From positions 1,423,001 through 1,487,000 of the forward strand of contig NZ_CP116967.1 of assembly GCF_032050975.1 (NCBI RefSeq): 64,000 nucleotides of DNA, read 5' to 3'. Of this stretch, positions 1 through 64,000 are shown piece after piece; the first letter of the stretch is position 1, and the number at the start of each line of letters is the position of its first letter. The position numbers and the translations under genes were made by a program. Below the pieces are notes generated by a model. That model made no database searches. It saw only the letters and a program-made list of their open reading frames with translations, and was not told the origin of the DNA. This DNA is from Candidatus Nitrospira allomarina. GTDB taxonomy: Bacteria; Nitrospirota; Nitrospiria; Nitrospirales; UBA8639.

Positions 1-1
1 T

Positions 2-637
2 AGTTTAGAGATGTCTCGTGCGCAGCTGGTTTTGCGTATGTTGAGTTCCCAGGCGTTGTTAGACTCTCATGCTCTCCGGACTGGACAGTTAACCAAACAT
101 GATTGGGTAGCCTTAACTGAGGCAGCGAGTCGGCTGGAGCAGGCCAGGATTTTCATAGACGATTCTGGAAATTTAACTCTTCAGCAAATGCGAGGGAAGG
201 CTCGACGGTTGAAAGCCGAGCATGGGTTGGACCTCCTCGTGGTCGATTATTTGCAATTGATGGAAGGGCGTGGAGATTCAGAATCTCGTCAACAAGAAAT
301 TTCGGATATTTCCCGGGCCTTGAAAGGATTGGCAAAAGAATTGAATATTCCTGTGATTGCCCTTTCTCAGTTAAGCCGGGCGGTGGAAAATCGAAAACCG
401 CCCATCCCCGTGCTGGCTGATTTGCGCGAGTCGGGTGCGATTGAGCAAGATGCCGATGTGGTGATGTTTATCTATCGCGAGGAGGTCTATGAGCCTGATA
501 CTGAGCAGAAAGGCATTGCGCAAATCCTGGTGAGAAAACATCGGAATGGACCGATTGGAGAAGTGGATCTGCAATTTCATGACCGGTATGCCAAATTTAA
601 TAACTTAACGAGAGAGAGACAGGCTGGTATAGTATAA
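2..637 (+). CDS. dnaB: Replicative DNA helicase DnaB, C-terminal part (5' end outside window)
   Basis: The reading frame is open to the left edge, and the residues before the first internal ATG (SLEMS) are those of the DnaB RecA-like core, so this is the C-terminal ~210 residues of a gene that begins outside the window. DnaB is the hexameric ATP-driven helicase of the replication fork. Visible family marks are the Walker B strand and following segment ([10 protein letters not shown]), the [10 protein letters not shown] segment, the [13 protein letters not shown] stretch and the KHRNGPIG arginine-finger region. The stop is followed by 22 bases before the next gene. Identity is secure; only the start is missing. 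Confidence 0.96.
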
Positions 638-659
638 AGAAATTGTTGAGGGACGGTAT

Positions 660-2471
660 ATGAATTCTACAACTGTGCAAGCTATGGCGAAGAAGGTTAG
701 GTCAGGACGGACATTCCCAATGTGGTTGGGTCGTCTGAGAACCCTTTTGTGGGGAATTCCACTGCTGGTGGTGTCCTGCGGGACAGCTCCCCCTCCCACT
801 TTGAATGGACAGGAAGCGTCCATGGCGACGCGGGAAACTGTCCACCCTCAGGCCTACTATCACTTCCTTCGAGGTTCCCTTGCCGAGTTGAATAACAATG
901 CCACAACAGCTTTAGAGGAATACCAGGCAGGTATGGCATTTGACGGGAATTCGAATTTTTTGAAATTTCGCCTTGCCAAACTGCACTTCTCGATGTCGCA
1001 TCTGACTGAAGCCGTGGACCTAGCAAAACAAATCCCTGTGTCGGAAATTTCTCAGGCGGCAATGTTTTTCGATTTGGCGAAAATTTTTGCCGGGGGAGGG
1101 GATATCGGACGGGCCGTGGAAATTTTGTCTGAAGGGGAACGACACTTTCCTCAGGATGAACGGATATACATTTCTCATGGGACTCTTTTGTTAAATATCA
1201 AAGAGCTTCAAATGGCTGAAAATGTATTCCATGATTTATTGGTTCATGTCCCGGGCTCCGCTGAAGCCCATTATTATTTGGGGGTGATTGCTCTGGAGGC
1301 GAAAACGAAACAAGAAGCCAAGGAACATTTTCAGGACGCCATTGCTCTTCATCCCACCTTTGAAAGGGCGTACCTGAAGTTAGTGGCCATTTCCGAAGAA
1401 GCAGAGGAGCCCCAGGTGGCTATTGACCTTTTGGAGCGCTACTTGATTGAAGTAAATCCGCATCACCGGGAATTCCGGTTGCGTGTTATTCGGCTGTATA
1501 TTGGCCAACATAACACGGACAAGGCTTTGGACCATTTGGATTATTTTCTTCAGCAAAACCCAGATGATTTGCATGCGCAGATTCTTAAGGCTCAAATTTA
1601 TGGTGAAATGGGGAATTTCCCAGCTGCAATTGAGCAGTTGAACGCCATCTTGCGCGTGAGACCTAACGAATTGCGCGTTCGCGACTTTCTGGGATTGTTA
1701 TATGAGGAAGTGAAGGATTATGAGCGCGCGATTCAGGCCTATCGAACGAATGTCCAAATGGACGACACTTTTTTTGATAGTATTCTGCATTTAGGCTTTG
1801 TGTCCTATCGGTTAAAACGCAACCAGGAAGCTCTCTCGTATTTGGATCAGGCCGTTAGCCTCAATCCTAAGCGGCCGGAGCCATATTTATTACTGGGGCT
1901 GACCCATTTTCAAATGGAAGAATATCACAAGGCCAAGGCCAGATTAGAGGAGGGTATTCACCATGACCCCTCAAATGCCGAACTCCATTTTAATTTAGGC
2001 ACGGTCTATGACAAATTAGACCATTTCGATAATGTGGTTCGGGAAATGGAACAGGCTTTGGAGTTGGATCCGGAACATGCGGATGCCTTGAATTATTTGG
2101 GGTATAGCTATGCCGATCGTGGCATCAAGGGGGAGCAGGCCTTGTCCCTTACGCAACGTGCCGTCGCCTTAAAACCGAATAATGGGTATTACGTAGATAG
2201 TTTAGCTTGGGCACTCTATAAGCTGGGACGTATTGAAGAAGCACTGGAAACGATTCAACGAGCGGTCTCTTTAGTGTCCGATGATCCTGTTATTTATGAA
2301 CATTTGGGGGATATTTTCTTAAAGCAAGACGAGCGAAATAAGGCACGAGAGGCCTGGCTTCATTCACTGCAACTCGATTCAACAAATAAGTTGCTGGGCA
2401 AGCGGTTTCGTGAGGCCGGTTTTGGGGAGCCGATTCCTACCCTTTCCCATCAGTCTACCCTGGCTCCCTAG
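660..2471 (+). CDS. TPR-repeat lipoprotein
   Basis: 603 residues. A basic N-terminus is followed by a hydrophobic stretch ending in a lipobox (LVVSC, Cys40), so the product is probably a lipid-anchored periplasmic or outer-membrane protein. The rest is a nearly continuous array of tetratricopeptide repeats (for example PNNGYYVDSLAWALYKLGR and ALELDPEHADALNYLGY), a protein-protein scaffold fold. The ATG at 660 follows a GAGGGA ribosome-binding site; an internal ATG at 684 would also keep the signal. Partners are not deducible from sequence. It lies between dnaB and a pilin-like gene, so a role in pilus or envelope assembly is possible but only a guess. Confidence 0.85.
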   Translation: MNSTTVQAMAKKVRSGRTFPMWLGRLRTLLWGIPLLVVSCGTAPPPTLNGQEASMATRETVHPQAYYHFLRGSLAELNNNATTALEEYQAGMAFDGNSNFLKFRLAKLHFSMSHLTEAVDLAKQIPVSEISQAAMFFDLAKIFAGGGDIGRAVEILSEGERHFPQDERIYISHGTLLLNIKELQMAENVFHDLLVHVPGSAEAHYYLGVIALEAKTKQEAKEHFQDAIALHPTFERAYLKLVAISEEAEEPQVAIDLLERYLIEVNPHHREFRLRVIRLYIGQHNTDKALDHLDYFLQQNPDDLHAQILKAQIYGEMGNFPAAIEQLNAILRVRPNELRVRDFLGLLYEEVKDYERAIQAYRTNVQMDDTFFDSILHLGFVSYRLKRNQEALSYLDQAVSLNPKRPEPYLLLGLTHFQMEEYHKAKARLEEGIHHDPSNAELHFNLGTVYDKLDHFDNVVREMEQALELDPEHADALNYLGYSYADRGIKGEQALSLTQRAVALKPNNGYYVDSLAWALYKLGRIEEALETIQRAVSLVSDDPVIYEHLGDIFLKQDERNKAREAWLHSLQLDSTNKLLGKRFREAGFGEPIPTLSHQSTLAP

Positions 2472-2871
2472 GTTCTCGTCATTCTAGATATTTCGCTGTG
2501 ATTTAGCCAATAAATTTATCAAGTGATACCTCCAGTTCATTATAAAAGGTGGTATGAGCCTTCTTGATAGGTTCCATGTCTGATTCATTTTCAGCCGCTG
2601 ATTCTTAAGATTTGCTTTCTTTCTGGCGAATAATCTAGTCACGCCTTTTTGTATTTGCCTTGCATGACGATGTGGCCCTCCATTTTCTGTGTCCCTGAAA
2701 TGGTCCGTTATATGAATTTGGTGACATTTAATGCCGTTTTATTGCCGTCTTTAAGGCTGTGTTAATTATCAGTGGAGCCCTGGCTACTTGAGAAGACCAG
2801 GTGTACCATCATCCGAGGGTGAGATACTTAACAATCTGTTGGAGGATAGTTCTCCATGGAGGATTCGTAGG
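2472..2871. other. Intergenic region before the pilin gene
   Basis: About 400 bases without a convincing gene. It carries the nested hairpin at 2517-2569 and presumably the pilin promoter. I looked for a sigma-54 type GG-N10-GC element, common before pilin genes, and did not find a clean one. Confidence 0.5.
2517..2569. repeat. Nested inverted repeat downstream of the TPR lipoprotein
   Basis: Outer arms TATCAAG (2517-2523) and CTTGATA (2563-2569) enclose inner arms ATACCTCC (2526-2533) and GGTGGTAT (2548-2555), which pair with one mismatch. No T-run follows, so it is not a standard intrinsic terminator. It could shield the 3' end of the upstream transcript or act as a weak terminator. Confidence 0.45.
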
Positions 2872-3318
2872 ATGCCGACTCAACTCAATGAACAAAAGGG
2901 TTTCAGTTTAACGGAGCTGATGATCGTGGTGGCAATTATTGGAATTTTGGCGACGATAGCCATTCCAAATTTTTTGCGTTACCAGGCGAAGGCCAAGCAA
3001 ACAGAGGCCAAAAGCAATTTGGTGGCAATCCATACCGCAGAAATTGCCTATTTTGCTGAAAATAATGGATATATAGACGATTTTAATGCAATTGGGTTTG
3101 GCATGAGTGGGTCTTCGCAGCGATATTTTTATAAAATCGGCAATGCCAATCTTGGAACTTTACCTCCCGGGTGTACCGACCCGAATTTGGATTCTGTGAG
3201 TGCATTAGGCTTTACGGCGGTTGCCATTGGAAACATTGATGGAGACGCAACCTGCGACGTGTGGACAATTAATGAGGGAAAGGTCATCACGAATGTGACA
3301 AATGATGTGTCTTCCTAG
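2872..3318 (+). CDS. Type IV pilin-like protein (prepilin)
   Basis: 148-residue prepilin. The start at 2872 is chosen because GGAGG lies at 2858-2862 and the product then has a standard 10-residue leader (MPTQLNEQKG) before the processing site G|FSLTELMIVV, with the conserved Glu at mature position 5. The following hydrophobic segment (IIGILATIAIPNF) is the N-methylated assembly helix. Two cysteines near the C-terminus (in PPGCTD and ATCDVW) could form the usual disulfide loop. PilD-type peptidase would process it. It may be a major pilin (PilA-like) or a type II secretion pseudopilin; no assembly genes are nearby to decide. An upstream extension of 28 codons is open but lacks family features. 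Confidence 0.9.
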   Translation: MPTQLNEQKGFSLTELMIVVAIIGILATIAIPNFLRYQAKAKQTEAKSNLVAIHTAEIAYFAENNGYIDDFNAIGFGMSGSSQRYFYKIGNANLGTLPPGCTDPNLDSVSALGFTAVAIGNIDGDATCDVWTINEGKVITNVTNDVSS

Positions 3319-3426
3319 CGTTGTTGTATCAGAGCGCAATGCATTCAACGGAAACCAACTCAAGAAAAGTTGATTTTCCCCGAACTTAAACTGAATCGGT
3401 TAACGTGACCTCAGGAGGGGGCAACA

Positions 3427-4734
3427 GTGGACATACTCGAAAAAATAAAAAATCGGTCGGCCAAAGTTGGAGTGATTGGATTGGGCTATGTGGGGCTTCC
3501 CTTAGCCGTTCTTCAAGCTAAAGCGGGGTACCATGTATTTGGGGTGGATGAAGTGGTAGCCAAAGTTGAAATGGTAAATCAAGGGCGTAATTATATTTTG
3601 GATGTGGTGGACTCTGAGTTACAAGGAGTCGTAGAGCAAAAAAAACTACAGGCGACAACTGATTTCTCCGTGTTGCGACAGTGCGATGTCATACTTATCT
3701 GTGTGCCGACTCCTCTTACCAAAAATAAAGAACCGGATATCTCGGCGATTGTGAAAGTTCTTGGGCATCTTGCCGATTATTCACATCCGAATATGCTCGT
3801 TGTGTTAGAAAGTACAACCTATCCAGGAACAACCGAGGAGGTCATTTTACCTGCTTTGACAGCAAAAGGTTTAACGGCTGGAAAAGATCTCTTTGTCGCA
3901 TTTTCGCCAGAACGGGTTGATCCCGGAAATGCAGAGTTTAAGACTCATAATACCTTTAAATTGGTGGGTGGTGTTACCAAAGTTTGCGGGGAAGTTGCCA
4001 AAGCCTTTTATGAACAATCCATCGTGAAAATCTTTCCTCTCAGCTCTCCACGTGTTGCGGAAATGGCGAAGGTCTTTGAAAATGTTTTTCGCTCAGTGAA
4101 TATTGCATTAGTGAATGAGCTCACTTTGTTGTGTGACCGGATGAATATAAATGTTTATGAAGTGATTGATGCCGCAGCCACAAAAAACTTTGGCTTCATG
4201 CCTTTTTATCCTGGCCCTGGTGTGGGTGGACATTGCATTCCCCTGGATCCATACTACCTAGCATGGAAATCAAAAGAGTATGATGTCCATACCAGGTTCA
4301 TTGAACTGGCTGGTGAGATCAATGAAAATATGCCCTATTTCGTAATGAATAAGGTTCAGCGGATTTTAAATCAACGAGGTAAATGCTTGAAAGATTCAAT
4401 CATTTTTGTGTTGGGAGTAACCTATAAGGCCGACATTGAAGATCCACGTGAATCGCCTGCTACAAAAGTCATGGAACTATTGCAACATGAAGGAGCAGCT
4501 TTGCAATATTCAGACCCCTTTACTCCTTCCATTATTATTCAAGGAAAGGAATATAAATCTCAACAGATAAACCCTGAATTGTTAAAACGCAGTGCGTGCG
4601 CTCTGATTTTGACCGCGCATTCTGCTTTTGATTACCAGTTGATTGTTGAGCACGCTCCCGTGGTATTTGATACCCGTAACGGAACTCGTCAGGTGAAGCA
4701 TCACCGTGATCGTATTGTGCTGCTTTCAACCTAA
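3427..4734 (+). CDS. UDP-sugar (N-acetylhexosamine-type) dehydrogenase
   Basis: 435 residues, GTG start behind a strong GGAGGGGG site. The N-terminal Rossmann motif GVIGLGYVGLPLA binds NAD; the central and C-terminal UDP-glucose/GDP-mannose dehydrogenase domains follow. The catalytic cysteine lies in GPGVGGHCIPLDPYYL, the form typical of the WecC/WbpA/TviB group that oxidises UDP-N-acetyl-hexosamines at C6 to uronic acids, rather than the Ugd group. The product would feed surface polysaccharide or LPS synthesis. The gene stands alone, ended by the hairpin at 4789-4815. Exact substrate (GlcNAc or ManNAc form) cannot be decided here. Confidence 0.9.
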   Translation: MDILEKIKNRSAKVGVIGLGYVGLPLAVLQAKAGYHVFGVDEVVAKVEMVNQGRNYILDVVDSELQGVVEQKKLQATTDFSVLRQCDVILICVPTPLTKNKEPDISAIVKVLGHLADYSHPNMLVVLESTTYPGTTEEVILPALTAKGLTAGKDLFVAFSPERVDPGNAEFKTHNTFKLVGGVTKVCGEVAKAFYEQSIVKIFPLSSPRVAEMAKVFENVFRSVNIALVNELTLLCDRMNINVYEVIDAAATKNFGFMPFYPGPGVGGHCIPLDPYYLAWKSKEYDVHTRFIELAGEINENMPYFVMNKVQRILNQRGKCLKDSIIFVLGVTYKADIEDPRESPATKVMELLQHEGAALQYSDPFTPSIIIQGKEYKSQQINPELLKRSACALILTAHSAFDYQLIVEHAPVVFDTRNGTRQVKHHRDRIVLLST

Positions 4735-4762
4735 GGAGCGTTTCAATACTAAACACATCGGC

Positions 4763-4791
4763 TTGACAGTCTTACTGTATTTAGTTATAAA
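4763..4791 (+). promoter_or_regulatory. Sigma-70 promoter for shc
   Basis: TTGACA at 4763-4768 and TATAAA at 4786-4791 with a 17-base spacer, close to consensus. Predicted start is near 4797-4799, about 100 bases before shc. It overlaps the upstream terminator (see 4789-4815). Confidence 0.65.
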
Positions 4792-4815
4792 GCCCTGTTT
4801 AAGCAGGGCTTTTTT
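4789..4815 (+). terminator. Intrinsic terminator of the UDP-sugar dehydrogenase gene
   Basis: Arms AAAGCCCTG / CAGGGCTTT around a short loop, followed directly by a T-run (4810-4815). It lies 55 bases after the stop at 4734. A transcript starting from the overlapping promoter at 4763-4791 would lack most of the left arm and so escape termination. Confidence 0.85.
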
Positions 4816-4898
4816 GTGTCTTGTGAATCTCTCATTTGTTGGCAGCACTCCCCCCAAAATTGCATTATCAAAAGTTGAATCGCTGAAAGACCTACCGC

Positions 4899-7067
4899 AT
4901 GAAGTTGCTCAAGCAATTCTTAGTACGGTTATCGGGGAATATCTTTGAGACCCTGAATCCAAAGTTGGGACCCTATCGTGTAAAGCAAAAGCCACCGCCC
5001 CTTAAGCTGGTTTCCCATAACCTTCATCCGGAGGTTTCTCAGGATCGTACCCTCCAACGAACAGCCAATCTTGGCCATATGAGTGCTCTGGAATCAGCTC
5101 TTCAAAAAGGGGAAGACTGGTTACTGAACATGCAAGATCCTGAACAGGGATTTTGGGTTGAGGAGTTGGAAGCGGATACGACCCTGACCTCTGAGTATGT
5201 GATGCTTCGACGGTTTCTGGATGTGGTTGATCTGGATCGAGAGCGGAAAGCTATTCGGTATTTACTTCATACTCATCTCGAGGATGGGGGTTGGCCCATT
5301 TTTTTCGGAGGGCCTGCAGATATCAGTGCATCTGTAAAGGCCTATTTTGCGCTTAAGCTGGCAGGGGTTTCTCCTGATGAGCCCGTGATGCAACGTGCGA
5401 GAAGTTTCATCCTCGGCAAGGGTGGTGTCGTTCAGGCCAATGTCTTCACCAAAATCACCTTAGCATTATTCGGGCAATATGATTGGCGCGGGATACCGTG
5501 TATGCCTCCAGAAATATTTTTAGCCCCTCAATGGTTTTATTTTAATTTATATGCCGTTTCATATTGGTCCCGTGCAGTCATTATCCCGCTTTTAATTATT
5601 TTTGCCCATCGACCTATGTGCACCATCTCCAAGGAACAAGGGATTGATGAACTTTTTCTTCAGCCTCGTCAGGAGGTGGACTATGCTCATGTGCCACCGT
5701 TGCACAGGGATTCCACCCTGATAAGCTGGCGGAATTTTTTTGTTTGGGTCGATGGGCTGCTTCGTTTATATGAGGCCTATCACATAAAGGCCCTCCGGAA
5801 AAAAGCTTTGAGTAGCGTACAGTCTTGGATGCTTGAACATATGGGTGGAGAGGGAGGATTGGGAGCCATCTATCCGGCAATGGCCTATTCGGTTTTTGCC
5901 CTTCGAGCTTTGGGATACTCTACCGATCATCCGTTGGTTCAAAAAGCATTGAGGGAAATAGAAGCACTTGAAATTTACTCGAATCCCGGTAATACCCCAA
6001 CGCCCACTATGCTGCATTTACAGCCTTGTCATTCTCCAGTTTGGGATACAGCCTTGACGATTAATGCGTTGATCGAACGGGGCCTTGCGCTGGACCATTC
6101 CTCATTGCAACATGCGGATGCTTGGTTGCGAGCCCGTCAGTGTCAAAAAGTAGGAGATTGGGCGGTGTCGGCTCCAAAAGCTCGGGCTGGTGGATGGGCG
6201 TTCCAATTTGAAAATGAATGGTATCCCGATGTCGATGATACCGCGGCTGTGGTGACGGGGTTGGCCAAGATTAATTCTGCCGACGTGTTCGGTTCAGATG
6301 AGGTCCTTCAACGAGGGTTCCGATGGGCTTTGGCGTTACAGGGGTCAGATGGTGGTTGGGGCGCATATGATAAGGATAACAATAAATTAATTTTTAACAA
6401 GATTCCTTTTGCGGATCATCAGGCTCTTTTGGATCCCAGTACGGCCGATTTAACCGGTCGCTGCTTGGAAATGTTAGGAACGTTAGGGTACGACCAGTCT
6501 CACCCTGCCGTGAACCCCGCAATTGAGTTCTTACGCAAGGAGCAAGAGCCAAACGGAAGTTGGTATGGCCGATGGGGGGTCAATTATATTTATGGGACGT
6601 GGTGTGTCCTTTCAGGCCTTCGTGCAATAGGCATTGATATGACGGTGCCGTGGATCCAGCAGGCAGTGATTTGGCTAGAGTCCGTTCAGAACTCTGATGG
6701 GGGTTGGGGGGAATCCTGTGATTCCTACGCTGATGTGGAGAAGGCCGGGCGAGGAGAAAGTGCCGCATCTCAAACCGCCTGGGCCCTCATGGCCCTGCTT
6801 CAAGCTGGAGAATCGGACTCCATAAGTGTTGTCAGGGGAGTCAATTGGCTCATTCGCCATCAACGTGAGAATGGAGTTTGGGATGAGCCGTTTCATACGG
6901 GTACCGGGTTCCCCAGGGTCTTTTATTTACGGTATCATGGGTATTTTAAATATTTCCCCATCTGGGCCCTGGGTATGTACCGGAATGTAAAAATAACCGG
7001 GGAAGCAAGGGCCGATCAATTACGAAAGGCCGCCCAAGTGGCCAGACGCCAGAGTAAGCTTGTGTAA
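4899..7067 (+). CDS. shc: Squalene-hopene cyclase
   Basis: 722 residues. Cyclises squalene to hopene, the first committed step to hopanoids, at the inner face of the membrane. The acidic catalytic motif DVDDTA is at residues 444-449 (the DxDD protonation site). Several QW-type repeats are visible (for example DGGWGAYD, NSDGGWGES, QEPNGSWYGRWG). It is longer than the ~630-residue Alicyclobacillus enzyme because of an N-terminal extension, and begins about 100 bases after its own predicted promoter. hpnG follows 63 bases after its stop, and hpnH and two MEP-pathway genes are within 10 kb, which supports the hopanoid role. No hpnC-D-E squalene synthesis genes are in the window. Confidence 0.96.
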   Translation: MKLLKQFLVRLSGNIFETLNPKLGPYRVKQKPPPLKLVSHNLHPEVSQDRTLQRTANLGHMSALESALQKGEDWLLNMQDPEQGFWVEELEADTTLTSEYVMLRRFLDVVDLDRERKAIRYLLHTHLEDGGWPIFFGGPADISASVKAYFALKLAGVSPDEPVMQRARSFILGKGGVVQANVFTKITLALFGQYDWRGIPCMPPEIFLAPQWFYFNLYAVSYWSRAVIIPLLIIFAHRPMCTISKEQGIDELFLQPRQEVDYAHVPPLHRDSTLISWRNFFVWVDGLLRLYEAYHIKALRKKALSSVQSWMLEHMGGEGGLGAIYPAMAYSVFALRALGYSTDHPLVQKALREIEALEIYSNPGNTPTPTMLHLQPCHSPVWDTALTINALIERGLALDHSSLQHADAWLRARQCQKVGDWAVSAPKARAGGWAFQFENEWYPDVDDTAAVVTGLAKINSADVFGSDEVLQRGFRWALALQGSDGGWGAYDKDNNKLIFNKIPFADHQALLDPSTADLTGRCLEMLGTLGYDQSHPAVNPAIEFLRKEQEPNGSWYGRWGVNYIYGTWCVLSGLRAIGIDMTVPWIQQAVIWLESVQNSDGGWGESCDSYADVEKAGRGESAASQTAWALMALLQAGESDSISVVRGVNWLIRHQRENGVWDEPFHTGTGFPRVFYLRYHGYFKYFPIWALGMYRNVKITGEARADQLRKAAQVARRQSKLV

Positions 7068-7130
7068 TTTCGGTCCTGACTGCCTACCTTTTGCATATTT
7101 CCCATTTCCCGATGATGGCAGGAGCCTCCT

Positions 7131-7934
7131 CTGACCAAAATCGTCATATTGACTGCAACCCATGTAGAGTTTAACGCTGTTGGCCGGACTCTTCCCCGTG
7201 TGTGCTCTGCCAATCTCCCAGGGTATGCTGGCTTAGAGAGTCAGGGCGCTTCAACCCATGTCTTATTAGTGAAGACGGGAATAGGTCCAGGAAAGGCTGA
7301 AAGGGTTACCCGGCAAATTTTAGAGAGCGAAGCATGGGATGTCGTCATTTCTACCGGTTTTGCCGGTGCTCTCAATTCTTCCCCAATCGGATCGCTGGTG
7401 GTCGGGCAAGAGGTTCTCTTGGGGCAGTCTACAGAGATGTTCTCTGATTCTGATCTGCAACGAATTGTGTGTCATCCTGAGTGGGTCAAGGCGGCATTAA
7501 GGGTCCCATTGACGGATGGGTGCCTTCTTCAAGTTGGTCGGTTTGTAACGACGGATCGAGTGCTGACACAGGCTACACAAAAACGTATTCTGGGGGAACG
7601 GACCGGAGCGATGGCTGTAGATATGGAGAGTGGAGCGATAGGCGAAGTGGCGAAGCAGTTTGGTTTCCCTTTTTTGATTATTCGTGCGATATCTGATGGT
7701 ATTAACGAGGATTTACCGGTAGACTTCAATATGTTTCTCAAGCCATTTGGGTGGGTTGGGGGTATAGGACAGGTCCTATCCTCACCTCGATGTTGGAAGG
7801 GATTTTTTCGTTTGTATCGGCATTCGAGGCAGGCCGGAATCCAACTTTCTAGTTTTTTTGAAAATTTTTTCCCGATTGTTTCAGCTCAAACTTTCTCCAT
7901 GGCCATCAATAAATCTGGCGCAGAAATTCCATGA
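7131..7934 (+). CDS. hpnG: Adenosylhopane nucleosidase (HpnG-type phosphorylase)
   Basis: About 267 residues of the MTA/SAH nucleosidase-purine phosphorylase fold. HpnG removes adenine from adenosylhopane to give ribosylhopane. Family marks: the first strand KIVILTAT, VISTGFAGAL, and the C-terminal AVDMESGAIG plus IRAISDG, which hold the ribose/base site. Frame analysis shows conserved first-strand residues before the first common start (TTG 7149); the only upstream start-like codon after the in-frame stop is CTG 7131, six bases after AGGAG (7120-7124), so a CTG start is likely. It follows shc and overlaps mlaE by four bases (ATGA), indicating translational coupling. Function rests on family plus context. 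Confidence 0.87.
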   Translation: MTKIVILTATHVEFNAVGRTLPRVCSANLPGYAGLESQGASTHVLLVKTGIGPGKAERVTRQILESEAWDVVISTGFAGALNSSPIGSLVVGQEVLLGQSTEMFSDSDLQRIVCHPEWVKAALRVPLTDGCLLQVGRFVTTDRVLTQATQKRILGERTGAMAVDMESGAIGEVAKQFGFPFLIIRAISDGINEDLPVDFNMFLKPFGWVGGIGQVLSSPRCWKGFFRLYRHSRQAGIQLSSFFENFFPIVSAQTFSMAINKSGAEIP

Positions 7935-8698
7935 TATTATTGCAACAAATTGGGAAACGGACTCTTTTCTTGATAGAAGAAATGGGGGCCATGTTTGTGT
8001 TTTTGATACGGACGTTTGGATGGTTGTTCCGACCACCGGTGAGAATCGCTCAAATTATCAAGCAAATGCATTTTGTGGGATTCAAGTCTTCTTTTGTTGT
8101 GATTCTGACGGCGTTATTTACCGGAATGGTGTTAGCGCTTCAAGGGTACTATTCCCTGAGGAAGTTTGGTTCTGAAGGTTTGCTAGGGTCTGCGGTGGCG
8201 ATAAGTATGATCCGTGAGCTAGGTCCGGTATTAGCGTCATTGATGGTGACGGCTCGCGCGGGATCAGCCATGACCGCAGAAATTGGAATTATGCGTATTA
8301 CCGAGCAAATTGACGCATTGGAGACTATGGCAATCAATTCCTTGCAGTATTTGATTACTCCCAAGGTTGTTGCGTCGCTTATTTCGGTGCCCTTGTTGGT
8401 TGCTATGTTTGACGTGGTGGGAATATGGGGAGGGTATCTGGTTGGGGTCAAGTTGCTCGGAGTCAGCGGGGGATCCTATTGGAGTTCAATCGAATCAGCG
8501 GTGGAATGGAAAGATGTTTATGGGGGGATCTTAAAGTCGATTAGTTTTGGCCTGATTATCAGCTGGGTCTGCTGCTATAAAGGGTATTACACGAGAATGA
8601 GTGCCGAGGGTTTAGGGAAAGCTACCACTGAATCTGTGGTCTTGGCGGCAGTTCTTATTTTGGTGTGGGACTATTTTTTAACCTCCGTCCTTATGTAA
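7931..8698 (+). CDS. mlaE: MlaE-type ABC transporter permease
   Basis: 255 residues with five or so hydrophobic segments. It is the membrane subunit of the Mla/Ttg2 phospholipid-trafficking ABC system. The signature stretch EQIDALETMAINSLQYLITPK and the preceding MVTARAGSAMTAEIG are typical of MlaE. Its ATG overlaps the hpnG stop, and the ATPase, MCE and MlaC genes follow, so hopanoid processing and lipid transport genes are in one transcription unit. The substrate could be phospholipid, hopanoid or both; sequence cannot tell. Confidence 0.93.
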   Translation: MILLQQIGKRTLFLIEEMGAMFVFLIRTFGWLFRPPVRIAQIIKQMHFVGFKSSFVVILTALFTGMVLALQGYYSLRKFGSEGLLGSAVAISMIRELGPVLASLMVTARAGSAMTAEIGIMRITEQIDALETMAINSLQYLITPKVVASLISVPLLVAMFDVVGIWGGYLVGVKLLGVSGGSYWSSIESAVEWKDVYGGILKSISFGLIISWVCCYKGYYTRMSAEGLGKATTESVVLAAVLILVWDYFLTSVLM

Positions 8699-8706
8699 CG
8701 TTACGT

Positions 8707-9474
8707 ATGTCTACGAGTCTACCGATGGTCATTAAGCTGGAAGGGGTGGAAAAGACCTTAGGAGGACAATCTGTGCTCAAAGGGATCACTCTCGATATTC
8801 CTAAAGGTAAAATTACGACGATTATCGGTCCGAGCGGTGAGGGCAAAAGTGTGATGCTTAAGCACATCATTGGGTTGATTCGCCCGGATCGAGGCCGAGT
8901 CATTATTGATGGAACGGACCTTACGCAAATTAATGACCAAGAATTGAATGACATACGCAAAAAATTTGCTATGTTGTTTCAATCGGCTGCCTTGTTTGAT
9001 TCTATGACTGTATTTGATAATGTCGCTTTTCCCTTGCGAGAAAAACGCATGATGACTGAACAGGAAATTTGTCGATGGGTACCAGAGATGCTGGAGAGGG
9101 TAGGGTTGGACAAGATGGGCCATAAATTTCCTGCAGAACTGAGCGGAGGAATGAAGAAACGTGCAGGATTAGCCAGGGCGCTGGTGATGGGGCCGGAGAT
9201 TATATTATTTGATGAACCGACGACGGGGTTGGACCCGTTGATGGCCCATGCCATCCATAACCTCATTTTGGCTATGCATAAAACCTTTGGCTTTACCGGT
9301 GTGATGGTGAGCCATGAAATCCCAGAGATCTTCCCTATCTCGGATTGGGTTGCTATGTTAAAGAATGGAAAGATTATTGCTATGTGTCCTTCAAATGAAT
9401 TTCAGCAGACTGCCGATCCTGTGGTGCGTGAGTTTATTTCGGTCAATAATGGTATTAATCTCGCTCCAGTCTGA
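8707..9474 (+). CDS. mlaF: MlaF-type ABC transporter ATPase
   Basis: About 255 residues. Walker A GPSGEGKSVMLK (Glu-Gly replaces the more usual Ser-Gly-Cys-Gly variants, as in MlaF), Q-loop MLFQSAALFDSMTV, signature LSGGMKKRAGLARAL, Walker B IILFDEPTTGLDP and the switch His in MVSHE are all present, so it should hydrolyse ATP to drive the permease at 7931-8698. The start at 8707 avoids overlap with mlaE; ATG 8725 is an alternative and neither has a strong ribosome-binding site, suggesting coupling to mlaE translation. Confidence 0.93.
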   Translation: MSTSLPMVIKLEGVEKTLGGQSVLKGITLDIPKGKITTIIGPSGEGKSVMLKHIIGLIRPDRGRVIIDGTDLTQINDQELNDIRKKFAMLFQSAALFDSMTVFDNVAFPLREKRMMTEQEICRWVPEMLERVGLDKMGHKFPAELSGGMKKRAGLARALVMGPEIILFDEPTTGLDPLMAHAIHNLILAMHKTFGFTGVMVSHEIPEIFPISDWVAMLKNGKIIAMCPSNEFQQTADPVVREFISVNNGINLAPV

Positions 9475-9588
9475 ATCTCCTGGCTCTCGGGAGTGGGTTA
9501 GGGAGTGATAAGTGTCAAGCTGAACTATATGCATTATCCTTCCTGGGCCTTGCCCTAATAAAACATCAATTACTCGAACTGAAATATT

Positions 9589-10035
9589 ATGATGGAACGT
9601 GGAAAACTTGAATTAATCGTCGGAATATTTGTGTTAGTGGGGGTCATCTGCCTTGGGTATTTGGCGATCAAACTTGGAAAGCTTGAGCTGGTTGGAGGGG
9701 ATTATTACGAACTCCAGGCAGAATTTTCTTCCACTTCCGGGTTGAAAAACGGCGCGTCGGTAGAAATCGCCGGAGTAGAGGTGGGCCGTGTAAAAAAAAT
9801 CGGACTGAACGACGATCGGGCTCAAGTGGTCCTAGCGATTCAGGATGGGATCACGGTGTTTGACGATGCGATTGCTTCAATCAAGACTCGTGGCATTATC
9901 GGAGAAAAATTCATGGAATTATCTCCCGGCGGGGCGGGCGAACGTTTGAAGACTGGTGGAACCATTGTGGACACTGAATCTGGAATTGACCTAGAGCAGG
10001 TGATTAGTCAATTTATCCATGGCAATGTTGAGTGA
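9589..10035 (+). CDS. mlaD: MlaD-type MCE-domain lipid-binding protein
   Basis: 148 residues: one N-terminal transmembrane helix (LIVGIFVLVGVICLGYLAI) and a single MCE domain (FSSTSGLKNGASVEIAGVEVGRV, then TRGIIGEKFMEL). MlaD forms a hexameric ring in the periplasm attached to the MlaE-MlaF transporter and shuttles lipids. Length matches single-domain MlaD. A 114-base gap separates it from mlaF; no terminator is visible there. Confidence 0.92.
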   Translation: MMERGKLELIVGIFVLVGVICLGYLAIKLGKLELVGGDYYELQAEFSSTSGLKNGASVEIAGVEVGRVKKIGLNDDRAQVVLAIQDGITVFDDAIASIKTRGIIGEKFMELSPGGAGERLKTGGTIVDTESGIDLEQVISQFIHGNVE

Positions 10036-10067
10036 GGCTTGTTTGGTGAAATAGATGTGGAGGAAAT

Positions 10068-10760
10068 ATGCAAAGGGAATGGGTTAAGAAACCTGAGTTA
10101 AAGGTGAGAGCCAGTGCAGGTGAACCTCGAAGGGTGCAGTTTAAACATTCTTCAAGAAATGTGGCAGTGTTATTATTTGGTTGGATAGTAGTTTCTTTTG
10201 CCTGTATGACTGTCGCATGGGGAGGAGGTACTCCAACGGGGGCAGTTAAGGAAACCGTTGATCAGGTTTTTGTGGTGCTGAGGGATCAAGCGTTGAAGGA
10301 TCCTTCGAGAGAGACGGAACGGCGAGCCAAGCTGGAAGAAATCATCGGAAAGCGGTTTGATTATGGCGAAATGGCCAAGCGTACCCTGGCTTCTCAGTGG
10401 AAGGGATTAAGTACAGAGCAACAACAAGAATTTGTGACTTTATTTCAACAGTTTTTGGCAAATTCCTATGTCGGCAATGTAGACGGATATTCGGGGGAAG
10501 AAGTGGAGTACCTCAAAGAGCGCGAAAAAGGAGAATTCGCTGAAGTTCAGACTAAAGTGGTGTCTCCGAAAGTGCAAATACCCTTGGACTATCGTCTGTT
10601 GCAAAAAAATGGAGAGTGGTGGGTGTATGACGTAGTGATTGATGGAGTAAGTTTGATGAAAAATTACCGTGGGCAATTTTCCCGTATTATTAACTCCTCA
10701 TCGTTTGAAGCTCTTCTCGAGAAGCTTCGTTCAAAAGCCGACCTGGGGACTTCGTCCTAA
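10068..10760 (+). CDS. mlaC: MlaC/HpnM-type periplasmic lipid carrier
   Basis: 230 residues, ATG after GGAGG. A 35-residue basic leader precedes a hydrophobic export segment (VAVLLFGWIVVSFACMTVA), then the MlaC (Ttg2D, PF05494) domain: EEIIGKRFDYGEMAKRTL, STEQQQEFVTLFQQFL and WWVYDVVIDGVSLMKNYR. MlaC ferries lipids between the MlaD complex and the outer membrane. Hopanoid clusters in other bacteria carry a member of this family named HpnM, so with shc and hpnG upstream either name could apply. The leader is longer than usual; a later start is possible. Confidence 0.9.
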   Translation: MQREWVKKPELKVRASAGEPRRVQFKHSSRNVAVLLFGWIVVSFACMTVAWGGGTPTGAVKETVDQVFVVLRDQALKDPSRETERRAKLEEIIGKRFDYGEMAKRTLASQWKGLSTEQQQEFVTLFQQFLANSYVGNVDGYSGEEVEYLKEREKGEFAEVQTKVVSPKVQIPLDYRLLQKNGEWWVYDVVIDGVSLMKNYRGQFSRIINSSSFEALLEKLRSKADLGTSS

Positions 10761-10772
10761 GGAGTCGGTTTT

Positions 10773-11981
10773 GTGATATCGTTTCGTTCGTGGGGCCTGG
10801 TATTGGTGTGCCTGGCCTTAGGCGGCGTTATCCTTCAATCTTCTAAAGTCCTCGCCGAAAATTCTTTTTTTGTGGTTCCTGCGTTTTCTACCTCCAAAAA
10901 TGATGGACAAGACTTTGGGTTGATTGCCCCGTCATTGAATTCGGATGCGGAAGGTAACCTTCGTTCTCTCTTTGCTCCCATGTTGATTCACAATTCATTT
11001 TTAGGAGTCCGGGGAACCTTGAACTATTTTCATTATTGGTCTGGTGGGAGGCAAATGGAGACAGTCGGTTCGTATACAGAGGAAATTGAACGAAAGCTGA
11101 AGTTTCGTTACCAGGATCCTGGGTTTATCGAAGGGCTGTTCTTTGTGGATGTTGGAGCACAGTTTTTCAAAAATGCGACCAAGCGGTTTTATGGTTTAGG
11201 ACAAACCACTCCCAAAAGTAATGAATCAAACTATACGGGGCGTGAAATTCACATTCATTGGAACTTTGGTATCCATTTGAATGATGTGACGCGATTATCC
11301 GTTAACCAAAGATTTCGAAATGTTGAAATTCAACCGGGAGGTGTAGATGACGAGCCATATACTAAGGATCGTTTCCCGCGGGATCCGGGGATAAAAGGTG
11401 CGACGATTTTAGCCCACCGTCTGGTGTTTCAATATGATTCCAGAGATAACCTCAATACCCCGACCGCGGGCACCCGAGTCGAAGCATTCGGGGAATTGGC
11501 GCAGAACTTTGATTTTGGGAAAGAAGAGGATCTGTTGTATTTTCGTTCAGGGTTTGATATCAGGCACCTGATACCGAGTCCCTCCAAACGGTATATTTTT
11601 GTGGCCCGAGCGATGCTGCAATTAAGTTTTGGCGATGGGATCCCCTTTTACGAACAAAGTTCCTTGGGAGGAGAAGACAACCTGAGAGGATATGGGAAGG
11701 ATCGGTTTATTGATAAACATATGGTGGCATTTAATGTGGAGGAACGTATACATCTATTTGGGATGAAGATGTTCAATGTCAGTATAGAATGTGAATTAAC
11801 GCCATTTGTGGATATGGGGAGAACCTATAAGGATTTTAAATTTCGTCAATTTCATGATTGGGAAGTTACACCTGGAGTAGGCTTCCGAGCCATTGTCCGT
11901 CCCAATGTCATGGCCCGGGTGGATTGGGGGTACAGTAGGGAAGGTGGAGCAGTCTTTGCTGGCCTCAACTATCCTTTTTGA
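10773..11981 (+). CDS. Outer-membrane barrel protein, Omp85/surface-antigen family
   Basis: 402 residues, GTG start after AAGGAG. A signal peptide (about residues 1-28, ending near VLAEN) precedes a run of amphipathic strands. The C-terminal half matches the bacterial surface antigen/Omp85 barrel: an LAHRLVFQYDSRDNLNTPTAG stretch, the GGEDNLRGYGKDRF loop that resembles the VRGY motif region, and a terminal aromatic residue (GLNYPF) used as barrel-assembly signal. No POTRA domains are visible, so it is not BamA itself. Located directly after mlaC, it could be the outer-membrane partner of this lipid route; that is inference. Confidence 0.75.
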   Translation: MISFRSWGLVLVCLALGGVILQSSKVLAENSFFVVPAFSTSKNDGQDFGLIAPSLNSDAEGNLRSLFAPMLIHNSFLGVRGTLNYFHYWSGGRQMETVGSYTEEIERKLKFRYQDPGFIEGLFFVDVGAQFFKNATKRFYGLGQTTPKSNESNYTGREIHIHWNFGIHLNDVTRLSVNQRFRNVEIQPGGVDDEPYTKDRFPRDPGIKGATILAHRLVFQYDSRDNLNTPTAGTRVEAFGELAQNFDFGKEEDLLYFRSGFDIRHLIPSPSKRYIFVARAMLQLSFGDGIPFYEQSSLGGEDNLRGYGKDRFIDKHMVAFNVEERIHLFGMKMFNVSIECELTPFVDMGRTYKDFKFRQFHDWEVTPGVGFRAIVRPNVMARVDWGYSREGGAVFAGLNYPF

Positions 11982-12022
11982 TACAGCCCATAGTCAATCT
12001 GCTCTTCCAAAAAAAACATGTA

Positions 12023-12793
12023 ATGACAAGATCAAGGACTACGCGTTTATTTGTGCCAATAGGGTTACTTTTCCTCGTAGGAGTCCTCATTCTTTTTTCT
12101 GGGGCATTGCAGGGTGAGGACTCAATCGACCAGCAAAATCCCGAGAGTCTTGAAAGGGAGCTGGAGATTTTGGTGAGGGAGGGAGCAGCTAATTCAAACG
12201 ATCTTACGCGCTTGCTTCGGATGGCCGGTTTGTATTTGGATCTAGGGTACGGGGTATACGTTGATCGGGAGCAGAAGTTGGCAGCTTTCCAGGAAGGAGC
12301 CCGTCTCGCTCAAAAAGCCTTTGGTCTTCGTGAGTCTTCTGCCGATGCCCATTTTTTGTATGCCGCCAATCTTGGGAGTGCGGCGGAGTTGGAGGGTTTG
12401 GTTTCGGCGGCATTGACGATTCAGAAGTTAAAGAAGCATGTGAATCGGGTTTTGGAACTTGATCCAAACAATGTTCAGGCTCACCATATGTTAGGACGGA
12501 TGTATGAGGAGTTACCCTGGGTGTTAGGAGGCGATCAGAACGTAGCTGGAGAGCATTTGAAAAAAGCGGTTTCTCTCGATAGCCGGTATGCACCGGCAGG
12601 GTTGGATCTTGCGAAATGGTACCTGAAACACGGACAAAATTTGGAGGCAGTGAAGGAGCTAAACCGGGTTGTAAATACCCCCCCTCTTAAAAAGCGATGG
12701 ATATGGGAACGGATTCATCGACCGGAAGCTCAAGCCCTGCTCCAGCAGGCCCTAGGCCAGGTGGATGTTGACCGTTCCACTGCTCATCCCTGA
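12023..12793 (+). CDS. Membrane-anchored TPR protein
   Basis: About 256 residues from ATG 12023; the frame is open upstream to a TTG at 11978 that overlaps the previous stop. An N-terminal hydrophobic segment (PIGLLFLVGVLILFSGAL) is a signal or anchor. The body has TPR-like helical pairs (SSADAHFLYAANLG, VLELDPNNVQAHHMLGRMYEE, AVSLDSRYAPAGLDLAKWYL). The arrangement resembles the regulator-of-microtubule-dynamics/TatT-like TPR group, whose bacterial roles are largely unknown. As the last gene of the shc-mla run it may serve envelope lipid transport. Confidence 0.72.
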   Translation: MTRSRTTRLFVPIGLLFLVGVLILFSGALQGEDSIDQQNPESLERELEILVREGAANSNDLTRLLRMAGLYLDLGYGVYVDREQKLAAFQEGARLAQKAFGLRESSADAHFLYAANLGSAAELEGLVSAALTIQKLKKHVNRVLELDPNNVQAHHMLGRMYEELPWVLGGDQNVAGEHLKKAVSLDSRYAPAGLDLAKWYLKHGQNLEAVKELNRVVNTPPLKKRWIWERIHRPEAQALLQQALGQVDVDRSTAHP

Positions 12794-12916
12794 AGTTAGA
12801 CCAAATGCTTGACAGGCAATAGCAGCTATGGGAAGATTTTGTTTAGTCATGTCAGAATTTGGACATTTTTAGTTATTCCCCAACAATACGTTAGGTTCTT
12901 CAAGAAAGGATGCCCA

Positions 12917-14813
12917 ATGTCCTTGCTAAAAAGGATTGAAAGTCCAGCAGATTTAAAGAAACTTTCTCGGGACCAATTCCCTGAACTTTGTCAGGAAATT
13001 CGGGAACTCATTATAGAGGTAATCTCCCATGTGGGGGGGGCATTTGGCCTCCAATTTAGGCGTGGTGGAGTTGACGGTGGCTTTGCAGTATTTATTGAAC
13101 ACGCCAGACGATAAAATTGTCTGGGATACCAGTAATCAGGCTTACACACATAAATTATTAACGGGCCGTCGTGAACAATTCCATACGGTCCGCCAGTTCG
13201 GGGGAATAAGCGGATTTTGTAAACGAGAAGAAAGCATCTATGACACGTTTAATGCCGGACATGCCGGAACCGGTGTGTCCGCTGCCGTGGGCTTTGTGGA
13301 GGCACGTGAGCAATTAGGCAAGTCCAATAAGGTCGTTTGCGTCGTAGGAGACGGGGCACTCACTGCCGGAATGACATTGGAAGGATTGCAGCATGCCGGA
13401 GATATGGGCCGGGACTGTGTGGTGATCCTTAATGATAATCAAATGTCGATTTCACGAAACGTCGGAGCTATTTCCGCCTATCTTAATCGGACCTTTACCG
13501 GGGAGTTCTATACAAGACTTCGTGAGGAAACCTCTCAACTCCTGGAAACCATTCCGCAAATTGGAGAACCCGTAAAGCGAATGGCGATTCGGGCCGAAGA
13601 GCTGGCCAAAGGCTTACTGCTCCCGGGTCTGCTATTTGAAGAGTTGGGATTTCGATATGTCGGTCCCATTGATGGACACAATTTTGAGCATTTACTCCCG
13701 ACGTTGGAGAATGTTTTGAAATTAAAAGGGCCAACTCTCCTGCATGTGATTACCAAAAAAGGATTGGGTTTTCAGCCGGCAATGAAGAATCCTGTTTGGT
13801 TCCATGCCTGTTCACCGTTTGATTCAAAGACTGGGCAACCGATGAAAAAGCCCGGTCACCCTTCGTATAGTTCTATTGCTGCTAAAACCCTGATTCGTCA
13901 AGCCAAAAAAGATAACCGGGTGTTGGTCATTACGGCTGCGATGTGCGAGGGAACGGGAATGTCTGAGTTTGAAAAGGAATTTCCCTCCCGTTTGATTGAT
14001 GTCGGGATTGCCGAGCAGCATGCGGTGACATATGCAGCTGGTCTCGCCGCGGATAATATGCGGCCGGTTATCTGTATGTACTCGACCTTTCTGCAGCGGG
14101 CCTATGATCAGGTTGTGCATGATGTGGCAACCCAAAATCTGCCGGTGACCTTTTGTATTGATCGGGGAGGATTGGTGGCCGAAGACGGAACGACCCATCA
14201 TGGGGCTTTTGATTTTGCGTTTCTGCGGCATGTTCCCAATATGGTAATTATGGCCCCAAAAGATGAAAATGAACTCCAACATATGGTCCAAACAGGATTA
14301 GTGCATGATGGTCCGGTGGCGGTTCGATATCCTCGCGGTAGTAGCCTTGGGGTGCCTTTAGATTCTGAACCCATTCCCCTTACTATCGGCCAGGGTGAGC
14401 TATTATCCGATGGGCGAGATGTGGCTATTATCGCAATTGGGGTTATGGTCTCGGAGGCGATGAAAGCGGCTGAGCGCTTACAAGAAGAAGGCGTATCCGT
14501 GGCTGTCATTAATGCACGTTTTGTGAAGCCGCTGGATAAAACCCTTATTCGAGAAATTGCCAACAAAGTAAAATGCTTAATTACTGTCGAAGAAGGGTGC
14601 CGAATGGGCGGATTTGGATCTGCGGTCCTAGAATTTTTATCGGAAGAGGAATGTTGGAGTATTCCGACTAAAGTACTCGGATTACCAGATTGGTACATTG
14701 AACAAGGGCCTCAGGATTTGCTCAGGGAAAAATACGGTCTCACGGCGGATGGGATTTATGATCAGGCCAAGGCGTTACATGACCGGGTTTCTCTGCAAGC
14801 AGTGATACGCTAG
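12917..14813 (+). CDS. dxs: 1-deoxy-D-xylulose-5-phosphate synthase, with a +1 frameshift near the 5' end
   Basis: Condenses pyruvate and glyceraldehyde-3-phosphate to DXP, entry to the MEP isoprenoid pathway (thiamine diphosphate enzyme). The N-terminus (MSLLKRIESPADLKKLS to ISHVGG) is read from ATG 12917, but the next conserved part (HLASNLGVVELT onward) is in another frame. The break is in eight Gs at 13033-13040; seven would restore one 631-residue protein, the normal length. Other marks: GDGALTAGMTLEG (ThDP site), the EDGTTHHGAFD loop, and the C-terminal transketolase domain. As Dxs is normally essential in MEP users, a homopolymer error is the simplest explanation, but phase variation or slippage is possible. 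ispG follows after 9 bases. Confidence 0.93.
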
Positions 14814-14822
14814 TCTATTCTC

Positions 14823-16019
14823 GTGTATATTTCTCGACGAAAAACCAAACAAATCCAGGTTGGATCGGTCAAAGTTGGTGGGGATGCCCCCATAACGGTC
14901 CAGTCTATGACGATTCCTCATCCGAGGGACGTTGCTGGGACTCTGGAGCAGATTCACCTATTAGAGAAAGCTGGATGTGAATTAATTAGGGTAGCCGTAC
15001 CCGATATGGAAGCCGCTGATGCGCTTCCCAAAATTAAATCACAAATGACGGTACCCTTGATCGCAGATATCCATTTTGACCATCGTCTTGCACTCAAAGC
15101 CGCCAAAGTTGTGGATTGCGTCCGTATTAATCCAGGGAATATTGGGCCATGGTGGAAAACCGAAGAAGTGATTCAGGCTGTCAATGACTATGGCATTCCA
15201 CTCAGAATTGGCGTGAATGGCGGTTCCTTGGAGAAGCATCTTCTTGAAAAATACGGCTACCCCACGGCTGAAGCACTTGCGGAATCGGCATTGAACGCGG
15301 TTCATGCGTTGGAGGATGTTGGGTTTACGAATATGAAGGTGTCCCTGAAGGCCTCTGACGTGCACATGGCGATTGATGCCTATTGGTTGTTTGCCCAGCA
15401 AGCCAATTACCCATTGCATATCGGCATTACCGAAGCAGGAACTGCGATGACAGGTGCGGTGAAATCTGCTATTGGGTTAGGTTGGCTGCTTTCTCAGGGC
15501 ATCGGCGACACCCTTCGGGTCTCTTTAGCGGCCGATCCGGTAGAAGAAGTCAAAGTCGGATTTGAAATTCTGAAATCGCTGGAGCTTCGTCATCGTGGTG
15601 TCAATGTGATTGCTTGTCCAACATGTGGGCGAGTGGAAATTGATGTGGTGAAAATGGCTAACGAATTAGAGCATCGACTGGGACATATCACCACCCCAAT
15701 CACTGTATCCGTCTTGGGTTGTGTAGTGAATGGAATTGGTGAAGGGAAAGAAGCTGATATTGGAATTGCCGGAGGTCAAGGCGTAGGAATTCTTTTTAAA
15801 AAAGGGAAATTATATAAACGTGTGCCATCTGAAGACCTTCTTCATACTTTGATTGAAGAAGTGGAGTTGATGGCCAAAGAGCAGGGTGGTCAGGATTCGA
15901 GCGTCAATGGTCATGAGACGCCCGATGCCGGCTCCATTCATCAATCCCCAATGGAAGATCTTTCCTTAAGCCCGATACGATCTGTCTCCAGAGAACTTCC
16001 CGTGTTGCCTCGTCAGTAA
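14823..16019 (+). CDS. ispG: 4-hydroxy-3-methylbut-2-enyl diphosphate synthase
   Basis: 398 residues, GTG start. IspG (GcpE) reduces methylerythritol cyclodiphosphate to HMBPP in the MEP pathway using a [4Fe-4S] cluster. The N-terminal TIM-barrel signature (VKVGGDAPITVQSMT) and cluster ligands Cys265, Cys268 (ACPTCGR), Cys300 and Glu307 (GCVVNGIGE) are all present. About 45 residues at the C-terminus beyond the core are low-complexity and not conserved. It is 9 bases after dxs, so the two MEP enzymes are probably co-transcribed. Confidence 0.95.
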   Translation: MYISRRKTKQIQVGSVKVGGDAPITVQSMTIPHPRDVAGTLEQIHLLEKAGCELIRVAVPDMEAADALPKIKSQMTVPLIADIHFDHRLALKAAKVVDCVRINPGNIGPWWKTEEVIQAVNDYGIPLRIGVNGGSLEKHLLEKYGYPTAEALAESALNAVHALEDVGFTNMKVSLKASDVHMAIDAYWLFAQQANYPLHIGITEAGTAMTGAVKSAIGLGWLLSQGIGDTLRVSLAADPVEEVKVGFEILKSLELRHRGVNVIACPTCGRVEIDVVKMANELEHRLGHITTPITVSVLGCVVNGIGEGKEADIGIAGGQGVGILFKKGKLYKRVPSEDLLHTLIEEVELMAKEQGGQDSSVNGHETPDAGSIHQSPMEDLSLSPIRSVSRELPVLPRQ

Positions 16020-16067
16020 TGATTCCAGCCTTTTGAGGACTAAAGAAAGAGAAAGTCAGACTTTTTC

Positions 16068-16097
16068 TTGTACAAGAGAAAATAGACTTCTTATAAT
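16068..16097 (+). promoter_or_regulatory. Promoter of tRNA-Cys
   Basis: TTGTAC at 16068-16073 and a perfect TATAAT at 16092-16097 with an 18-base spacer, 12 bases before the tRNA. The -35 lies inside the palindrome CTTGTACAAG. Confidence 0.6.
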
Positions 16098-16108
16098 GGG
16101 CTCGCAAA

Positions 16109-16184
16109 GGCGCCGTACCCAAGTGGCTAAGGGAGCAGTCTGCAAAACTGCGATTCAGCGGTTCGAACCCGCTCGGCGCCTCCA
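16109..16184 (+). tRNA. tRNA-Cys (GCA)
   Basis: Acceptor arms GGCGCCG (16109-16115) and CGGCGCC (16174-16180) pair fully. The anticodon stem GCAGT/ACTGC holds the loop CTGCAAA, anticodon GCA. The T-arm GGTTCGAACCC is standard, the discriminator is T (U73, the main tRNA-Cys identity base), and CCA is encoded. Confidence 0.97.
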
Positions 16185-16295
16185 TTTATTTATTATTTTA
16201 TCCTGTTTAAACCAGGCAGAGGATTAGAATGTAGGCTGGGGGTAAGAGTGGATGCGCTTGAATTATGGTGAAAATCTAGAGGGAGTAAAATAATC

Positions 16296-17312
16296 ATGTC
16301 GGTACCTGTATCTCAAATGTATACCGTAGCTCATTATGCCCTCTCAAAGCACTTACGGGGTGTGAAGCGATACCCTCTTGTGCTCATGTTAGAGCCGCTC
16401 TTTCGGTGTAACCTGGAATGTGCAGGGTGTGGAAAAATCCAGTACCCGGATCATATTTTGAATCGGAGACTGACGCCTGAGCAATGTTGGGCTGCTGCTG
16501 AGGAATGTGGTGCACCAATTGTGAGTATTCCTGGAGGAGAGCCCCTGATTCATCCTGAAATGCCAGCCATTGCCGAAGGGCTTGTGAAGCGAAAGAAATA
16601 TGTTTACCTCTGTACAAATGCCATTCTGCTTGAACGAAAATTACAGGACTATACTCCCTCGAAATACCTTACATTTAGCATCCATATGGATGGTCTCAAG
16701 GAAGAGCATGACCATGCCGTTTGTCGAGATGGCGTCTATGACGTTGCCGTGAAAGCCATTAAGGCTGCTTTAGCCAAAGGTTTTCGGGTGACGACCAATA
16801 CGACATTATTTAATGATGCGGCGCCTGCTCGTGTCAGGCGATTTTTTGATGAAATGATGGAGTTGGGTGTGGAAGGCATGATGATTTCTCCTGGGTATAG
16901 TTATGAAAAGGCTCCAGATCAGCATAGTTTTTTAAGCCGTGAACGGACGCATTCGTTATTTGCGCAATTGCTGGCCCAACGTAAACGTGCGTGGCAGTTC
17001 AACCAATCTCCGTTATTTCTTGAATTCCTGATGGGAAAACGGGAGTATGAGTGCACCCCTTGGGGGAATCCCACGTACAACATTTTTGGATGGCAGCGCC
17101 CCTGTTATTTATTGCAGGATGGGTACGTATCCACTTTTCGAGAATTAATGGAAGAAACGGAGTGGGAGCGTTATGGGACGGGACGACATGAACAATGCCG
17201 GGATTGTATGGTGCATTGTGGGTATGAAGCTTCTGCCGTGAAAGATACCTTCAGCTCATGGAGTGGGTTTTTTGGGACGGTCAGGGCGACCCTGTTTCCC
17301 AATGCTGTGTGA
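16296..17312 (+). CDS. hpnH: Adenosylhopene transferase, radical SAM protein HpnH
   Basis: 338 residues. Transfers a 5'-deoxyadenosyl radical to diploptene (hopene) to make adenosylhopane, the first side-chain extension. The radical SAM cluster motif CNLECAGC gives Cys38, Cys42 and Cys45, followed by SIPGGEPL (SAM contact). C-terminal cysteines (ECTPWG, RPCYLL, QCRDCMVHCGYE) fit the SPASM-like tail of HpnH. Length is as expected. Its product is the substrate of HpnG encoded at 7131-7934, so the window holds three successive steps: Shc, HpnH, HpnG. Confidence 0.95.
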   Translation: MSVPVSQMYTVAHYALSKHLRGVKRYPLVLMLEPLFRCNLECAGCGKIQYPDHILNRRLTPEQCWAAAEECGAPIVSIPGGEPLIHPEMPAIAEGLVKRKKYVYLCTNAILLERKLQDYTPSKYLTFSIHMDGLKEEHDHAVCRDGVYDVAVKAIKAALAKGFRVTTNTTLFNDAAPARVRRFFDEMMELGVEGMMISPGYSYEKAPDQHSFLSRERTHSLFAQLLAQRKRAWQFNQSPLFLEFLMGKREYECTPWGNPTYNIFGWQRPCYLLQDGYVSTFRELMEETEWERYGTGRHEQCRDCMVHCGYEASAVKDTFSSWSGFFGTVRATLFPNAV

Positions 17313-17400
17313 GGCTACTCCTCTGTGTTTTTCTTTTCTTTCCTCAACTCTGGGTCCACTGGAAAATGTCTCCACGTTTAGCTGTCAATAAGGGGTCATC

Positions 17401-17748
17401 ATGGGTTTAGATGTATCTCCAACTGATACTCCTCAATCATGGGAAGGACGGCATCTGCAGCCTTCGAATGAGAAAGAATTGCACGAAGCCATGGATCGCA
17501 TATTTGATTATCGAGGCGATGTGACGATTCACCTGAAAACAGGGGAGCAGGTTATAGGATTTGTATTTGATCGTCAGGAGGAGGCTCCTCAGCCGTATAT
17601 TAAGCTATTCCTGCCAGGAGATCAGCAGCCTCGTACGGTTTTATACCAAGAGGTGACTGGAATCGTATTCTCAGGGCAAGATACGGCGTTTGGTCGATCC
17701 TGGGAGGACTGGGCGCAAAAGTGGAAGAAGCCCGAGGCAAGCTCTTAA
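17401..17748 (+). CDS. Small conserved-looking protein of unknown function
   Basis: 115 residues, ATG start, 88 bases after hpnH. I do not recognise a named family. The central part (DVTIHLKTGEQVIGFVFDRQ, then YIKLFLPG and TVLYQEVTGIVFSG) has alternating strand character with a turn like Sm/LSm-type small barrels, flanked by acidic and Trp-rich tails. It has no signal peptide or membrane segment, so it should be cytoplasmic. Position after hpnH suggests co-transcription. Codon use looks like that of its neighbours. Confidence 0.7.
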   Translation: MGLDVSPTDTPQSWEGRHLQPSNEKELHEAMDRIFDYRGDVTIHLKTGEQVIGFVFDRQEEAPQPYIKLFLPGDQQPRTVLYQEVTGIVFSGQDTAFGRSWEDWAQKWKKPEASS

Positions 17749-18555
17749 AGACACAATTCTCCCAAGCCTTCTTATCCCTCCAATGTGCTGAAGCATCCAT
17801 ATAAATCAAAGCAGGTTTTCCTTGTCATCGGACTCTGGCGTGATGAGAAATTTATTTCTCTCTCGACTCATGCACTAATATGTTTATTCTCTGAAAACAC
17901 AGGCATGGCAAGTGGGAAACAGCGCGCAAGAACGGAAGAAATAATTGACGGTTGGCTTCTGACTGTGATAGAAGTCCTGAACTTTTTTGGGCCCAGGAGA
18001 CCTATGTAGCTCAAAGATTTTTGAAGGGGATAAATAGGGTTGGCAGAGTATTTTCATTGGAAGGAAATGTGAAGGCTCGTGAAAACTGAGGGATGTAGGG
18101 TGTACGCATATGGTGCACTCCGGTCACGTCGTTCTACCTTGAATTCTACTCTGTTAAACCATTTTTCCTATCCGTGTGTTTTATGCTCTTCATAATGTAG
18201 ACCATCGCTTTACGATCGAGGGTTGGATTGTGGAAAGGGCGGGAATGGCTTTGAGCCAGCTGTTGTTTCCGTGCTGGATGCTCGGACAGATGTTTCGAGG
18301 AATGGAAAGCAGATGACATGGATTTAACAAAGTCGATTTCCATTTTGACAATGAAAGCCAGAGGCATCTCTTGGTTATACCATCTGGAGCGTTTGGGTCG
18401 ATTCGGAGAGTGGAGTTTGGCCGGGTTGATACAGGGACGGAGCGAATCTTTTCGCCAAACTTTTGGCAATCATGCCGTGTCGTTCCGTAGTGACTAAGAT
18501 TTTTTGAGGAAGGTCGAATCTGGAAAATCAAGAATCAGGTAAACGAGGGGGAACA
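17749..18555. other. 807-base gap before the respiratory cluster
   Basis: No supportable gene. Frames up to ~110 codons exist on both strands but lack start signals and recognisable motifs. A small hairpin GAGAAA-TTTA-TTTCTC lies near 17845-17860. The end must contain the promoter of the cluster that begins at 18556; no close sigma-70 match was found, which could mean activator or alternative sigma control. Confidence 0.5.
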
Positions 18556-19116
18556 ATGAACGAGTATCAAACAGTAAAAAGCCTTTTAGTGAGTGGTTTG
18601 GCCGTTATGGGCCTTTCGATGTCAGCATGTGGTGGTGGAGAAGGTCCCCCGCAACCGCCTCCTCCTGCTCCACCGGAATATGCGGATAAGCATATGCCGG
18701 CTGGGTATTGGAATAATCCAGAAATTTTGAAAGAGGGAGAGGCCATCTTTACTGGACAACAGAACATTGATGTGAATTGTGCGAGCTGTCACGGAAAAGA
18801 TGGAAAGCCTGTTAAGGCCGGTGCGCGGGATTTCCGTCGGACAGAGCAAATGCAACTTTATTCGGATTCGGTATGGTTTTGGCGAGTGTCTGAGGGAGTT
18901 TCTGGGACAAAAATGAAAGCGTGGAAGAGCAAGCTTTCCGAGGATGCCATATGGAAAGTGGTTGCGTATGAAGCGACGTTTGGGCTCAAGGGCATGGAAT
19001 ATGATGTTGCGAAAAAGCAATGGGTTCCTGCGGGGACAGCCGGGTCAGCGCCTGGAGGTGATGCTCCTGCCGCCGAAGCTCCAGCTGGTGGAGAGGCTGA
19101 AAAAGCGGCAGAGTAA
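18556..19116 (+). CDS. Monoheme cytochrome c lipoprotein
   Basis: 186 residues. A signal with lipobox (GLSMSAC, Cys25) predicts a lipid-anchored periplasmic protein. A Pro-rich linker (PPQPPPPAPP) precedes one cytochrome c domain: CASCH binds heme, and Met in GTKMKAW is a likely sixth ligand. The C-terminus is an Ala/Gly/Glu-rich tail. ATG follows GAGGGGG. It is the first gene of the 18.5-30.0 kb cluster, 38 bases before the CydA-like gene, so it probably moves electrons to or from that complex. Confidence 0.9.
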   Translation: MNEYQTVKSLLVSGLAVMGLSMSACGGGEGPPQPPPPAPPEYADKHMPAGYWNNPEILKEGEAIFTGQQNIDVNCASCHGKDGKPVKAGARDFRRTEQMQLYSDSVWFWRVSEGVSGTKMKAWKSKLSEDAIWKVVAYEATFGLKGMEYDVAKKQWVPAGTAGSAPGGDAPAAEAPAGGEAEKAAE

Positions 19117-19154
19117 TACAGGAATTGAATGAAAAATAAGGAGGGCGGGGACCC

Positions 19155-20870
19155 TTGAATACACTGAATCGAAGTCTATGGATAATTCTAGCGTTGGGCC
19201 TATGCGGTGGGGCTGCTGCCTTTGGGCAAGTTCCGGATGCTCCACTTGTGGACTTTCCTTATTCGGGAAATCGAACGGCGGTGTGGGTCGTCGCTCAACT
19301 TCATATTTTGTTCGCGGCGTTTATATTAGGTGCTCCAATATTTGCGGTGGTAGCAGAGTGGCTGGGATATAAGAATAACGATCCCAAATATGACCGTCTG
19401 GCCAAGGAAGTTATTAAGGTGACGGTCATCTTATACAGCATGACTGCCTTAACCGGAGGGTTGTTTATTTTTGTCCTACTCGGGACGTATCCTGACTTTT
19501 CGACATGGTTGATCAAGCATTTTTTCCTTGTGTTTGCGGTTATCTATCCTCTGTTATTTATCCTTGAAACCATTATCTTGTATACCTACTTCTATTCATG
19601 GGATTCCATGAAAGGAGCGAAGAAAGGACGCCACATCGCTCTTGGTATTCTGTTGAATATTGTGGGAACCGTGACTCTCTTTGTCATTGACGGTCCAACC
19701 TCTTTCATGAATACCCCGGCCAAAGCGGCGGGAGATTTATCATTAGTAGAGTTTATCCAGACCGCCAGTTTGTGGGATAAAATGGCGAATTTTAGCTGGA
19801 TGCCCCTGAACCTTCATCGCCTGGTTGGAAATGTCACGTTTGGTGGGTTTATCGCCGGTCTAATTGCGGCCTATATGTTTATGGGATCAAAAACAGATGA
19901 GGAGCGAGCCTATTACGACTGGATGGGATTTGTGGGTAACATGATCGGGGTAGGGGCGCTTCTGCTTCTTCCGTTCATGGGCTACCTCCTGGCCTATGAG
20001 CTCTGTGACTATGATGCCTCGATTTGTCCCTACATGATGGCTGATCAGTTGTCGATGTTCTTTGAAATGCAAGGTGCCATGGTCGGCCTCATCTTCCTGG
20101 CCAGTAACTATTATATCTGGCTAAGTCTAAAGCGAATACAGGGTGTTGAACAGGTACGGATATCCGGATTTGTGGCGGTAGTGGTGCTGCTCATGCCTGC
20201 CATTATGGGATTTACATGGAAAATGTTCCCTCCGCCTGAATGGCAATCGTTAATTGTCTTAGTGATAATAGTCGTCCTCCCTATGATTCTTGCTAAAGTT
20301 CCTGGTCTCAAGAACTTCACGGTATCGGCATTTACCATGATCAAAGTTGGCTTTTTGATGATTGTGGTGGCCGATGCGATTTGGATGACCCCTCATGGTT
20401 TCGTCCCGACCCAAGGGCTGGCCACCGAGGAAGTCGAGCTGCCTTCTTGGGCAAGTGAATTAGCGCTCATGCCGGCAAAGAATGCTGCAGCCTTTACTCT
20501 CGTATTCCTGACTGTGGTCAATTATCTGCTTTATAACCGCGCCATTAAGCGAGGGACGATTGTATGGGGGAAAATTGATTTTGCGTCCCAGTTCGTCCTC
20601 ATATTTCTGGCTTTTAGCGCCATTTGGACAATGGGCCTCATGGGGGCGGTACGCTCGTTAACTCGTAAATATTATCATGTCTATAACCTCGTTCCCGATT
20701 TTACTCCTGAAGCGTTTACGCCGACTCTGGCCTACTCGGCCTGGTGGATAACGGGGGTGACTATCGTGTTTTACGCTGTCGTAAGTTTTGCCATCCTTGT
20801 CACGCTGAGAGCGGGAAGTCCGAAGCCGGCTACGTCATTGGCATCGTCAGTACCGGTTGAAGCTAAATGA
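19155..20870 (+). CDS. Cytochrome bd oxidase subunit I-like protein, copy A
   Basis: 571 residues, TTG start nine bases after AAGGAGGG. An N-terminal signal-like segment is followed by many membrane helices. CydA features: His50 in QLHILFAAFILG (matching E. coli His19, heme b595), Glu138 in FILETIILYTYFYSWD (matching Glu107) and His221 in NLHRLVGNV (matching His186, heme b558). The position of E. coli Glu99 holds a non-acidic residue, and the GRQPW Q-loop motif is absent; the region reads VADAIWMTPH (Trp410-His414). No cydB accompanies it. It could be a bd-like terminal oxidase, as proposed for Nitrospira, or a quinone/heme subunit of a composite complex. Confidence 0.85.
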   Translation: MNTLNRSLWIILALGLCGGAAAFGQVPDAPLVDFPYSGNRTAVWVVAQLHILFAAFILGAPIFAVVAEWLGYKNNDPKYDRLAKEVIKVTVILYSMTALTGGLFIFVLLGTYPDFSTWLIKHFFLVFAVIYPLLFILETIILYTYFYSWDSMKGAKKGRHIALGILLNIVGTVTLFVIDGPTSFMNTPAKAAGDLSLVEFIQTASLWDKMANFSWMPLNLHRLVGNVTFGGFIAGLIAAYMFMGSKTDEERAYYDWMGFVGNMIGVGALLLLPFMGYLLAYELCDYDASICPYMMADQLSMFFEMQGAMVGLIFLASNYYIWLSLKRIQGVEQVRISGFVAVVVLLMPAIMGFTWKMFPPPEWQSLIVLVIIVVLPMILAKVPGLKNFTVSAFTMIKVGFLMIVVADAIWMTPHGFVPTQGLATEEVELPSWASELALMPAKNAAAFTLVFLTVVNYLLYNRAIKRGTIVWGKIDFASQFVLIFLAFSAIWTMGLMGAVRSLTRKYYHVYNLVPDFTPEAFTPTLAYSAWWITGVTIVFYAVVSFAILVTLRAGSPKPATSLASSVPVEAK

Positions 20871-20894
20871 GTAGGTTGAAAAAAGAGGAAACAA

Positions 20895-21707
20895 ATGGCT
20901 AACCAGAGTTTTGCCAAGAGTGTCATGAAGAAGACCGCCGTGGGGGTCATTATTGGGCTGTTGTTGGTGGTGGGCGCTAAATACACCCATTTCCCACCAG
21001 TCTTTCAGATCATGTTTTTTCTTTACGCGATACTAGGGGCTTTGGTGTTCATTCTTTTAGATGCTCCAGCGATGAAACGGTTGGAAGGTGTGAAGGCGGT
21101 GGGGGCGTTGGTGGTATTTTACCTCCTGCTTTCTGGTCTCTATATCGCCGGAGCGTCGATTCTGCCACAGTTTGACCCGGAGGATGAGAAGGGAAAAATT
21201 GAAAAAGTTTTGAAACTTCGCCGGGCCCAAACAGAGCAAGGGAAGGCCGATGAATTAATTGCCAGGGCAAAGGAATTGGATGAACGGGCTAAAGCTATTT
21301 CGAAGCAACTGAGTTCTTTAGGTGCTGATGCTAAAGTTGAGGTGGCGGTTGCAACCAGTGGAGGCGGGGGTGGAGCAGCCTCCGGCGATCTCGTGGCCAT
21401 TGGGAAAGAACAATGGGAACTACAAGAATGTTATAACTGCCATAAGCTGTATGGACAAGGTGGGAAAAAACGTGGGCCTGAGATGGATAATATCGGTAAT
21501 CTTATGACCGTTGAACAGTTGAAAGAAAAGATTATTGATCCAAAGAGTTGGAAAGCAGAAGGGTTCGATAAGGATTACGATAAAGGGAAAATGCCTGATA
21601 AGTATAAAGATCTCATGTTCCCACAAGAAATTGATGCGCTTGTTGCCTTTCTTGCCTCGTTAAAAGACGAGTCAGTTAAAACTCCGAAGCCAATAAAAAT
21701 GAATTAA
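20895..21707 (+). CDS. Membrane-anchored cytochrome c with coiled-coil linker
   Basis: 270 residues. Three hydrophobic segments fill the first ~90 residues, then a charged helical linker (about 95-145, rich in Ala, Lys, Glu), a Gly run (GGGGG at ~156-160) and a C-terminal cytochrome c domain with CYNCH (Cys179, Cys182, His183). Starts 24 bases after the CydA-like gene and 25 before the Rieske gene, so it is a likely subunit of the same complex. Its membrane part resembles that of the cytochrome at 27383-28111 in layout (a DAPAM/SAPSL turn between helices), hinting at duplication. Confidence 0.88.
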   Translation: MANQSFAKSVMKKTAVGVIIGLLLVVGAKYTHFPPVFQIMFFLYAILGALVFILLDAPAMKRLEGVKAVGALVVFYLLLSGLYIAGASILPQFDPEDEKGKIEKVLKLRRAQTEQGKADELIARAKELDERAKAISKQLSSLGADAKVEVAVATSGGGGGAASGDLVAIGKEQWELQECYNCHKLYGQGGKKRGPEMDNIGNLMTVEQLKEKIIDPKSWKAEGFDKDYDKGKMPDKYKDLMFPQEIDALVAFLASLKDESVKTPKPIKMN

Positions 21708-21732
21708 TCAACATCTGAGGTTTTTCCTGGCT

Positions 21733-22677
21733 ATGCAACCAAAATTGACAGCAAAAGCATTGTGTGCGAACAAGGAAGTCGGGAAGATTTCTAAGGTTAT
21801 TGTTGATCCACTTTCCCACGAAATCAGCCATATCATCGTTCAAGAATTGAATGGCCACGGTGCGCAACGCCAGATTCCTATTGACCAAATTCAGGAAGTA
21901 GTGAGCGAGGAGGAAATTGTCCTTCGGTGTTCACCCGAAGAATTCGGTCAATTTCCCGTACTGGAGCGAGATCAGTATGTGACGATTAAGGAAGTTGAAA
22001 TTGCCCATTTGGAGGATCATTTGCATGTTGAACCTGGGGAGATTTTGGTCCCTCTTCCACGATTGGAGCAAGGGGTACCCAGGCGCACATTTTTTACCAA
22101 TATGACACATGCGATTGGGACCTTAATTGCCCTGCCCTTAGTGTTTCCTGTGTTGAAGTATCTCATGAAACCCATGTTCAAACCCTACGATAATGCCTGG
22201 TTTTCCGTGGGCAACGTAAAGAAGGTGAATAAAGAGAATATTGGCTTCCAATTTAAATTTACCCGTGGATTTAAAGAAGCCTTTATGCCAGAGCAACAGA
22301 TTGAGAAAAATATTTGGGTGGTCAAGGCGACTCCGGCCGTACAACAAGCCGTATACGAGGGAAATGATAAGAAGTTTTATGATGATAAGGGGGATGTCAT
22401 TTGGGTTAACAAGTCAAATTCTCCCTATATCGGCTACTCTGGGAAATGTCCCCATTTGGGTTGTGGGTATAAATGGAGGAAAACAAAAAACTTTCCAGAT
22501 GGGGTGTTTTTGTGCCCTTGTCATCTGAGTATTTATGACGAAGCTGGAAAAGTTATCGACGGGCCGGCACCGAGACCGCTTGATGTACTTCCTCTGAAAG
22601 TTGATGCCGGTGGAGAAGTGAAGATCATTGATGTTGAGTATAAAGCCGGGGTTAATAACCAAATTCGGCTTCTGTAA
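21733..22677 (+). CDS. Rieske [2Fe-2S] protein with N-terminal PRC-barrel-like domain
   Basis: 314 residues. Residues 1-~110 form a PRC-barrel-like region (GKISKVIVDPLSHEISHIIV, then IPIDQIQEV). An internal twin-arginine motif (PRRTFF, Arg117-Arg118) precedes the membrane anchor (~128-145), so the N-terminal domain should stay in the cytoplasm while the cluster domain is exported by Tat. Cluster ligands: Cys239/His241 (CPHLGC) and Cys261/His264 (CPCH), with Cys244-Cys263 for the disulfide. The second box continues LSIYD instead of the usual GS. It is followed by cytochrome b, so it belongs to a bc1/b6f-type quinol-cytochrome c reductase. Confidence 0.92.
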   Translation: MQPKLTAKALCANKEVGKISKVIVDPLSHEISHIIVQELNGHGAQRQIPIDQIQEVVSEEEIVLRCSPEEFGQFPVLERDQYVTIKEVEIAHLEDHLHVEPGEILVPLPRLEQGVPRRTFFTNMTHAIGTLIALPLVFPVLKYLMKPMFKPYDNAWFSVGNVKKVNKENIGFQFKFTRGFKEAFMPEQQIEKNIWVVKATPAVQQAVYEGNDKKFYDDKGDVIWVNKSNSPYIGYSGKCPHLGCGYKWRKTKNFPDGVFLCPCHLSIYDEAGKVIDGPAPRPLDVLPLKVDAGGEVKIIDVEYKAGVNNQIRLL

Positions 22678-22705
22678 AAGCCTAGGATGGAATGGTGAAA
22701 GGCGC

Positions 22706-23818
22706 ATGAAGGAAGACAGTCAAGTCGCAAGTCAACAAAACGCTTTCGAAAAGGTTGTTGAATTTGTTGATGAGCGTGTAGGTCTGAAGAATATACAGGC
22801 CAAAATGCTGAATGAGCCAATTCCTGGTGGTTCTCGCTGGGCCTATGCTTTTGGCTCCGTATTGCTATTTATCTTTGTTCTTCAAGTTGTCACGGGGATA
22901 CTGCTGATGTTCTATTATGTCCCCAGTACCGATCACGCTTACGCAAGTACACAATATATTATACACGAAGTGGACTATGGGTGGTTTCTTCTGAGCTACC
23001 ATTTTTGGGGATCATCTGCCATGGTAGTGATGGTCTTCGCGCATATGTCCCAAGTATTTTTATGGGGTGCCTATAAAAAACCCAGAGAACTGGTCTGGTT
23101 AGTCGGCTTGGCTTTATTTGGCATTGTGATGGGTTTTGGTTTTACAGGTTATCTCCTCCCATGGGATCAACGCGCATACTGGGCAACGGTGGTTGGCGTA
23201 GAAATCATGGATAAAACTCCAATTGTAGGGGATTTTTTGGCTCGTTTTCTTAAGGGGGGTCCCACTCCAGGGCAAATGACCTTAAGCCGGTTTTTTGTTA
23301 TTCATGTCATGGTCTTGCCGGCTGCCTTAGCGGGGCTGGCTGGCCTTCATATTTTTCTTTTTAGAAAGGCTGGGCCCGCAGGTCCGTTTAGAGGCACACC
23401 AGAGGAAATTAAGGCCAAAACGGATTACTTTTTCCCGCGTCAAATCTGGAAAGATATTGTGGCCATGGCCACAGTTTTTTTAATCATTTGCTCCCTTGCT
23501 TTCATTGAGCCAGTCGTGTTGCTGGAACAAGCGACTCCGGATCCCGGCGATTATCATCCTGAGCCAGAGTGGTATTTCTTGTTCTTGTTTCAGTTGCTTC
23601 GATTGAAAATTTTTGGCGGGGAGTTTGGCCAATTTCTTGGAGCTATGGCCATACCAGGGGCATTTATGGCGTTTTTAGCGGCCCTGCCTTTTTTGGACAC
23701 AAGTTCGGAGCGAAATATCTTTAAGCGGCCAATGGCTCTTATTGGTTGGACGGTGATTATGGTTTTTATTCTGGTGTTTACCGTGTCAGCCATTATAAAC
23801 CGCCACTTTTTAGACTAA
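22706..23818 (+). CDS. Cytochrome b of a bc1-type complex
   Basis: 370 residues from ATG 22706, 28 bases after the Rieske stop; an open extension to 22628 would overlap the Rieske gene and lacks family residues. Heme ligands: a His pair in YHFWGSSAMVVMVFAHMSQ and another in IHVMVLPAALAGLAGLH. The PEWY motif of the quinol oxidation site is present (HPEPEWYFLFLFQLL), so the b6-like and subunit IV-like parts are in one chain. Shorter than mitochondrial cytochrome b by one or two helices. With the Rieske protein it forms the quinol-oxidising core of the cluster. Confidence 0.94.
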   Translation: MKEDSQVASQQNAFEKVVEFVDERVGLKNIQAKMLNEPIPGGSRWAYAFGSVLLFIFVLQVVTGILLMFYYVPSTDHAYASTQYIIHEVDYGWFLLSYHFWGSSAMVVMVFAHMSQVFLWGAYKKPRELVWLVGLALFGIVMGFGFTGYLLPWDQRAYWATVVGVEIMDKTPIVGDFLARFLKGGPTPGQMTLSRFFVIHVMVLPAALAGLAGLHIFLFRKAGPAGPFRGTPEEIKAKTDYFFPRQIWKDIVAMATVFLIICSLAFIEPVVLLEQATPDPGDYHPEPEWYFLFLFQLLRLKIFGGEFGQFLGAMAIPGAFMAFLAALPFLDTSSERNIFKRPMALIGWTVIMVFILVFTVSAIINRHFLD

Positions 23819-23831
23819 TCTCTGGGAACAT

Positions 23832-24728
23832 ATGTCAAATACGAAGTTAGGGCTTTTAGTTTTCTGGCCTACATTCTGGACCGGGTTTCCAATAAAGATG
23901 GTGGTTGCCTTATTGTTGCTAGCGGCACATATGCATCCATGGGAGGGAAGCGGACTTTTTCTATTGTTACTTGTCTCCATACCCGTAGATATTTGGGCTC
24001 TTGGTTTATGTGCGAGAACCGTATTTATCGATAGGTTAAAGGTTAATCCGAAACCAGGTTTTGGTCTTCATCTTTGGATCCGATGGGTAGCCTTTAGTGC
24101 TCTGGCATTACCACTCATCATGATCGTGGTGTCCGCAGTGACGGAAACCGCTCAGTCGGTGGTTTCCAGTATTGTTGAATCAATTAAAGAGAATATATTC
24201 GTCATTCCCGTCGCTGAACAGATTAGTCTTGAGCTGGTGATGTGGGGGAGTGTGTCGTCTATTGTTCTTATTCTTTGTATATTAGGGTGGTTGTATGGCC
24301 TAGGGTGGCTTGCTCAACCATTTGTAAGAAATGCGACACCGGTAAAAGGGTCAGCAGTGGACCAGGCTAGTTTCTGGGACAGCTTACGTATACCATCGGA
24401 CCAGCCTCTTCTCCTAACCGCATTTACCGGGGCGGGGGTAGTACTCGTGTTTCTCTTTTGGGTTCTCCTGCCTCCTACAACACCACACCCACATGAAGAA
24501 TATGTCTATACTTTTGAAAAAAAAGGAGTGGTCAAAGTTGAGCCCCAAAAGGTATTGAAGGAAGCGGAGCAAGTTCTGGCCAACGCGGAACTTGTGGTGA
24601 GTAAGCTTCAGGAGGAAAAGTCTGGAGATACAAAAACGTCTTTAGAAGCTGGCGAAATTTCACCTAAGGCCATACCGGAAAATAAGACTGACAAGCGACC
24701 TTCAGTAGAGGATGGGGGGAAACCCTAG
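23832..24728 (+). CDS. Integral membrane protein of unknown function
   Basis: 298 residues with about five hydrophobic helices: ~20-35, ~40-60, ~85-105, ~135-155 and ~195-215. After the last helix comes PPTTPHPHEEYVYTFEKKG and a charged C-terminal tail likely outside the membrane. No cofactor motif (no CxxCH, no paired heme histidines in helices) is clear, although His residues in LAAHMHPWEG and PPTTPHPHEE could bind metal. I do not recognise a family. It starts 13 bases after cytochrome b and ends 65 bases before CydA-like B, so it is probably a structural subunit bridging them. Confidence 0.8.
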   Translation: MSNTKLGLLVFWPTFWTGFPIKMVVALLLLAAHMHPWEGSGLFLLLLVSIPVDIWALGLCARTVFIDRLKVNPKPGFGLHLWIRWVAFSALALPLIMIVVSAVTETAQSVVSSIVESIKENIFVIPVAEQISLELVMWGSVSSIVLILCILGWLYGLGWLAQPFVRNATPVKGSAVDQASFWDSLRIPSDQPLLLTAFTGAGVVLVFLFWVLLPPTTPHPHEEYVYTFEKKGVVKVEPQKVLKEAEQVLANAELVVSKLQEEKSGDTKTSLEAGEISPKAIPENKTDKRPSVEDGGKP

Positions 24729-24793
24729 ACAAGGTTTGTGGGCTCTGGTGAGGAGCCTTGAACAAAATAATGAACGATCGAAGGGGGGCCAGA

Positions 24794-26656
24794 ATGACAT
24801 CGGCCGGCCAATTACGACATGCAACCGTTGTGCAAGGAATGAATAGAATGCCTGGATTGCTTAAATTTGGAAGTTTTTTGGCCCTTCTCTTTCTCCCGGC
24901 TTTGGCCATGGCGGCTGGAGGTGCGGAAATTCAGGCCATGTCGGTTGAATATCGGGATGTACCTGGAATCGGTAGCCGTAACCTGGTATGGGTGGTCGCC
25001 CAGCAACACCTGCTGCTGGCTGGGTTCGTTTTAGGTGTTCCGATTTTTGCCTGGATATGCGAGTTGGTGGGATGGAAAACCAAAGAACAACGGTATGACA
25101 AGCTCGCCAAAGAGTTTACAAAGCTCCTAACTTCAGCATATGCCACCACCGCCCTCTTCGGCGGAATCCTTCTGTTCCTTCTGATCGGACTCTATCCAAA
25201 GTTGATGGCCTACCTGACTGATATGTTTTTCCCTTCCTTCCTTGTCTATTGTCTACTCTTCTTATTGGAAACGGCTACCCTGTATATGTATTGGTATGGG
25301 TGGGATTATATGCAGGGAAATAAAAAGACTTTCCATCTTTTTTTAGGTTTTCTTTTAAATCTTTTTGCCCTCGGAATCATGATCGTCCCTAACTCATGGG
25401 CAACCTTTCAGGCTAGTCCTGTGGTGGTAGGGGATGGAGATGCTTGGGCTAGGGCCTGGATGGCTATGCAAAACCCAACCTGGTGGCCTGTCAATATCCA
25501 TAGATTGATCGCCAACGTGGTGTTGGGTGGATTTATAGTCGGAGCGTATGCGGGTGTCCGCTATTTACTCGCGGTATCACGTGAAGAGCGGGAGCACTAC
25601 GATTGGATGGGGTATGTCGGGAATTTTATTGGTGTGTTTGGTATGTTACCTCTCCCATTTGCCGGCTATTGGCTTATGCGGGAGGTCTACCAATACAACC
25701 AACAAATGGGGATTACCCTTATGGGTGGTTTCTTGGCATGGCTGTTTATCCTTCAGGCTATGCTCATTGGAGTGCTTTTCCTCGGAGCCAACTATTATTT
25801 TTGGTTGGGAATTACCCACCGAATTCCAGGGTCTGAAAACCAATATAAAAAACCGGTTATGGGGATGTTGATCGTCCTGTTATTGTGCCTTGGTGTGTGG
25901 ATGACTCCGCATTCCTTAGTGGCGAGCTTGGCGGAAGCACAAAAAATGGGTGGTACCCACCATCCTTTACTCGGGGTGTTCGGGGTGATGTCCGCAAAAA
26001 TGACCGTGTCCAATATCATGATCCTCGTAACGTTTATGAGTTTCATTATGTATTGGCGGGCGGGAAAACAAGAAACCGCAGGATGGGCCAAAGCTGCCAA
26101 GGCTATTATGGGAGGCTTACTGGTTATCGCAGGTATCGCCGTCGTGGTGCTTGGGGTATGGGGATATTTTGTCCCAGCCATTATCCGTATTAATTATTTC
26201 TCGGTTGCCCAGGTGTTAATTGTGCTGTTCATCATGGTTACGTTCACCCCATTAACCGCTTTGTTAATGAAAAGTGCTAAAACGACAACGGAAATGGTGT
26301 GGGGAAAAATGCCAATTCGAGCAGGATATAGCTTGGTGCTAAATGCAGTGATGGTGATTTTGCTCATGTCCCTAATGGGATATGCACGATCATCATCTCG
26401 GGTGCACTGGCACATTTATGGCGTCATGAGAGATACCTCGGATTATGCTTATTCACCTGCGCTAGGGTATGCGGCGGCATTTATGTCCCTTAATACATTT
26501 GTATTTTGCCTGATCGTCGCGTTTATATTTTGGGTGGCGACCTTGGGTGATAAGGCCAAATCTCAGCCACCAAAGGGATCTGCCATGGAGATTCCTGGCC
26601 ACACCGCTCCGGCAATGGCTGGTGGTGCACCGAGCTCAGGGGAAAAGCTTGAATAG
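24794..26656 (+). CDS. Cytochrome bd oxidase subunit I-like protein, copy B
   Basis: 620 residues from ATG 24794 (AAGGGGGG five bases upstream); a TTG at 24758 would add 12. A cleavable-looking signal (FLALLFLPALAMAAGG) precedes the helices. CydA ligands counted from 24794: His72 (QQHLLLAGFVLG, b595-type), Glu159 (FLLETATLYMYWYGWD), His236 (NIHRLIANV, b558-type). As in copy A the second channel Glu and GRQPW are missing and the motif WMTPH (369-373) appears. The segment before WMTPH is LLLCLGV, with no acidic residue where E. coli has Glu445. It is a divergent paralogue of 19155-20870, also without cydB. Confidence 0.85.
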   Translation: MTSAGQLRHATVVQGMNRMPGLLKFGSFLALLFLPALAMAAGGAEIQAMSVEYRDVPGIGSRNLVWVVAQQHLLLAGFVLGVPIFAWICELVGWKTKEQRYDKLAKEFTKLLTSAYATTALFGGILLFLLIGLYPKLMAYLTDMFFPSFLVYCLLFLLETATLYMYWYGWDYMQGNKKTFHLFLGFLLNLFALGIMIVPNSWATFQASPVVVGDGDAWARAWMAMQNPTWWPVNIHRLIANVVLGGFIVGAYAGVRYLLAVSREEREHYDWMGYVGNFIGVFGMLPLPFAGYWLMREVYQYNQQMGITLMGGFLAWLFILQAMLIGVLFLGANYYFWLGITHRIPGSENQYKKPVMGMLIVLLLCLGVWMTPHSLVASLAEAQKMGGTHHPLLGVFGVMSAKMTVSNIMILVTFMSFIMYWRAGKQETAGWAKAAKAIMGGLLVIAGIAVVVLGVWGYFVPAIIRINYFSVAQVLIVLFIMVTFTPLTALLMKSAKTTTEMVWGKMPIRAGYSLVLNAVMVILLMSLMGYARSSSRVHWHIYGVMRDTSDYAYSPALGYAAAFMSLNTFVFCLIVAFIFWVATLGDKAKSQPPKGSAMEIPGHTAPAMAGGAPSSGEKLE

Positions 26657-26716
26657 GGATGGAATAAGAGAAAGATTCAAGAGCTATACATCTTTGAAAA
26701 GCATGGGTGAGGAAAC

Positions 26717-27355
26717 ATGAGTGAAGTCGCGCTATTGCAGATAATCGGCATGTGTGTCATTGGGGTGGGTATCCTCATCCTCTTGTTTATTAAGGGCATG
26801 TTTCTTAGGGTGCTTGGTTTCGTCGCGATGGTGTTGGGAGTCTTTAGCCTAATTGCCTTGAGTGTTCCCCAAATGGCGTCCTTGCCTCCGGCGGTAGAAA
26901 CCTTCGATCTTGCCAGCGTCAAAAGTCCGGATGATTTGGCCTCCATTGGGCAAAAAATATTTTTTAGCAAGGGACAATGTGCGTTATGCCATTCCATTGG
27001 ACCGAGCGAATCGGCCAGATGCCCTGATTTAAATGGCATTGGAGCAAAACTGTCTGCTGAATTTATCTATGAAAGTTTAACCCAGCCTCAAGCCTATATT
27101 TATTTGGACTATAGGCACGATGGTGTTCCAAAAGAATATCCTGCTCAGATGCCCCATATCGACCAGGATCCCATAGGCTTAAGCAAGCAGGAAATTTATT
27201 CGGTTATTGCGTTTCTCCAAAAAATGAGTGGGGAGCCCATCAGTATCAAAGTTGAAGATATAATGGAAACTGTGAAAGAAGCAGCCAATTCTTTAAAGGT
27301 GGCCTCGGTCTCCTCTACACTTACATCCCAATTGCAGAATTTGGCTGATCGATAA
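26717..27355 (+). CDS. Membrane-anchored monoheme cytochrome c
   Basis: 212 residues. Two N-terminal helices (~5-25 and ~30-50) anchor one periplasmic cytochrome c domain with CALCH (Cys88, Cys91, His92). A third Cys in SARCPDLNG lies 15 residues later. Met ligands may come from QMPHI. ATG follows GAGGAAAC, 60 bases after CydA-like B. Expected to carry electrons within the complex or to soluble cytochromes. Confidence 0.88.
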   Translation: MSEVALLQIIGMCVIGVGILILLFIKGMFLRVLGFVAMVLGVFSLIALSVPQMASLPPAVETFDLASVKSPDDLASIGQKIFFSKGQCALCHSIGPSESARCPDLNGIGAKLSAEFIYESLTQPQAYIYLDYRHDGVPKEYPAQMPHIDQDPIGLSKQEIYSVIAFLQKMSGEPISIKVEDIMETVKEAANSLKVASVSSTLTSQLQNLADR

Positions 27356-27382
27356 AGGAATAGCCACAATGAGGAGAATATC

Positions 27383-28111
27383 ATGAAAGGTCCTATCATT
27401 AGTGGGGCTATCATTCTTGCTGGAATGTTCATATTTTTGAAATTCCTTCTTCCGTTAGTGACGGCACCTCTTCCAGCCAGCTTAATTTACCTTTATTTGG
27501 CTCTTGTTCTGAGTGGAATTTTGATTTATGGAACCATGAGTGCGCCTTCCTTGGAGGCCATGATGGGGCCAATTTTCAGATTTTTATCGGGGAAAGGACA
27601 AACGGGAGCAGGGCAGATGGCCCGGTTGGCGGTGTTGGTTATGTTCCCTCTTCTGGTGGGGTGGCAAACGTACAGTCGACTGGTCCCTAGCGATCTTCCA
27701 CCTGCCGAAAACAGGACCATTCATCCGGCCCCGCCAGGTGAATTTGTCGGCTTATCGAATCCTTATCCTAAAACCCCTGAGAATATTATGATGGGGAAAG
27801 GCCTGTATGCCGCTTATTGCTCACCCTGCCACGGAGCAAATTATGATGGAAAGGGCCCAGCGGCCCCTGGCTTTAATCCTCCTCCTGCCAACTTTAGTGA
27901 TCCGGGAACTATTGCGCAATTACAAGAGGCGTATTTGTTCTGGAGAATAAAAAAAGGGGGGGTGGGTTTACCTGTAGAAGGAATGCCTTGGAAATCGGCT
28001 ATGCCCAGATGGGAAGAGGAATTGCCAGAAGAGTTTATTTGGAAAATTATTATGGGTGAATATGATGGGGCACACCAATCCCCTCGGACTTGGGAAGAAG
28101 AAGAAGAATAG
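27383..28111 (+). CDS. Membrane-anchored monoheme cytochrome c, three-helix type
   Basis: 242 residues. Three hydrophobic segments (~8-28, ~32-52, ~80-97) then a cytochrome c domain with CSPCH (Cys146, Cys149, His150) and a likely Met ligand in EGMPWKSAMP. The C-terminus is strongly acidic (five Glu). GAGGAGAAT precedes the ATG. The membrane part is laid out like the 270-residue cytochrome at 20895-21707, so each CydA-like protein has such a partner downstream. Confidence 0.88.
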   Translation: MKGPIISGAIILAGMFIFLKFLLPLVTAPLPASLIYLYLALVLSGILIYGTMSAPSLEAMMGPIFRFLSGKGQTGAGQMARLAVLVMFPLLVGWQTYSRLVPSDLPPAENRTIHPAPPGEFVGLSNPYPKTPENIMMGKGLYAAYCSPCHGANYDGKGPAAPGFNPPPANFSDPGTIAQLQEAYLFWRIKKGGVGLPVEGMPWKSAMPRWEEELPEEFIWKIIMGEYDGAHQSPRTWEEEEE

Positions 28112-28155
28112 ACTCAAGCCAATTATGTTGTGGATGAATGAGTGGAGAATATGAC

Positions 28156-28992
28156 ATGTTGAACGGACTAGGAAGCCTCAGGACACTATCCATTATTGGG
28201 CTGTTCGGGGTCCTGGGATTTTCGTCAGCTTTTGCCAATGAACCACCTGCTTCAGATGAGCCAGGAAGTGTCTCGGTTCGATTGTATCAATTAGAAGGCA
28301 GCTTGCCGTCAGAAGACCCAAATTCTTCACAATGGGATACTGTGCCTAGTTCTGAATTTAACCTGGCGCCCCAGGTGCATTGGCCTCCTAGAATCCAGGA
28401 GGTGACTGTGAAGTCGGTCAAGGTCAAAGGGGTTCATAATGGCCAAGAACTGGCTATTCTCGTGGAATATGCAGATCCTACCGAAGATGGCGCCGATGCC
28501 GCAGCACTTGAATTTATGGTGGGTGATAAACCGGCTCATTTCGCGCATGGTCAAGAAATGTTACAGGTTGAAGGGGGACCGGTAAATATTTGGTTTTGGA
28601 AAAATGAAAGTGGCAAGGCAGTTGATATGAGCGCAAAAGGGTTCAAGACCTTGGAAACCCAACCCCATCAGGATGTTCAAGCAAAAGGTATTTGGCAAAA
28701 TGGTATTTGGAAAGTGGTCTTTTCCCGTTTATTGAAAACCGAGGATGCTCAGGATGTGCAAGTTGAGGAAGGCGAATGGCGTAATGTAGCATTTGCCTTT
28801 TGGGATGGGGCGGTTGTCGATGGTCTGGTAAAGGAAAAGGGGGGCCAGAAGGCCGTCTCTACTTGGTGGTATATTCGGGCAGAACCGAGTGCAGATAATT
28901 CCATTTTTGGATGGGTTATTTTAGGGTTAGCCCTCGCAGCGGCCTTTGAATTGGTGATAGTCAGAAAACTGAGAAAGGGGCAACCAGTATGA
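28156..28992 (+). CDS. Periplasmic b-heme protein, ethylbenzene-dehydrogenase gamma-like
   Basis: 278 residues from ATG 28156 (TGGAG eight bases upstream; ATG 28138 is an alternative). A signal peptide ends near FANEPP. The body matches the EB_dh-type heme-binding beta-sandwich found in gamma subunits of DMSO-reductase-family enzymes and in nitrite oxidoreductase NxrC-like proteins: QWDTVP near the start, EVTVKSVKVKGVHNGQELAILVEY, VNIWFWKN and IWKVVFSRLL. A C-terminal helix (IFGWVILGLALAAAFELVIV) anchors it. No molybdopterin subunit is adjacent, so it may be an electron input from another enzyme or a permanent subunit here. Confidence 0.85.
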   Translation: MLNGLGSLRTLSIIGLFGVLGFSSAFANEPPASDEPGSVSVRLYQLEGSLPSEDPNSSQWDTVPSSEFNLAPQVHWPPRIQEVTVKSVKVKGVHNGQELAILVEYADPTEDGADAAALEFMVGDKPAHFAHGQEMLQVEGGPVNIWFWKNESGKAVDMSAKGFKTLETQPHQDVQAKGIWQNGIWKVVFSRLLKTEDAQDVQVEEGEWRNVAFAFWDGAVVDGLVKEKGGQKAVSTWWYIRAEPSADNSIFGWVILGLALAAAFELVIVRKLRKGQPV

Positions 28993-30026
28993 AACGGGTA
29001 GCGGGAGGCGGTCGCGATATGACAGTCATCGGGTTGGCCGTACTCGGAATAACCTTCACGCTATTTTCTGGCTGTGCGCTTTTTGAGGATGAAAGAACGG
29101 CGAAGGGTCGAAAGCTCTATAACCACTATTGTAGTCATTGCCATGGGGAGACCGGTCAACAGGGAGAAGGATTCAATTGGGAGCGCATGTCCGACCCCCG
29201 CCCCAAAAATCTCGCATCTACTGCCGAAATGTCCACTTTCAGTGATGAGGAGATTTTCCATACCGTTTATCGGGACATGAAAGATACCACTGATCAAAAA
29301 GTTATTGATGATGAGAACTATTTTGCTGTACCAACCATGCCAACCTTTAAGTATACGTTATCGGAGGAAGAAATTTGGTCAATTGTGGGATACGTTCGAA
29401 CCCTTCATGGGATGTCGCTGAGCTATGATTTGGAAACAAGAAAGAAGGAATTAGAAGAGGCATTGCAGGTGGCGCAGCAAGAGATGGAAGCCACAAAGGC
29501 CGCCTACGAGGCAGCCGCCGAAAAGGCAGAGGCTGCACAGGCAGCCTATGAAGAAACGTTAACTGATGAGCAGCTTGAAAGTTACGAACCCAAGGAAGTG
29601 ACCATTCCTGAAGAAGAAGTGTTTCTTGCCGCCAATGAAAAATATGAAACGGCAAAAGCCGCCGTTGATAATTTTTTAAAACGACCGAAAAAGCCACAAG
29701 TTGCACGACCTGATCTTTCCATTGCTGAAGAAGACCGCGCGACTCAAGCTAAACTGGGAAAGCAGTTATATAATGATAAATATGGTTGCCAGGGATGTCA
29801 TAGTCTCAACGATGAGGGCGGGGTGGTTGGCCCTGCATTGGATCGAGCAGGCTTTCGCCTCAATCCTACATGGGTCTATCGATGGATTCTATATCCTCAA
29901 GCCATGAAAAAACATACCAGAATGCCAAATTTGGGGATTTCAGAGCCAGATGCAAAGGCTCTCACATATTATCTCGGGACGCTCCAGGCCCCAAAGCCTG
30001 ATAATCAGAGTGCCACGTCAGAATAA
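28989..30026 (+). CDS. Diheme cytochrome c lipoprotein with Ala-rich coiled-coil spacer
   Basis: 345 residues; ATGA overlap with the preceding gene. Lipobox FSGC (Cys29). First heme site CSHCH (Cys48-His52), second CQGCH (Cys267-His271). Between the two domains residues ~150-235 are a charged Ala/Glu/Lys helix (VAQQEMEATKAAYEAAAEKA) likely to be a coiled coil holding the hemes apart. The C-terminal domain has a possible Met ligand (TRMPNLG). It ends the cluster; a stem-loop at 30137-30177 follows. Confidence 0.9.
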   Translation: MKRVAGGGRDMTVIGLAVLGITFTLFSGCALFEDERTAKGRKLYNHYCSHCHGETGQQGEGFNWERMSDPRPKNLASTAEMSTFSDEEIFHTVYRDMKDTTDQKVIDDENYFAVPTMPTFKYTLSEEEIWSIVGYVRTLHGMSLSYDLETRKKELEEALQVAQQEMEATKAAYEAAAEKAEAAQAAYEETLTDEQLESYEPKEVTIPEEEVFLAANEKYETAKAAVDNFLKRPKKPQVARPDLSIAEEDRATQAKLGKQLYNDKYGCQGCHSLNDEGGVVGPALDRAGFRLNPTWVYRWILYPQAMKKHTRMPNLGISEPDAKALTYYLGTLQAPKPDNQSATSE

Positions 30027-30136
30027 TCTCCCAATGGCCCTTTCTCTCCTTGAGATGTATCTTTTTAGGCTTAACCTTAGCCTGACCAGGCGCTCTTATA
30101 TGATTTTTTTTCTGCCAGGAGCCGCTAAACTCCGAT

Positions 30137-30177
30137 GGTCGTAAAATCAAAAGCACCGGGAAATGCTCTTGATGACC
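30137..30177. repeat. Stem-loop between convergent genes
   Basis: GGTC (30137-30140) and GACC (30174-30177) flank the arms ATCAAAAGCA (30146-30155) and TGCTCTTGAT (30164-30173), which pair with one mismatch around an 8-base loop. There is no T-run, but its place between the respiratory cluster and the convergent prenyltransferase suggests transcript 3'-end formation. Confidence 0.45.
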
Positions 30178-30289
30178 AGGGCAGGTTGAAAGTTTGAAAA
30201 AAAGATGAGTGACTAATATTTGAAGGAGGTGTCTGGCTAATAAAAATTAAAGGAAGCGGTCGATTTGTAATACTTTCCAAGTGTACCTA

Positions 30290-31138
30290 TCAAAGGCCCA
30301 TCAAAATTCCTCCTAAAATAAGAACCCCAACCCAGATATGTTGTTTGAATAAAGACAAGGCTTTCTTGCCTGAAATCTTTGAGCGGAGAAGAAGGACTTG
30401 ATAGCCCAATATGACGGCTACTCCCACTAAGGTGAAAGAATATTCAACTCCCAGATGATTGATTCTGGCGACCAAGGCCAAGCACCCCAGCATAATCAAA
30501 GCGGCAATTCCCACCCCAAGCCAGGTGAAGGATCCAAAGAGAATGGCGGTGGATTTGACTCCAATCCTTTGGTCATCATCTTTATCCTGGATGGCATATA
30601 TCGTATCGTAGACCATCGCCCAACATACCGTTGCTGCAAAAAGAACCCAGGCCGAAAGGTCCAACTCGTTGCGAACAGCAGCCCACGCCAAGACGCCCCC
30701 CCACCCAAATGCTAAGCCCAAAACAAATTGGGGAAAATGGATGAAACGCTTGCAGAAGGGGTATACCCCAGCAAGCACCAATGCCACAGGACTCAAAGCA
30801 AGCGTCAGGGGATTCAAGAACAACAACAAAATGGCTGCTAGCCCAAGCAAGACGACCAAAAATGCTATTGCTTGGGAAGGGGCTAATTGGCCGGAAGCGA
30901 GGGGGCGGTGCCGTGTCCGTTGGACTTCCCGATCGAATGATCGGTCTGCCAGGTCATTCATAATCACTCCCGCACTTCGCATGAGGAATGATCCCAAAAT
31001 AAAAATTATAAGAAGTTTAAGGCTGGGCCAACCCTCCGAAGCAAGAAACAGGGACCAAAGCGTGGGAAAGAGTAAAAGTAGAGTCCCTGTTTGATTGAAC
31101 AACCGGATTAGATTGGCAAATGCAACGGAAGAAGGCAT
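30290..31138 (-). CDS. UbiA-family prenyltransferase (quinone biosynthesis)
   Basis: 282 residues, eight or nine helices. Two Asp-rich motifs bind the prenyl diphosphate through Mg2+: NDLADRSFDREV and DTIYAIQDKDDD. It transfers a polyprenyl chain to an aromatic quinone precursor, as 4-hydroxybenzoate prenyltransferase (UbiA) or its menaquinone counterpart of the futalosine route (MqnP). The motif spacing fits UbiA/MqnP better than MenA. Facing the quinol-oxidising cluster fits quinone supply. Substrate not determinable here. Confidence 0.88.
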   Translation of the reverse strand: MPSSVAFANLIRLFNQTGTLLLLFPTLWSLFLASEGWPSLKLLIIFILGSFLMRSAGVIMNDLADRSFDREVQRTRHRPLASGQLAPSQAIAFLVVLLGLAAILLLFLNPLTLALSPVALVLAGVYPFCKRFIHFPQFVLGLAFGWGGVLAWAAVRNELDLSAWVLFAATVCWAMVYDTIYAIQDKDDDQRIGVKSTAILFGSFTWLGVGIAALIMLGCLALVARINHLGVEYSFTLVGVAVILGYQVLLLRSKISGKKALSLFKQHIWVGVLILGGILMGL

Positions 31139-31282
31139 GGACCGTTTATTGGGATGACTATAAGAGTAAGTGAAACGTATGGTGTAACATGAGAATGGCT
31201 TAATCCGCCTGATCAGAGCAAATGACTCCTGAGTTCTGGTTCAGGTGGAAGTGAATCCCATGACTTGGGAAGCCCTACAGGG

Positions 31283-31768
31283 TTACTTCACCGTAAATCG
31301 TGCGATACAGAGGATTCGATCCGGTTCTTTGGAAGGGGCGACCACGATCATCCATTCGCCGGTGTGTAAATCCGGATATAGTGTTTTTCTGGTCCACATG
31401 CGATAGCCTGGAGAGGGCTGAATAGGGATATCCACTTCTGAAATTTTTGTCCATGTTCCGTCGGTTTTGTGATGCCAACTGTGACGAATCTTTCCTGTTG
31501 TGGTTGCTTCGATTTTGGTCCAAAATATCACGTGGGAGGTTTTTGAAGTTTGAACCATTGGAATGGCCGCTTGCCCGTTTTTATCCTTTTCGCAATACGC
31601 CGGAGGCAAGAATATTCCCTGTGGGGTTCTCTTGTTCACTTCCTTGGATAACACGACAGTCTTAACCAGAAAGTCAGCCTGTGCCAGTAGGGGTGTACCT
31701 GCCAAACCGATTAGGAGCCCGATTCCCCTAAATATGTGTTTTACTCGATCACCCACTTCTGCCCTCAT
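31283..31768 (-). CDS. Secreted DUF2914-like protein
   Basis: 161 residues. A signal peptide (GIGLLIGLAGTPLLAQA) then a single domain with IRHSWHHKTDGTW, YRMWTRKTLYPDLHTGEWMI and a final ARFTV strand, which is the pattern I associate with DUF2914: a small beta-sandwich found at C-termini of periplasmic proteins. Function unknown. It sits 144 bases upstream of the prenyltransferase start, same strand, so co-transcription is possible. Confidence 0.75.
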   Translation of the reverse strand: MRAEVGDRVKHIFRGIGLLIGLAGTPLLAQADFLVKTVVLSKEVNKRTPQGIFLPPAYCEKDKNGQAAIPMVQTSKTSHVIFWTKIEATTTGKIRHSWHHKTDGTWTKISEVDIPIQPSPGYRMWTRKTLYPDLHTGEWMIVVAPSKEPDRILCIARFTVK

Positions 31769-31917
31769 TTGGACCTTTAGACTACGTCAACCCGAGAAAC
31801 TAAAATATACCTGCGGCCTTGTCAATGGAGAGAGTGAAGTGCGGGAAAATGGGCGGAACCGACGATTGCTCGCCCAAAATCCTTCATTTTTCCAAAAGAG
31901 CTAGAATCTTTGGAAGT

Positions 31918-31947
31918 TGACGTTACTAAGCGACGAAAGGTATAAAC
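31918..31947 (+). promoter_or_regulatory. Promoter for tRNA-Thr
   Basis: TTGACG at 31918-31923 and TATAAA at 31942-31947 with an 18-base spacer, about 68 bases from predicted start to the tRNA. Confidence 0.5.
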
Positions 31948-32021
31948 GGGCACAAAGAAAACCTACCAAGCTAGTGCTCCAGAGCGTTCTGTCTTTCGCG
32001 ATTTGATTCCTCAAAATGTGA

Positions 32022-32096
32022 GCCGGCGTAGCTCAGTGGTAGAGCAGCTGATTCGTAATCAGCAGGTCGGTGGTTCAATCCCACTCGCCGGCTCCA
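32022..32096 (+). tRNA. tRNA-Thr (CGT)
   Basis: Acceptor arms GCCGGCG and CGCCGGC pair fully; D-arm GCTC/GAGC; anticodon stem GCTGA/TCAGC with loop TTCGTAA gives anticodon CGT (reads ACG, Thr); T-arm GGTGGTTCAATCCCACT; CCA encoded at 32094-32096. Confidence 0.96.
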
Positions 32097-32611
32097 GCCA
32101 ATATCCTATCGGACAGGCTTCTAAAGTTATAGGTCCAAGAGTTTCGGTCTTTTTCTTCTTTCACAACGAGTGTCGGTAATCTGAAATGGAAGTATAGAGC
32201 CTACATGGCTGCCATTTCCTTTCCGGTCAGAATCTAACTTGTTGGTACTTCTCCTTACCTATTTCTGAAATTCAGGCTCTCAAGCTAGAGAATTTATCTC
32301 GACCATTTATCTAATTTGAGTTGGGGGACTCCTGTCAGGTTTCCTAACAGATTTGTCGCCATGCAACTCAAATTAATCTGCTCTCAAAGCACGTGATCTC
32401 ACCCTACTGCCGAAGGTTGACTAGACCAACTGTCAACGGATTTAACACCGGGTTTTGGTCGATCCAGACTATTGTGGTGTTCCAACACCCCAATCACCCC
32501 TGTTCGTTTAGATTTTATGGAAATGGTGGTTGTCTGGTGAGTTCGGAAGAGAGGCACATGGTTTGCTTAACCGAGGCTGAGAAGAGGAACACTTATTATT
32601 TGAGGGACATT
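32097..32611. other. Intergenic region after tRNA-Thr
   Basis: About 515 bases. The only clear structure is the long nested inverted repeat at 32312-32375. A frame open through 32393-32611 has no start signals and is treated as leader of the zinc-ribbon gene. Confidence 0.5.
32312..32375. repeat. 64-base nested inverted repeat
   Basis: Three stacked stems: outer TAATTTGAGTTG (32312-32323) with CAACTCAAATTA (32364-32375), 12 perfect pairs; middle GGGGAC (32324-32329) with GTCGCC (32355-32360), one mismatch; inner CTGTCAGG (32332-32339) with CCTAACAG (32343-32350), one mismatch, loop TTT. Too long and lacking a T-run for a plain terminator. It may be a structured RNA element or a small palindromic mobile repeat. 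Confidence 0.7.
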
Positions 32612-32758
32612 ATGAAAATCTGTGAAAAATGTCAGGGATCAATGGTGCTAGAACGCGCTGTGGATTTAGAGGTTGGATTGAGTCTTTTGTATTTTGCTTG
32701 CTTGAATTGTGGAAAACGGATTCAAGCCGAAAAAGAGCCGCGCCCTTTAGTACATTAA
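32612..32758 (+). CDS. Small zinc-ribbon protein
   Basis: 48 residues, ATG after TGAGGGA. Two CxxC pairs (CEKCQG near residue 4 and CLNCGK near 33) frame a short hydrophobic core, the pattern of a zinc ribbon. No further domain, so possibly a regulator or a metal-binding accessory. The 37-base gap to the next small gene suggests a pair. A longer in-frame extension exists but lacks support. Confidence 0.7.
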   Translation: MKICEKCQGSMVLERAVDLEVGLSLLYFACLNCGKRIQAEKEPRPLVH

Positions 32759-32795
32759 TGATTGTAATCTATATAACTATGAATATGGAGGAGTC

Positions 32796-33044
32796 ATGAA
32801 AAAACAGAGTCGACCATTGACTTATGATGAACTTAAGGCGGCCGAAGCAGCTTTTCGAGGGGCACCGTTCGACCCGCAATTGTCCGAATCTGCCAGAAGG
32901 GTGTATCTAGGAATTTCCTCTGCAATGGCGAACAAACGTAATGAGGCGTTCCAGGATTATGATCTTACACAAACGGACGTTAGGGCCAAATGCCCGTCAA
33001 CGGAATCGCAGAATCGATCAAGAGCAAAATCTTCTTTATGGTAA
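32796..33044 (+). CDS. Small protein of unknown function
   Basis: 82 residues, ATG seven bases after GGAGG. The N-terminal ~55 residues (LTYDELKAAEAAFRGAPFDP, SESARRVYLGISSAMAN) look helical and gene-like. The last ~25 residues are Ser/Arg/Lys-rich and look like out-of-frame sequence, while the +1 frame continues with a Gln/Arg-rich helix-like run, so a frameshift near 32975 is possible. No family recognised. A perfect hairpin follows at 33063. Confidence 0.6.
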   Translation: MKKQSRPLTYDELKAAEAAFRGAPFDPQLSESARRVYLGISSAMANKRNEAFQDYDLTQTDVRAKCPSTESQNRSRAKSSLW

Positions 33045-33062
33045 TTTCATTCCACTCTTCTC

Positions 33063-33089
33063 AGGACAACCCGGTGATCGGGTTGTCCT
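33063..33089 (+). terminator. Hairpin, probable terminator
   Basis: Perfect 11-base arms AGGACAACCCG and CGGGTTGTCCT around GTGAT, 18 bases after the stop of the 82-residue gene. The following bases are only modestly T-rich. Confidence 0.6.
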
Positions 33090-33282
33090 CAGCCATTTCC
33101 TTCCATTAGCGCTCGACAGCGCATTATTCCTCATCTACAATAATTTTTTGGTTACGGGACCTCCTTGGCGTTGAGTTTAACCGGAGAGACTGTATCTGCA
33201 TGGTGGAGTGGATTATGCCGAAGAATGTTTGGGTTCCTTCCTGGTATTAGATCCCGTTTTTTCACCAATTTTTGTGATGAGG

Positions 33283-33288
33283 TATAAT
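33283..33288 (+). promoter_or_regulatory. Candidate -10 box for the TPR gene at 33323
   Basis: TATAAT, 35 bases before the gene; 17 bases upstream is TTTCAC, a weak -35. Supported mainly by the perfect -10. Confidence 0.35.
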
Positions 33289-33322
33289 CATCTATACTGT
33301 CATCACGCTATTTAACTTATCT

Positions 33323-35080
33323 ATGAAGTTGTTAATCAATACACATAGTTTTTGGGCTCGACCTCCACAGATTAAAGGAGCCATTTATGGGTCGGTGCTT
33401 CTTATGATTCTTTTATCTGGGGCCTCGGTGTTTGCCTATGCGGGGGGAATGAAGTCGGAGGAGGAGGTGATCAATCAAGCAAGGGCCGCGTGGATGAAAG
33501 GATCCGCTAGCCAAGCCTTAGATATTCTTGACCAGGAAATTCCCCATTTTCCCAAAAATACAATTATCCAAAAACTTCGAGGAAACATTCTGACGACAAT
33601 CCGTCGGAACCAGGAAGCCTTAGAGGTCTATGATGCCATACTTGAACGTGAGCCCGATTCGTTGGGAGTTCGTTGGGCAAAATGGAGTGTATTGATTCGG
33701 ATTGGAGAAGGAGATTTGGCCATTACCGAACTAAGGGGTATCGCTAAACGATCATCTCAAAACCCTTTGATTCATCTGCGTTTAGCACAAGAACTCCGGA
33801 AACTTGATCGTTTAGAGGAGTCTCTTGAATCATATCGCCAAGCGGTCCTTCTGGCTCCCGAAATGACGGGATGGCGATTGTCTTTAGGCCGAGCGCTTTT
33901 TGATGTCTTGGATTATGAAGGGGCCAGAAAAGAAGTGGAAGGGGTATTGAAAAATGTCCCAAAAGGCTCTCCGGTCGAAGCCGCTGCTCGCAATTTGTTA
34001 ATGGTGGTGTATGGGGCCACAAAGGAGAGAGGGCGCCGTTTTCAACCCATCTTTACCCCGGAGGGCACTGGGGCAGATCTTAAGCAATGGGCGTTGATCC
34101 GTAATAAGGCCTGGAAACTTTTTACGGCCGGCAGGTATGAGGAAGCCGAGCCTGTATATCGAGAAGTTCTCATCCTCAAACCTTCCGATCATCGAGCGGC
34201 TTATGAACTCGGTCAGACTTTAATGGAATTGAATCGCTATCAAGAAGCCATCGACTTTCTCCAAAAGGGAATCGATCAGGGTGCGTCCAATGATGTGTAT
34301 TTGGACTCTATTTTTCGTATTGGGCAGTGCCTGGTGGAATTGGAGCGATGGCCTGAAGCGTTGATGCATTTTGAATTACTTCAAGAGTTAGGCTCTGTAC
34401 CAAGAGTTGCTTCTGAGGAGAGCCAGGAAAGTACCGATGATGCTCCAATCGTTGCCGGGGCACCGGTTCTCGATATGCAAAAGGTGGCACAATGGTTGGA
34501 GAAGATTCGGACCCATCTTCCCAGTACTCCAAAGTCCCCAGTAGTTCCCGGCCCAGCCAGACCTGATCCCGTCATCCCCGATACGCCGCCGGTTCAAATT
34601 GAGGAATTACCAACAAGAAGCCTAGAGGGTTTGGAACCGGTTCATTCCCGAGCATCCCTAATGGGGCGTGACGCGGATTTCAGTTGGTTCCGCTTCGCCA
34701 TTCCCGCAGAGATGGTGATGCGTGATGATCTGCTTATGGGGTCTCATGAATTTATTCCCATTGACCCGGGAGACACTTTTCCCGTTACTCAACCAGAAAT
34801 ATATGTGGTATTTGGTTTAGTCACACCTTCCTACGATGAAATCCCCTTAACTGCCAAATGCTTTCTTGAAAAGTCTGAGATTTATTCCAGTCAGGTCGCG
34901 CTAGTCCAGGATCGGGTCATTATGAGCATGAATGATCAATCCGGATACTTTCGGTTTCAAATTTCACCGGAAGGAGGTTGGAAACCCGGACTCTATCGTT
35001 GTGGGTTATTTGTGGGAGACGAGGCCTCGGCTTATAACGTAGCTGATGATGTGAGATTTCGGATTGTTGCCTCAGACTAG
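33323..35080 (+). CDS. Secreted TPR-repeat protein
   Basis: 585 residues. An N-terminal hydrophobic segment (GSVLLMILLSGASVFAYA) is a signal peptide or anchor. TPR units cover ~45-370 (EALEVYDAILEREPDSLGVRWAKW, YEEAEPVYREVLILKPSDHRAAYELG), with a Pro-rich linker at ~400-430 (PVVPGPARPDPVIPDTPP). The C-terminal ~150 residues (SQVALVQDRVIMSMND, then EGGWKPGLYRCGLFVGDEA) look like a beta-sandwich module. Probably a periplasmic scaffold; no partner is evident from neighbours. Confidence 0.8.
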   Translation: MKLLINTHSFWARPPQIKGAIYGSVLLMILLSGASVFAYAGGMKSEEEVINQARAAWMKGSASQALDILDQEIPHFPKNTIIQKLRGNILTTIRRNQEALEVYDAILEREPDSLGVRWAKWSVLIRIGEGDLAITELRGIAKRSSQNPLIHLRLAQELRKLDRLEESLESYRQAVLLAPEMTGWRLSLGRALFDVLDYEGARKEVEGVLKNVPKGSPVEAAARNLLMVVYGATKERGRRFQPIFTPEGTGADLKQWALIRNKAWKLFTAGRYEEAEPVYREVLILKPSDHRAAYELGQTLMELNRYQEAIDFLQKGIDQGASNDVYLDSIFRIGQCLVELERWPEALMHFELLQELGSVPRVASEESQESTDDAPIVAGAPVLDMQKVAQWLEKIRTHLPSTPKSPVVPGPARPDPVIPDTPPVQIEELPTRSLEGLEPVHSRASLMGRDADFSWFRFAIPAEMVMRDDLLMGSHEFIPIDPGDTFPVTQPEIYVVFGLVTPSYDEIPLTAKCFLEKSEIYSSQVALVQDRVIMSMNDQSGYFRFQISPEGGWKPGLYRCGLFVGDEASAYNVADDVRFRIVASD

Positions 35081-35654
35081 ACAGGAGCACTAGATAGAGA
35101 TTCGAAGGTCAAATGATCTCGTTCTTCTTGAAGGGCGTGTGGGTTGTGCGGGCTATTCCATTTTTCCCTTTATCAATATTTGCTGTCATTCCAAATTCTT
35201 TTTTGCTACCTGAATTTTCTCGCACACTTCACTCCTCCATTTGAAATACCTTCGATTAACCGACAAGGGACCGTACCTACATGGTAGCTTCTGTCCCCCA
35301 CTGGCCCCATCGCAAAACAACTTTTTCGTTCAGGCGAATAATCAGGGCGGTCAGTGGCCAGTTAATGGGATTCAGTGTTCTTCCTTTCTTTCCTCGCCCG
35401 TAGGGCAAAATCTGTTTTCCCTCTGTAAGGATAAACATTTCTTTTTCACCAATACGGCTTCGGCTTTTGTGTAGCATCTCTATAGGATATGGAAAACTCC
35501 TTCGGTCCGTGTGGTCGGAAGGTTGTGCCGCAGGGAATTTCATTGTTATTTGAGTATGTTTTTCAGGTACTTTTTGGGCAGTCATTTTCTTCCCACTTTG
35601 TGGCCATGAGTTACCCGAAGATGAAGGCAATGGGGAGCACGTTCATGACTGGTA
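35081..35654. other. Gap between convergent genes
   Basis: 574 bases with no supportable gene. Several short frames on both strands lack motifs and ribosome-binding sites. An imperfect hairpin with arms GGGAC/GTCCC lies at 35267-35297. Confidence 0.45.
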
Positions 35655-38600
35655 TTAAGGAAATTGTGCTTTTGATAGTTTTTCCTGTGCCAGTTGTTTT
35701 AAGGTGCGCAAATCCAACTTTCCCGTTCCCAATACAGGGATCTGATCTACTTTGATAAAATTGTCCCGTTTGGGAATAAACAGATTGGGCAATCCACTAG
35801 CCGAGACTTTTTCCAAGATCTCCGGGATGGCCGATTCTTCGAGGGTGTGTAAGACGACCAGCTGCTCCCCTTTCCGTTCATCAGGTACGGCGGTGACAGC
35901 CAAAACCATGGTTTCCGCGTTTGACGCTTCCAGTAACGCATTCTCAACCTGTCCATGAGGGATCATCTCGCCACCGATTTTGGAAAATCGGGATAGGCGA
36001 TCGGTAATTGTAATAAACCCATCCTCATCCAGGGCGGCAATATCTCCGGTAGTGTACCATCCCTGTCGTATCACCTTTGCCGTCAAATCTTCACGGCCTA
36101 AATACCCCTCCATCACGTTTGGCCCTTTGACTAAGAGCATACCTGGGGTGCCGATCGGCAACGGTTGTTCAGTATCAGGATCAACAATTCTGACAGATAC
36201 GCCTGGAAGTGGCTGTCCAACCGTTCCCCGCCGAGAGCCGGATTGGAAAAATCCCGAAGCTCGAAAATCTGGACAATTGACGGCAATTACGGGCGCACAT
36301 TCTGTGACTCCATATCCTTCAATGGGACGAATGCCAAATCGTTTTTCGAATGCGATCAGTAGCCGGTCGGTTAATTTTTCTGCGCCGGTGAGCACGATCC
36401 TGAGGGAACCGAATTGTTCCGGGGTGCAGCGGCGAAGATATAATTGCAGGAAAGTCGGAGTGGTTAGGAGGATGGTGATTCGATGCTGGTGGATGAGGTC
36501 TCCAATGGGCCCGGCATCCAAGGGAGAGGGATGGTAGATTACGCCGGCTCCATGGATGAGGGGAAACCACAGTGTTGTCAGATATCCGAAAGAATGAAAA
36601 AACGGCAAAATCCCCAAAAGTCGGTCATTGTGATCCAGGTGCAGGACTTGGGCAATACCTTCCACGTTTGAATCAAGGTTGAAGTGACTCAACAGGACGC
36701 CTTTGGGTTCTCCCGTGCTTCCGCTACTAAAAATAATGGTGGCGATATCATCGATAGAAGGATGTATCGTGGCTCCACAGTGACGCTCCAAAATCCGGAT
36801 TGGAGCGAAGATCGCCAACAACGCCGCGGTGAGCCGAGCTTGCAAATGAATCGTGTTTCGAATCTCCTCGATCCAGATGGGAGTAAGGTAAGCCGGAAAT
36901 TCGACTTTGGCTTTTTTTAAGAAGATGCGGCTGGTGAGAACCGTCATTAATCCGGCTTGTTTGGCGGTAGCCTCCAACCCTTGTATCCCAAGTGTGTAAT
37001 TCAAATTGACGGTGGTTCTTCCCGACAGAGTCGCAGCCACATTGGCGAGGGCACCGCCCACACTCGGAGGCAGCATAATACCAACCGTGTGTTGTCCTTC
37101 CCAGCGAGGTCTGAGTGCTCTTGCCAAGGCGATAGCGCCTGTCAGCACCTTGAAGCAGGACACGTAAGGAGTAGTCGCATCTCCAAACATGAGGCGAAAA
37201 GGGTGTTTGCGCATGGACCATACAAAACTGTGATGAAGAGGGCGTCGGCTGGGTTTTCGTAAACGCCATGCGGCTTCTCCTAAGTCTTGAACGGCTTGCC
37301 TCACCTCTTCAACAGATGTGGTGGAGGGGAGGGGATCGCCGATAGAGAGCGTGATGGGATAGGGGAAGCAAGTCGGCCATTTTGCTAAAAATCGTCCACC
37401 GATGAAACTGAAGATACTCCCCCAGATACGGTCGATGTTGATGGGAATAATGGGGGCATCCCGGCCTTTGACGATACGGGTGAATCCCGACCGGAAGGGT
37501 AAGAGGTTGCCGGTACGCGTAATTTGGCCTTCTGGAAAAATGCAGACCAGTTCGCCTCGATCGAGGCTCTGTCCTGCTTGCCGTAACGCATGTAAAATTT
37601 TTCTGGGAGATCCGTTCGAGGAAATTGGAATGACCCCCATGATTTTGGCAAAGGGATGAAGCACGCGATGGTCATAATAGTGTTGGTCGACGAGAAATCG
37701 AATAGGGCGATCGGTGGTGGCGAGTAGGAGCAGTCCGTCAATGAACGAGACATGGTTGGGCACCAGAAGTGCTCCGCCTTCTTGGGGAATTCGATCCCGC
37801 CCGGTGATAGTGAGTCGATAAATGGTGTGGGTGAACAAGACTAATATCAACCGAATAAACATTTCGGGGAGAACCCGAAGCGCCCAAATGGTTAGAGTTG
37901 CGCTCCCGATGCCTGATACGAGAAAGATATTGCTGGCGCTAAGCCCGATCTTTGACAGGAATCCTGATCCCAGAGATCCCAAAAGTACTCCTCCAAAGAC
38001 CAGGGTGTTGGCAAAGGCAATCACGGCTCCTCGTCGATCAGCCGGGGATCGCCATTGAATGAGAGCGTTAAGCGGGACCACCACAAATCCGCTGGCGAGG
38101 CCGAGACACCCCATGGCCATGAGGGTTCCTCCTAATTGTGGCTCCCCAAACCCTAAGGCGAAAAGACTGGCGGTTATCCCGGTGCCTCCCAGGGGAAGGT
38201 AGCCTAATTCCACTTTGGCCGCTGAGAGTTTTCCGACCAACAGGGAGCCAATGCCAACTCCGATTCCAAAGGCTGCCAGGGGTAGTCCTGAAAGAGAATC
38301 AGATAATTGAAGGACGGCTTTTGCATAGATCAATACATCTTGCCCAACCAAACTGGCCAACGTCCAAAATGCCATGGACCCCAGGATGCCCAATTTCAAG
38401 ACTCGATCTAACCGAAGGGCTTCAATGGCGGCTTTCCAGGTTTCTCGCACTCCGCCCTCAAGGCGAGCCCTTGGGACTGTGGGAATAAACAATGAAGCCC
38501 ATAAACCTATTCCCGAGCAAACCATAAGCACTAGTCCTGTCAGCCATGGGGTTTGGCCGGAAAGGTCCAGCAAGGGACCCGCTAATGCGGTCCCTGCAAT

Positions 38601-39113
38601 GATGGCGATGAAGGTCCACATCTCGAGTTGACCATTTCCCCATGATAGGCGATGGTGAGGCAGGAGTTCAGGAAGAATTCCATATTTGGAAGGACTAAAA
38701 AGGGCGCTTTGGGCACCCATTGCTGCTAGTACCAGGAGGGGGAGGACTCCACCCAGCGGATTCCAAAAAAGGGCTGCGGTACCGGCTCCCATCAACAAGA
38801 CTTCAACGGCTTTCATGACGACGATGACGGTTCGCTTACTGAACCGATCGGAAAAGACTCCGGCAAAGGCCGAAACCACCATCAGGGGAAGGGTAAAGAT
38901 GACAAAGGCTTGTGTGGTGGTCGTCTGGGAGGCTGCTTCAAAATCCGGCCCAGAGGCACCTACTGAGGCGGCGGCTTGCTTAATAGCCAGGAGGGCGACA
39001 ATGAGTTTCCAGGCATTATCATTAAATGCTCCAAAAAATTGCGCGACGAGCAAGCCGCGGAGAGCTGCAGACTGAGCTGCGGGTGGTGGGGAGGCTGAGG
39101 AAGATTCAGTCAC
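35655..39113 (-). CDS. Three-domain fusion: MFS transporter / PlsC acyltransferase / acyl-ACP synthetase
   Basis: 1152 residues, GTG start. Residues 1-~415 form a 12-helix MFS transporter of LplT type. Residues ~435-640 hold a PlsC acyltransferase domain with the HxxxxD catalytic motif (NHVSFIDG, ~454) and the FPEGQIT box. From ~650 an AMP-binding enzyme domain follows, with TIIFSSGSTGEPKGVLLSH (~795) and GYGVTECAPV. In E. coli the transporter LplT and the bifunctional Aas are two proteins that import lysophospholipid and re-acylate it; here all three activities are in one chain. Likely role: salvage of 2-acyl-lysophospholipids at the inner membrane. It fits with the Mla system elsewhere in the window. 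Confidence 0.92.
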   Translation of the reverse strand: MTESSSASPPPAAQSAALRGLLVAQFFGAFNDNAWKLIVALLAIKQAAASVGASGPDFEAASQTTTTQAFVIFTLPLMVVSAFAGVFSDRFSKRTVIVVMKAVEVLLMGAGTAALFWNPLGGVLPLLVLAAMGAQSALFSPSKYGILPELLPHHRLSWGNGQLEMWTFIAIIAGTALAGPLLDLSGQTPWLTGLVLMVCSGIGLWASLFIPTVPRARLEGGVRETWKAAIEALRLDRVLKLGILGSMAFWTLASLVGQDVLIYAKAVLQLSDSLSGLPLAAFGIGVGIGSLLVGKLSAAKVELGYLPLGGTGITASLFALGFGEPQLGGTLMAMGCLGLASGFVVVPLNALIQWRSPADRRGAVIAFANTLVFGGVLLGSLGSGFLSKIGLSASNIFLVSGIGSATLTIWALRVLPEMFIRLILVLFTHTIYRLTITGRDRIPQEGGALLVPNHVSFIDGLLLLATTDRPIRFLVDQHYYDHRVLHPFAKIMGVIPISSNGSPRKILHALRQAGQSLDRGELVCIFPEGQITRTGNLLPFRSGFTRIVKGRDAPIIPINIDRIWGSIFSFIGGRFLAKWPTCFPYPITLSIGDPLPSTTSVEEVRQAVQDLGEAAWRLRKPSRRPLHHSFVWSMRKHPFRLMFGDATTPYVSCFKVLTGAIALARALRPRWEGQHTVGIMLPPSVGGALANVAATLSGRTTVNLNYTLGIQGLEATAKQAGLMTVLTSRIFLKKAKVEFPAYLTPIWIEEIRNTIHLQARLTAALLAIFAPIRILERHCGATIHPSIDDIATIIFSSGSTGEPKGVLLSHFNLDSNVEGIAQVLHLDHNDRLLGILPFFHSFGYLTTLWFPLIHGAGVIYHPSPLDAGPIGDLIHQHRITILLTTPTFLQLYLRRCTPEQFGSLRIVLTGAEKLTDRLLIAFEKRFGIRPIEGYGVTECAPVIAVNCPDFRASGFFQSGSRRGTVGQPLPGVSVRIVDPDTEQPLPIGTPGMLLVKGPNVMEGYLGREDLTAKVIRQGWYTTGDIAALDEDGFITITDRLSRFSKIGGEMIPHGQVENALLEASNAETMVLAVTAVPDERKGEQLVVLHTLEESAIPEILEKVSASGLPNLFIPKRDNFIKVDQIPVLGTGKLDLRTLKQLAQEKLSKAQFP

Positions 39114-39946
39114 CGGGATTACGAGGTGTGAGTGTTGGTTGTTTCTTCAATTATCCTTGAGTGCAAGGAGATATTAAACAAATAGGCTTCATAACGAAAC
39201 CGGAACTATCTGTGGGTTGTTGCCCTGAATAGGACTACAAGGGCTGAAGAATCTGGGTATACCCTGAGCCCGAGATGGTTCGATGGTAGCATGGATTGTA
39301 TTATTTCCCAGTAAAAAGAAGTCGAGACCGCCCTGAGAATACAAAAAGGGGGTAAGTCATTTTTGTGATAACGAGATAACTAAGTTGAGTTATCTTGTAG
39401 GAACCATTCTTCCCCGTCAATCATTTTTTGGTCCATGGATTTGATCCTTTATTGTGACGTGGCGGAATCATGATTCGATCCTTGAGGACCACACATCTTA
39501 TCAAAGAAATCACACCAGTACCTACTTCCAGTTTCGATCGATACCTCTCGTGAAGGGATACTCCCGTTTTAAATAATTCGGAAATTCTTTACCGTTCTGG
39601 GAGTGCATGCCGTAGGCCAGATACAGCACGTGCTTTTTCTTCCAAGGCTAACCTTTATCCCTTGAGAATCCGGCTATTCACAGGATGCAGGAACATGCAA
39701 GTTAAGCTTCCAAAGCTCTTAAGGTTCTTTCGTATACAGCCGATCCATTCCCATATGCCGCGCCAAGAATTCGGTTGAGATGTTTTGGCATGTTCTCTTC
39801 CGTTTTCATAACCGGGATTCGTGGAAACGCTCTAGAATCAATAGATATTCGCAATATAGTTGAAATGCCATCTCGGGAAAGGGAGCTCGACGGCTATTTT
39901 CGCGATGACGACTCAGACGAAATCATCAGGTGTTTCGGAAGGACAA
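39114..39946. other. Divergent intergenic region before the signalling island
   Basis: 833 bases between the - strand fusion gene and the first kinase. Contains the perfect palindrome GGGTATACCC (near 39256) and the inverted repeat at 39374-39395. A frame continues upstream of the kinase start as far as TTG 39860 but without conserved residues. Confidence 0.45.
39374..39395. promoter_or_regulatory. Operator-like inverted repeat
   Basis: AGATAACT (39374-39381) and AGTTATCT (39388-39395), perfect 8-base arms six bases apart. Size and symmetry fit a dimeric regulator site. Confidence 0.4.
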
Positions 39947-40765
39947 ATGGGAGCAGTGGGGGAGTCCATCTTCCATCGAATGCGGAACGTCTTGAATAGC
40001 ATACATGTGTCTGCCGGGCTCATTAGCCATCGGCTTCGGGAATTTCATGTGGCGGATGTTGGGCGGGTTGCAGATATGTTGGAGGCCCATAGCCATGAAT
40101 ATGGTAGATACCTCACTCAGGATCCCAAAGGGAAAATAATTCCACATTTCTTGGGGCAGTTGAGTGAGGAATTGGCCCAGAACCACCTCGACACTCTGAC
40201 AGAATTGACCACACTCAATTATCACCTTGAACAATTGGAGTATTGTCTGACGGTTGGGCAAGCACCCCTTCGGGTCGGGGGATTTAAAGATACCATTCAG
40301 TTTGCAACGATTATGGACGAGGCCTTGGCTCCTCATCAGGGTGAATTGGATCGAATGGGAGTCCAAGTGTGTCGGGAGTATCAAATGGTTGGCGAAGGTA
40401 TTCTGGAGGTACCCAAGCTTCTCTGTATTGTGGTGAACTTGATCCGGAACGCGATCAATGGGATGCGGAAGATAGCCGACCGGACCCATCGCCTCACTCT
40501 ATCTGTGTTGCCCTGCCCAGACCGCGAAGGGTTTGTCCGCTTGCAGGTCGCTGATACTGGAAGCGGAATCCCTTTGGATTGTCTCACGCGGGTGTTTTTT
40601 CCGCAGGCTCCGGGGGAGCAATCAGACCTGTTGCCGAATCTTCATGCCAGTGCTATAGCGGCCAAAGAGCTTGCTGGATCGCTGCGGGTGTGGAGTGACG
40701 GTCCTATGCAGGGAGCAATATTTACCCTTGATTTGCCAGTTATTCACATGGAGGGAGAACGGTAA
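39947..40765 (+). CDS. Histidine kinase-like protein without sensor domain
   Basis: 272 residues from ATG 39947 (GGAAGG four bases upstream); ATG 39905 and TTG 39860 are alternatives. The protein begins at the phosphoacceptor helix: FHRMRNVLNSIHVS aligns with LHNVGNVLNSINVS of the kinases at 41593 and 44472, so His is kept but the flanking Asn-Val-Gly changes. A shared helix follows (GRYLTQDPKGKIIPHFLGQL). The ATPase domain has the N-box (VVNLIRNAINGM) and G1 (DTGSGIP); the G2 box is weak. It overlaps the next receiver gene by one base (TAATG). Probably a cytoplasmic kinase working with that receiver. Confidence 0.8.
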   Translation: MGAVGESIFHRMRNVLNSIHVSAGLISHRLREFHVADVGRVADMLEAHSHEYGRYLTQDPKGKIIPHFLGQLSEELAQNHLDTLTELTTLNYHLEQLEYCLTVGQAPLRVGGFKDTIQFATIMDEALAPHQGELDRMGVQVCREYQMVGEGILEVPKLLCIVVNLIRNAINGMRKIADRTHRLTLSVLPCPDREGFVRLQVADTGSGIPLDCLTRVFFPQAPGEQSDLLPNLHASAIAAKELAGSLRVWSDGPMQGAIFTLDLPVIHMEGER

Positions 40766-41328
40766 TGGAGAAGGAACAGGGCAACCGGCGTATTTTGGTG
40801 ATTGATGATAATGTGGCGATCCACGATGATTTTCGAAAAATTCTTGAAAGATCCTTAGACACCTCGCTGCTTCAAGAGGTTCGGGCCGAATTATTTGATG
40901 ATGTGGAAGAACAAAAAATTGTTGAGAAGTTTGAAGTTGAAACTGCGGACCAAGGGCAAATGGGACATCGGATGGTGCAAGATGCGATGAAGGCTGAACG
41001 GCCGTATGCGGTTGCCTTTGTGGATATGCGCATGCCTCCAGGCTGGGATGGGGTAGAGACTGTGGAGCATCTGTGGGAAGAAGATCCTGATTTGCAGATT
41101 GTGATCTGTACGGCATTCTCGGATCATGCATGGGAAGATGTCATTCAACGATTGAATAACAATGGCCAACTCCTCATTTTGCGAAAGCCGTTTGATAATA
41201 TTGAAGTTTGGCAGTTGGCGAATTCCCTTACCAAACGCTGGGCAGAATCGCGTCAAGCAAAGTCGCAATTGGAATTATTAGCCAAATGGGCAGAAGAACG
41301 GGCCGAGGAAACAATCAAAGCCCACTGA
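40765..41328 (+). CDS. Single-domain response regulator
   Basis: 187 residues. Receiver domain with acidic pair Asp14-Asp15 (LVIDDN), phosphoacceptor Asp87 (AFVDMRMPPGWDG) and Lys141 (LILRKPFD). A ~25-residue insertion lies between the first strand-helix unit and the second strand, as in a receiver type often paired with the HNxGNVLNS kinases. A C-terminal helix (SRQAKSQLELLAKWAEERAEE) but no DNA-binding domain, so it likely acts by protein contact or phosphotransfer. Confidence 0.88.
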   Translation: MEKEQGNRRILVIDDNVAIHDDFRKILERSLDTSLLQEVRAELFDDVEEQKIVEKFEVETADQGQMGHRMVQDAMKAERPYAVAFVDMRMPPGWDGVETVEHLWEEDPDLQIVICTAFSDHAWEDVIQRLNNNGQLLILRKPFDNIEVWQLANSLTKRWAESRQAKSQLELLAKWAEERAEETIKAH

Positions 41329-41512
41329 TGTAAGTGCTCTCTCATATTCTGCAAATTTGTGCGTATGGGATAGTCTTTTTTTTGGAAGGATATTTGTGGA
41401 TTAGGGGATGGCCTTTCTTTTCAGAGTGCGCAATATGTCGACAAGTCAGGGAAGCGTCAATTCTTCTTCCTGAGCATGAAATGACATGGATGTTCAAGGC
41501 GAAAATTCAGTC

Positions 41513-41537
41513 GTCCACCGTGGACCGCTTTTTTTTT
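41513..41537 (+). terminator. Weak intrinsic terminator
   Basis: Short stem GTCCA-CCG-TGGAC followed within three bases by nine Ts (41529-41537), 185 bases after the response regulator stop. The stem is short, so termination may be partial. Confidence 0.45.
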
Positions 41538-41592
41538 GTGAGGAGCTATTTCTCCTTCATGGTTGGTCTTCTCTCCTTATCCCCTTCATGTG

Positions 41593-42891
41593 ATGGTCCA
41601 CGGCATGTCGGAATCTAATAGGCAGGTACTTTCAGAATTTCCGCTTCTTCGTGTGGGGATCGTGGGACTTCAGGAAAGGGATCTTTCCCCATCCTGTCAG
41701 AGGGTGTTGGCTTCTCGGGGTTCCATGCTTCAGATCACCTGGCTTGACTATACTTCAGTGCATCTCTCCTGTTTGGACTCTGACAACCCATTTGATCTCA
41801 TTTTCGTGGACTGTCGCGTGAAGCGGAGGGGTGAGGAGATTGCGCGCGATATCAAACAAACCTGTGACACTGCGTTCATTTTGGGATTGATTCATGATGA
41901 TATTTTCGACGGGGAGGGAATAAACGAACCGGCTATTGATTGGCTGGTGAATGAGCATATGGCGGGTGTCGCGATTCCCTGGGCCATTCAAGAGGGGTTG
42001 GTTCGACGTCGGGGCTTGATCGAGCGGGAGCAATTGCGCAGGCAGGTGGAGGATGCCTCTTATAAAATTGAGATGGCGGATGTCGCCTCAACCGTGTTGC
42101 ACAATGTGGGTAATGTGCTCAATAGCGTCAATGTGGCGGTGCATGTGGTCCATGAGTTGATTCATCAGTCTTCGGTGATTTTGGTTCATCGAATTGCGGA
42201 ACTGTTAAAGCGGCATGATGAGGATTGGGAAATTTTCCTCACTCAGGATCCAAAAGGAAAGCGGATTCCACCGGCGATTATGAAATTGGGGAGCCACCTC
42301 ATAGCAGAGCAACAGAACGTGCTAAAAGAATTGGAAGGCCTGGTGCGCAATATTGATCACGTGAAACAAATTATCATTTCACATCAGACGATGGCGAAGT
42401 CTCGGGGCACCAGTGAAGCTCTCTCCGTGGTGGAACTTCTGGACCAAGCGGTGGAGTTAAGTTTTCAACCTGGGGATGCGAAGTGGATCAGGATCCAACG
42501 AGACTATCAGCCTGTCCCGGCTGTGGTAACCGATCGGCATCAGCTTCTTCAAGTTCTCGTGAATCTGCTGCGAAATGCTAAACAGGCGATGCAATTAAAG
42601 GACGGAGTTGACCACCAGCTCACCATACGAGTCGAAGTTCGGACAGATGATGAATTTTCCGTTGTCATCACCATTCAAGATACGGGCATGGGAATTGCGG
42701 CTGAACATTTGGCAAGGATGTTTACTCGGGGTTTTACGACCAAACATGATGGCAATGGGATTGGTCTGCATAGTTCGATGGTCAAGATTCATCGTATGGG
42801 TGGATTGTTGCAGGCCCATAGCGAAGGGGTTGGCGCCGGCGCAACCTTGACACTGATCCTTCCGGTTGAGGCAGAGGCAGGACAGACATGA
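41593..42891 (+). CDS. Histidine kinase with degenerate receiver-like N-terminus
   Basis: 432 residues from ATG 41593; ATG 41605 or TTG 41563 are alternatives. Residues ~1-140 look like a divergent receiver (PFDLIFVDCRVKRRGEE) without a clear conserved Lys. Then a short coiled coil leads to the H-box DVASTVLHNVGNVLNSVNV, the FLTQDPKGKRIPPAIMKL helix, and a complete ATPase: N-box LVNLLRNAKQAM, G1 DTGMGIA, F-box GFTTKH, G2 GNGIGLHSS. No membrane helix, so it senses in the cytoplasm. Its stop overlaps the next gene by ATGA, coupling it to the receiver-kinase hybrid. Confidence 0.85.
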   Translation: MVHGMSESNRQVLSEFPLLRVGIVGLQERDLSPSCQRVLASRGSMLQITWLDYTSVHLSCLDSDNPFDLIFVDCRVKRRGEEIARDIKQTCDTAFILGLIHDDIFDGEGINEPAIDWLVNEHMAGVAIPWAIQEGLVRRRGLIEREQLRRQVEDASYKIEMADVASTVLHNVGNVLNSVNVAVHVVHELIHQSSVILVHRIAELLKRHDEDWEIFLTQDPKGKRIPPAIMKLGSHLIAEQQNVLKELEGLVRNIDHVKQIIISHQTMAKSRGTSEALSVVELLDQAVELSFQPGDAKWIRIQRDYQPVPAVVTDRHQLLQVLVNLLRNAKQAMQLKDGVDHQLTIRVEVRTDDEFSVVITIQDTGMGIAAEHLARMFTRGFTTKHDGNGIGLHSSMVKIHRMGGLLQAHSEGVGAGATLTLILPVEAEAGQT

Positions 42892-44351
42892 ATCCCGTCT
42901 GTACTCTTAATCGACGAATCTTAGTAATCGATAATAGCCCGAACGTTTTACGGGATTTTCGGAAAATTCTGTGTCCAACAATAAGGTTCATTTCCGATGC
43001 GTGTTCGAAGGGCAATCATGATCTTTTTGATGAGCCCATCCTGCATCATGGGAAAGAACCCTTCGATCTCGATTGTGTGGACAATGAAGAGTCAGGGCGT
43101 GATCTGGTCACGCAAGCTAAGGCAAAGGGTTCTCCCTTTGCCGTGGTGTTCTTGGATGTGCAATTGCCCAATGGTTGGGACGGGTTTGAAACGGTTGAGC
43201 GAATTTGGGATGAGGATTCTGATGTACAGGTCGTATTGTGTACGGCCTATCCTGATTGTAGTTGGTCAGAGGTATTGTCTCGATTAGGACGCCGGGATCA
43301 ATTGTTAATATTACGTAAGCCCTTTGACCCGATTGAGGTGTGGCAATTGTCTACGGTTTTGACGATGAAGTGGCATTGGGCTCAGCAGGCTCGGTTGCGG
43401 GTTCAGGATCTTGAACAGGTCGTCACGACGCGCACAGGCCTCCTTGAAGAAACCAACCGTCGTTTGGAGCAGGCTTTGCTCAGCCGACAAGCGGTTGAGA
43501 CGCAGTTAGCTCACGCGATCCGTGATGTTGAAGAACGCACTCTCGAACTTTCTGCTGTTCGGGACCATGCGCTGAATGAAATTCATGAACGGGAACGGGT
43601 CGAAGTCATTTTGCGTCAAAAATCCGATGAATTGGCCAGGTCGAATCGCGATTTGGAGCAATTTGCGTCCGTCGCAGCTCATGATTTACAGGAACCGCTT
43701 CATTCCATACAAGTATTTCTTGATCTCTTACGGCTGAAGTATGGATCAGCTCTTAACACTCATGGTCTGGGGTATGTTGATCGCGTCAAAAATGCGGCTG
43801 GTCGTATGCAACAGCTGATTCAAAGCCTGTTGGTGTATTCCAGGGTCGAGTTACCGCAAATGGCAGAGGAGAAGATTGTCTTGCGCGAGTTGGTTGAGGA
43901 AATCCTATCGGATCTCGGTGCCCGAATCGAGGAATCGCGGGCTGTCGTTCAACTTGGGGAATTACCCATCATTTATGGAAATGCCCCTCAAATCAGACAA
44001 TTGTTACAAAATTTGCTGGGCAATGCCTTGAAGTTTCATCAGCCGGGGGTCCCACCTGTCATTCGTATCACAGCAAGGATTATCCAGGATCGACGTCACA
44101 CAGGTTCAGGCCAGCATGGGAAGCTTTGTCAAATCGAAATTCATGATCAGGGAATTGGTATTCCGCCAGAACAGTTCGAGAATATTTTTGGAATGTTTAA
44201 GCGACTTCATCGGAAAGAGGAATTCGAAGGGACAGGGATTGGGTTAGCAGTGTGTCAACGTATTGTCGAGCAGTGCGGTGGAGCCATTTCCGTTCGTTCC
44301 AAGCTGGGAGAAGGATCAACCTTTATAGTCACGCTCCCCATTCAGCGATGA
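42888..44351 (+). CDS. Hybrid receiver-histidine kinase
   Basis: 487 residues. N-terminal receiver of the same type as 40765-41328: Asp90 (VFLDVQLPNGWDG) and Lys144 (ILRKPFD), but the acidic pair is Asp15-Asn16. A long coiled coil (~180-255) follows, then a conventional HisKA domain (AAHDLQEPLHSIQVF) and ATPase (N-box LLQNLLGNALKF, G1 DQGIGIP, G2 GTGIGLAVC). The kinase part resembles phytochrome-type kinases and is unlike the H-box of the neighbours. Likely receives phosphoryl or signals from the 41593 kinase and passes them on. Confidence 0.88.
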   Translation: MNPVCTLNRRILVIDNSPNVLRDFRKILCPTIRFISDACSKGNHDLFDEPILHHGKEPFDLDCVDNEESGRDLVTQAKAKGSPFAVVFLDVQLPNGWDGFETVERIWDEDSDVQVVLCTAYPDCSWSEVLSRLGRRDQLLILRKPFDPIEVWQLSTVLTMKWHWAQQARLRVQDLEQVVTTRTGLLEETNRRLEQALLSRQAVETQLAHAIRDVEERTLELSAVRDHALNEIHERERVEVILRQKSDELARSNRDLEQFASVAAHDLQEPLHSIQVFLDLLRLKYGSALNTHGLGYVDRVKNAAGRMQQLIQSLLVYSRVELPQMAEEKIVLRELVEEILSDLGARIEESRAVVQLGELPIIYGNAPQIRQLLQNLLGNALKFHQPGVPPVIRITARIIQDRRHTGSGQHGKLCQIEIHDQGIGIPPEQFENIFGMFKRLHRKEEFEGTGIGLAVCQRIVEQCGGAISVRSKLGEGSTFIVTLPIQR

Positions 44352-44471
44352 GAAGAGTTGACGGCCAGTTCCAAAGATGACCCACAGGGCTTTACCGATT
44401 GGGAGAAGTATAGATTGCTGACATTTGCTTTGTGGATATTGGGAAAATTTTTTTTTATCTCATTATAATTT

Positions 44472-46319
44472 ATGGTACCGACTCCTGCGCATCGCCCTGT
44501 ATTACTGGTTTGGACGCATCCCGAAATCCAGGGTATGTTGCGCGATGCGTTGTCTGTGCCGTCTGTGGATGCCTGGCCGGTAGAGAGCTTATTACGAGAC
44601 AAAAGTATTGCAAGCTTCGGTTCTCAGCCATCTTTACCGCAGTTCACCCTAGTCAGCGTGGAAATGGGTCCTCAGGTCTTAGCGAAGTTCGCAGAGGCTC
44701 AAGCTGTAAACAATCCTTTTGCTCTCGTTGTTATTGAGGGTCGTTCAGGGGAATGGGAGATCGTGCGAGATCTGATTGAGGAACTGTGGAAATATGATCA
44801 GGCCTTACGGTGCATCTTCTGTCTTCCCTCTGATCGCGCATCATGGCCCCATCGCCTGGTTGTGAGTCGGCCCGAACAATGGGCGGTACTTCGGATTCCA
44901 TTTCTTGGAGAAGAGGCCTTTCAATTAGCCAGTTGTTTAAGCCTGCCGTTACCGAAACCCGTGCAGCCCCCGTTTGATAGGGCAACCGACTCTGCTGAAA
45001 TCGGTTCTTCCTCTACTCCCTCTCTGGATATTGATGACACAATTGGCAAAGAGGCGACGGGGGCATTGGAATCTGCTCGGGGCGAATTAGCAGCTTCCAG
45101 ATACTATGTTGAGAATATTCTCAGATCGATGGCCGACTCTCTGTTAGTCATTAACGCCGATATGACCATTGGTGCGGTGAATCCCTCTTTGCTAAATCTT
45201 TTGGGTTATCAGGAGGATGACCTCATTGGACAGTCGCCCGGCTTGATTTTTGGCGAGGAATTTTCCCAAGGTGCTATCATCGAAAATCTCTTACTTCAAG
45301 GATCGGTGAGTGGGGTGGAATCCAGTTTCCTGACACATGAGGGAGAGAAAATTACCATTTCGGTTTCTGGTTCGATGATGCAGGATCTGCAGGGGCAATT
45401 TCAGGGGTTGGTATGTGTTGCCCAGGATATCACTGAACGAAAACGGATGGAAGAAGAGAAGCTACAGTTGCATGAGCAGTTAATGGAAACCTCAAGGCAG
45501 TTGGGAATGGCCGAAGTGGCGACGGGTGTGCTGCATAATGTAGGCAATGTGTTAAATAGCATTAATGTATCCATCGGGGTCATTACGGATCTTTTGAAAA
45601 ATTCGATGGTGGGGGATGTAGGTCGTATCTCAGAGTTATTGGATAAGCATCGTGAAGATCTTGGAAGGTACTTATCGCAAAACCCCAAGGGGAAACAAGT
45701 ACCGCATTATTTGGGGAAATTATCGGAGCAATTAAAGGAAGAGCAGCGAGTGGCTTTGTTGGAACTGGAGCGCTTGAGGGAGAATGCCGGGCATGCCCAG
45801 CAATGCGTTGCGGTCCAACAGGATCTGGCTAAGCCCGGCGGGATGACGGAACGGGTATGTGTGGCTGAAGTGATAGCGGAGGCCCTGACAGTGAATCAAA
45901 AGATGTTGGAGGAAACCAACGTTTCGGTGATTCAGGAGTTTCAGGAGGTCCCACAGCTCATCGTGGAAAAGCATCAACTCCTTCAAATTTTGGTGGATGT
46001 CATTCGCAATGCCTGTCAGGCAATGGAATCGGCTGCTCGGAGGCACTTAATTGTGCGCATCAAGCTCATCATTGGCCCTCCGGATTCTCTTTGCTTGGAA
46101 GTTCAGGATACCGGCAGCGGGATTCCTCCCGACGACATTACGAAAATTTTTGGTCAAGGGTACAGCACCAAATATGGAGGACGTGGCTTGAGTCTGCATC
46201 ACGGTGCGTTAATGGCAAAAAATATGGGCGGGGCGCTTCGCGCTCAAAGCGAGGGTATGGGGCAAGGGGCCACATTTTTTCTAGACCTGCCAGGGAATTT
46301 TCATTTTCCCGATTTGTAA
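44472..46319 (+). CDS. PAS histidine kinase with pseudo-receiver
   Basis: 615 residues. Residues 1-~155 align with the two receivers of this island, but the phosphoacceptor Asp is Glu89 (ALVVIEGRSGEW) and the conserved Lys is Ile142 (VLRIPF), so it cannot be phosphorylated normally. A PAS domain spans ~210-325 (MADSLLVINADMTIGAVNPS, ending DITERKR). The H-box VLHNVGNVLNSINV has His355; the YLSQNPKGKQVPHYLGKL helix and an ATPase with N-box DVIRNACQAM, G1 DTGSGIP and GRGLSLHHG follow. Cytoplasmic. It is the third member of the same kinase family in 6 kb. Confidence 0.88.
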   Translation: MVPTPAHRPVLLVWTHPEIQGMLRDALSVPSVDAWPVESLLRDKSIASFGSQPSLPQFTLVSVEMGPQVLAKFAEAQAVNNPFALVVIEGRSGEWEIVRDLIEELWKYDQALRCIFCLPSDRASWPHRLVVSRPEQWAVLRIPFLGEEAFQLASCLSLPLPKPVQPPFDRATDSAEIGSSSTPSLDIDDTIGKEATGALESARGELAASRYYVENILRSMADSLLVINADMTIGAVNPSLLNLLGYQEDDLIGQSPGLIFGEEFSQGAIIENLLLQGSVSGVESSFLTHEGEKITISVSGSMMQDLQGQFQGLVCVAQDITERKRMEEEKLQLHEQLMETSRQLGMAEVATGVLHNVGNVLNSINVSIGVITDLLKNSMVGDVGRISELLDKHREDLGRYLSQNPKGKQVPHYLGKLSEQLKEEQRVALLELERLRENAGHAQQCVAVQQDLAKPGGMTERVCVAEVIAEALTVNQKMLEETNVSVIQEFQEVPQLIVEKHQLLQILVDVIRNACQAMESAARRHLIVRIKLIIGPPDSLCLEVQDTGSGIPPDDITKIFGQGYSTKYGGRGLSLHHGALMAKNMGGALRAQSEGMGQGATFFLDLPGNFHFPDL

Positions 46320-46527
46320 CTTCTTCATAATTTCCATTGTTTTTCTGACCGTCTCTTCATGAGCGTTGTGTTGTTCTGTTGCTTCTTCCTTTTGTTTGGC
46401 ATTTTTCATGGACTGCCTTAGGAATTCCTACCTCAAGAGTCAGTCTGGTGAAACCGAGAAAATTTTGAAGATGTGAGAGAAAGCGTTCAGTCCTCTGCAA
46501 TTTTCTGGGTTTCCTGGAGTATCTCCC

Positions 46528-47376
46528 GTGATTGAATATTGGCGTAGAACCGATGATGACTTTTGGAAGGGGGAGGAAGAATGGACTCCTAAAAATTGGG
46601 TGTCTTCGTTTCAGACCGGAAAGCCACTGGCTCCCTGGTCCAGATCATTTTCACCGCGGTTGCTGATGGGAGGGCAAACAAAATTCGATGAGCTTCCATC
46701 TCGGGCGTCACCTTATTTTGACCTTGAGGTGGAAATGCATGTGCAGGTAGTAGCGGGTAATGCGGGAATGATCCCGGTCGATCTGGAGCGTGCGTTAGAC
46801 CTTGGGATCGAAGTGTTTCTCTTATCCGAGGGATGTGCAGTAGAATCTTCGAGTATTGCAGCCTTGTGGCGGCATAGCCTCAGAACGGGATACTTGGCTG
46901 CACGGATTGCCTTGCATCAGGGATCGAATCCACGCATGGTTTGGCAATCATTTGTGGGAGGGGTGCTTCATGATATTGGCATGCTCGTGTTTTTGACTCA
47001 GCATCCGGAGGCATTTACGACGGTGGTAGAGATATCTCAATGCCGAGGAGGGAGCTTGGGGGAGTTGGAAAGACGGGCCTTAGGGTACACTCACGGGGAA
47101 AGTGGAGCCACTTTTCTGGCGCGATGGGGTATAGATGATGTGTTACTGGCGATTGTGGCGTTTCATGATGATCCATGGAAGGTTCCCCATGCGACCTTCG
47201 GCCCTTTGGCGGCGGTGTATGCCGGAAATTTTGTTGAGGGAGGAGGGATCGCTCAGAATTGGGATGGAGTCATTGGGAGAGAAGGGGAAGCCTATTTAAC
47301 CCGTTTAGGTCTGTGGGAAAAACTACCGATTTGGCAAAGCTGGATGCCAAGTATTCCGCAACTGGCGATTCAATGA
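46528..47376 (+). CDS. HDOD-domain signalling protein
   Basis: 282 residues, GTG start after GGAG. Residues ~1-85 have no recognised domain; from ~95 an HDOD/HD-like helical domain follows: ALWRHSLRTGYLAARIA, GGVLHDIGMLVF (His-Asp pair), LGYTHGESGATFLARWG and VAFHDDPW. HDOD domains are usually non-catalytic relatives of HD phosphohydrolases in signalling proteins, although the HD pair is kept here. As the last gene of the island it may be an output partner of the kinases. Confidence 0.82.
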   Translation: MIEYWRRTDDDFWKGEEEWTPKNWVSSFQTGKPLAPWSRSFSPRLLMGGQTKFDELPSRASPYFDLEVEMHVQVVAGNAGMIPVDLERALDLGIEVFLLSEGCAVESSSIAALWRHSLRTGYLAARIALHQGSNPRMVWQSFVGGVLHDIGMLVFLTQHPEAFTTVVEISQCRGGSLGELERRALGYTHGESGATFLARWGIDDVLLAIVAFHDDPWKVPHATFGPLAAVYAGNFVEGGGIAQNWDGVIGREGEAYLTRLGLWEKLPIWQSWMPSIPQLAIQ

Positions 47377-47711
47377 ACCCTCGTATCGCTCAATTCAGTA
47401 TCCGACGATCCGCATGCCCCCAATGACCTGCCCATGTTTTTGGCGGATGCTTATCATTAACCTTCGTTAAAATTTGCCTCGTAATCTTATCTTCTTTTTT
47501 TCCCTAGTCTGGTCTAAAATTCCGGAATTCTTTGGGTTCCCATTGGCAAGAACAGGGTGTAGTATTTGCCTGAAGAGTGTCTTCTCGTGTTTTCGAATTA
47601 AAGGGGAGGAAGGTCAGTCACCCGGACGACCCGATTTATCACTTTACTGATGAAATTTTCTGGCATTCTGGTGATTGTATGCATGACAAATACTGGGTAA
47701 GCTGGTAGGTA
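47377..47711. other. Intergenic region before the lytic transglycosylase
   Basis: 335 bases, no gene supported. Arms ATCCGC and GCGGAT near 47408-47446 form a loose inverted repeat. Nothing else recognised. Confidence 0.4.
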
Positions 47712-49982
47712 ATGAAATTGAGGAGAGTCATGAAGGTTCTGTCGGTACATCTGATTGGCGGAGTGATCGTGGGAGGATGCATCCTCTTTCTCCCTCAGAC
47801 CGTTGCCTCCTTGGACCCTCCTTCCGCCCCGTGTCAGAATCCTGAAGGATGTGTCGCGCAATTTCTTGAACAACTAGAATCTTCCGGAACTGATTCTGGA
47901 GCCCGCTTGGATCATGCCAAATTTTTCAATGAGTTTGTCGCAGTCAATGGTAATTCCGCTTTGGCCAAACATGCCGGGATTCGTTATGGATATTGGCTCA
48001 AGGAATCCTCCCCTCTTGAGGCTATTCCTTTGTTGCAAGCCTCTCTTCCTGAATTCCCTAATCTGAGTGATTATCTCACCTTTTGGATGGGGCAGGCATA
48101 CTCCCATGCTGGTTTGGGGAAGGAAGCAGCAGAGGCATTTCGACAATTTAGGGAGCATTTTTCCGATTCTTTGCTCCGAGCTGACGCACTCTATGCGGGT
48201 GGGGATGTATTGGCAAAATTGGGGGATTGTGAAGCCGCTCTCTCGATGTGGTCTCAGGCTCTCAGTATAAAATCTGACCATCCCAAATCCGCCAATGCCT
48301 TCTTTCAAATGGGTCTATGTTCTGCTCAGATGGGACAACGGGAAAAAGCGATTGAGATTTTCCGTGAATTATGGTGGAAATTCCCCTTAGCCCAAGAGCG
48401 AGTGGAGGCTGAGTCGTGGCTACGCCGGGAAGTGGGGTCTTTGTTTTTACCCTCACTAGAAGAGCGATTCAAGCGTAGCATGGCCTTATATAATGGGGGG
48501 GCTTTGGAGGAGGCTGTTCAGGAATTCCAACACATTGCGTCTCTATCTCCTCCCGCTCCTCAGCTTTTTCAGGTCCAATATACGTTGGCCATGGCCTTAG
48601 TTCGTTTGAAACGGTATGACCAGGCAGAAACGATACTGACCTCACTCTCACGTTCCTCCTCCTCCAGAAGAGATGATGCATGGGTATGGTTAGGAAGAGT
48701 GTATTTGCGTCAGGGGAAAGGGCCAGAATTGGAGGCTCTTGTCGGAGCCCTGTCGATTGAAAAAGTAACAGGTGATCAGCAATCGTTGCTCCTCACCTTT
48801 TATGGCATTTGGTTGGAAGATCATGCGCGCTGGCTAGAGGCTGGGAAGGCCTATAAGCGGGCAGCGGCTGTGGCACATACGCTGACGCAGCGGTTAGATG
48901 CGCTTTGGCGAGTGGGGTGGATTCATTATCAACAGAAACAATTCATTGAAGCCATTGAAATGTTTCAGGAGATTATCCAGGCAGTTGGAACTCCTCAAAC
49001 CGACTCTTCTCTGCATGCGGCTTCGCAGGCTTTCTATTGGCTGGCCCGTGCCCAGGAACATCTTGGGCAGATGGAGCCCGCGCGAGAACGTCTAAAAAAT
49101 TTAAGCCAGGACTACCCCTTTACCTACTATGGGCAATTGGCGGAGGTTCGGCTCGGTCCCGCAGAATTTTCGACGAAACCATGGGCGGTATTGGCATCAA
49201 CAGACATAATGAATGTGGAGACTCCAGCTCATCTTCAACAGGATATCCATTATCAAAAAACTCTAGAGTTACGAACCCTTCGCCTGTTTAAAGAGGCAGT
49301 CCGAGAGCTTGAGGTTGTTTTTGCCCACTTCGGAGCGGATCCCAAAGCCTTTCCTCAATTGGTCTCGTTAGCAAGCGAAGTTGGGGCCTACGACGTCGGG
49401 ATTCGATTATCTATTCGTCATTTTGGCGGGACGTTGCGGAAAGGACAGCTTCATTCCTCGTCTGCCGCCTGGTTGGGAGCTTTTCCCATGGGCTACCAAA
49501 GTGTCATTCAATCGTTTGCTCCAAAGCATGTGGATCCGTTTTTAGTCGCGGGGCTTATACGAGAAGAAAGCCTATATAGTGCTCGTGTTGTCTCTCCGGT
49601 TGGCGCGATTGGCCTGATGCAGCTCATGCCAGAGACAGCCAAAAAGGTTGGACGTCAATTGGGATTACAGGATTCCGATTCTGATCGAAAGGGCCTGGAT
49701 GAGCCAAATCGCAATATTCAATTGGGGACGTATTACCTGGGGCAATTACTGAATGAATTTCAGGGCAATATTATTTTTGCCGTAGCCGCGTATAACGCCG
49801 GACCTCAGGCGGTCAAACGGTGGATTGGGCAAAATGGTCATCGGGATCCTGATGAATTTATCGAGCTGATTGGATATCGAGAAACCCGTGGATATGTGAA
49901 ACGCGTACTTGGAAGTTATCGAATTTATCGGACATTGTTTGGAGATGCCTGCCGAGGTGTTTCTCTTGACAGGTTTTGTTGA
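47712..49982 (+). CDS. Soluble-type lytic murein transglycosylase with TPR-like superhelix
   Basis: 756 residues. The start may be ATG 47712 or ATG 47730, which has GAGGAG just upstream. A signal peptide (VHLIGGVIVGGCILFLPQTVAS) exports it. Residues ~60-560 are helical repeats (TPR-like) as in the ring of Slt70. The C-terminal GH23 domain has the catalytic Glu in LIREESLYS, GAIGLMQLMPETA and VAAYNAGPQAVKRW. It cleaves peptidoglycan glycan strands with 1,6-anhydro ends. Its 3' end carries the promoter of the zapB/zapA pair. Confidence 0.92.
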   Translation: MKLRRVMKVLSVHLIGGVIVGGCILFLPQTVASLDPPSAPCQNPEGCVAQFLEQLESSGTDSGARLDHAKFFNEFVAVNGNSALAKHAGIRYGYWLKESSPLEAIPLLQASLPEFPNLSDYLTFWMGQAYSHAGLGKEAAEAFRQFREHFSDSLLRADALYAGGDVLAKLGDCEAALSMWSQALSIKSDHPKSANAFFQMGLCSAQMGQREKAIEIFRELWWKFPLAQERVEAESWLRREVGSLFLPSLEERFKRSMALYNGGALEEAVQEFQHIASLSPPAPQLFQVQYTLAMALVRLKRYDQAETILTSLSRSSSSRRDDAWVWLGRVYLRQGKGPELEALVGALSIEKVTGDQQSLLLTFYGIWLEDHARWLEAGKAYKRAAAVAHTLTQRLDALWRVGWIHYQQKQFIEAIEMFQEIIQAVGTPQTDSSLHAASQAFYWLARAQEHLGQMEPARERLKNLSQDYPFTYYGQLAEVRLGPAEFSTKPWAVLASTDIMNVETPAHLQQDIHYQKTLELRTLRLFKEAVRELEVVFAHFGADPKAFPQLVSLASEVGAYDVGIRLSIRHFGGTLRKGQLHSSSAAWLGAFPMGYQSVIQSFAPKHVDPFLVAGLIREESLYSARVVSPVGAIGLMQLMPETAKKVGRQLGLQDSDSDRKGLDEPNRNIQLGTYYLGQLLNEFQGNIIFAVAAYNAGPQAVKRWIGQNGHRDPDEFIELIGYRETRGYVKRVLGSYRIYRTLFGDACRGVSLDRFC

Positions 49983-49994
49983 ACGAATTATAGT
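49966..49994 (+). promoter_or_regulatory. Sigma-70 promoter for zapB-zapA inside the end of the transglycosylase gene
   Basis: TTGACA at 49966-49971, 17-base spacer, TATAGT at 49989-49994. Overlaps the last codons of the upstream gene; 5' leader of about 30 bases to the GTG at 50032. Confidence 0.7.
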
Positions 49995-50031
49995 CCGCCT
50001 CGTTTGACCTTGCGAATAAGGAGGCGCGCAC

Positions 50032-50265
50032 GTGAGCGTAGAGAAATTAGAAACGTTGGAGGTTCGAGTTAAGAAATTACTTGATCTGGTCATTGAACTA
50101 CGGCAGGATAAATCCCATCTTGAACAGGAGTTGGAATCGACTCGGGAACGGCTGGCCAAACACGAAGAAATGTCTGAAGGATGGGAAGAGGAGCGAACCA
50201 CGATTCGATCCAGAATTGAAAAAGTGCTAGGCGAGCTTGAATTTTTAGACCGTTCAAACGATTAA
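50032..50265 (+). CDS. ZapB-like coiled-coil division protein
   Basis: 77 residues, GTG start after AAGGAGG. The whole protein is a heptad-rich coiled coil (LETLEVRVKKLLDLVIEL, DKSHLEQELESTRERLAK). Size, composition and position directly before zapA suggest a ZapB-like Z-ring partner, but coiled coils are hard to assign by sequence alone. Confidence 0.75.
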   Translation: MSVEKLETLEVRVKKLLDLVIELRQDKSHLEQELESTRERLAKHEEMSEGWEEERTTIRSRIEKVLGELEFLDRSND

Positions 50266-50281
50266 TCTACAGGACTTAAGA

Positions 50282-50575
50282 ATGACGAGGACCATTGAAG
50301 TCGAAATCTTTGGTCATCGAATCTCTCTCCAGGGAGAGGGAGATGAGGCGTATTTTCATGAGTTGGCCGGGTATGTTGATGCGCAAATGCGTACCCTCGC
50401 CAAAAAAACCCGAACAAGCACTCCCACAAAGCTGGCTATTTTAGCTGCAATTAACATTACGGATCAGCTCTTTCGACAGGAGAGGCACCGGCAGTTTGGA
50501 GAAGCTGAAATTGAGCGTCGGACTCAAGTCTTACTGGAAACGATAGAAAAACATCTCGCGGCCAACCCGCATTAA
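50282..50575 (+). CDS. zapA: Cell division protein ZapA
   Basis: 97 residues. N-terminal strand region (TIEVEIFGHRISLQGEGDE) and long C-terminal helix (KLAILAAINITDQLFRQE) match ZapA, which bundles FtsZ filaments as a tetramer. It follows the ZapB-like gene by 16 bases. In many bacteria 6S RNA lies just downstream of zapA; see 50576-51283. Confidence 0.92.
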   Translation: MTRTIEVEIFGHRISLQGEGDEAYFHELAGYVDAQMRTLAKKTRTSTPTKLAILAAINITDQLFRQERHRQFGEAEIERRTQVLLETIEKHLAANPH

Positions 50576-51283
50576 CCATTCTCTCCTTCATTTCCTCTTA
50601 TCCAGCGTTAATAGGTATTACCTTTGAAATCAATTGGTTGAAGTGCTTTTTTCCAATGGTTGGCGGAATGTTGTACGTCTATTCCCATCATTCAACTGGC
50701 ACATTATTGAAATTCCTCATCGTCTTCTGATATTTTACTTTTCATAAGTTATTGAATTTCAAAGAAAGAAAGGAATATCCCTCTTGTGGAGGGAATTGAA
50801 CTGGAGGCCCACTATGACAGGTATTTTCATAGTCATTGTGGGTTTTTTGTATGATGGGATCGTACGAGGTAGGGAAATTTTATTTAAGGGCAGGTTGAAT
50901 TCTTGGAAATCGTTGTTTACGTGGCAAATTGCTCATTTCTATCCAAATGGCTCGCCTTTTGATCTAAAAATTTTAAATTATTGGCCTGGGTTGTATCCAT
51001 GTTCTTCTACTTCAAGCAGGATTTGTGAAGACTGGATTCATTGGGTGAGTCCTTTGCGGGTTGCTATGTGCCCTTTCGGCTTAGAGAGTTGCCCTATCTC
51101 TCCTCCTCATCGTTTCTTAAAAATATAGGCCTTTTATCATATTCAGATAGGCCTTTCTCCAGTTTCCGTATTCCTTCCTTTTCTGATTTTCCCCTGTGGT
51201 TTTGCGGGTCTGTTTCCGCCTAACAGAGGGAAGATAAATCTTTCTCGTGATTGTGACATGAGGAAACGAATAGGAGCTAACCA
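50576..51283. other. 708-base non-coding region after zapA
   Basis: No supportable protein gene: frames here run through the terminator and lack motifs. Contains a hairpin TCCCTC-TTGTG-GAGGGA (50778-50794) directly before the terminator at 50808-50848, so a short non-coding transcript ending near 50848 is possible. A second weak pairing AGGCCT...AGGCCT is at ~51126-51155. The expected 6S RNA closing stem was not recognised. Confidence 0.5.
50808..50848 (+). terminator. Intrinsic terminator
   Basis: Arms CCCACTATGAC (50808-50818) and GTCATTGTGGG (50832-50842), 11 positions with one mismatch, followed by six Ts (50843-50848). It is 233 bases after zapA, so it ends either a long zapA 3' UTR or a small RNA. 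Confidence 0.75.
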
Positions 51284-52846
51284 ATGGACACGGTAATTCC
51301 CATACTTGCAGTGGTGATCGGGCTTTTTCTTGGATTTGTGTTATCGAAGGTGTATCAGCAACAGAGAGACTTGAAGCGTCGGTCAGCAGCTGAAGAGCAA
51401 GCTCAACAGCTCACCCAAAATGCTCAACGAGAGGCCGAAAATCTAGTCAAAGAAGCAAAAATCGAAGTAAAAGATCTGCTGTTTCAAGCCAAGTCTGAAC
51501 TTGAAACAAAAGAAAAGGAAAAGAGGAATGAAATTCAAGCCGCGGATCGAAAAATCATCCAGCGAGAAGAGGCCCTTGAGCGTAAAATCAACCAATTTGA
51601 AAAACGTGATGAGGAGATGCGACGAAAAGAGCGTTCCCTTAAGGAGAAGGAGGAAGCTCTGGTCAATAAAGCTGCTGCGTGCGACCAAGCCATTAAGGAG
51701 CACCGGCTTGCCCTGGAGCAGGTGGCAGGAATTACGGCCGAGGAAGCCAAACGCCAGTTGCTGGGTGAAATTGAAAGTGAAGCACGGATGGATGCGGCGT
51801 TGTTAACAAAAAGAATTTTGGATGAGGCTAAAGAAACCGCTGAACGAGAGGCTAGAGAAATTGTAACTCGGTCGATACAGCGGATCACAAGAGATTACGT
51901 CAACGAGGCCACGATCTCAGTGGTTCCACTCGCGAATGATAGCATGAAGGGAAGGATTATCGGTCGCGAGGGAAGAAATATTCGGGCTTTGGAGGCGGCA
52001 ACCGGGGTTGATCTTATAATTGACGAAACCCCGGAGGCAGTGATCGTGTCCGGATTCGATCCCCTTCGGAGGGAGGTCGCCAAAATTGCACTTGAACGCC
52101 TCATGCAGGATGGGCGCATTCATCCGACTCGGATTGAGGAAGTCGTAGAAAAGGTCAAGGGCGACTTAGATAAGTTGATGAGAGACGATGCTGAAAAAGT
52201 TATCTTTGAAGTCGGTCTTTCAGATTTTCACCCTGAAATTGTCAAATTATTGGGTCGTCTGAAATATCGAACCAGTTATGGACAAAATAATTTATATCAT
52301 GCCAGGGAAGCATCATATATCTGTGGGATTATGGCTTCAGAACTGGGGTTAGACGTGAAATTGGCTAAGCGAGGAGCCCTCTTGCATGATATAGGAAAAG
52401 TGGTTAGTCATGAAGAGGAGGGTACGCATGCGATGCTCGGGGCCGAATTGGCAAAGAAGTATGGAGAGTCGGAACTCATTGTGAATGCCATTGCTGCCCA
52501 TCATGAACAAGTTGAGCCGCTTTGTCCCGAATCGGTATTAGTGGCTGCGGCGGAAGCTCTCTCGGCCGCCCGCCCGGGTGCCAGACGCGAAACTCTCGAA
52601 GCCTATGTCAAGCGATTGGAAAAGCTGGAATCGTTAGCTACTGGGTTTACAGGGGTTGATAAGGCCTATGCAATTCAGGCTGGACGTGAAATTCGGGTAA
52701 TAATTCGGCAGGGAGAATTAAACGACAGTGAAAGTTTTGCCCTGTCTCGGGATTTGGCCAAAAAGATTGAACAAGAACTGACATATCCTGGACAGATAAA
52801 GGTGACAGTCATTCGAGAAAATCGCTTTATCGAATTTGCCAAATAG
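51284..52846 (+). CDS. rny: Ribonuclease Y
   Basis: 520 residues. One N-terminal helix (VIPILAVVIGLFLGFVLSKVY) anchors the protein; a long coiled coil covers ~30-200; a KH RNA-binding domain follows (GRIIGREGRNIRALEAATG), then an HD phosphohydrolase domain with HDIGK and AAHHE. RNase Y starts mRNA decay by endonuclease cleavage at the membrane. TAGGAG precedes the ATG. The next gene, ymdB, is a frequent neighbour. Confidence 0.97.
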   Translation: MDTVIPILAVVIGLFLGFVLSKVYQQQRDLKRRSAAEEQAQQLTQNAQREAENLVKEAKIEVKDLLFQAKSELETKEKEKRNEIQAADRKIIQREEALERKINQFEKRDEEMRRKERSLKEKEEALVNKAAACDQAIKEHRLALEQVAGITAEEAKRQLLGEIESEARMDAALLTKRILDEAKETAEREAREIVTRSIQRITRDYVNEATISVVPLANDSMKGRIIGREGRNIRALEAATGVDLIIDETPEAVIVSGFDPLRREVAKIALERLMQDGRIHPTRIEEVVEKVKGDLDKLMRDDAEKVIFEVGLSDFHPEIVKLLGRLKYRTSYGQNNLYHAREASYICGIMASELGLDVKLAKRGALLHDIGKVVSHEEEGTHAMLGAELAKKYGESELIVNAIAAHHEQVEPLCPESVLVAAAEALSAARPGARRETLEAYVKRLEKLESLATGFTGVDKAYAIQAGREIRVIIRQGELNDSESFALSRDLAKKIEQELTYPGQIKVTVIRENRFIEFAK

Positions 52847-52866
52847 CTCTGTGAGTAAAGGAAATC

Positions 52867-53646
52867 ATGAACGTACTGTTTATCGGAGATATCATGGGAG
52901 AGCCCGGCCGTCGGGTGATCTTAAAGCATCTGTCAAAAGTTATTCAGGAGCATAAGATTGATCTGGTTATTGGCAATGGGGAAAATGCGGCAGGTGGGTT
53001 TGGCATCACACAGGAAGTGGCTGAAGACTTGTTTGATTTGGGTCTTTCAGTCATTACACTGGGCAATCATGCCTGGGATAAGCGTGAAGCTTTAGAGTAT
53101 CTGCAAAAAGAGCAGCGCGTGATCCGTCCCGCGAATTATCCTGATGGAGTTCCAGGAAAAGGCACGTGTGTCGTAGAAACCATTCATGGGGAGCGTTTGG
53201 TGATTTTGCAACTCATGGGGCGAGTGTTTATGCCCATGGTGGACTGCCCTTTTCGGGTTGCGGAACGCGAATTGGCTCAATTAACGACACAGACTCACTG
53301 TATTCTGGTGGATATGCATGCCGAAACCACCTCAGAAAAAATGGCGATGGGGTATTTTTTGGACGGCAAGGTGTCGGCGGTCCTTGGAACGCATACGCAT
53401 GTTCAAACTGCTGATGAACAAATCTTACCTCAGGGAACGGGGTATTTAACCGATGTGGGGATGACCGGCCCTGTTCAATCCGTCATCGGAATGAAACCAA
53501 ACATGGTGATTCAGAAATTTTTGACACAACTTCCGAAAAGATTCGAAGTGGCGACAGGACCTTCTGTTTTAAGTGCGGCAGTGTTAAATATTAATTACTC
53601 AACTGGAAAAACCACTCACATCACGCGCCTTCGTGTGTTCGAGTAA
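52867..53646 (+). CDS. ymdB: YmdB-type metallophosphoesterase
   Basis: 259 residues. Metal-binding motifs GDIMGEPGRR, GNGENAAGG, GNHAWDKRE and GTHTHVQTADE are those of the TIGR00282/YmdB family, 2',3'-cyclic-nucleotide phosphodiesterases of calcineurin-like fold. It starts 20 bases after rny, so the two are probably co-transcribed and may act together in RNA turnover. Confidence 0.93.
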   Translation: MNVLFIGDIMGEPGRRVILKHLSKVIQEHKIDLVIGNGENAAGGFGITQEVAEDLFDLGLSVITLGNHAWDKREALEYLQKEQRVIRPANYPDGVPGKGTCVVETIHGERLVILQLMGRVFMPMVDCPFRVAERELAQLTTQTHCILVDMHAETTSEKMAMGYFLDGKVSAVLGTHTHVQTADEQILPQGTGYLTDVGMTGPVQSVIGMKPNMVIQKFLTQLPKRFEVATGPSVLSAAVLNINYSTGKTTHITRLRVFE

Positions 53647-53655
53647 CGAATTTCT

Positions 53656-54999
53656 GTGCCAGGGCTTTTCCCTTCAGTGCTTACCGTCTCGACTCTCACC
53701 CGACAGATTCGTTCAACGTTCGAACAAAATTTTCCTCCACTCTGGGTTGAAGGGGAAATTTCTAATCTTCGCTGCCCGTCTTCTGGACACCGGTATTTTA
53801 CCCTGAAAGACCAATCGAGTCAGATCAGAGCTGTGCTCTTCCGCAGTCAGGTCGAACGCCTGAAATTTTCGCTTCAGGAAGGTTTGGAAGTTTTCGTGTT
53901 CGGTCGCCTTTCGGTGTATGAACCACGAGGAGACTATCAATTACTCTTGGAGGTGGTTGAGCCCAAGGGTGTAGGTGCGCTCCAATTAGCCTTTATTCAA
54001 CTGAAAGCAAAGTTGGAAGCCGAAGGATTATTTGAAGCTTCGGGGAAAAAGGTGCTTCCTCTGTACCCGCATCGGATTGGTCTGGTGACGTCACCTTCCG
54101 GCGCGGCAATCCATGATCTGCTGACCATCATTCATCGTCGCTGGCCTTTTGCACAGGTTCTGATTGCTCCTGTTCCCGTGCAAGGGGATGAAGCTGCCGG
54201 ACAAATCGCCAAGGCTATCGGGGTGCTCAACCAATTAGGCAAACTGGATGTGTTAATTGTCGGGCGTGGTGGAGGGTCGTTGGAGGACCTCTGGGCATTT
54301 AACGAAGAAATTGTGGTGAGGGCTATCGCCTCTTCCAGGATTCCGGTGGTGTCCGCTGTTGGCCATGAAACCGATCTGACGCTCGCAGATTTAGCTGCGG
54401 ATTATCGGGCTCCCACTCCCTCCGCTGCGGCCGAGTTGGTGGTTCCCGATTGCTCAACGGTTAGGCATCATTTGGGGCTTCAGCGAGTGCGATTGGAACG
54501 GTCCATGAGGAGTTTATGTGTCGCGTGGAGAGGGCAAGTTCAGGAATTGACCGGACGATTGCCTGAGCCTAGACTCGTGCTTGGACAATTCGTGCAACAG
54601 GTGGATGAGTTAGAGCGGCAACTTTATGTCAAAATGAAGCACTGGTGCCGGAATCTCCAGGTGCAGTTGCTCAAGCATCAGTCCTCGATTTGGGAGAGAA
54701 ATCCCCGGATTGACATCCATCGGCATCAACGGGCTCTGGTTGACCGAGGGATTCGGCTTATGCGAGGGATGTCCGGATGCATTCTTGGTAAACGCCATCA
54801 AACAGAATTGTGGATGTCTCAGCTGAATCAATTAAGTCCCCTTGCGGTCTTAGCACGGGGGTATAGCATTGTTCTCAAGCTGCCAAATGGAAAAGTTGTA
54901 AAGCAATCAACAGAAGTTTCTGTGGGAGAGTCTATACGCGCCAGACTTCATGAAGGCGAATTGATTTGTCTGGTAAAACGTACCCATCCTTCAACGTAA
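53656..54999 (+). CDS. xseA: Exodeoxyribonuclease VII large subunit
   Basis: 447 residues, GTG start nine bases after ymdB. An N-terminal OB-fold (FPPLWVEGEISNLRCPSSGHRYFTLKD) leads to the catalytic core (GLVTSPSGAAIHDLLTI, IVGRGGGSLEDLWAFNEE, SAVGHETDLTLADLAADYRA) and a C-terminal helical region with LARGYSIV. Degrades single-stranded DNA to oligonucleotides together with XseB, encoded 113 bases downstream. Confidence 0.96.
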   Translation: MPGLFPSVLTVSTLTRQIRSTFEQNFPPLWVEGEISNLRCPSSGHRYFTLKDQSSQIRAVLFRSQVERLKFSLQEGLEVFVFGRLSVYEPRGDYQLLLEVVEPKGVGALQLAFIQLKAKLEAEGLFEASGKKVLPLYPHRIGLVTSPSGAAIHDLLTIIHRRWPFAQVLIAPVPVQGDEAAGQIAKAIGVLNQLGKLDVLIVGRGGGSLEDLWAFNEEIVVRAIASSRIPVVSAVGHETDLTLADLAADYRAPTPSAAAELVVPDCSTVRHHLGLQRVRLERSMRSLCVAWRGQVQELTGRLPEPRLVLGQFVQQVDELERQLYVKMKHWCRNLQVQLLKHQSSIWERNPRIDIHRHQRALVDRGIRLMRGMSGCILGKRHQTELWMSQLNQLSPLAVLARGYSIVLKLPNGKVVKQSTEVSVGESIRARLHEGELICLVKRTHPST

Positions 55000-55111
55000 G
55001 GAATTCTCTTTTGCTTCATGTTCCGGCATGGCTATAATACATGGCAGGTTCATAGATCATGAACCCATGTTACGAGAGAACTGAATCACTGATCATCTTC
55101 GGACAAAATTT

Positions 55112-55357
55112 ATGGCTGTACTGAAATTTGAAAAAGCATTGTCCCGCTTGGAAACTATTGTGGCCGAGTTGGAGCGCGGGGAGCTTTCCTTGGATGAATC
55201 CTTGAGAATTTTTGAGGAAGGAGTCAAGCTCTCAAAAACCTGCCTGAAAATGTTGGATGATGCAGAACGCAAAGTGGAGATCCTTGTGCAAGACAAGGAT
55301 GGAAGAAAGCGTATACAGGCTTTTTCGATTGAGGATTCCAATTTACCAGAATCGTAA
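55112..55357 (+). CDS. xseB: Exodeoxyribonuclease VII small subunit
   Basis: 81 residues, typical for XseB, with the signature FEKALSRLETIVAELERGEL and SLDESLRIFEEG. Several copies bind one XseA. The gene pair is split by 113 bases that contain no obvious signal. Confidence 0.95.
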   Translation: MAVLKFEKALSRLETIVAELERGELSLDESLRIFEEGVKLSKTCLKMLDDAERKVEILVQDKDGRKRIQAFSIEDSNLPES

Positions 55358-55421
55358 GTTTCCTCCACGGCTATCTCTCAATCGGTGATCTTCGCATTGT
55401 CTGCTTCATGGGCATGAACAT

Positions 55422-56204
55422 ATGAAGGCTGCTCAGCCATCAGCTCCTTCCCGGAGACCCTCAAAGGAACGACTGGATTCCCTTGTCCTGAATCAGGAAT
55501 TGGTCACAAGCAGAGAACAGGCCTGCCGACTTATTCTTGCCGGTCGAGTGAAAGTCGATGGGGTCCTTATTGATAAGCCAGGGAAGCTGGTTGCGAGAAC
55601 TGTTTCGCTGGAAGTGACAAAGCCGGAATGCGCCTATGCCAGCCGAGCCGGTGAAAAGCTGGCACCTGCCTTGGAAGCATTTTTTATTTCCTGTTCAGGC
55701 TGTGTGGTGATGGATGTGGGTGCCTCCACCGGGGGGTTCACGGATTGTGTGTTGCAACGTGGCGCAAATCGAGTCTATGCCATTGACGTAGGGTATGGGC
55801 AGTTAGATTGGAAGCTGAGAACGGACCCTCGTGTTGTGGTCATGGATCGTTGCAATATCCGCCATATGTGCCCCCAAGATATTCCTGAACCGGTTGATTT
55901 GGCGGTAATCGATGTTTCATTTATTTCCCTACGTTTGGTATTGCCGGTGATTTTGCCTGTCCTGCGTGATCAGGCGTATCTTGTCGCATTGGTCAAGCCG
56001 CAGTTTGAGGTTGGGAAAGGACAAGTCGGAAAGGGAGGCATTGTCCGTGATGAACGATTGCGTGAGCAGGTGAGGGACGGTTTTGTGGATTATGTCCGTA
56101 GCCTTCGTCTCGATGTCATTGGTGTCATGGATTCGACCCTATTGGGAAAAAAAGGAAATAAGGAAATGTTGGTGGGAATGAAAAAGCGGACAGATGAGTT
56201 CTGA
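55422..56204 (+). CDS. tlyA: TlyA-type rRNA methyltransferase
   Basis: 260 residues. An N-terminal S4 RNA-binding domain (RLDSLVLNQELVTSREQACRL cut short here; then GRVKVDG) and an FtsJ-like SAM domain (VVMDVGASTGGFTDCVLQRGA, AIDVGYGQLDWKLR, VALVKPQFEVG). TlyA proteins 2'-O-methylate rRNA cytidines and were first called hemolysins. Commonly next to xseB, as here. Confidence 0.93.
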   Translation: MKAAQPSAPSRRPSKERLDSLVLNQELVTSREQACRLILAGRVKVDGVLIDKPGKLVARTVSLEVTKPECAYASRAGEKLAPALEAFFISCSGCVVMDVGASTGGFTDCVLQRGANRVYAIDVGYGQLDWKLRTDPRVVVMDRCNIRHMCPQDIPEPVDLAVIDVSFISLRLVLPVILPVLRDQAYLVALVKPQFEVGKGQVGKGGIVRDERLREQVRDGFVDYVRSLRLDVIGVMDSTLLGKKGNKEMLVGMKKRTDEF

Positions 56205-56262
56205 AGGAAGCAAGCCGATTAGTATCCCCTTAACATAATTATGAAAAAGGAGAAAGCCGGGC

Positions 56263-57192
56263 ATGTCTACAAAAATTCTGGTGACCGGGGGAGCTGGGTT
56301 CATTGGATCACATCTGGTTGACCGGTTAATCCAGGAAGGCAATGAGGTCATTGTTGTTGATAACCTCTCTACAGGGAAGCGAAAGAATGTCAATAAAAAA
56401 GCCCAATTTTATAAAATGGATATCCAGAGTAAGCGGATTGAACGGGTATTCCGAAATGAGCGTCCTCTTATTGTCGTCCATCTGGCCGCGCAAATGAGTG
56501 TACGCCATTCCACGGATGATCCGGGGTTTGATGCGCAAGTCAATATTTTAGGGACCATCAATGTGTTAGAACATGCCGTGAAGCAGGGTGTGCGAAAGGT
56601 GACATTTGCATCGTCTGGTGGTGTGGTCTATGGGGAACAGGAAATATTTCCGGCCCCAGAGTCACACCGGACAGAACCTCTTTCTCCTTATGGAATCAGT
56701 AAGTTGGCTGGAGAAAAATATCTCGCCTATTATGCAAATGCGACCGGACTCCGGTATGTGGCGCTTCGTTTTGCGAATGTCTATGGCCCCAGGCAGGACT
56801 CTGAGGGGGAGGCAGGGGTCGTGGCTATTTTCTCAAAACAAATGTTGGATGGTGGTCAACCGATTGTTAATGGAACTGGGAAGCAGACAAGAGATTTTAT
56901 CTATGTGGATGATGCGGTGGAAGCGATCTTGGTGACCTTGGGAGAGGATGTTCGGGGAATTTTTAATGTGGGAACTGGCCAGGAGACGACTATCAACGAA
57001 TGTTATGGAATTATTAAAAGTTTAACGAAGTGTCAATGCAAAGAGCTATATGGAGCGGCAAAGAAAGGCGAGCAATTTAGGAGTGTGTTGGATGTGACAA
57101 AACTCAGAGAGGTATTTGGCTGGGATCCTCAGGTTACTTTGCAGGAAGGGCTTACCCGGACAGTCGATTTTTTTCGTGGAACCGGAAATTAA
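56263..57192 (+). CDS. NAD-dependent sugar epimerase/dehydratase (GalE-like)
   Basis: 309 residues of the extended SDR family: VTGGAGFIGSHLV binds NAD, ASSGGVVYGE and SPYGISKLAGE give the catalytic Ser/Tyr/Lys, and GPRQDSEGEAGVVAIF lies in the substrate domain. It resembles UDP-glucose 4-epimerases of the archaeal/bacterial GalE-like type. GGAG upstream. Could supply sugars for surface polysaccharide together with the dehydrogenase at 3427-4734, though the two are far apart. Confidence 0.9.
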   Translation: MSTKILVTGGAGFIGSHLVDRLIQEGNEVIVVDNLSTGKRKNVNKKAQFYKMDIQSKRIERVFRNERPLIVVHLAAQMSVRHSTDDPGFDAQVNILGTINVLEHAVKQGVRKVTFASSGGVVYGEQEIFPAPESHRTEPLSPYGISKLAGEKYLAYYANATGLRYVALRFANVYGPRQDSEGEAGVVAIFSKQMLDGGQPIVNGTGKQTRDFIYVDDAVEAILVTLGEDVRGIFNVGTGQETTINECYGIIKSLTKCQCKELYGAAKKGEQFRSVLDVTKLREVFGWDPQVTLQEGLTRTVDFFRGTGN

Positions 57193-57242
57193 CCTCTCTG
57201 TTCCGCGTAGGAGGAGAATGATTTCACCTGTTAGCTTCTCTG

Positions 57243-57563
57243 TTAATACCTGGGAACGGATTGATCGATCTCAATGGACCAGGCTTCAATTCCTCCAATC
57301 AGATTTTTAACATTCGAGAATCCCTGTTGCAAAAGAAATCCCACGGCATCCGCACTCCGCATTCCTTTATGACAATACGCGACAATCTCAGCGCTTGGGT
57401 CCAATTGTTTCAGAGAATGGGGAACTTGGCCAAGAGGAATCAGCACTGATCCCTCTATTTTTGCCAGAGAGTATTCGTGGGGTTCTCGGACATCCAACAA
57501 AAAAATTTTATCGCCTTTATCCATGCGAGCTTTTAATTCGCTGACAGTGATAGTGTAACTCAT
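57243..57563 (-). CDS. Rhodanese-like sulfurtransferase
   Basis: 106 residues from the ATG at 57563, which has TAAGGAGG nine bases upstream; a 15-codon extension is open but lacks this signal. A single rhodanese domain: LLDVREPHEYSLAKIEGSVLIPL, and the active-site loop YCHKGMRS with the catalytic Cys. Cytoplasmic, no signal peptide. Substrate unknown; single-domain rhodaneses transfer sulfane sulfur to thiol acceptors. It faces the epimerase and is divergent from asnS. Confidence 0.9.
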   Translation of the reverse strand: MSYTITVSELKARMDKGDKIFLLDVREPHEYSLAKIEGSVLIPLGQVPHSLKQLDPSAEIVAYCHKGMRSADAVGFLLQQGFSNVKNLIGGIEAWSIEIDQSVPRY

Positions 57564-57675
57564 ATTTGAAAGCCTCCTTACGTTCCTGAGGTATCTCTGT
57601 ATAGACAAATGATCATAGCGGCTGAATTTTCAGGGTGTCAATTTTTTCTTTGCGAGAGCGGGAGGGAGCAGCAAC

Positions 57676-58977
57676 ATGCCGGACCAGGCGGTCGTCTCGA
57701 TTGAACAGATTTCACAATTTGAAGGCCAGGACATTACCATCAAGGGATGGATCCGTAACCGACGCTCGAGCGGTAAATTAAGCTTTTTGACAGTGCGTGA
57801 TGGCACGGGAGATCTCCAGGCTATTTTAAGCAAAGGTGAAGTTGGTGACGACCAATTTTCTTTGTGTAGTCAGTTAACCCAGGAGTCTTCTGTGATTCTG
57901 ACTGGAAAACCTCGAAGGGATGCTCGAGCGCCAGGTGGATTCGAGCTTGATGTATCCAAATTGGCAGTGATGCACATCGCAGAACCCTTTCCCATCCAAC
58001 CGAAAGACCATGGAGTTGGTTTCCTGATGGAATATCGGCATCTTTGGTTGCGGTCGCGACGCCAGCACGCCATTTTACGGATTCGCCATGAAATAATTCG
58101 GACGTGTCGGAATTTTTTTGATGATCGAGGTTTTACCTTAATTGATACGCCGATTTTTACGCCAAACGCCTGCGAGGGCACCACGACCTTATTTCAAACT
58201 CAATATTTTGACCAGGTAGCCTATTTAGCCCAAAGTGGTCAATTGTATGGAGAAGCGGCTGCAACGGCTTTTGGGAAAATATACTGCTTTGGTCCAACCT
58301 TTCGAGCGGAAAAATCAAAAACCAGACGTCATTTGATGGAGTTTTGGATGGTTGAACCGGAAATGGCCTTTGCCGACCTACCGGATGCCATGCAACTGGC
58401 AGAGGAATTGGTTTCAACGGTTATTCAGCGAGTGGTAGAATCTCGTCGACCTGAACTGGAAATCTTAGAGCGGGATATTCCTAAATTAGAAGCCATGGCC
58501 AAACCGTTTCCGCGAATAACCTATGAAGAGGCCCTGACGCGTCTTCAACAAAAGGGGGTCGCTATTCAATTCGGCGATGATTTCGGAGCCGATGACGAAA
58601 CATCTTTGGCGCAAGAATTTGATCGTCCGGTGATTGTTCATCGATATCCGGCCGCCGCCAAAGCATTTTATATGGCGAAAGATCCAGAGAGGCCAGACTT
58701 GGCGTTATGTATGGATATGCTCGCGCCGGAGGGATATGGAGAAATTATTGGAGGAGGCCAACGAATCCATGATTTGGATGAATTGCTGACGCAAATTAAA
58801 GCTCACGACCTTCCTGAGGAGGCCTTTAAGTGGTATGTGGATTTGCGACGATACGGAACGGTTCCTCATGCTGGTTTTGGTATGGGAATTGAGCGAGTCG
58901 TTGCCTGGATTTGTGGATTGGACCACGTTCGAGAAACGATTCCATTCCCCAGGATGCTCTATACGTTGTATCCTTGA
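57676..58977 (+). CDS. asnS: Asparaginyl-tRNA synthetase
   Basis: 433 residues. N-terminal OB-fold anticodon-binding domain ([20 protein letters not shown]) and class II core: motif 2 region ([24 protein letters not shown] shortened: [11 protein letters not shown]), [10 protein letters not shown], the [12 protein letters not shown] segment and motif 3 [12 protein letters not shown]. The Glu-Gly-Gly-Gly-Gln pattern and length fit AsnRS rather than AspRS. ATG after GGGAGG. Confidence 0.95.
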
Positions 58978-59079
58978 GATATTAATTGGGAAATGCCTTG
59001 AGGTTTACAAATAATATGGCCATGGCTCCTAAAATTCCTATTCCCTAGCTCCTACCTTCTTACAACATTTTCTGAGTGC

Positions 59080-59107
59080 TTGACATCATAGGCGAGGGTT
59101 GTATACT
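59080..59107 (+). promoter_or_regulatory. Promoter of the division and cell-wall cluster
   Basis: TTGACA at 59080-59085, 16-base spacer, TATACT at 59102-59107. Predicted start near 59113. Two TGGGA repeats follow at once (59116-59130). Confidence 0.75.
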
Positions 59108-59115
59108 TCCAGATG

Positions 59116-59130
59116 TGGGAGGAAGTGGGA
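59116..59130 (+). promoter_or_regulatory. MraZ-box-like direct repeats
   Basis: TGGGA at 59116-59120 and again at 59126-59130, five bases apart, the repeat unit and spacing described for MraZ binding sites. They lie just after the -10 box of the rsmH promoter. A third repeat at the same spacing is not present. Confidence 0.5.
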
Positions 59131-59169
59131 TGATTTCCACATATATTGTAAAAATGAAACAAGCTGTGC

Positions 59170-60084
59170 ATGAATGATGTTCATATACCGGTACTCGTAG
59201 AGGAAATCTGTTTTTGGCTTAATCCGCTTCCTGGTGGAGTCTACGTTGATTGTACTGTGGGAATTGGTGGAACGTCGCTGAAGATACTGGAAAAAACCGG
59301 AAAAAATGCTCATATTATTGGTTTGGACCGTGATTATCAGGCCATTGCTCTTGCGAAGAAGACATTAAGTGAATATGAATCGTCTGTAAATATACTACAT
59401 GGGAATTTCTCCCACATTCGAGATTTTGTTCAGGAGTCCGGCTATGAAAAGGTTGACGGGGTTGTGTTTGATTTAGGGGTGTCCTCGTTGCAGTTGGACC
59501 AGGCAGAGCGTGGATTTAGTTTTTCCCTGAGTGGGCCATTGGATATGCGAATGGATCAAACCCAGAAAGTAACAGCAGCTGATCTGGTGAATCATCTTCC
59601 GGAAAAAGAGTTAGCGGATGTCATCTTTACCTACGGTGAAGAACGGTATTCCCGTCGAATTGCACGCGCAATCGTGCAGGCCAGAGGCGCCGGTCTTATT
59701 CTAACCACGCAGGCCTTGGTGTCTGTCCTGGAGGGTGCGCTTCCTTTTGCCTACAAAAAGGGGCGCTTACATTTTGCGACCAGGACCTTTCAGGCGCTTC
59801 GGATACGCGTGAATCGTGAATTGGACTTGCTCGAGCCGGCTCTCCGGGATGCCATTGACCTGTTGAAGGATGGCGGAAGGGTGTGTGTCGTCGCATTTCA
59901 CTCATTAGAAGATCGTATTGTAAAGCAGACGTTTCGTTCTCTGGCGCAGAGAGAGCATCCAAAAGTTGCATTGCTGGTCAAGAAGCCTGTGAATCCGAGT
60001 GTGTCGGAAATACAACAAAATACTCGTGCTAGAAGCGCTAAGTTGCGTGTGGCCGAGCGCCTTCCGGAAGGAGAGACCCTATGA
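59170..60084 (+). CDS. rsmH: 16S rRNA (cytosine-1402-N4)-methyltransferase
   Basis: 304 residues. RsmH (MraW) methylates 16S rRNA C1402 near the P site. N-terminal HIPVLVEEICFWL and VYVDCTVGIGGTS (SAM site), DGVVFDLGVSSLQLDQAERGFSF shortened here to DLGVSSLQLDQ, and VVAFHSLEDRIVKQTF near the C-terminus are diagnostic. The ribosome-binding site is weak and a seven-codon frame (ATG 59154) overlaps the start. No mraZ precedes it. First gene of the cluster. Confidence 0.96.
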   Translation: MNDVHIPVLVEEICFWLNPLPGGVYVDCTVGIGGTSLKILEKTGKNAHIIGLDRDYQAIALAKKTLSEYESSVNILHGNFSHIRDFVQESGYEKVDGVVFDLGVSSLQLDQAERGFSFSLSGPLDMRMDQTQKVTAADLVNHLPEKELADVIFTYGEERYSRRIARAIVQARGAGLILTTQALVSVLEGALPFAYKKGRLHFATRTFQALRIRVNRELDLLEPALRDAIDLLKDGGRVCVVAFHSLEDRIVKQTFRSLAQREHPKVALLVKKPVNPSVSEIQQNTRARSAKLRVAERLPEGETL

Positions 60085-60428
60085 GGAAAAACGTGTTCCT
60101 TGGCGTCATGATTCTATTGGGAGTGTGGTGCCTGCTTTATGTTGGGGTCAAGATAGACATGTGGCGACTGGGGTATGCCATTGAAGAGTTAGAAACTCAG
60201 CGTGCGGTATTCAAAAAACAGCAAGAAGGCTTGCAGGTTCGGCTGTCGCAGTTAACGGATCCGCAGCGAGTTGCCCAACGGGCGCAAAGTCAATTGGGAC
60301 TCACCGTGGCTCAGGAAGGACAGATCGTTATGGTCTCGGTGGATACGTTACCCCAGTCTGAATCGGATGGCTATTTTCCTGTGCGTTTGGTCCGTGAATT
60401 TGGCAATACCGTCGTGAGCCTTCCGTGA
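60081..60428 (+). CDS. ftsL: Cell division protein FtsL
   Basis: 115 residues; ATGA overlap with rsmH and four-base overlap with ftsI. One N-terminal helix (VFLGVMILLGVWCLLYVGVKI) and a periplasmic coiled coil (ELETQRAVFKKQQEGLQV) are the FtsL layout; sequence conservation in this family is low, so position between rsmH and ftsI is the main support. Links FtsQ/FtsB to the FtsW-FtsI synthase. Confidence 0.88.
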   Translation: MRKNVFLGVMILLGVWCLLYVGVKIDMWRLGYAIEELETQRAVFKKQQEGLQVRLSQLTDPQRVAQRAQSQLGLTVAQEGQIVMVSVDTLPQSESDGYFPVRLVREFGNTVVSLP

Positions 60429-62194
60429 AAACGCCATCTCAGGACATTCATCCCGTCTGTCGAATACGAAGTGGCATTGTCTGCTTGGGCCTCCTTTGCG
60501 GGTTTGTGCTTATTGGTTGCCGACTGTTTTACCTACAGGTCCTCCAAGCGGACGTTGGAGCTCATCAGGCACAACAGCAACACGAAAAGACTGTGATCGT
60601 TCAGCCGGATCGAGGGGTCATTGTTGATCGACAAGGTCATCCACTGGCTCTCAATGTGGAAGTGTCCTCATTGTATGTGAGGCCGCCGTCCTTGAATGAT
60701 CCACAACGGGTTGCCCGATCCTTAGCGCCGGTCTTACAAATGCCGGTCAAGGAATTACGCGATTTGTTCACACGAAATCAGCCATACGTGTGGGTTAAAC
60801 GCAATATTCCGGAACCGGTCGTCAAGAAAGTGGAGGCATTGAATATATCCGGACTGGGATTGACCAAAGAACCGCATCGTTTTTATCCCAAGGGAGAATT
60901 GGTTTCTCATCTCGTGGGGTTTGCAGGAATTGATAGCCAAGGATTAGAAGGGGTGGAACTGCAATATGAGTCCTATCTAAGGGGTGAAAAAAACCTGGTG
61001 AAATATCAAAGGGACGCTTTGGGCAGAAAGCTTGCCTCACCCCCGAGTCATGATTCTATACCCTTGTCGACCGGGTATCATCTCACTTTGACCATAGATG
61101 AGGTTGTCCAATTCATTGCGGAGGCGGAGTTGGCTCAAGCCTTGAAGCAAAGCGGCGCGAAATCTGGAAGCATTGTGATCATGGATCCCTTAACCGGAGC
61201 GATTCTGGCGTGGGCACTGCATCCGACCTTTGACCCTAATCACTTAGGGCAGTTTTCCACTCAGGATTGGCGAAATCGACTGGTGACGGATCCCTATGAG
61301 CCGGGGTCAACGTTGAAAATTGTGGTGGCAGCGGCGGCGCTTGAAGAGCAGGTGATGTCTCCAGACACGTTAATTTATGGGGGTGATGGAAAAATGTCGG
61401 TGGCAGGGACCATTGTTCATGATCCTGCAAAAACCAGCTGGATGACGTTTTCCGAAGCGGTGGCGCAATCGAGTAATGTGGGTGCGATCAAAGTCGCCAT
61501 GGAATTAGGGCAAGACCGGGTTTTTCAATATTTAAAAGCGTTTGGGTTTGGAGAAAAAACCGAAATTGATCTTCCGGGAGAGTCCTCAGGGATACTCCGA
61601 GAGCCCAATAAATGGAGTGGTCGAAGCCTTTCTTCCATTGCCATGGGTCAGGAAATCGCCGTCACCCCGATTCAAATGGTCACAGCCATGTCAGTGGTGG
61701 CCAATGGTGGTTGGCTAATGACGCCTTACGTCGTCTCTTCGATCCTGGATTCAGACGGACAGGCTGTCTTGACCAAAGATCCGCAACCCAAACGGCGACC
61801 CATTTCGCTTGAGACCACCGACACGTTAACTAGTATTCTCGAACTGGCCGTAGAGGCAGGAACAGGCAAGCGTGCCAGGCTTGCCGGATATCGTGCTGCG
61901 GGAAAGACGGGGACGGCTCAAAAAATTGACCCGAAAACCGGGTCATACTCTTCTTCACAAGTGATTGCCTCGTTTGTCGGATTTGCACCAGTCGAACGCC
62001 CGCGTCTTGCCATGTTAGTCGTCATTGATGAGCCGGCGATTGGGAACTGGGGTGGGGAAATTGCCGCTCCGGTCTTTCGAAAGGTCGCAGAGCGCGTCTT
62101 GCCCCATTTGGGAGTGTTGCCAGGTAAATCCGCAGTTATTCGGACGGCTGCGGCCAATTCGCCAATTTCTTCACCGCAGCCCATTGTGCAGTAA
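60425..62194 (+). CDS. ftsI: Peptidoglycan transpeptidase FtsI (PBP3)
   Basis: 589 residues, GTG start. A membrane helix (IVCLGLLCGFVLIGCRLFYL) precedes the pedestal domain (GVIVDRQGHPLALN) and transpeptidase domain. Active-site motifs: STLK with Ser295, SSN in AQSSNVGAIK, and KTGTAQK. Cross-links septal peptidoglycan. No C-terminal PASTA domains, so FtsI rather than SpoVD/PbpX type. Confidence 0.96.
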   Translation: MKTPSQDIHPVCRIRSGIVCLGLLCGFVLIGCRLFYLQVLQADVGAHQAQQQHEKTVIVQPDRGVIVDRQGHPLALNVEVSSLYVRPPSLNDPQRVARSLAPVLQMPVKELRDLFTRNQPYVWVKRNIPEPVVKKVEALNISGLGLTKEPHRFYPKGELVSHLVGFAGIDSQGLEGVELQYESYLRGEKNLVKYQRDALGRKLASPPSHDSIPLSTGYHLTLTIDEVVQFIAEAELAQALKQSGAKSGSIVIMDPLTGAILAWALHPTFDPNHLGQFSTQDWRNRLVTDPYEPGSTLKIVVAAAALEEQVMSPDTLIYGGDGKMSVAGTIVHDPAKTSWMTFSEAVAQSSNVGAIKVAMELGQDRVFQYLKAFGFGEKTEIDLPGESSGILREPNKWSGRSLSSIAMGQEIAVTPIQMVTAMSVVANGGWLMTPYVVSSILDSDGQAVLTKDPQPKRRPISLETTDTLTSILELAVEAGTGKRARLAGYRAAGKTGTAQKIDPKTGSYSSSQVIASFVGFAPVERPRLAMLVVIDEPAIGNWGGEIAAPVFRKVAERVLPHLGVLPGKSAVIRTAAANSPISSPQPIVQ

Positions 62195-62197
62195 TCT

Positions 62198-63712
62198 GTG
62201 ACGCTTCAAGAGCTTCTTGCCTCACTGGATACGGTGGTAAGTGAAGGGGATCTTCAGGCTGAGGTTGTGTCCGTTACCGAGGACTCCCGACAAGTGAAGC
62301 CTGGTTCAGTATTTGTGGCCATCAAGGGGGAGCACTATGATGGACATCAGTTTGTGAGACTGGCTCAAAAGCAAGGGGCAGTCGGTGTGGTGGTGGAGGA
62401 GGGGTTTGAGACACAAAATCCACCATTAGCAGGAGACTCGTCTGCGCTCATTCGAGTGACAAATTCCCGGAAGGCTTTGGGGTTGTTGGCGGCAAAACTT
62501 TCGGGTATGCCCTCTGTCCACCTGCACATGGTAGGGGTCACGGGGACGAATGGCAAAACCACGGTGACGCATTTAGCCAAATCCCTGCTGGAAGCTCAAG
62601 GACATCATGTGGGGCTGTTGGGGACCGTAGGCTATGTGTTCGGGACAGAGCGACGTGTGGCGTCACATACCACCCCGGCTCCTGTCGAACTACAGAACAT
62701 GTTGAGCGCCATGGTCAATGCCGGAATGGATGTCGCGGTCATGGAGGTCTCTTCCCATGCGTTGGCCTTAGATCGGATAGCCGGCTGTGAATTCGACATC
62801 GTCGTGTTTACCAATCTGACGCAAGACCATTTAGATTTTCATCACACGTTGGATGCCTATTTTCAGGCGAAACTCCGTTTATTTACCGAATGCGTCGATA
62901 GCGGTCAGAAGACCCGCCCCAAACGAGCCCTCGTCAATGCGGATGATGAACGGGCTTCCCTGATTCTTCAACATTGTTCCATTCCGACCTGGACCTATGG
63001 GCTTCATTCCCACGCAGACATCAGAGCCGAATCCGTCCGCCTTTCTATGAGAGGAACGGAATTTCTGGTGCACAGTCCCAAGGGCCTGTTGACAATCAAC
63101 AGCCAGTTGGTGGGAGAACATAATGTGTCGAATATGCTGGCTGCAATCGGAATTGGCCTGGAAATGGGCATGACGGTTCGGATGATTGAACAAGCCCTGC
63201 AGGCAGTGGCCAATGTACCCGGACGGTTTGAACGCATCAATGAAGGCCAACCATTTACGGTCGTCGTGGATTATGCGCATACAGAAGATGCGCTGTATCG
63301 GTTACTTCGAGCGGCGCAGGCCATTACAAAAGGAAGAATCATTACCCTGTTTGGCTGTGGGGGCGACCGCGATCCAGGAAAACGGCCCAAGATGGGGCAG
63401 GTTGCGGCACGCCATAGCGATGTGGTGATTGTCACGTCCGATAATCCACGAACGGAAAATCCCGCAACAATTCTGACTCAAATCGAACAGGGCATTCAAT
63501 CCCTGCTTCCGGACGAGCGGTGTCCCTATCGGATCATTACCGATCGCGCCGAAGCCATTCATGCCGCGGTTTCAGAAGCCAAGGATGGAGATCTGTTGTT
63601 GATTGCGGGGAAGGGGCATGAAGACTACCAAATTCTCGGCACTCAAAAAATCCATTTTGATGATCGCGAAGAAGCCAGGAAGGCCATCCGGCGACAGATG
63701 GGTTCCCGGTAG
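62198..63712 (+). CDS. murE: UDP-MurNAc-tripeptide synthetase MurE
   Basis: 504 residues, GTG start three bases after ftsI. ATP site VTGTNGKTTVTHLAK, TTPAPVELQNM, and the DNPR motif (VTSDNPRTENP), which marks addition of meso-diaminopimelate rather than lysine, so the peptidoglycan is of the DAP type. Acts in the cytoplasm on UDP-MurNAc-Ala-Glu. Confidence 0.96.
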   Translation: MTLQELLASLDTVVSEGDLQAEVVSVTEDSRQVKPGSVFVAIKGEHYDGHQFVRLAQKQGAVGVVVEEGFETQNPPLAGDSSALIRVTNSRKALGLLAAKLSGMPSVHLHMVGVTGTNGKTTVTHLAKSLLEAQGHHVGLLGTVGYVFGTERRVASHTTPAPVELQNMLSAMVNAGMDVAVMEVSSHALALDRIAGCEFDIVVFTNLTQDHLDFHHTLDAYFQAKLRLFTECVDSGQKTRPKRALVNADDERASLILQHCSIPTWTYGLHSHADIRAESVRLSMRGTEFLVHSPKGLLTINSQLVGEHNVSNMLAAIGIGLEMGMTVRMIEQALQAVANVPGRFERINEGQPFTVVVDYAHTEDALYRLLRAAQAITKGRIITLFGCGGDRDPGKRPKMGQVAARHSDVVIVTSDNPRTENPATILTQIEQGIQSLLPDERCPYRIITDRAEAIHAAVSEAKDGDLLLIAGKGHEDYQILGTQKIHFDDREEARKAIRRQMGSR

Positions 63713-63727
63713 CGCTGACGATTTAAG

Positions 63728-64000
63728 ATGGCATCTTTTGAGATCAACGAAGTGCTCGATGCGACAGGGGGCAGGTTGCTCCTACAGGGCCCACAGAAAG
63801 GGAGAATGCTTCGAGTGCAAACAGATTCGCGGGAGATTAAATCCGGTGATTTGTTTCTGGCCTTGAAAGGGGAGAAATTCGATGGCCATGAATTTGTGAA
63901 AACGGCCTGCAAGCTGGGAGCCCGAGGTGTGGTGGTTGAGGAGGAGCAGGCCCGGAAGATGTTGATGCAAGTACGTCAGGCTGGCCCAGGTCCTGTCATG
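63728..64000 (+). CDS. murF: MurF (UDP-MurNAc-tripeptide:D-Ala-D-Ala ligase), N-terminal part
   Basis: 91 codons from ATG 63728 to the window edge, open throughout. The start reads MASFEINEVLDATGG, followed by VQTDSREIKSGDLFLALKG and FDGHEFVKTACKLGARGVVVEE, the N-terminal substrate domain of MurF. It is 15 bases after murE in the expected gene order. The ATP-binding domain lies outside the window. Confidence 0.93.
   Translation, partial: MASFEINEVLDATGGRLLLQGPQKGRMLRVQTDSREIKSGDLFLALKGEKFDGHEFVKTACKLGARGVVVEEEQARKMLMQVRQAGPGPVM

Follow-up and report, generated by a model that had tools for sequence, protein, structure and literature searches.

Two CydA-like paralogues in a Nitrospira-type respiratory gene cluster, probable OR-N1/OR-N2 subunits of a cytochrome c-fed bd-type oxygen reductase

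Two CydA-like paralogues, here called copies A and B, lie on either side of a Rieske/cytochrome b pair, within a respiratory cluster of 11 genes in a Nitrospira-type genome. We consider it probable that they are the CydA-like subunits, OR-N1 and OR-N2 in type, of the terminal oxidase of Nitrospirales, a bd-type heme oxygen reductase that is fed by periplasmic cytochrome c, not by quinol; clustered with them are genes for a Rieske/cytochrome b complex and for five c-type cytochromes. The cluster lies in a window of 64,000 nucleotides, the whole stretch of DNA that was analysed (Table 1). All of its genes are on the + strand, with intergenic gaps of 13–60 bases, and the final two overlap by 4 bases. 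An initial annotation of the window had rightly sensed a known family member but misaligned its motif; the inference that it drew on the electron donor is supported, and overall it is partly confirmed.

Table 1. Genes and residues of the cluster, with positions in the window
Feature	Positions	Strand	Evidence or remark
c1, mono-heme c-type cytochrome, one signal/TM helix, CASCH	18556..19116	+	Pfam Cytochrome_CBB3 2.8e-09; heme motif; upstream of A
Copy A, CydA-like, OR-N1-type (bd-like_1), 571 aa	19155..20870	+	PF01654; A homologues monophyletic at SH-aLRT 100
A His50, homologue of E. coli His19 (high-spin heme ligand)	19302..19304	+	profile alignment; conservation counts
A Tyr131, at the Glu99 position	19545..19547	+	alignment; conservation counts
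A WMTPH, residues 410–414	20382..20396	+	periplasmic end of extra TM helix replacing Q-loop; its His variable among A orthologues
A RSLTRKYYH, residues 500–508	20652..20678	+	counterpart of A444-E445-x-G-R448-Q-P-W by profile alignment and by alignment with B
c2, membrane-anchored mono-heme cytochrome c, CYNCH	20895..21707	+	Pfam Cytochrom_C 1.2e-10; directly after A
Rieske [2Fe-2S] protein, CPHLGC...CPCH	21733..22677	+	Pfam Rieske 4e-08; motifs
Cytochrome b, PEWY Qo motif	22700..23818	+	Pfam Cytochrome_B 6.8e-50; PEWY
M6, membrane protein, ~5 TM, no known family	23832..24728	+	no Pfam/NCBIfam match; position conserved
Copy B, CydA-like, OR-N2-type (bd-like_2), 632 aa	24758..26656	+	PF01654; clade with N. 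moscoviensis orthologue; cytochrome c fusion in relatives
B His84, homologue of E. coli His19	25007..25009	+	profile alignment; conservation counts
B Tyr164, at the Glu99 position	25247..25249	+	alignment; conservation counts
B WMTPH, residues 381–385	25898..25912	+	periplasmic end of extra TM helix replacing Q-loop; His invariant in B clade
B RSSSRVHWH, residues 544–552	26387..26413	+	counterpart of Glu445-GRQPW region; Ser545 = Glu445, Arg548 = Arg448, new invariant His552
c3, mono-heme cytochrome c, CALCH	26717..27355	+	fused to B C-terminus in 12 relatives
c4, mono-heme cytochrome c, CSPCH	27383..28111	+	heme motif, Pfam; fused with NxrC-like protein in L079, L182, L184
NxrC-like heme b subunit (DMSO reductase type II gamma family), C-terminal TM	28138..28992	+	EB_dh 7.5e-20; TIGR03477 6.9e-30 (sub-threshold)
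c5, di-heme c-type cytochrome, CSHCH and CQGCH	28989..30026	+	heme motifs

As initially annotated, both open reading frames belong to the CydA family (PF01654, E = 1.4e-15 for A and 4.3e-19 for B). The host genome (4.55 Mb, single contig) holds nine PF01654 matches, two of which are canonical quinol oxidases with GRQPW (L001, L002), with A and B among the divergent ones. In the PDB, significant matches were to bd oxidases only, in sequence over the N-terminal helices and in fold over most of the chain; heme-copper oxidase features were found neither as a Pfam match nor among the significant fold matches. The A homologues form one clade and the B orthologues another (SH-aLRT 99), where B groups with those of N. 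defluvii and N. moscoviensis; B corresponds to the NIDE0901-like OR-N2 subunit and A to OR-N1. N. defluvii FP929003 (L129) and N. moscoviensis (L127) carry both genes in the same order, and OR-N orthology is thus assigned by locus. A search aimed at the phylum Nitrospinota returned Nitrospirota genomes, so that the sampled relatives come from outside Nitrospinota; L124 from this search, 84% identical to B, is probably from a mislabelled MAG. Judged by their sequences, A and B are genuine CydA-family paralogues of the OR-N branch of the cytochrome bd superfamily, in which work by Murali in 2021 reportedly placed the OR-N1 and OR-N2 families. By the same token they lie outside the canonical quinol-oxidising cytochromes bd (qOR), with the Q-loop, GRQPW, Glu99, Glu445 and a CydB neighbour all missing; no CydB was found next to A or B, where M6 has no family match and the remaining neighbours encode cytochromes or the Rieske protein.

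Relative to canonical CydA (E. coli bd-I/bd-II, Geobacillus 5doq), A and B keep the N-terminal helices, His19, His186, mostly Glu107, and Arg448, whereas they have extra helices for the Q-loop, Tyr for Glu99, Ser for Glu445, SRVHW (B) or TRKYY (A) for GRQPW, and a new His after that motif. The register of the E. coli CydA sequence that served as reference was checked against the known ligand positions. In canonical bd oxidases, His186 and Met393 ligate heme b558, Glu445 ligates b595 and His19 ligates heme d (PMC8585947). Aligning A and B with a CydA set, as had been proposed initially, bore out the absence of GRQPW, Glu99 and Glu445 but not the equivalence of WMTPH with GRQPW; in the 31 canonical CydA of this set, His19, Glu99, Glu107, His186, Met393, Glu445 and GRQPW are all invariant. 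The histidines of QLH/QQH and LHR/IHR, annotated as retained, are the homologues of His19 and His186 (A His50/His221, B His84/His248) and are invariant across the 70 A and 105 B homologues over which conservation was counted. The FILE/FLLE Glu, likewise kept in both copies, corresponds to Glu107, where relatives can carry Gly, Ser or Thr; its counterpart is never lost in A and B together, which is uninformative since the expected number of such cases is below one. Glu99 is indeed not acidic in either copy: a Tyr, invariant throughout A and B, takes its place, and this register is explained by a Leu101 insertion reported as specific to E. coli CydA (PMC6853902). For Met393, sub-profile comparison yielded no significant counterpart, and B Met411 and Met322 are both candidates and equally conserved. 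Two distant paralogues (L081, L082) have Phe for the Tyr, Met for the His19 counterpart and Arg for the WMTPH His, all changed together, and this one sister pair hints that the three may form one site. Proteins from a gammaproteobacterial order keep the same residues, save the Glu107 position in one of them.

The register of the Glu445-GRQPW region was set by several comparisons. Profile comparison with canonical CydA pairs the C-terminal stretch of B, SRVHWHIYGVMRDTS, with GRQPWxVYGVLRT, and A pairs likewise. At the sub-profile level, the probability of a match between B residues 505–605 and E. coli 425–515 is 74% (E 2.9e-5); the C-terminal segment of A, taken by itself, gave 0.3%, which is not significant, and its register rests on the clear A–B alignment (E about 1e-100), in which the copies share R-S-x-x-R-x-x-[WFY]-H-[VI]-Y. 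In AF2 models, which were used for helix order only (moderate confidence, pLDDT 76–77, pTM 0.78, C-terminal motif largely <50, no hemes), the RSxxR motif is predicted to come after the penultimate helix, as in CydA. Intermediate forms connect E445-x-x-R448 with RSxxR: GWVRESAR and GTIREVAR in a divergent pair from the same genome (L007/L101), and VREL-x-R in two A-clade members. The counterpart of Glu445 is thus a Ser (A501, B545). Arg448 is retained (A504, B548), with Lys in 13/70 A, and the new His that follows is invariant (A508, B552). Thus, GRQPW is lost from both copies, as initially stated, and the residue matching Glu445 is non-acidic in B, whereas the Asp assigned to A was a misalignment: many of the A orthologues have Asn at that residue (D407, in VADAIWMTPH), which lies outside the homologous segment and was rejected as the Glu445 counterpart. 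The substitutions of Glu99 by Tyr and of Glu445 by Ser support an altered high-spin heme region. The heme d site had been suggested to be altered or lost; the first is supported, and the His19 counterpart is still invariant.

The canonical quinol site is evidently lost from A and B, in agreement with the initial reading, with the Q-loop residues and GRQPW gone from both, and cytochrome c is the likely electron donor. The c3 gene, the next one downstream of B, is separate here; in twelve relatives the two form one protein, with the c3 homologue at the C-terminal end of B (domain E 1e-38 to 3e-62). In three loci c4 and the NxrC-like protein are fused, and in another (L077) one c-type protein beside A matches both c2 and c1. 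The order c1-A-c2-Rieske-cytb-M6-B-c3-c4-Nxr-c5 is complete in 57/115 loci, many others being cut by contig ends, and A-c2-Rieske-cytb-M6-B is found in 71 of the 115, N. defluvii and N. moscoviensis among them. The B-c3-c4-Nxr arrangement is retained across distant genomes, in several of which (L073, L075, L180, L185) another Rieske/cytochrome b pair, weakly similar to the one here, comes after the B module. A plasmid search for B gave no match. The fusions and the conserved neighbourhood speak for a cytochrome c donor and for OR-N2 being coupled to a bc-type complex. Together with the four c-type genes beyond c3 and a Rieske/cytochrome b pair available for quinol chemistry, they favour the donor named in the initial annotation, cytochrome c rather than quinol.

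On the reading that we prefer, A and B are presumed to catalyse O2 reduction, with B as the main catalytic subunit. Heme b558 would be held by B His248 and Met411 and would receive electrons from c3, and O2 would be reduced at the His84-held heme, with Tyr164 above it; the b595 site would be rebuilt, His552 being the candidate new ligand. A, with c1 and c2, would be the partner that couples B to the Rieske/cytochrome b complex. Electrons could enter from nitrite oxidation via the NxrC-like protein to c4/c3, or from quinol via the Rieske/cytochrome b complex. It is from gene order only that we infer the assembly of A with B and a III/IV supercomplex.

Whether both copies are needed is a separate question, on which the evidence is divided. 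A and B may form an obligatory CydAA′ heterodimer whose one active site requires both, a proposal that we rate as a serious possibility though short of even odds, and that is compatible with a cytochrome c donor and the proposed active site. It has been hypothesised for OR-N1 plus OR-N2 (PMC12342949, PMC10839748), and A and B co-occur, ~5 kb apart, in the sampled genomes of the same order. However, four genomes of 97–99% completeness (G139, G159, G175, G183) carry B orthologues at 58–62% identity, with their cytochrome c, but lack an A orthologue; matches to A in these genomes reach E 1e-59 to 2e-64 at best, as weak as A–B cross-matches. The occurrence of B without A in near-complete genomes calls an obligatory heterodimer into question, as does an A-free B-c3-c4-Nxr module in a gammaproteobacterial order, although other OR-N paralogues could replace A there. 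B therefore need not have A as its partner in every organism, and another OR-N paralogue could stand in. A stronger version, which we regard as unlikely, makes B a self-sufficient cytochrome c oxidase on a CydA fold, with its own, sometimes fused, cytochrome c, a Tyr at the Glu99 position beside the His19 heme that would be convergent with the active-site Tyr of heme-copper oxidases, and His552 replacing the Glu445 ligand; A would then be a non-essential, accessory electron-transfer link to complex III.

A different function, which we hold to be improbable, would make A and B no oxidase at all but the cytochrome c:quinone oxidoreductase arm of an alternative complex III, serving reverse electron flow; the extra helices and the WMTPH loop would make up its new quinone site. 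The bd-like proteins of the NXR cluster have been proposed to play such a role, and anammox bacteria, which are anaerobic, have related proteins (PMC3578206 for both); W-x-TP is conserved across paralogues. However, the cluster already contains a Rieske/cytochrome b pair with an intact PEWY, none of the canonical quinol-binding residues is retained in A or B, and most Nitrospirales have no heme-copper oxidase and require some other oxidase for cytochrome c (PMC10579370).

The WMTPH segment, correctly annotated in both copies, has an invariant Trp (70/70 A, 105/105 B) and is not a chance likeness. Its wording is not fixed, many A orthologues reading WLTPH, and W-x-TP is present in nearly every A and B. 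The His is found in 105/105 B and in 53/70 A, the remaining A having A, N, S, G or R, and the invariance of B His385 is confined to B and its closer paralogues. This His enters a further proposal, to which we give slightly less credence than to the oxidoreductase arm, that B is a heme-copper-like oxidase whose copper centre would be made up of His385, His402 and possibly His550/552. Copper-binding sites have been put forward for bd-like_2 (PMC6606698), and His385 and His402 occur throughout the B clade, with A lacking them or varying at these positions; however, His401 and His550 are not conserved, and most other OR-N paralogues keep equivalents of His385 and His402, which are thus not specific to the proposed oxidase. 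The initial annotation had placed WMTPH at the position of VAE-x-GRQPW and called the latter the quinol-loop region. Neither stands: GRQPW is not part of the Q-loop, and the AF2 helix order of A and B instead puts WMTPH at the close of an earlier helix, in the inserted segment at the Q-loop location. That WMTPH is a displaced homologue of GRQPW is highly implausible, since, although each has a Pro near a helix end in the C-terminal half, the WMTPH segments reach sub-profile probabilities of just 0.7% (A) and 0.4% (B) against the 74% of the B C-terminal motif, several modelled helices separate WMTPH from the chain end where CydA has one after GRQPW, and the GWVRESAR paralogue and the A-clade VREL-x-R align with E445-x-x-R448; on profile and sub-profile comparison it was rejected.

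The protein family and the loss of its quinol site are already known. In 2013, the bd-like proteins of Nitrospina and Nitrospira were described as having no quinol-binding residues and three helices replacing the Q-loop (PMC3578206). The same cluster was later described in N. moscoviensis, where it is highly transcribed and a III/IV supercomplex was proposed (PMC6606698), and the OR-N family has been called probably cytochrome c-oxidising (PMC10839748, PMC12342949), with OR-N1 plus OR-N2 put forward as CydAA′ (PMC12342949). Gene set and order here are those of the N. moscoviensis bd-like_1/CIII_1/bd-like_2/alt_NxrC_1 cluster and of the N. defluvii locus (NIDE0901 type), with about 77–83% identity for B and about 73% for A; we found no meaningful difference from these loci, the host belonging to a sister family of the same order. 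A and B resemble OR-N1/OR-N2 as described in the missing quinol site, the cytochrome c association and the presence of two paralogues, whereas B of the type found here also occurs without A and is fused to cytochrome c in some lineages. The terminal oxidase clusters of Ca. Manganitrophaceae likewise contain a bd-like protein, cytochromes and a periplasmic cytochrome b, but differ in their other partner subunits (PMC9040806). One Troglogloeales locus (L175) has three bd-like/cytochrome modules in a row and no A orthologue in the stretch. We found no mention of the residue corrections, of the B–cytochrome c fusion or of A-free B modules in the literature examined, a comparison outside which the founding papers (Murali 2021; Lucker 2010) lie, and we claim no novelty for them.

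Nitrospira-type bacteria perform much of global nitrite oxidation, and in the literature examined we found no account of a purified, characterised Nitrospira terminal oxidase, nor for this family any measured heme content, O2 reduction or oxidation of cytochrome c. OR-N is a third, hardly studied branch of the bd-type oxygen reductases, for which the residue map (Tyr for Glu99, Ser for Glu445, a new His), the B–cytochrome c fusion and the A-free B modules offer specific handles on the donor, the heme ligands and the subunit need.

Outside Nitrospirota, OR-N proteins accompanied by the B-c3-c4-Nxr module (the OR-N2-type paralogue B, two mono-heme cytochromes c and an NxrC-like heme b subunit) were found in 8 of 60 genomes of one gammaproteobacterial order (L184 / G397, L267-L273). 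OR-N2 proteins with a fused C-terminal TM segment and mono-heme cytochrome c occur at loci L178, L180-L186, L073-L075 and L175. In two OR-N relatives, at L081 and L082, Met replaces the counterpart of His19 (E. coli CydA numbering), Phe the Tyr at the Glu99 position and Arg the His of WMTPH; because these residues are replaced together, the sequences suggest that one heme site has been lost in both.

Coordinates of the features discussed
Feature	Position	Remark
dxs-like gene, two parts	window 12905-13114 and 13029-14813	split by frameshift
Conserved membrane protein	window 23832-24728	~5 TM; flanked by the cytochrome b and B genes
OR-N relative	L081 8600-10288	
OR-N relative	L082 9438-11123	
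OR-N2-cytochrome c fusion	L175 2666-5014	
CydA-like gene pair	G000:C1:2568887-2570784 (L007, L101 8309-10821)	overlapping

The conserved membrane protein is without a match in Pfam or NCBIfam, and its counterpart at distant loci is far shorter (about 90-130 aa) or absent. The dxs-like gene shifts frame at a tract of eight G residues around window 13033; the gene may be broken, or the frameshift may stem from an error in sequencing.

Elsewhere in the genome, two highly divergent CydA-like genes (products of 579 and 394 aa) adjoin genes resembling NrfD-type and molybdopterin (alternative complex III-like) subunits. VRESAR/IREVAR is present in this pair, and the 579-aa protein, in contrast to A (the OR-N1-type paralogue) and B, retains Glu at the Glu99, Glu107 and Glu445 positions. 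An OR-N5 CydAA' has been described beside ACIII (PMC12342949), to which this pair possibly corresponds.
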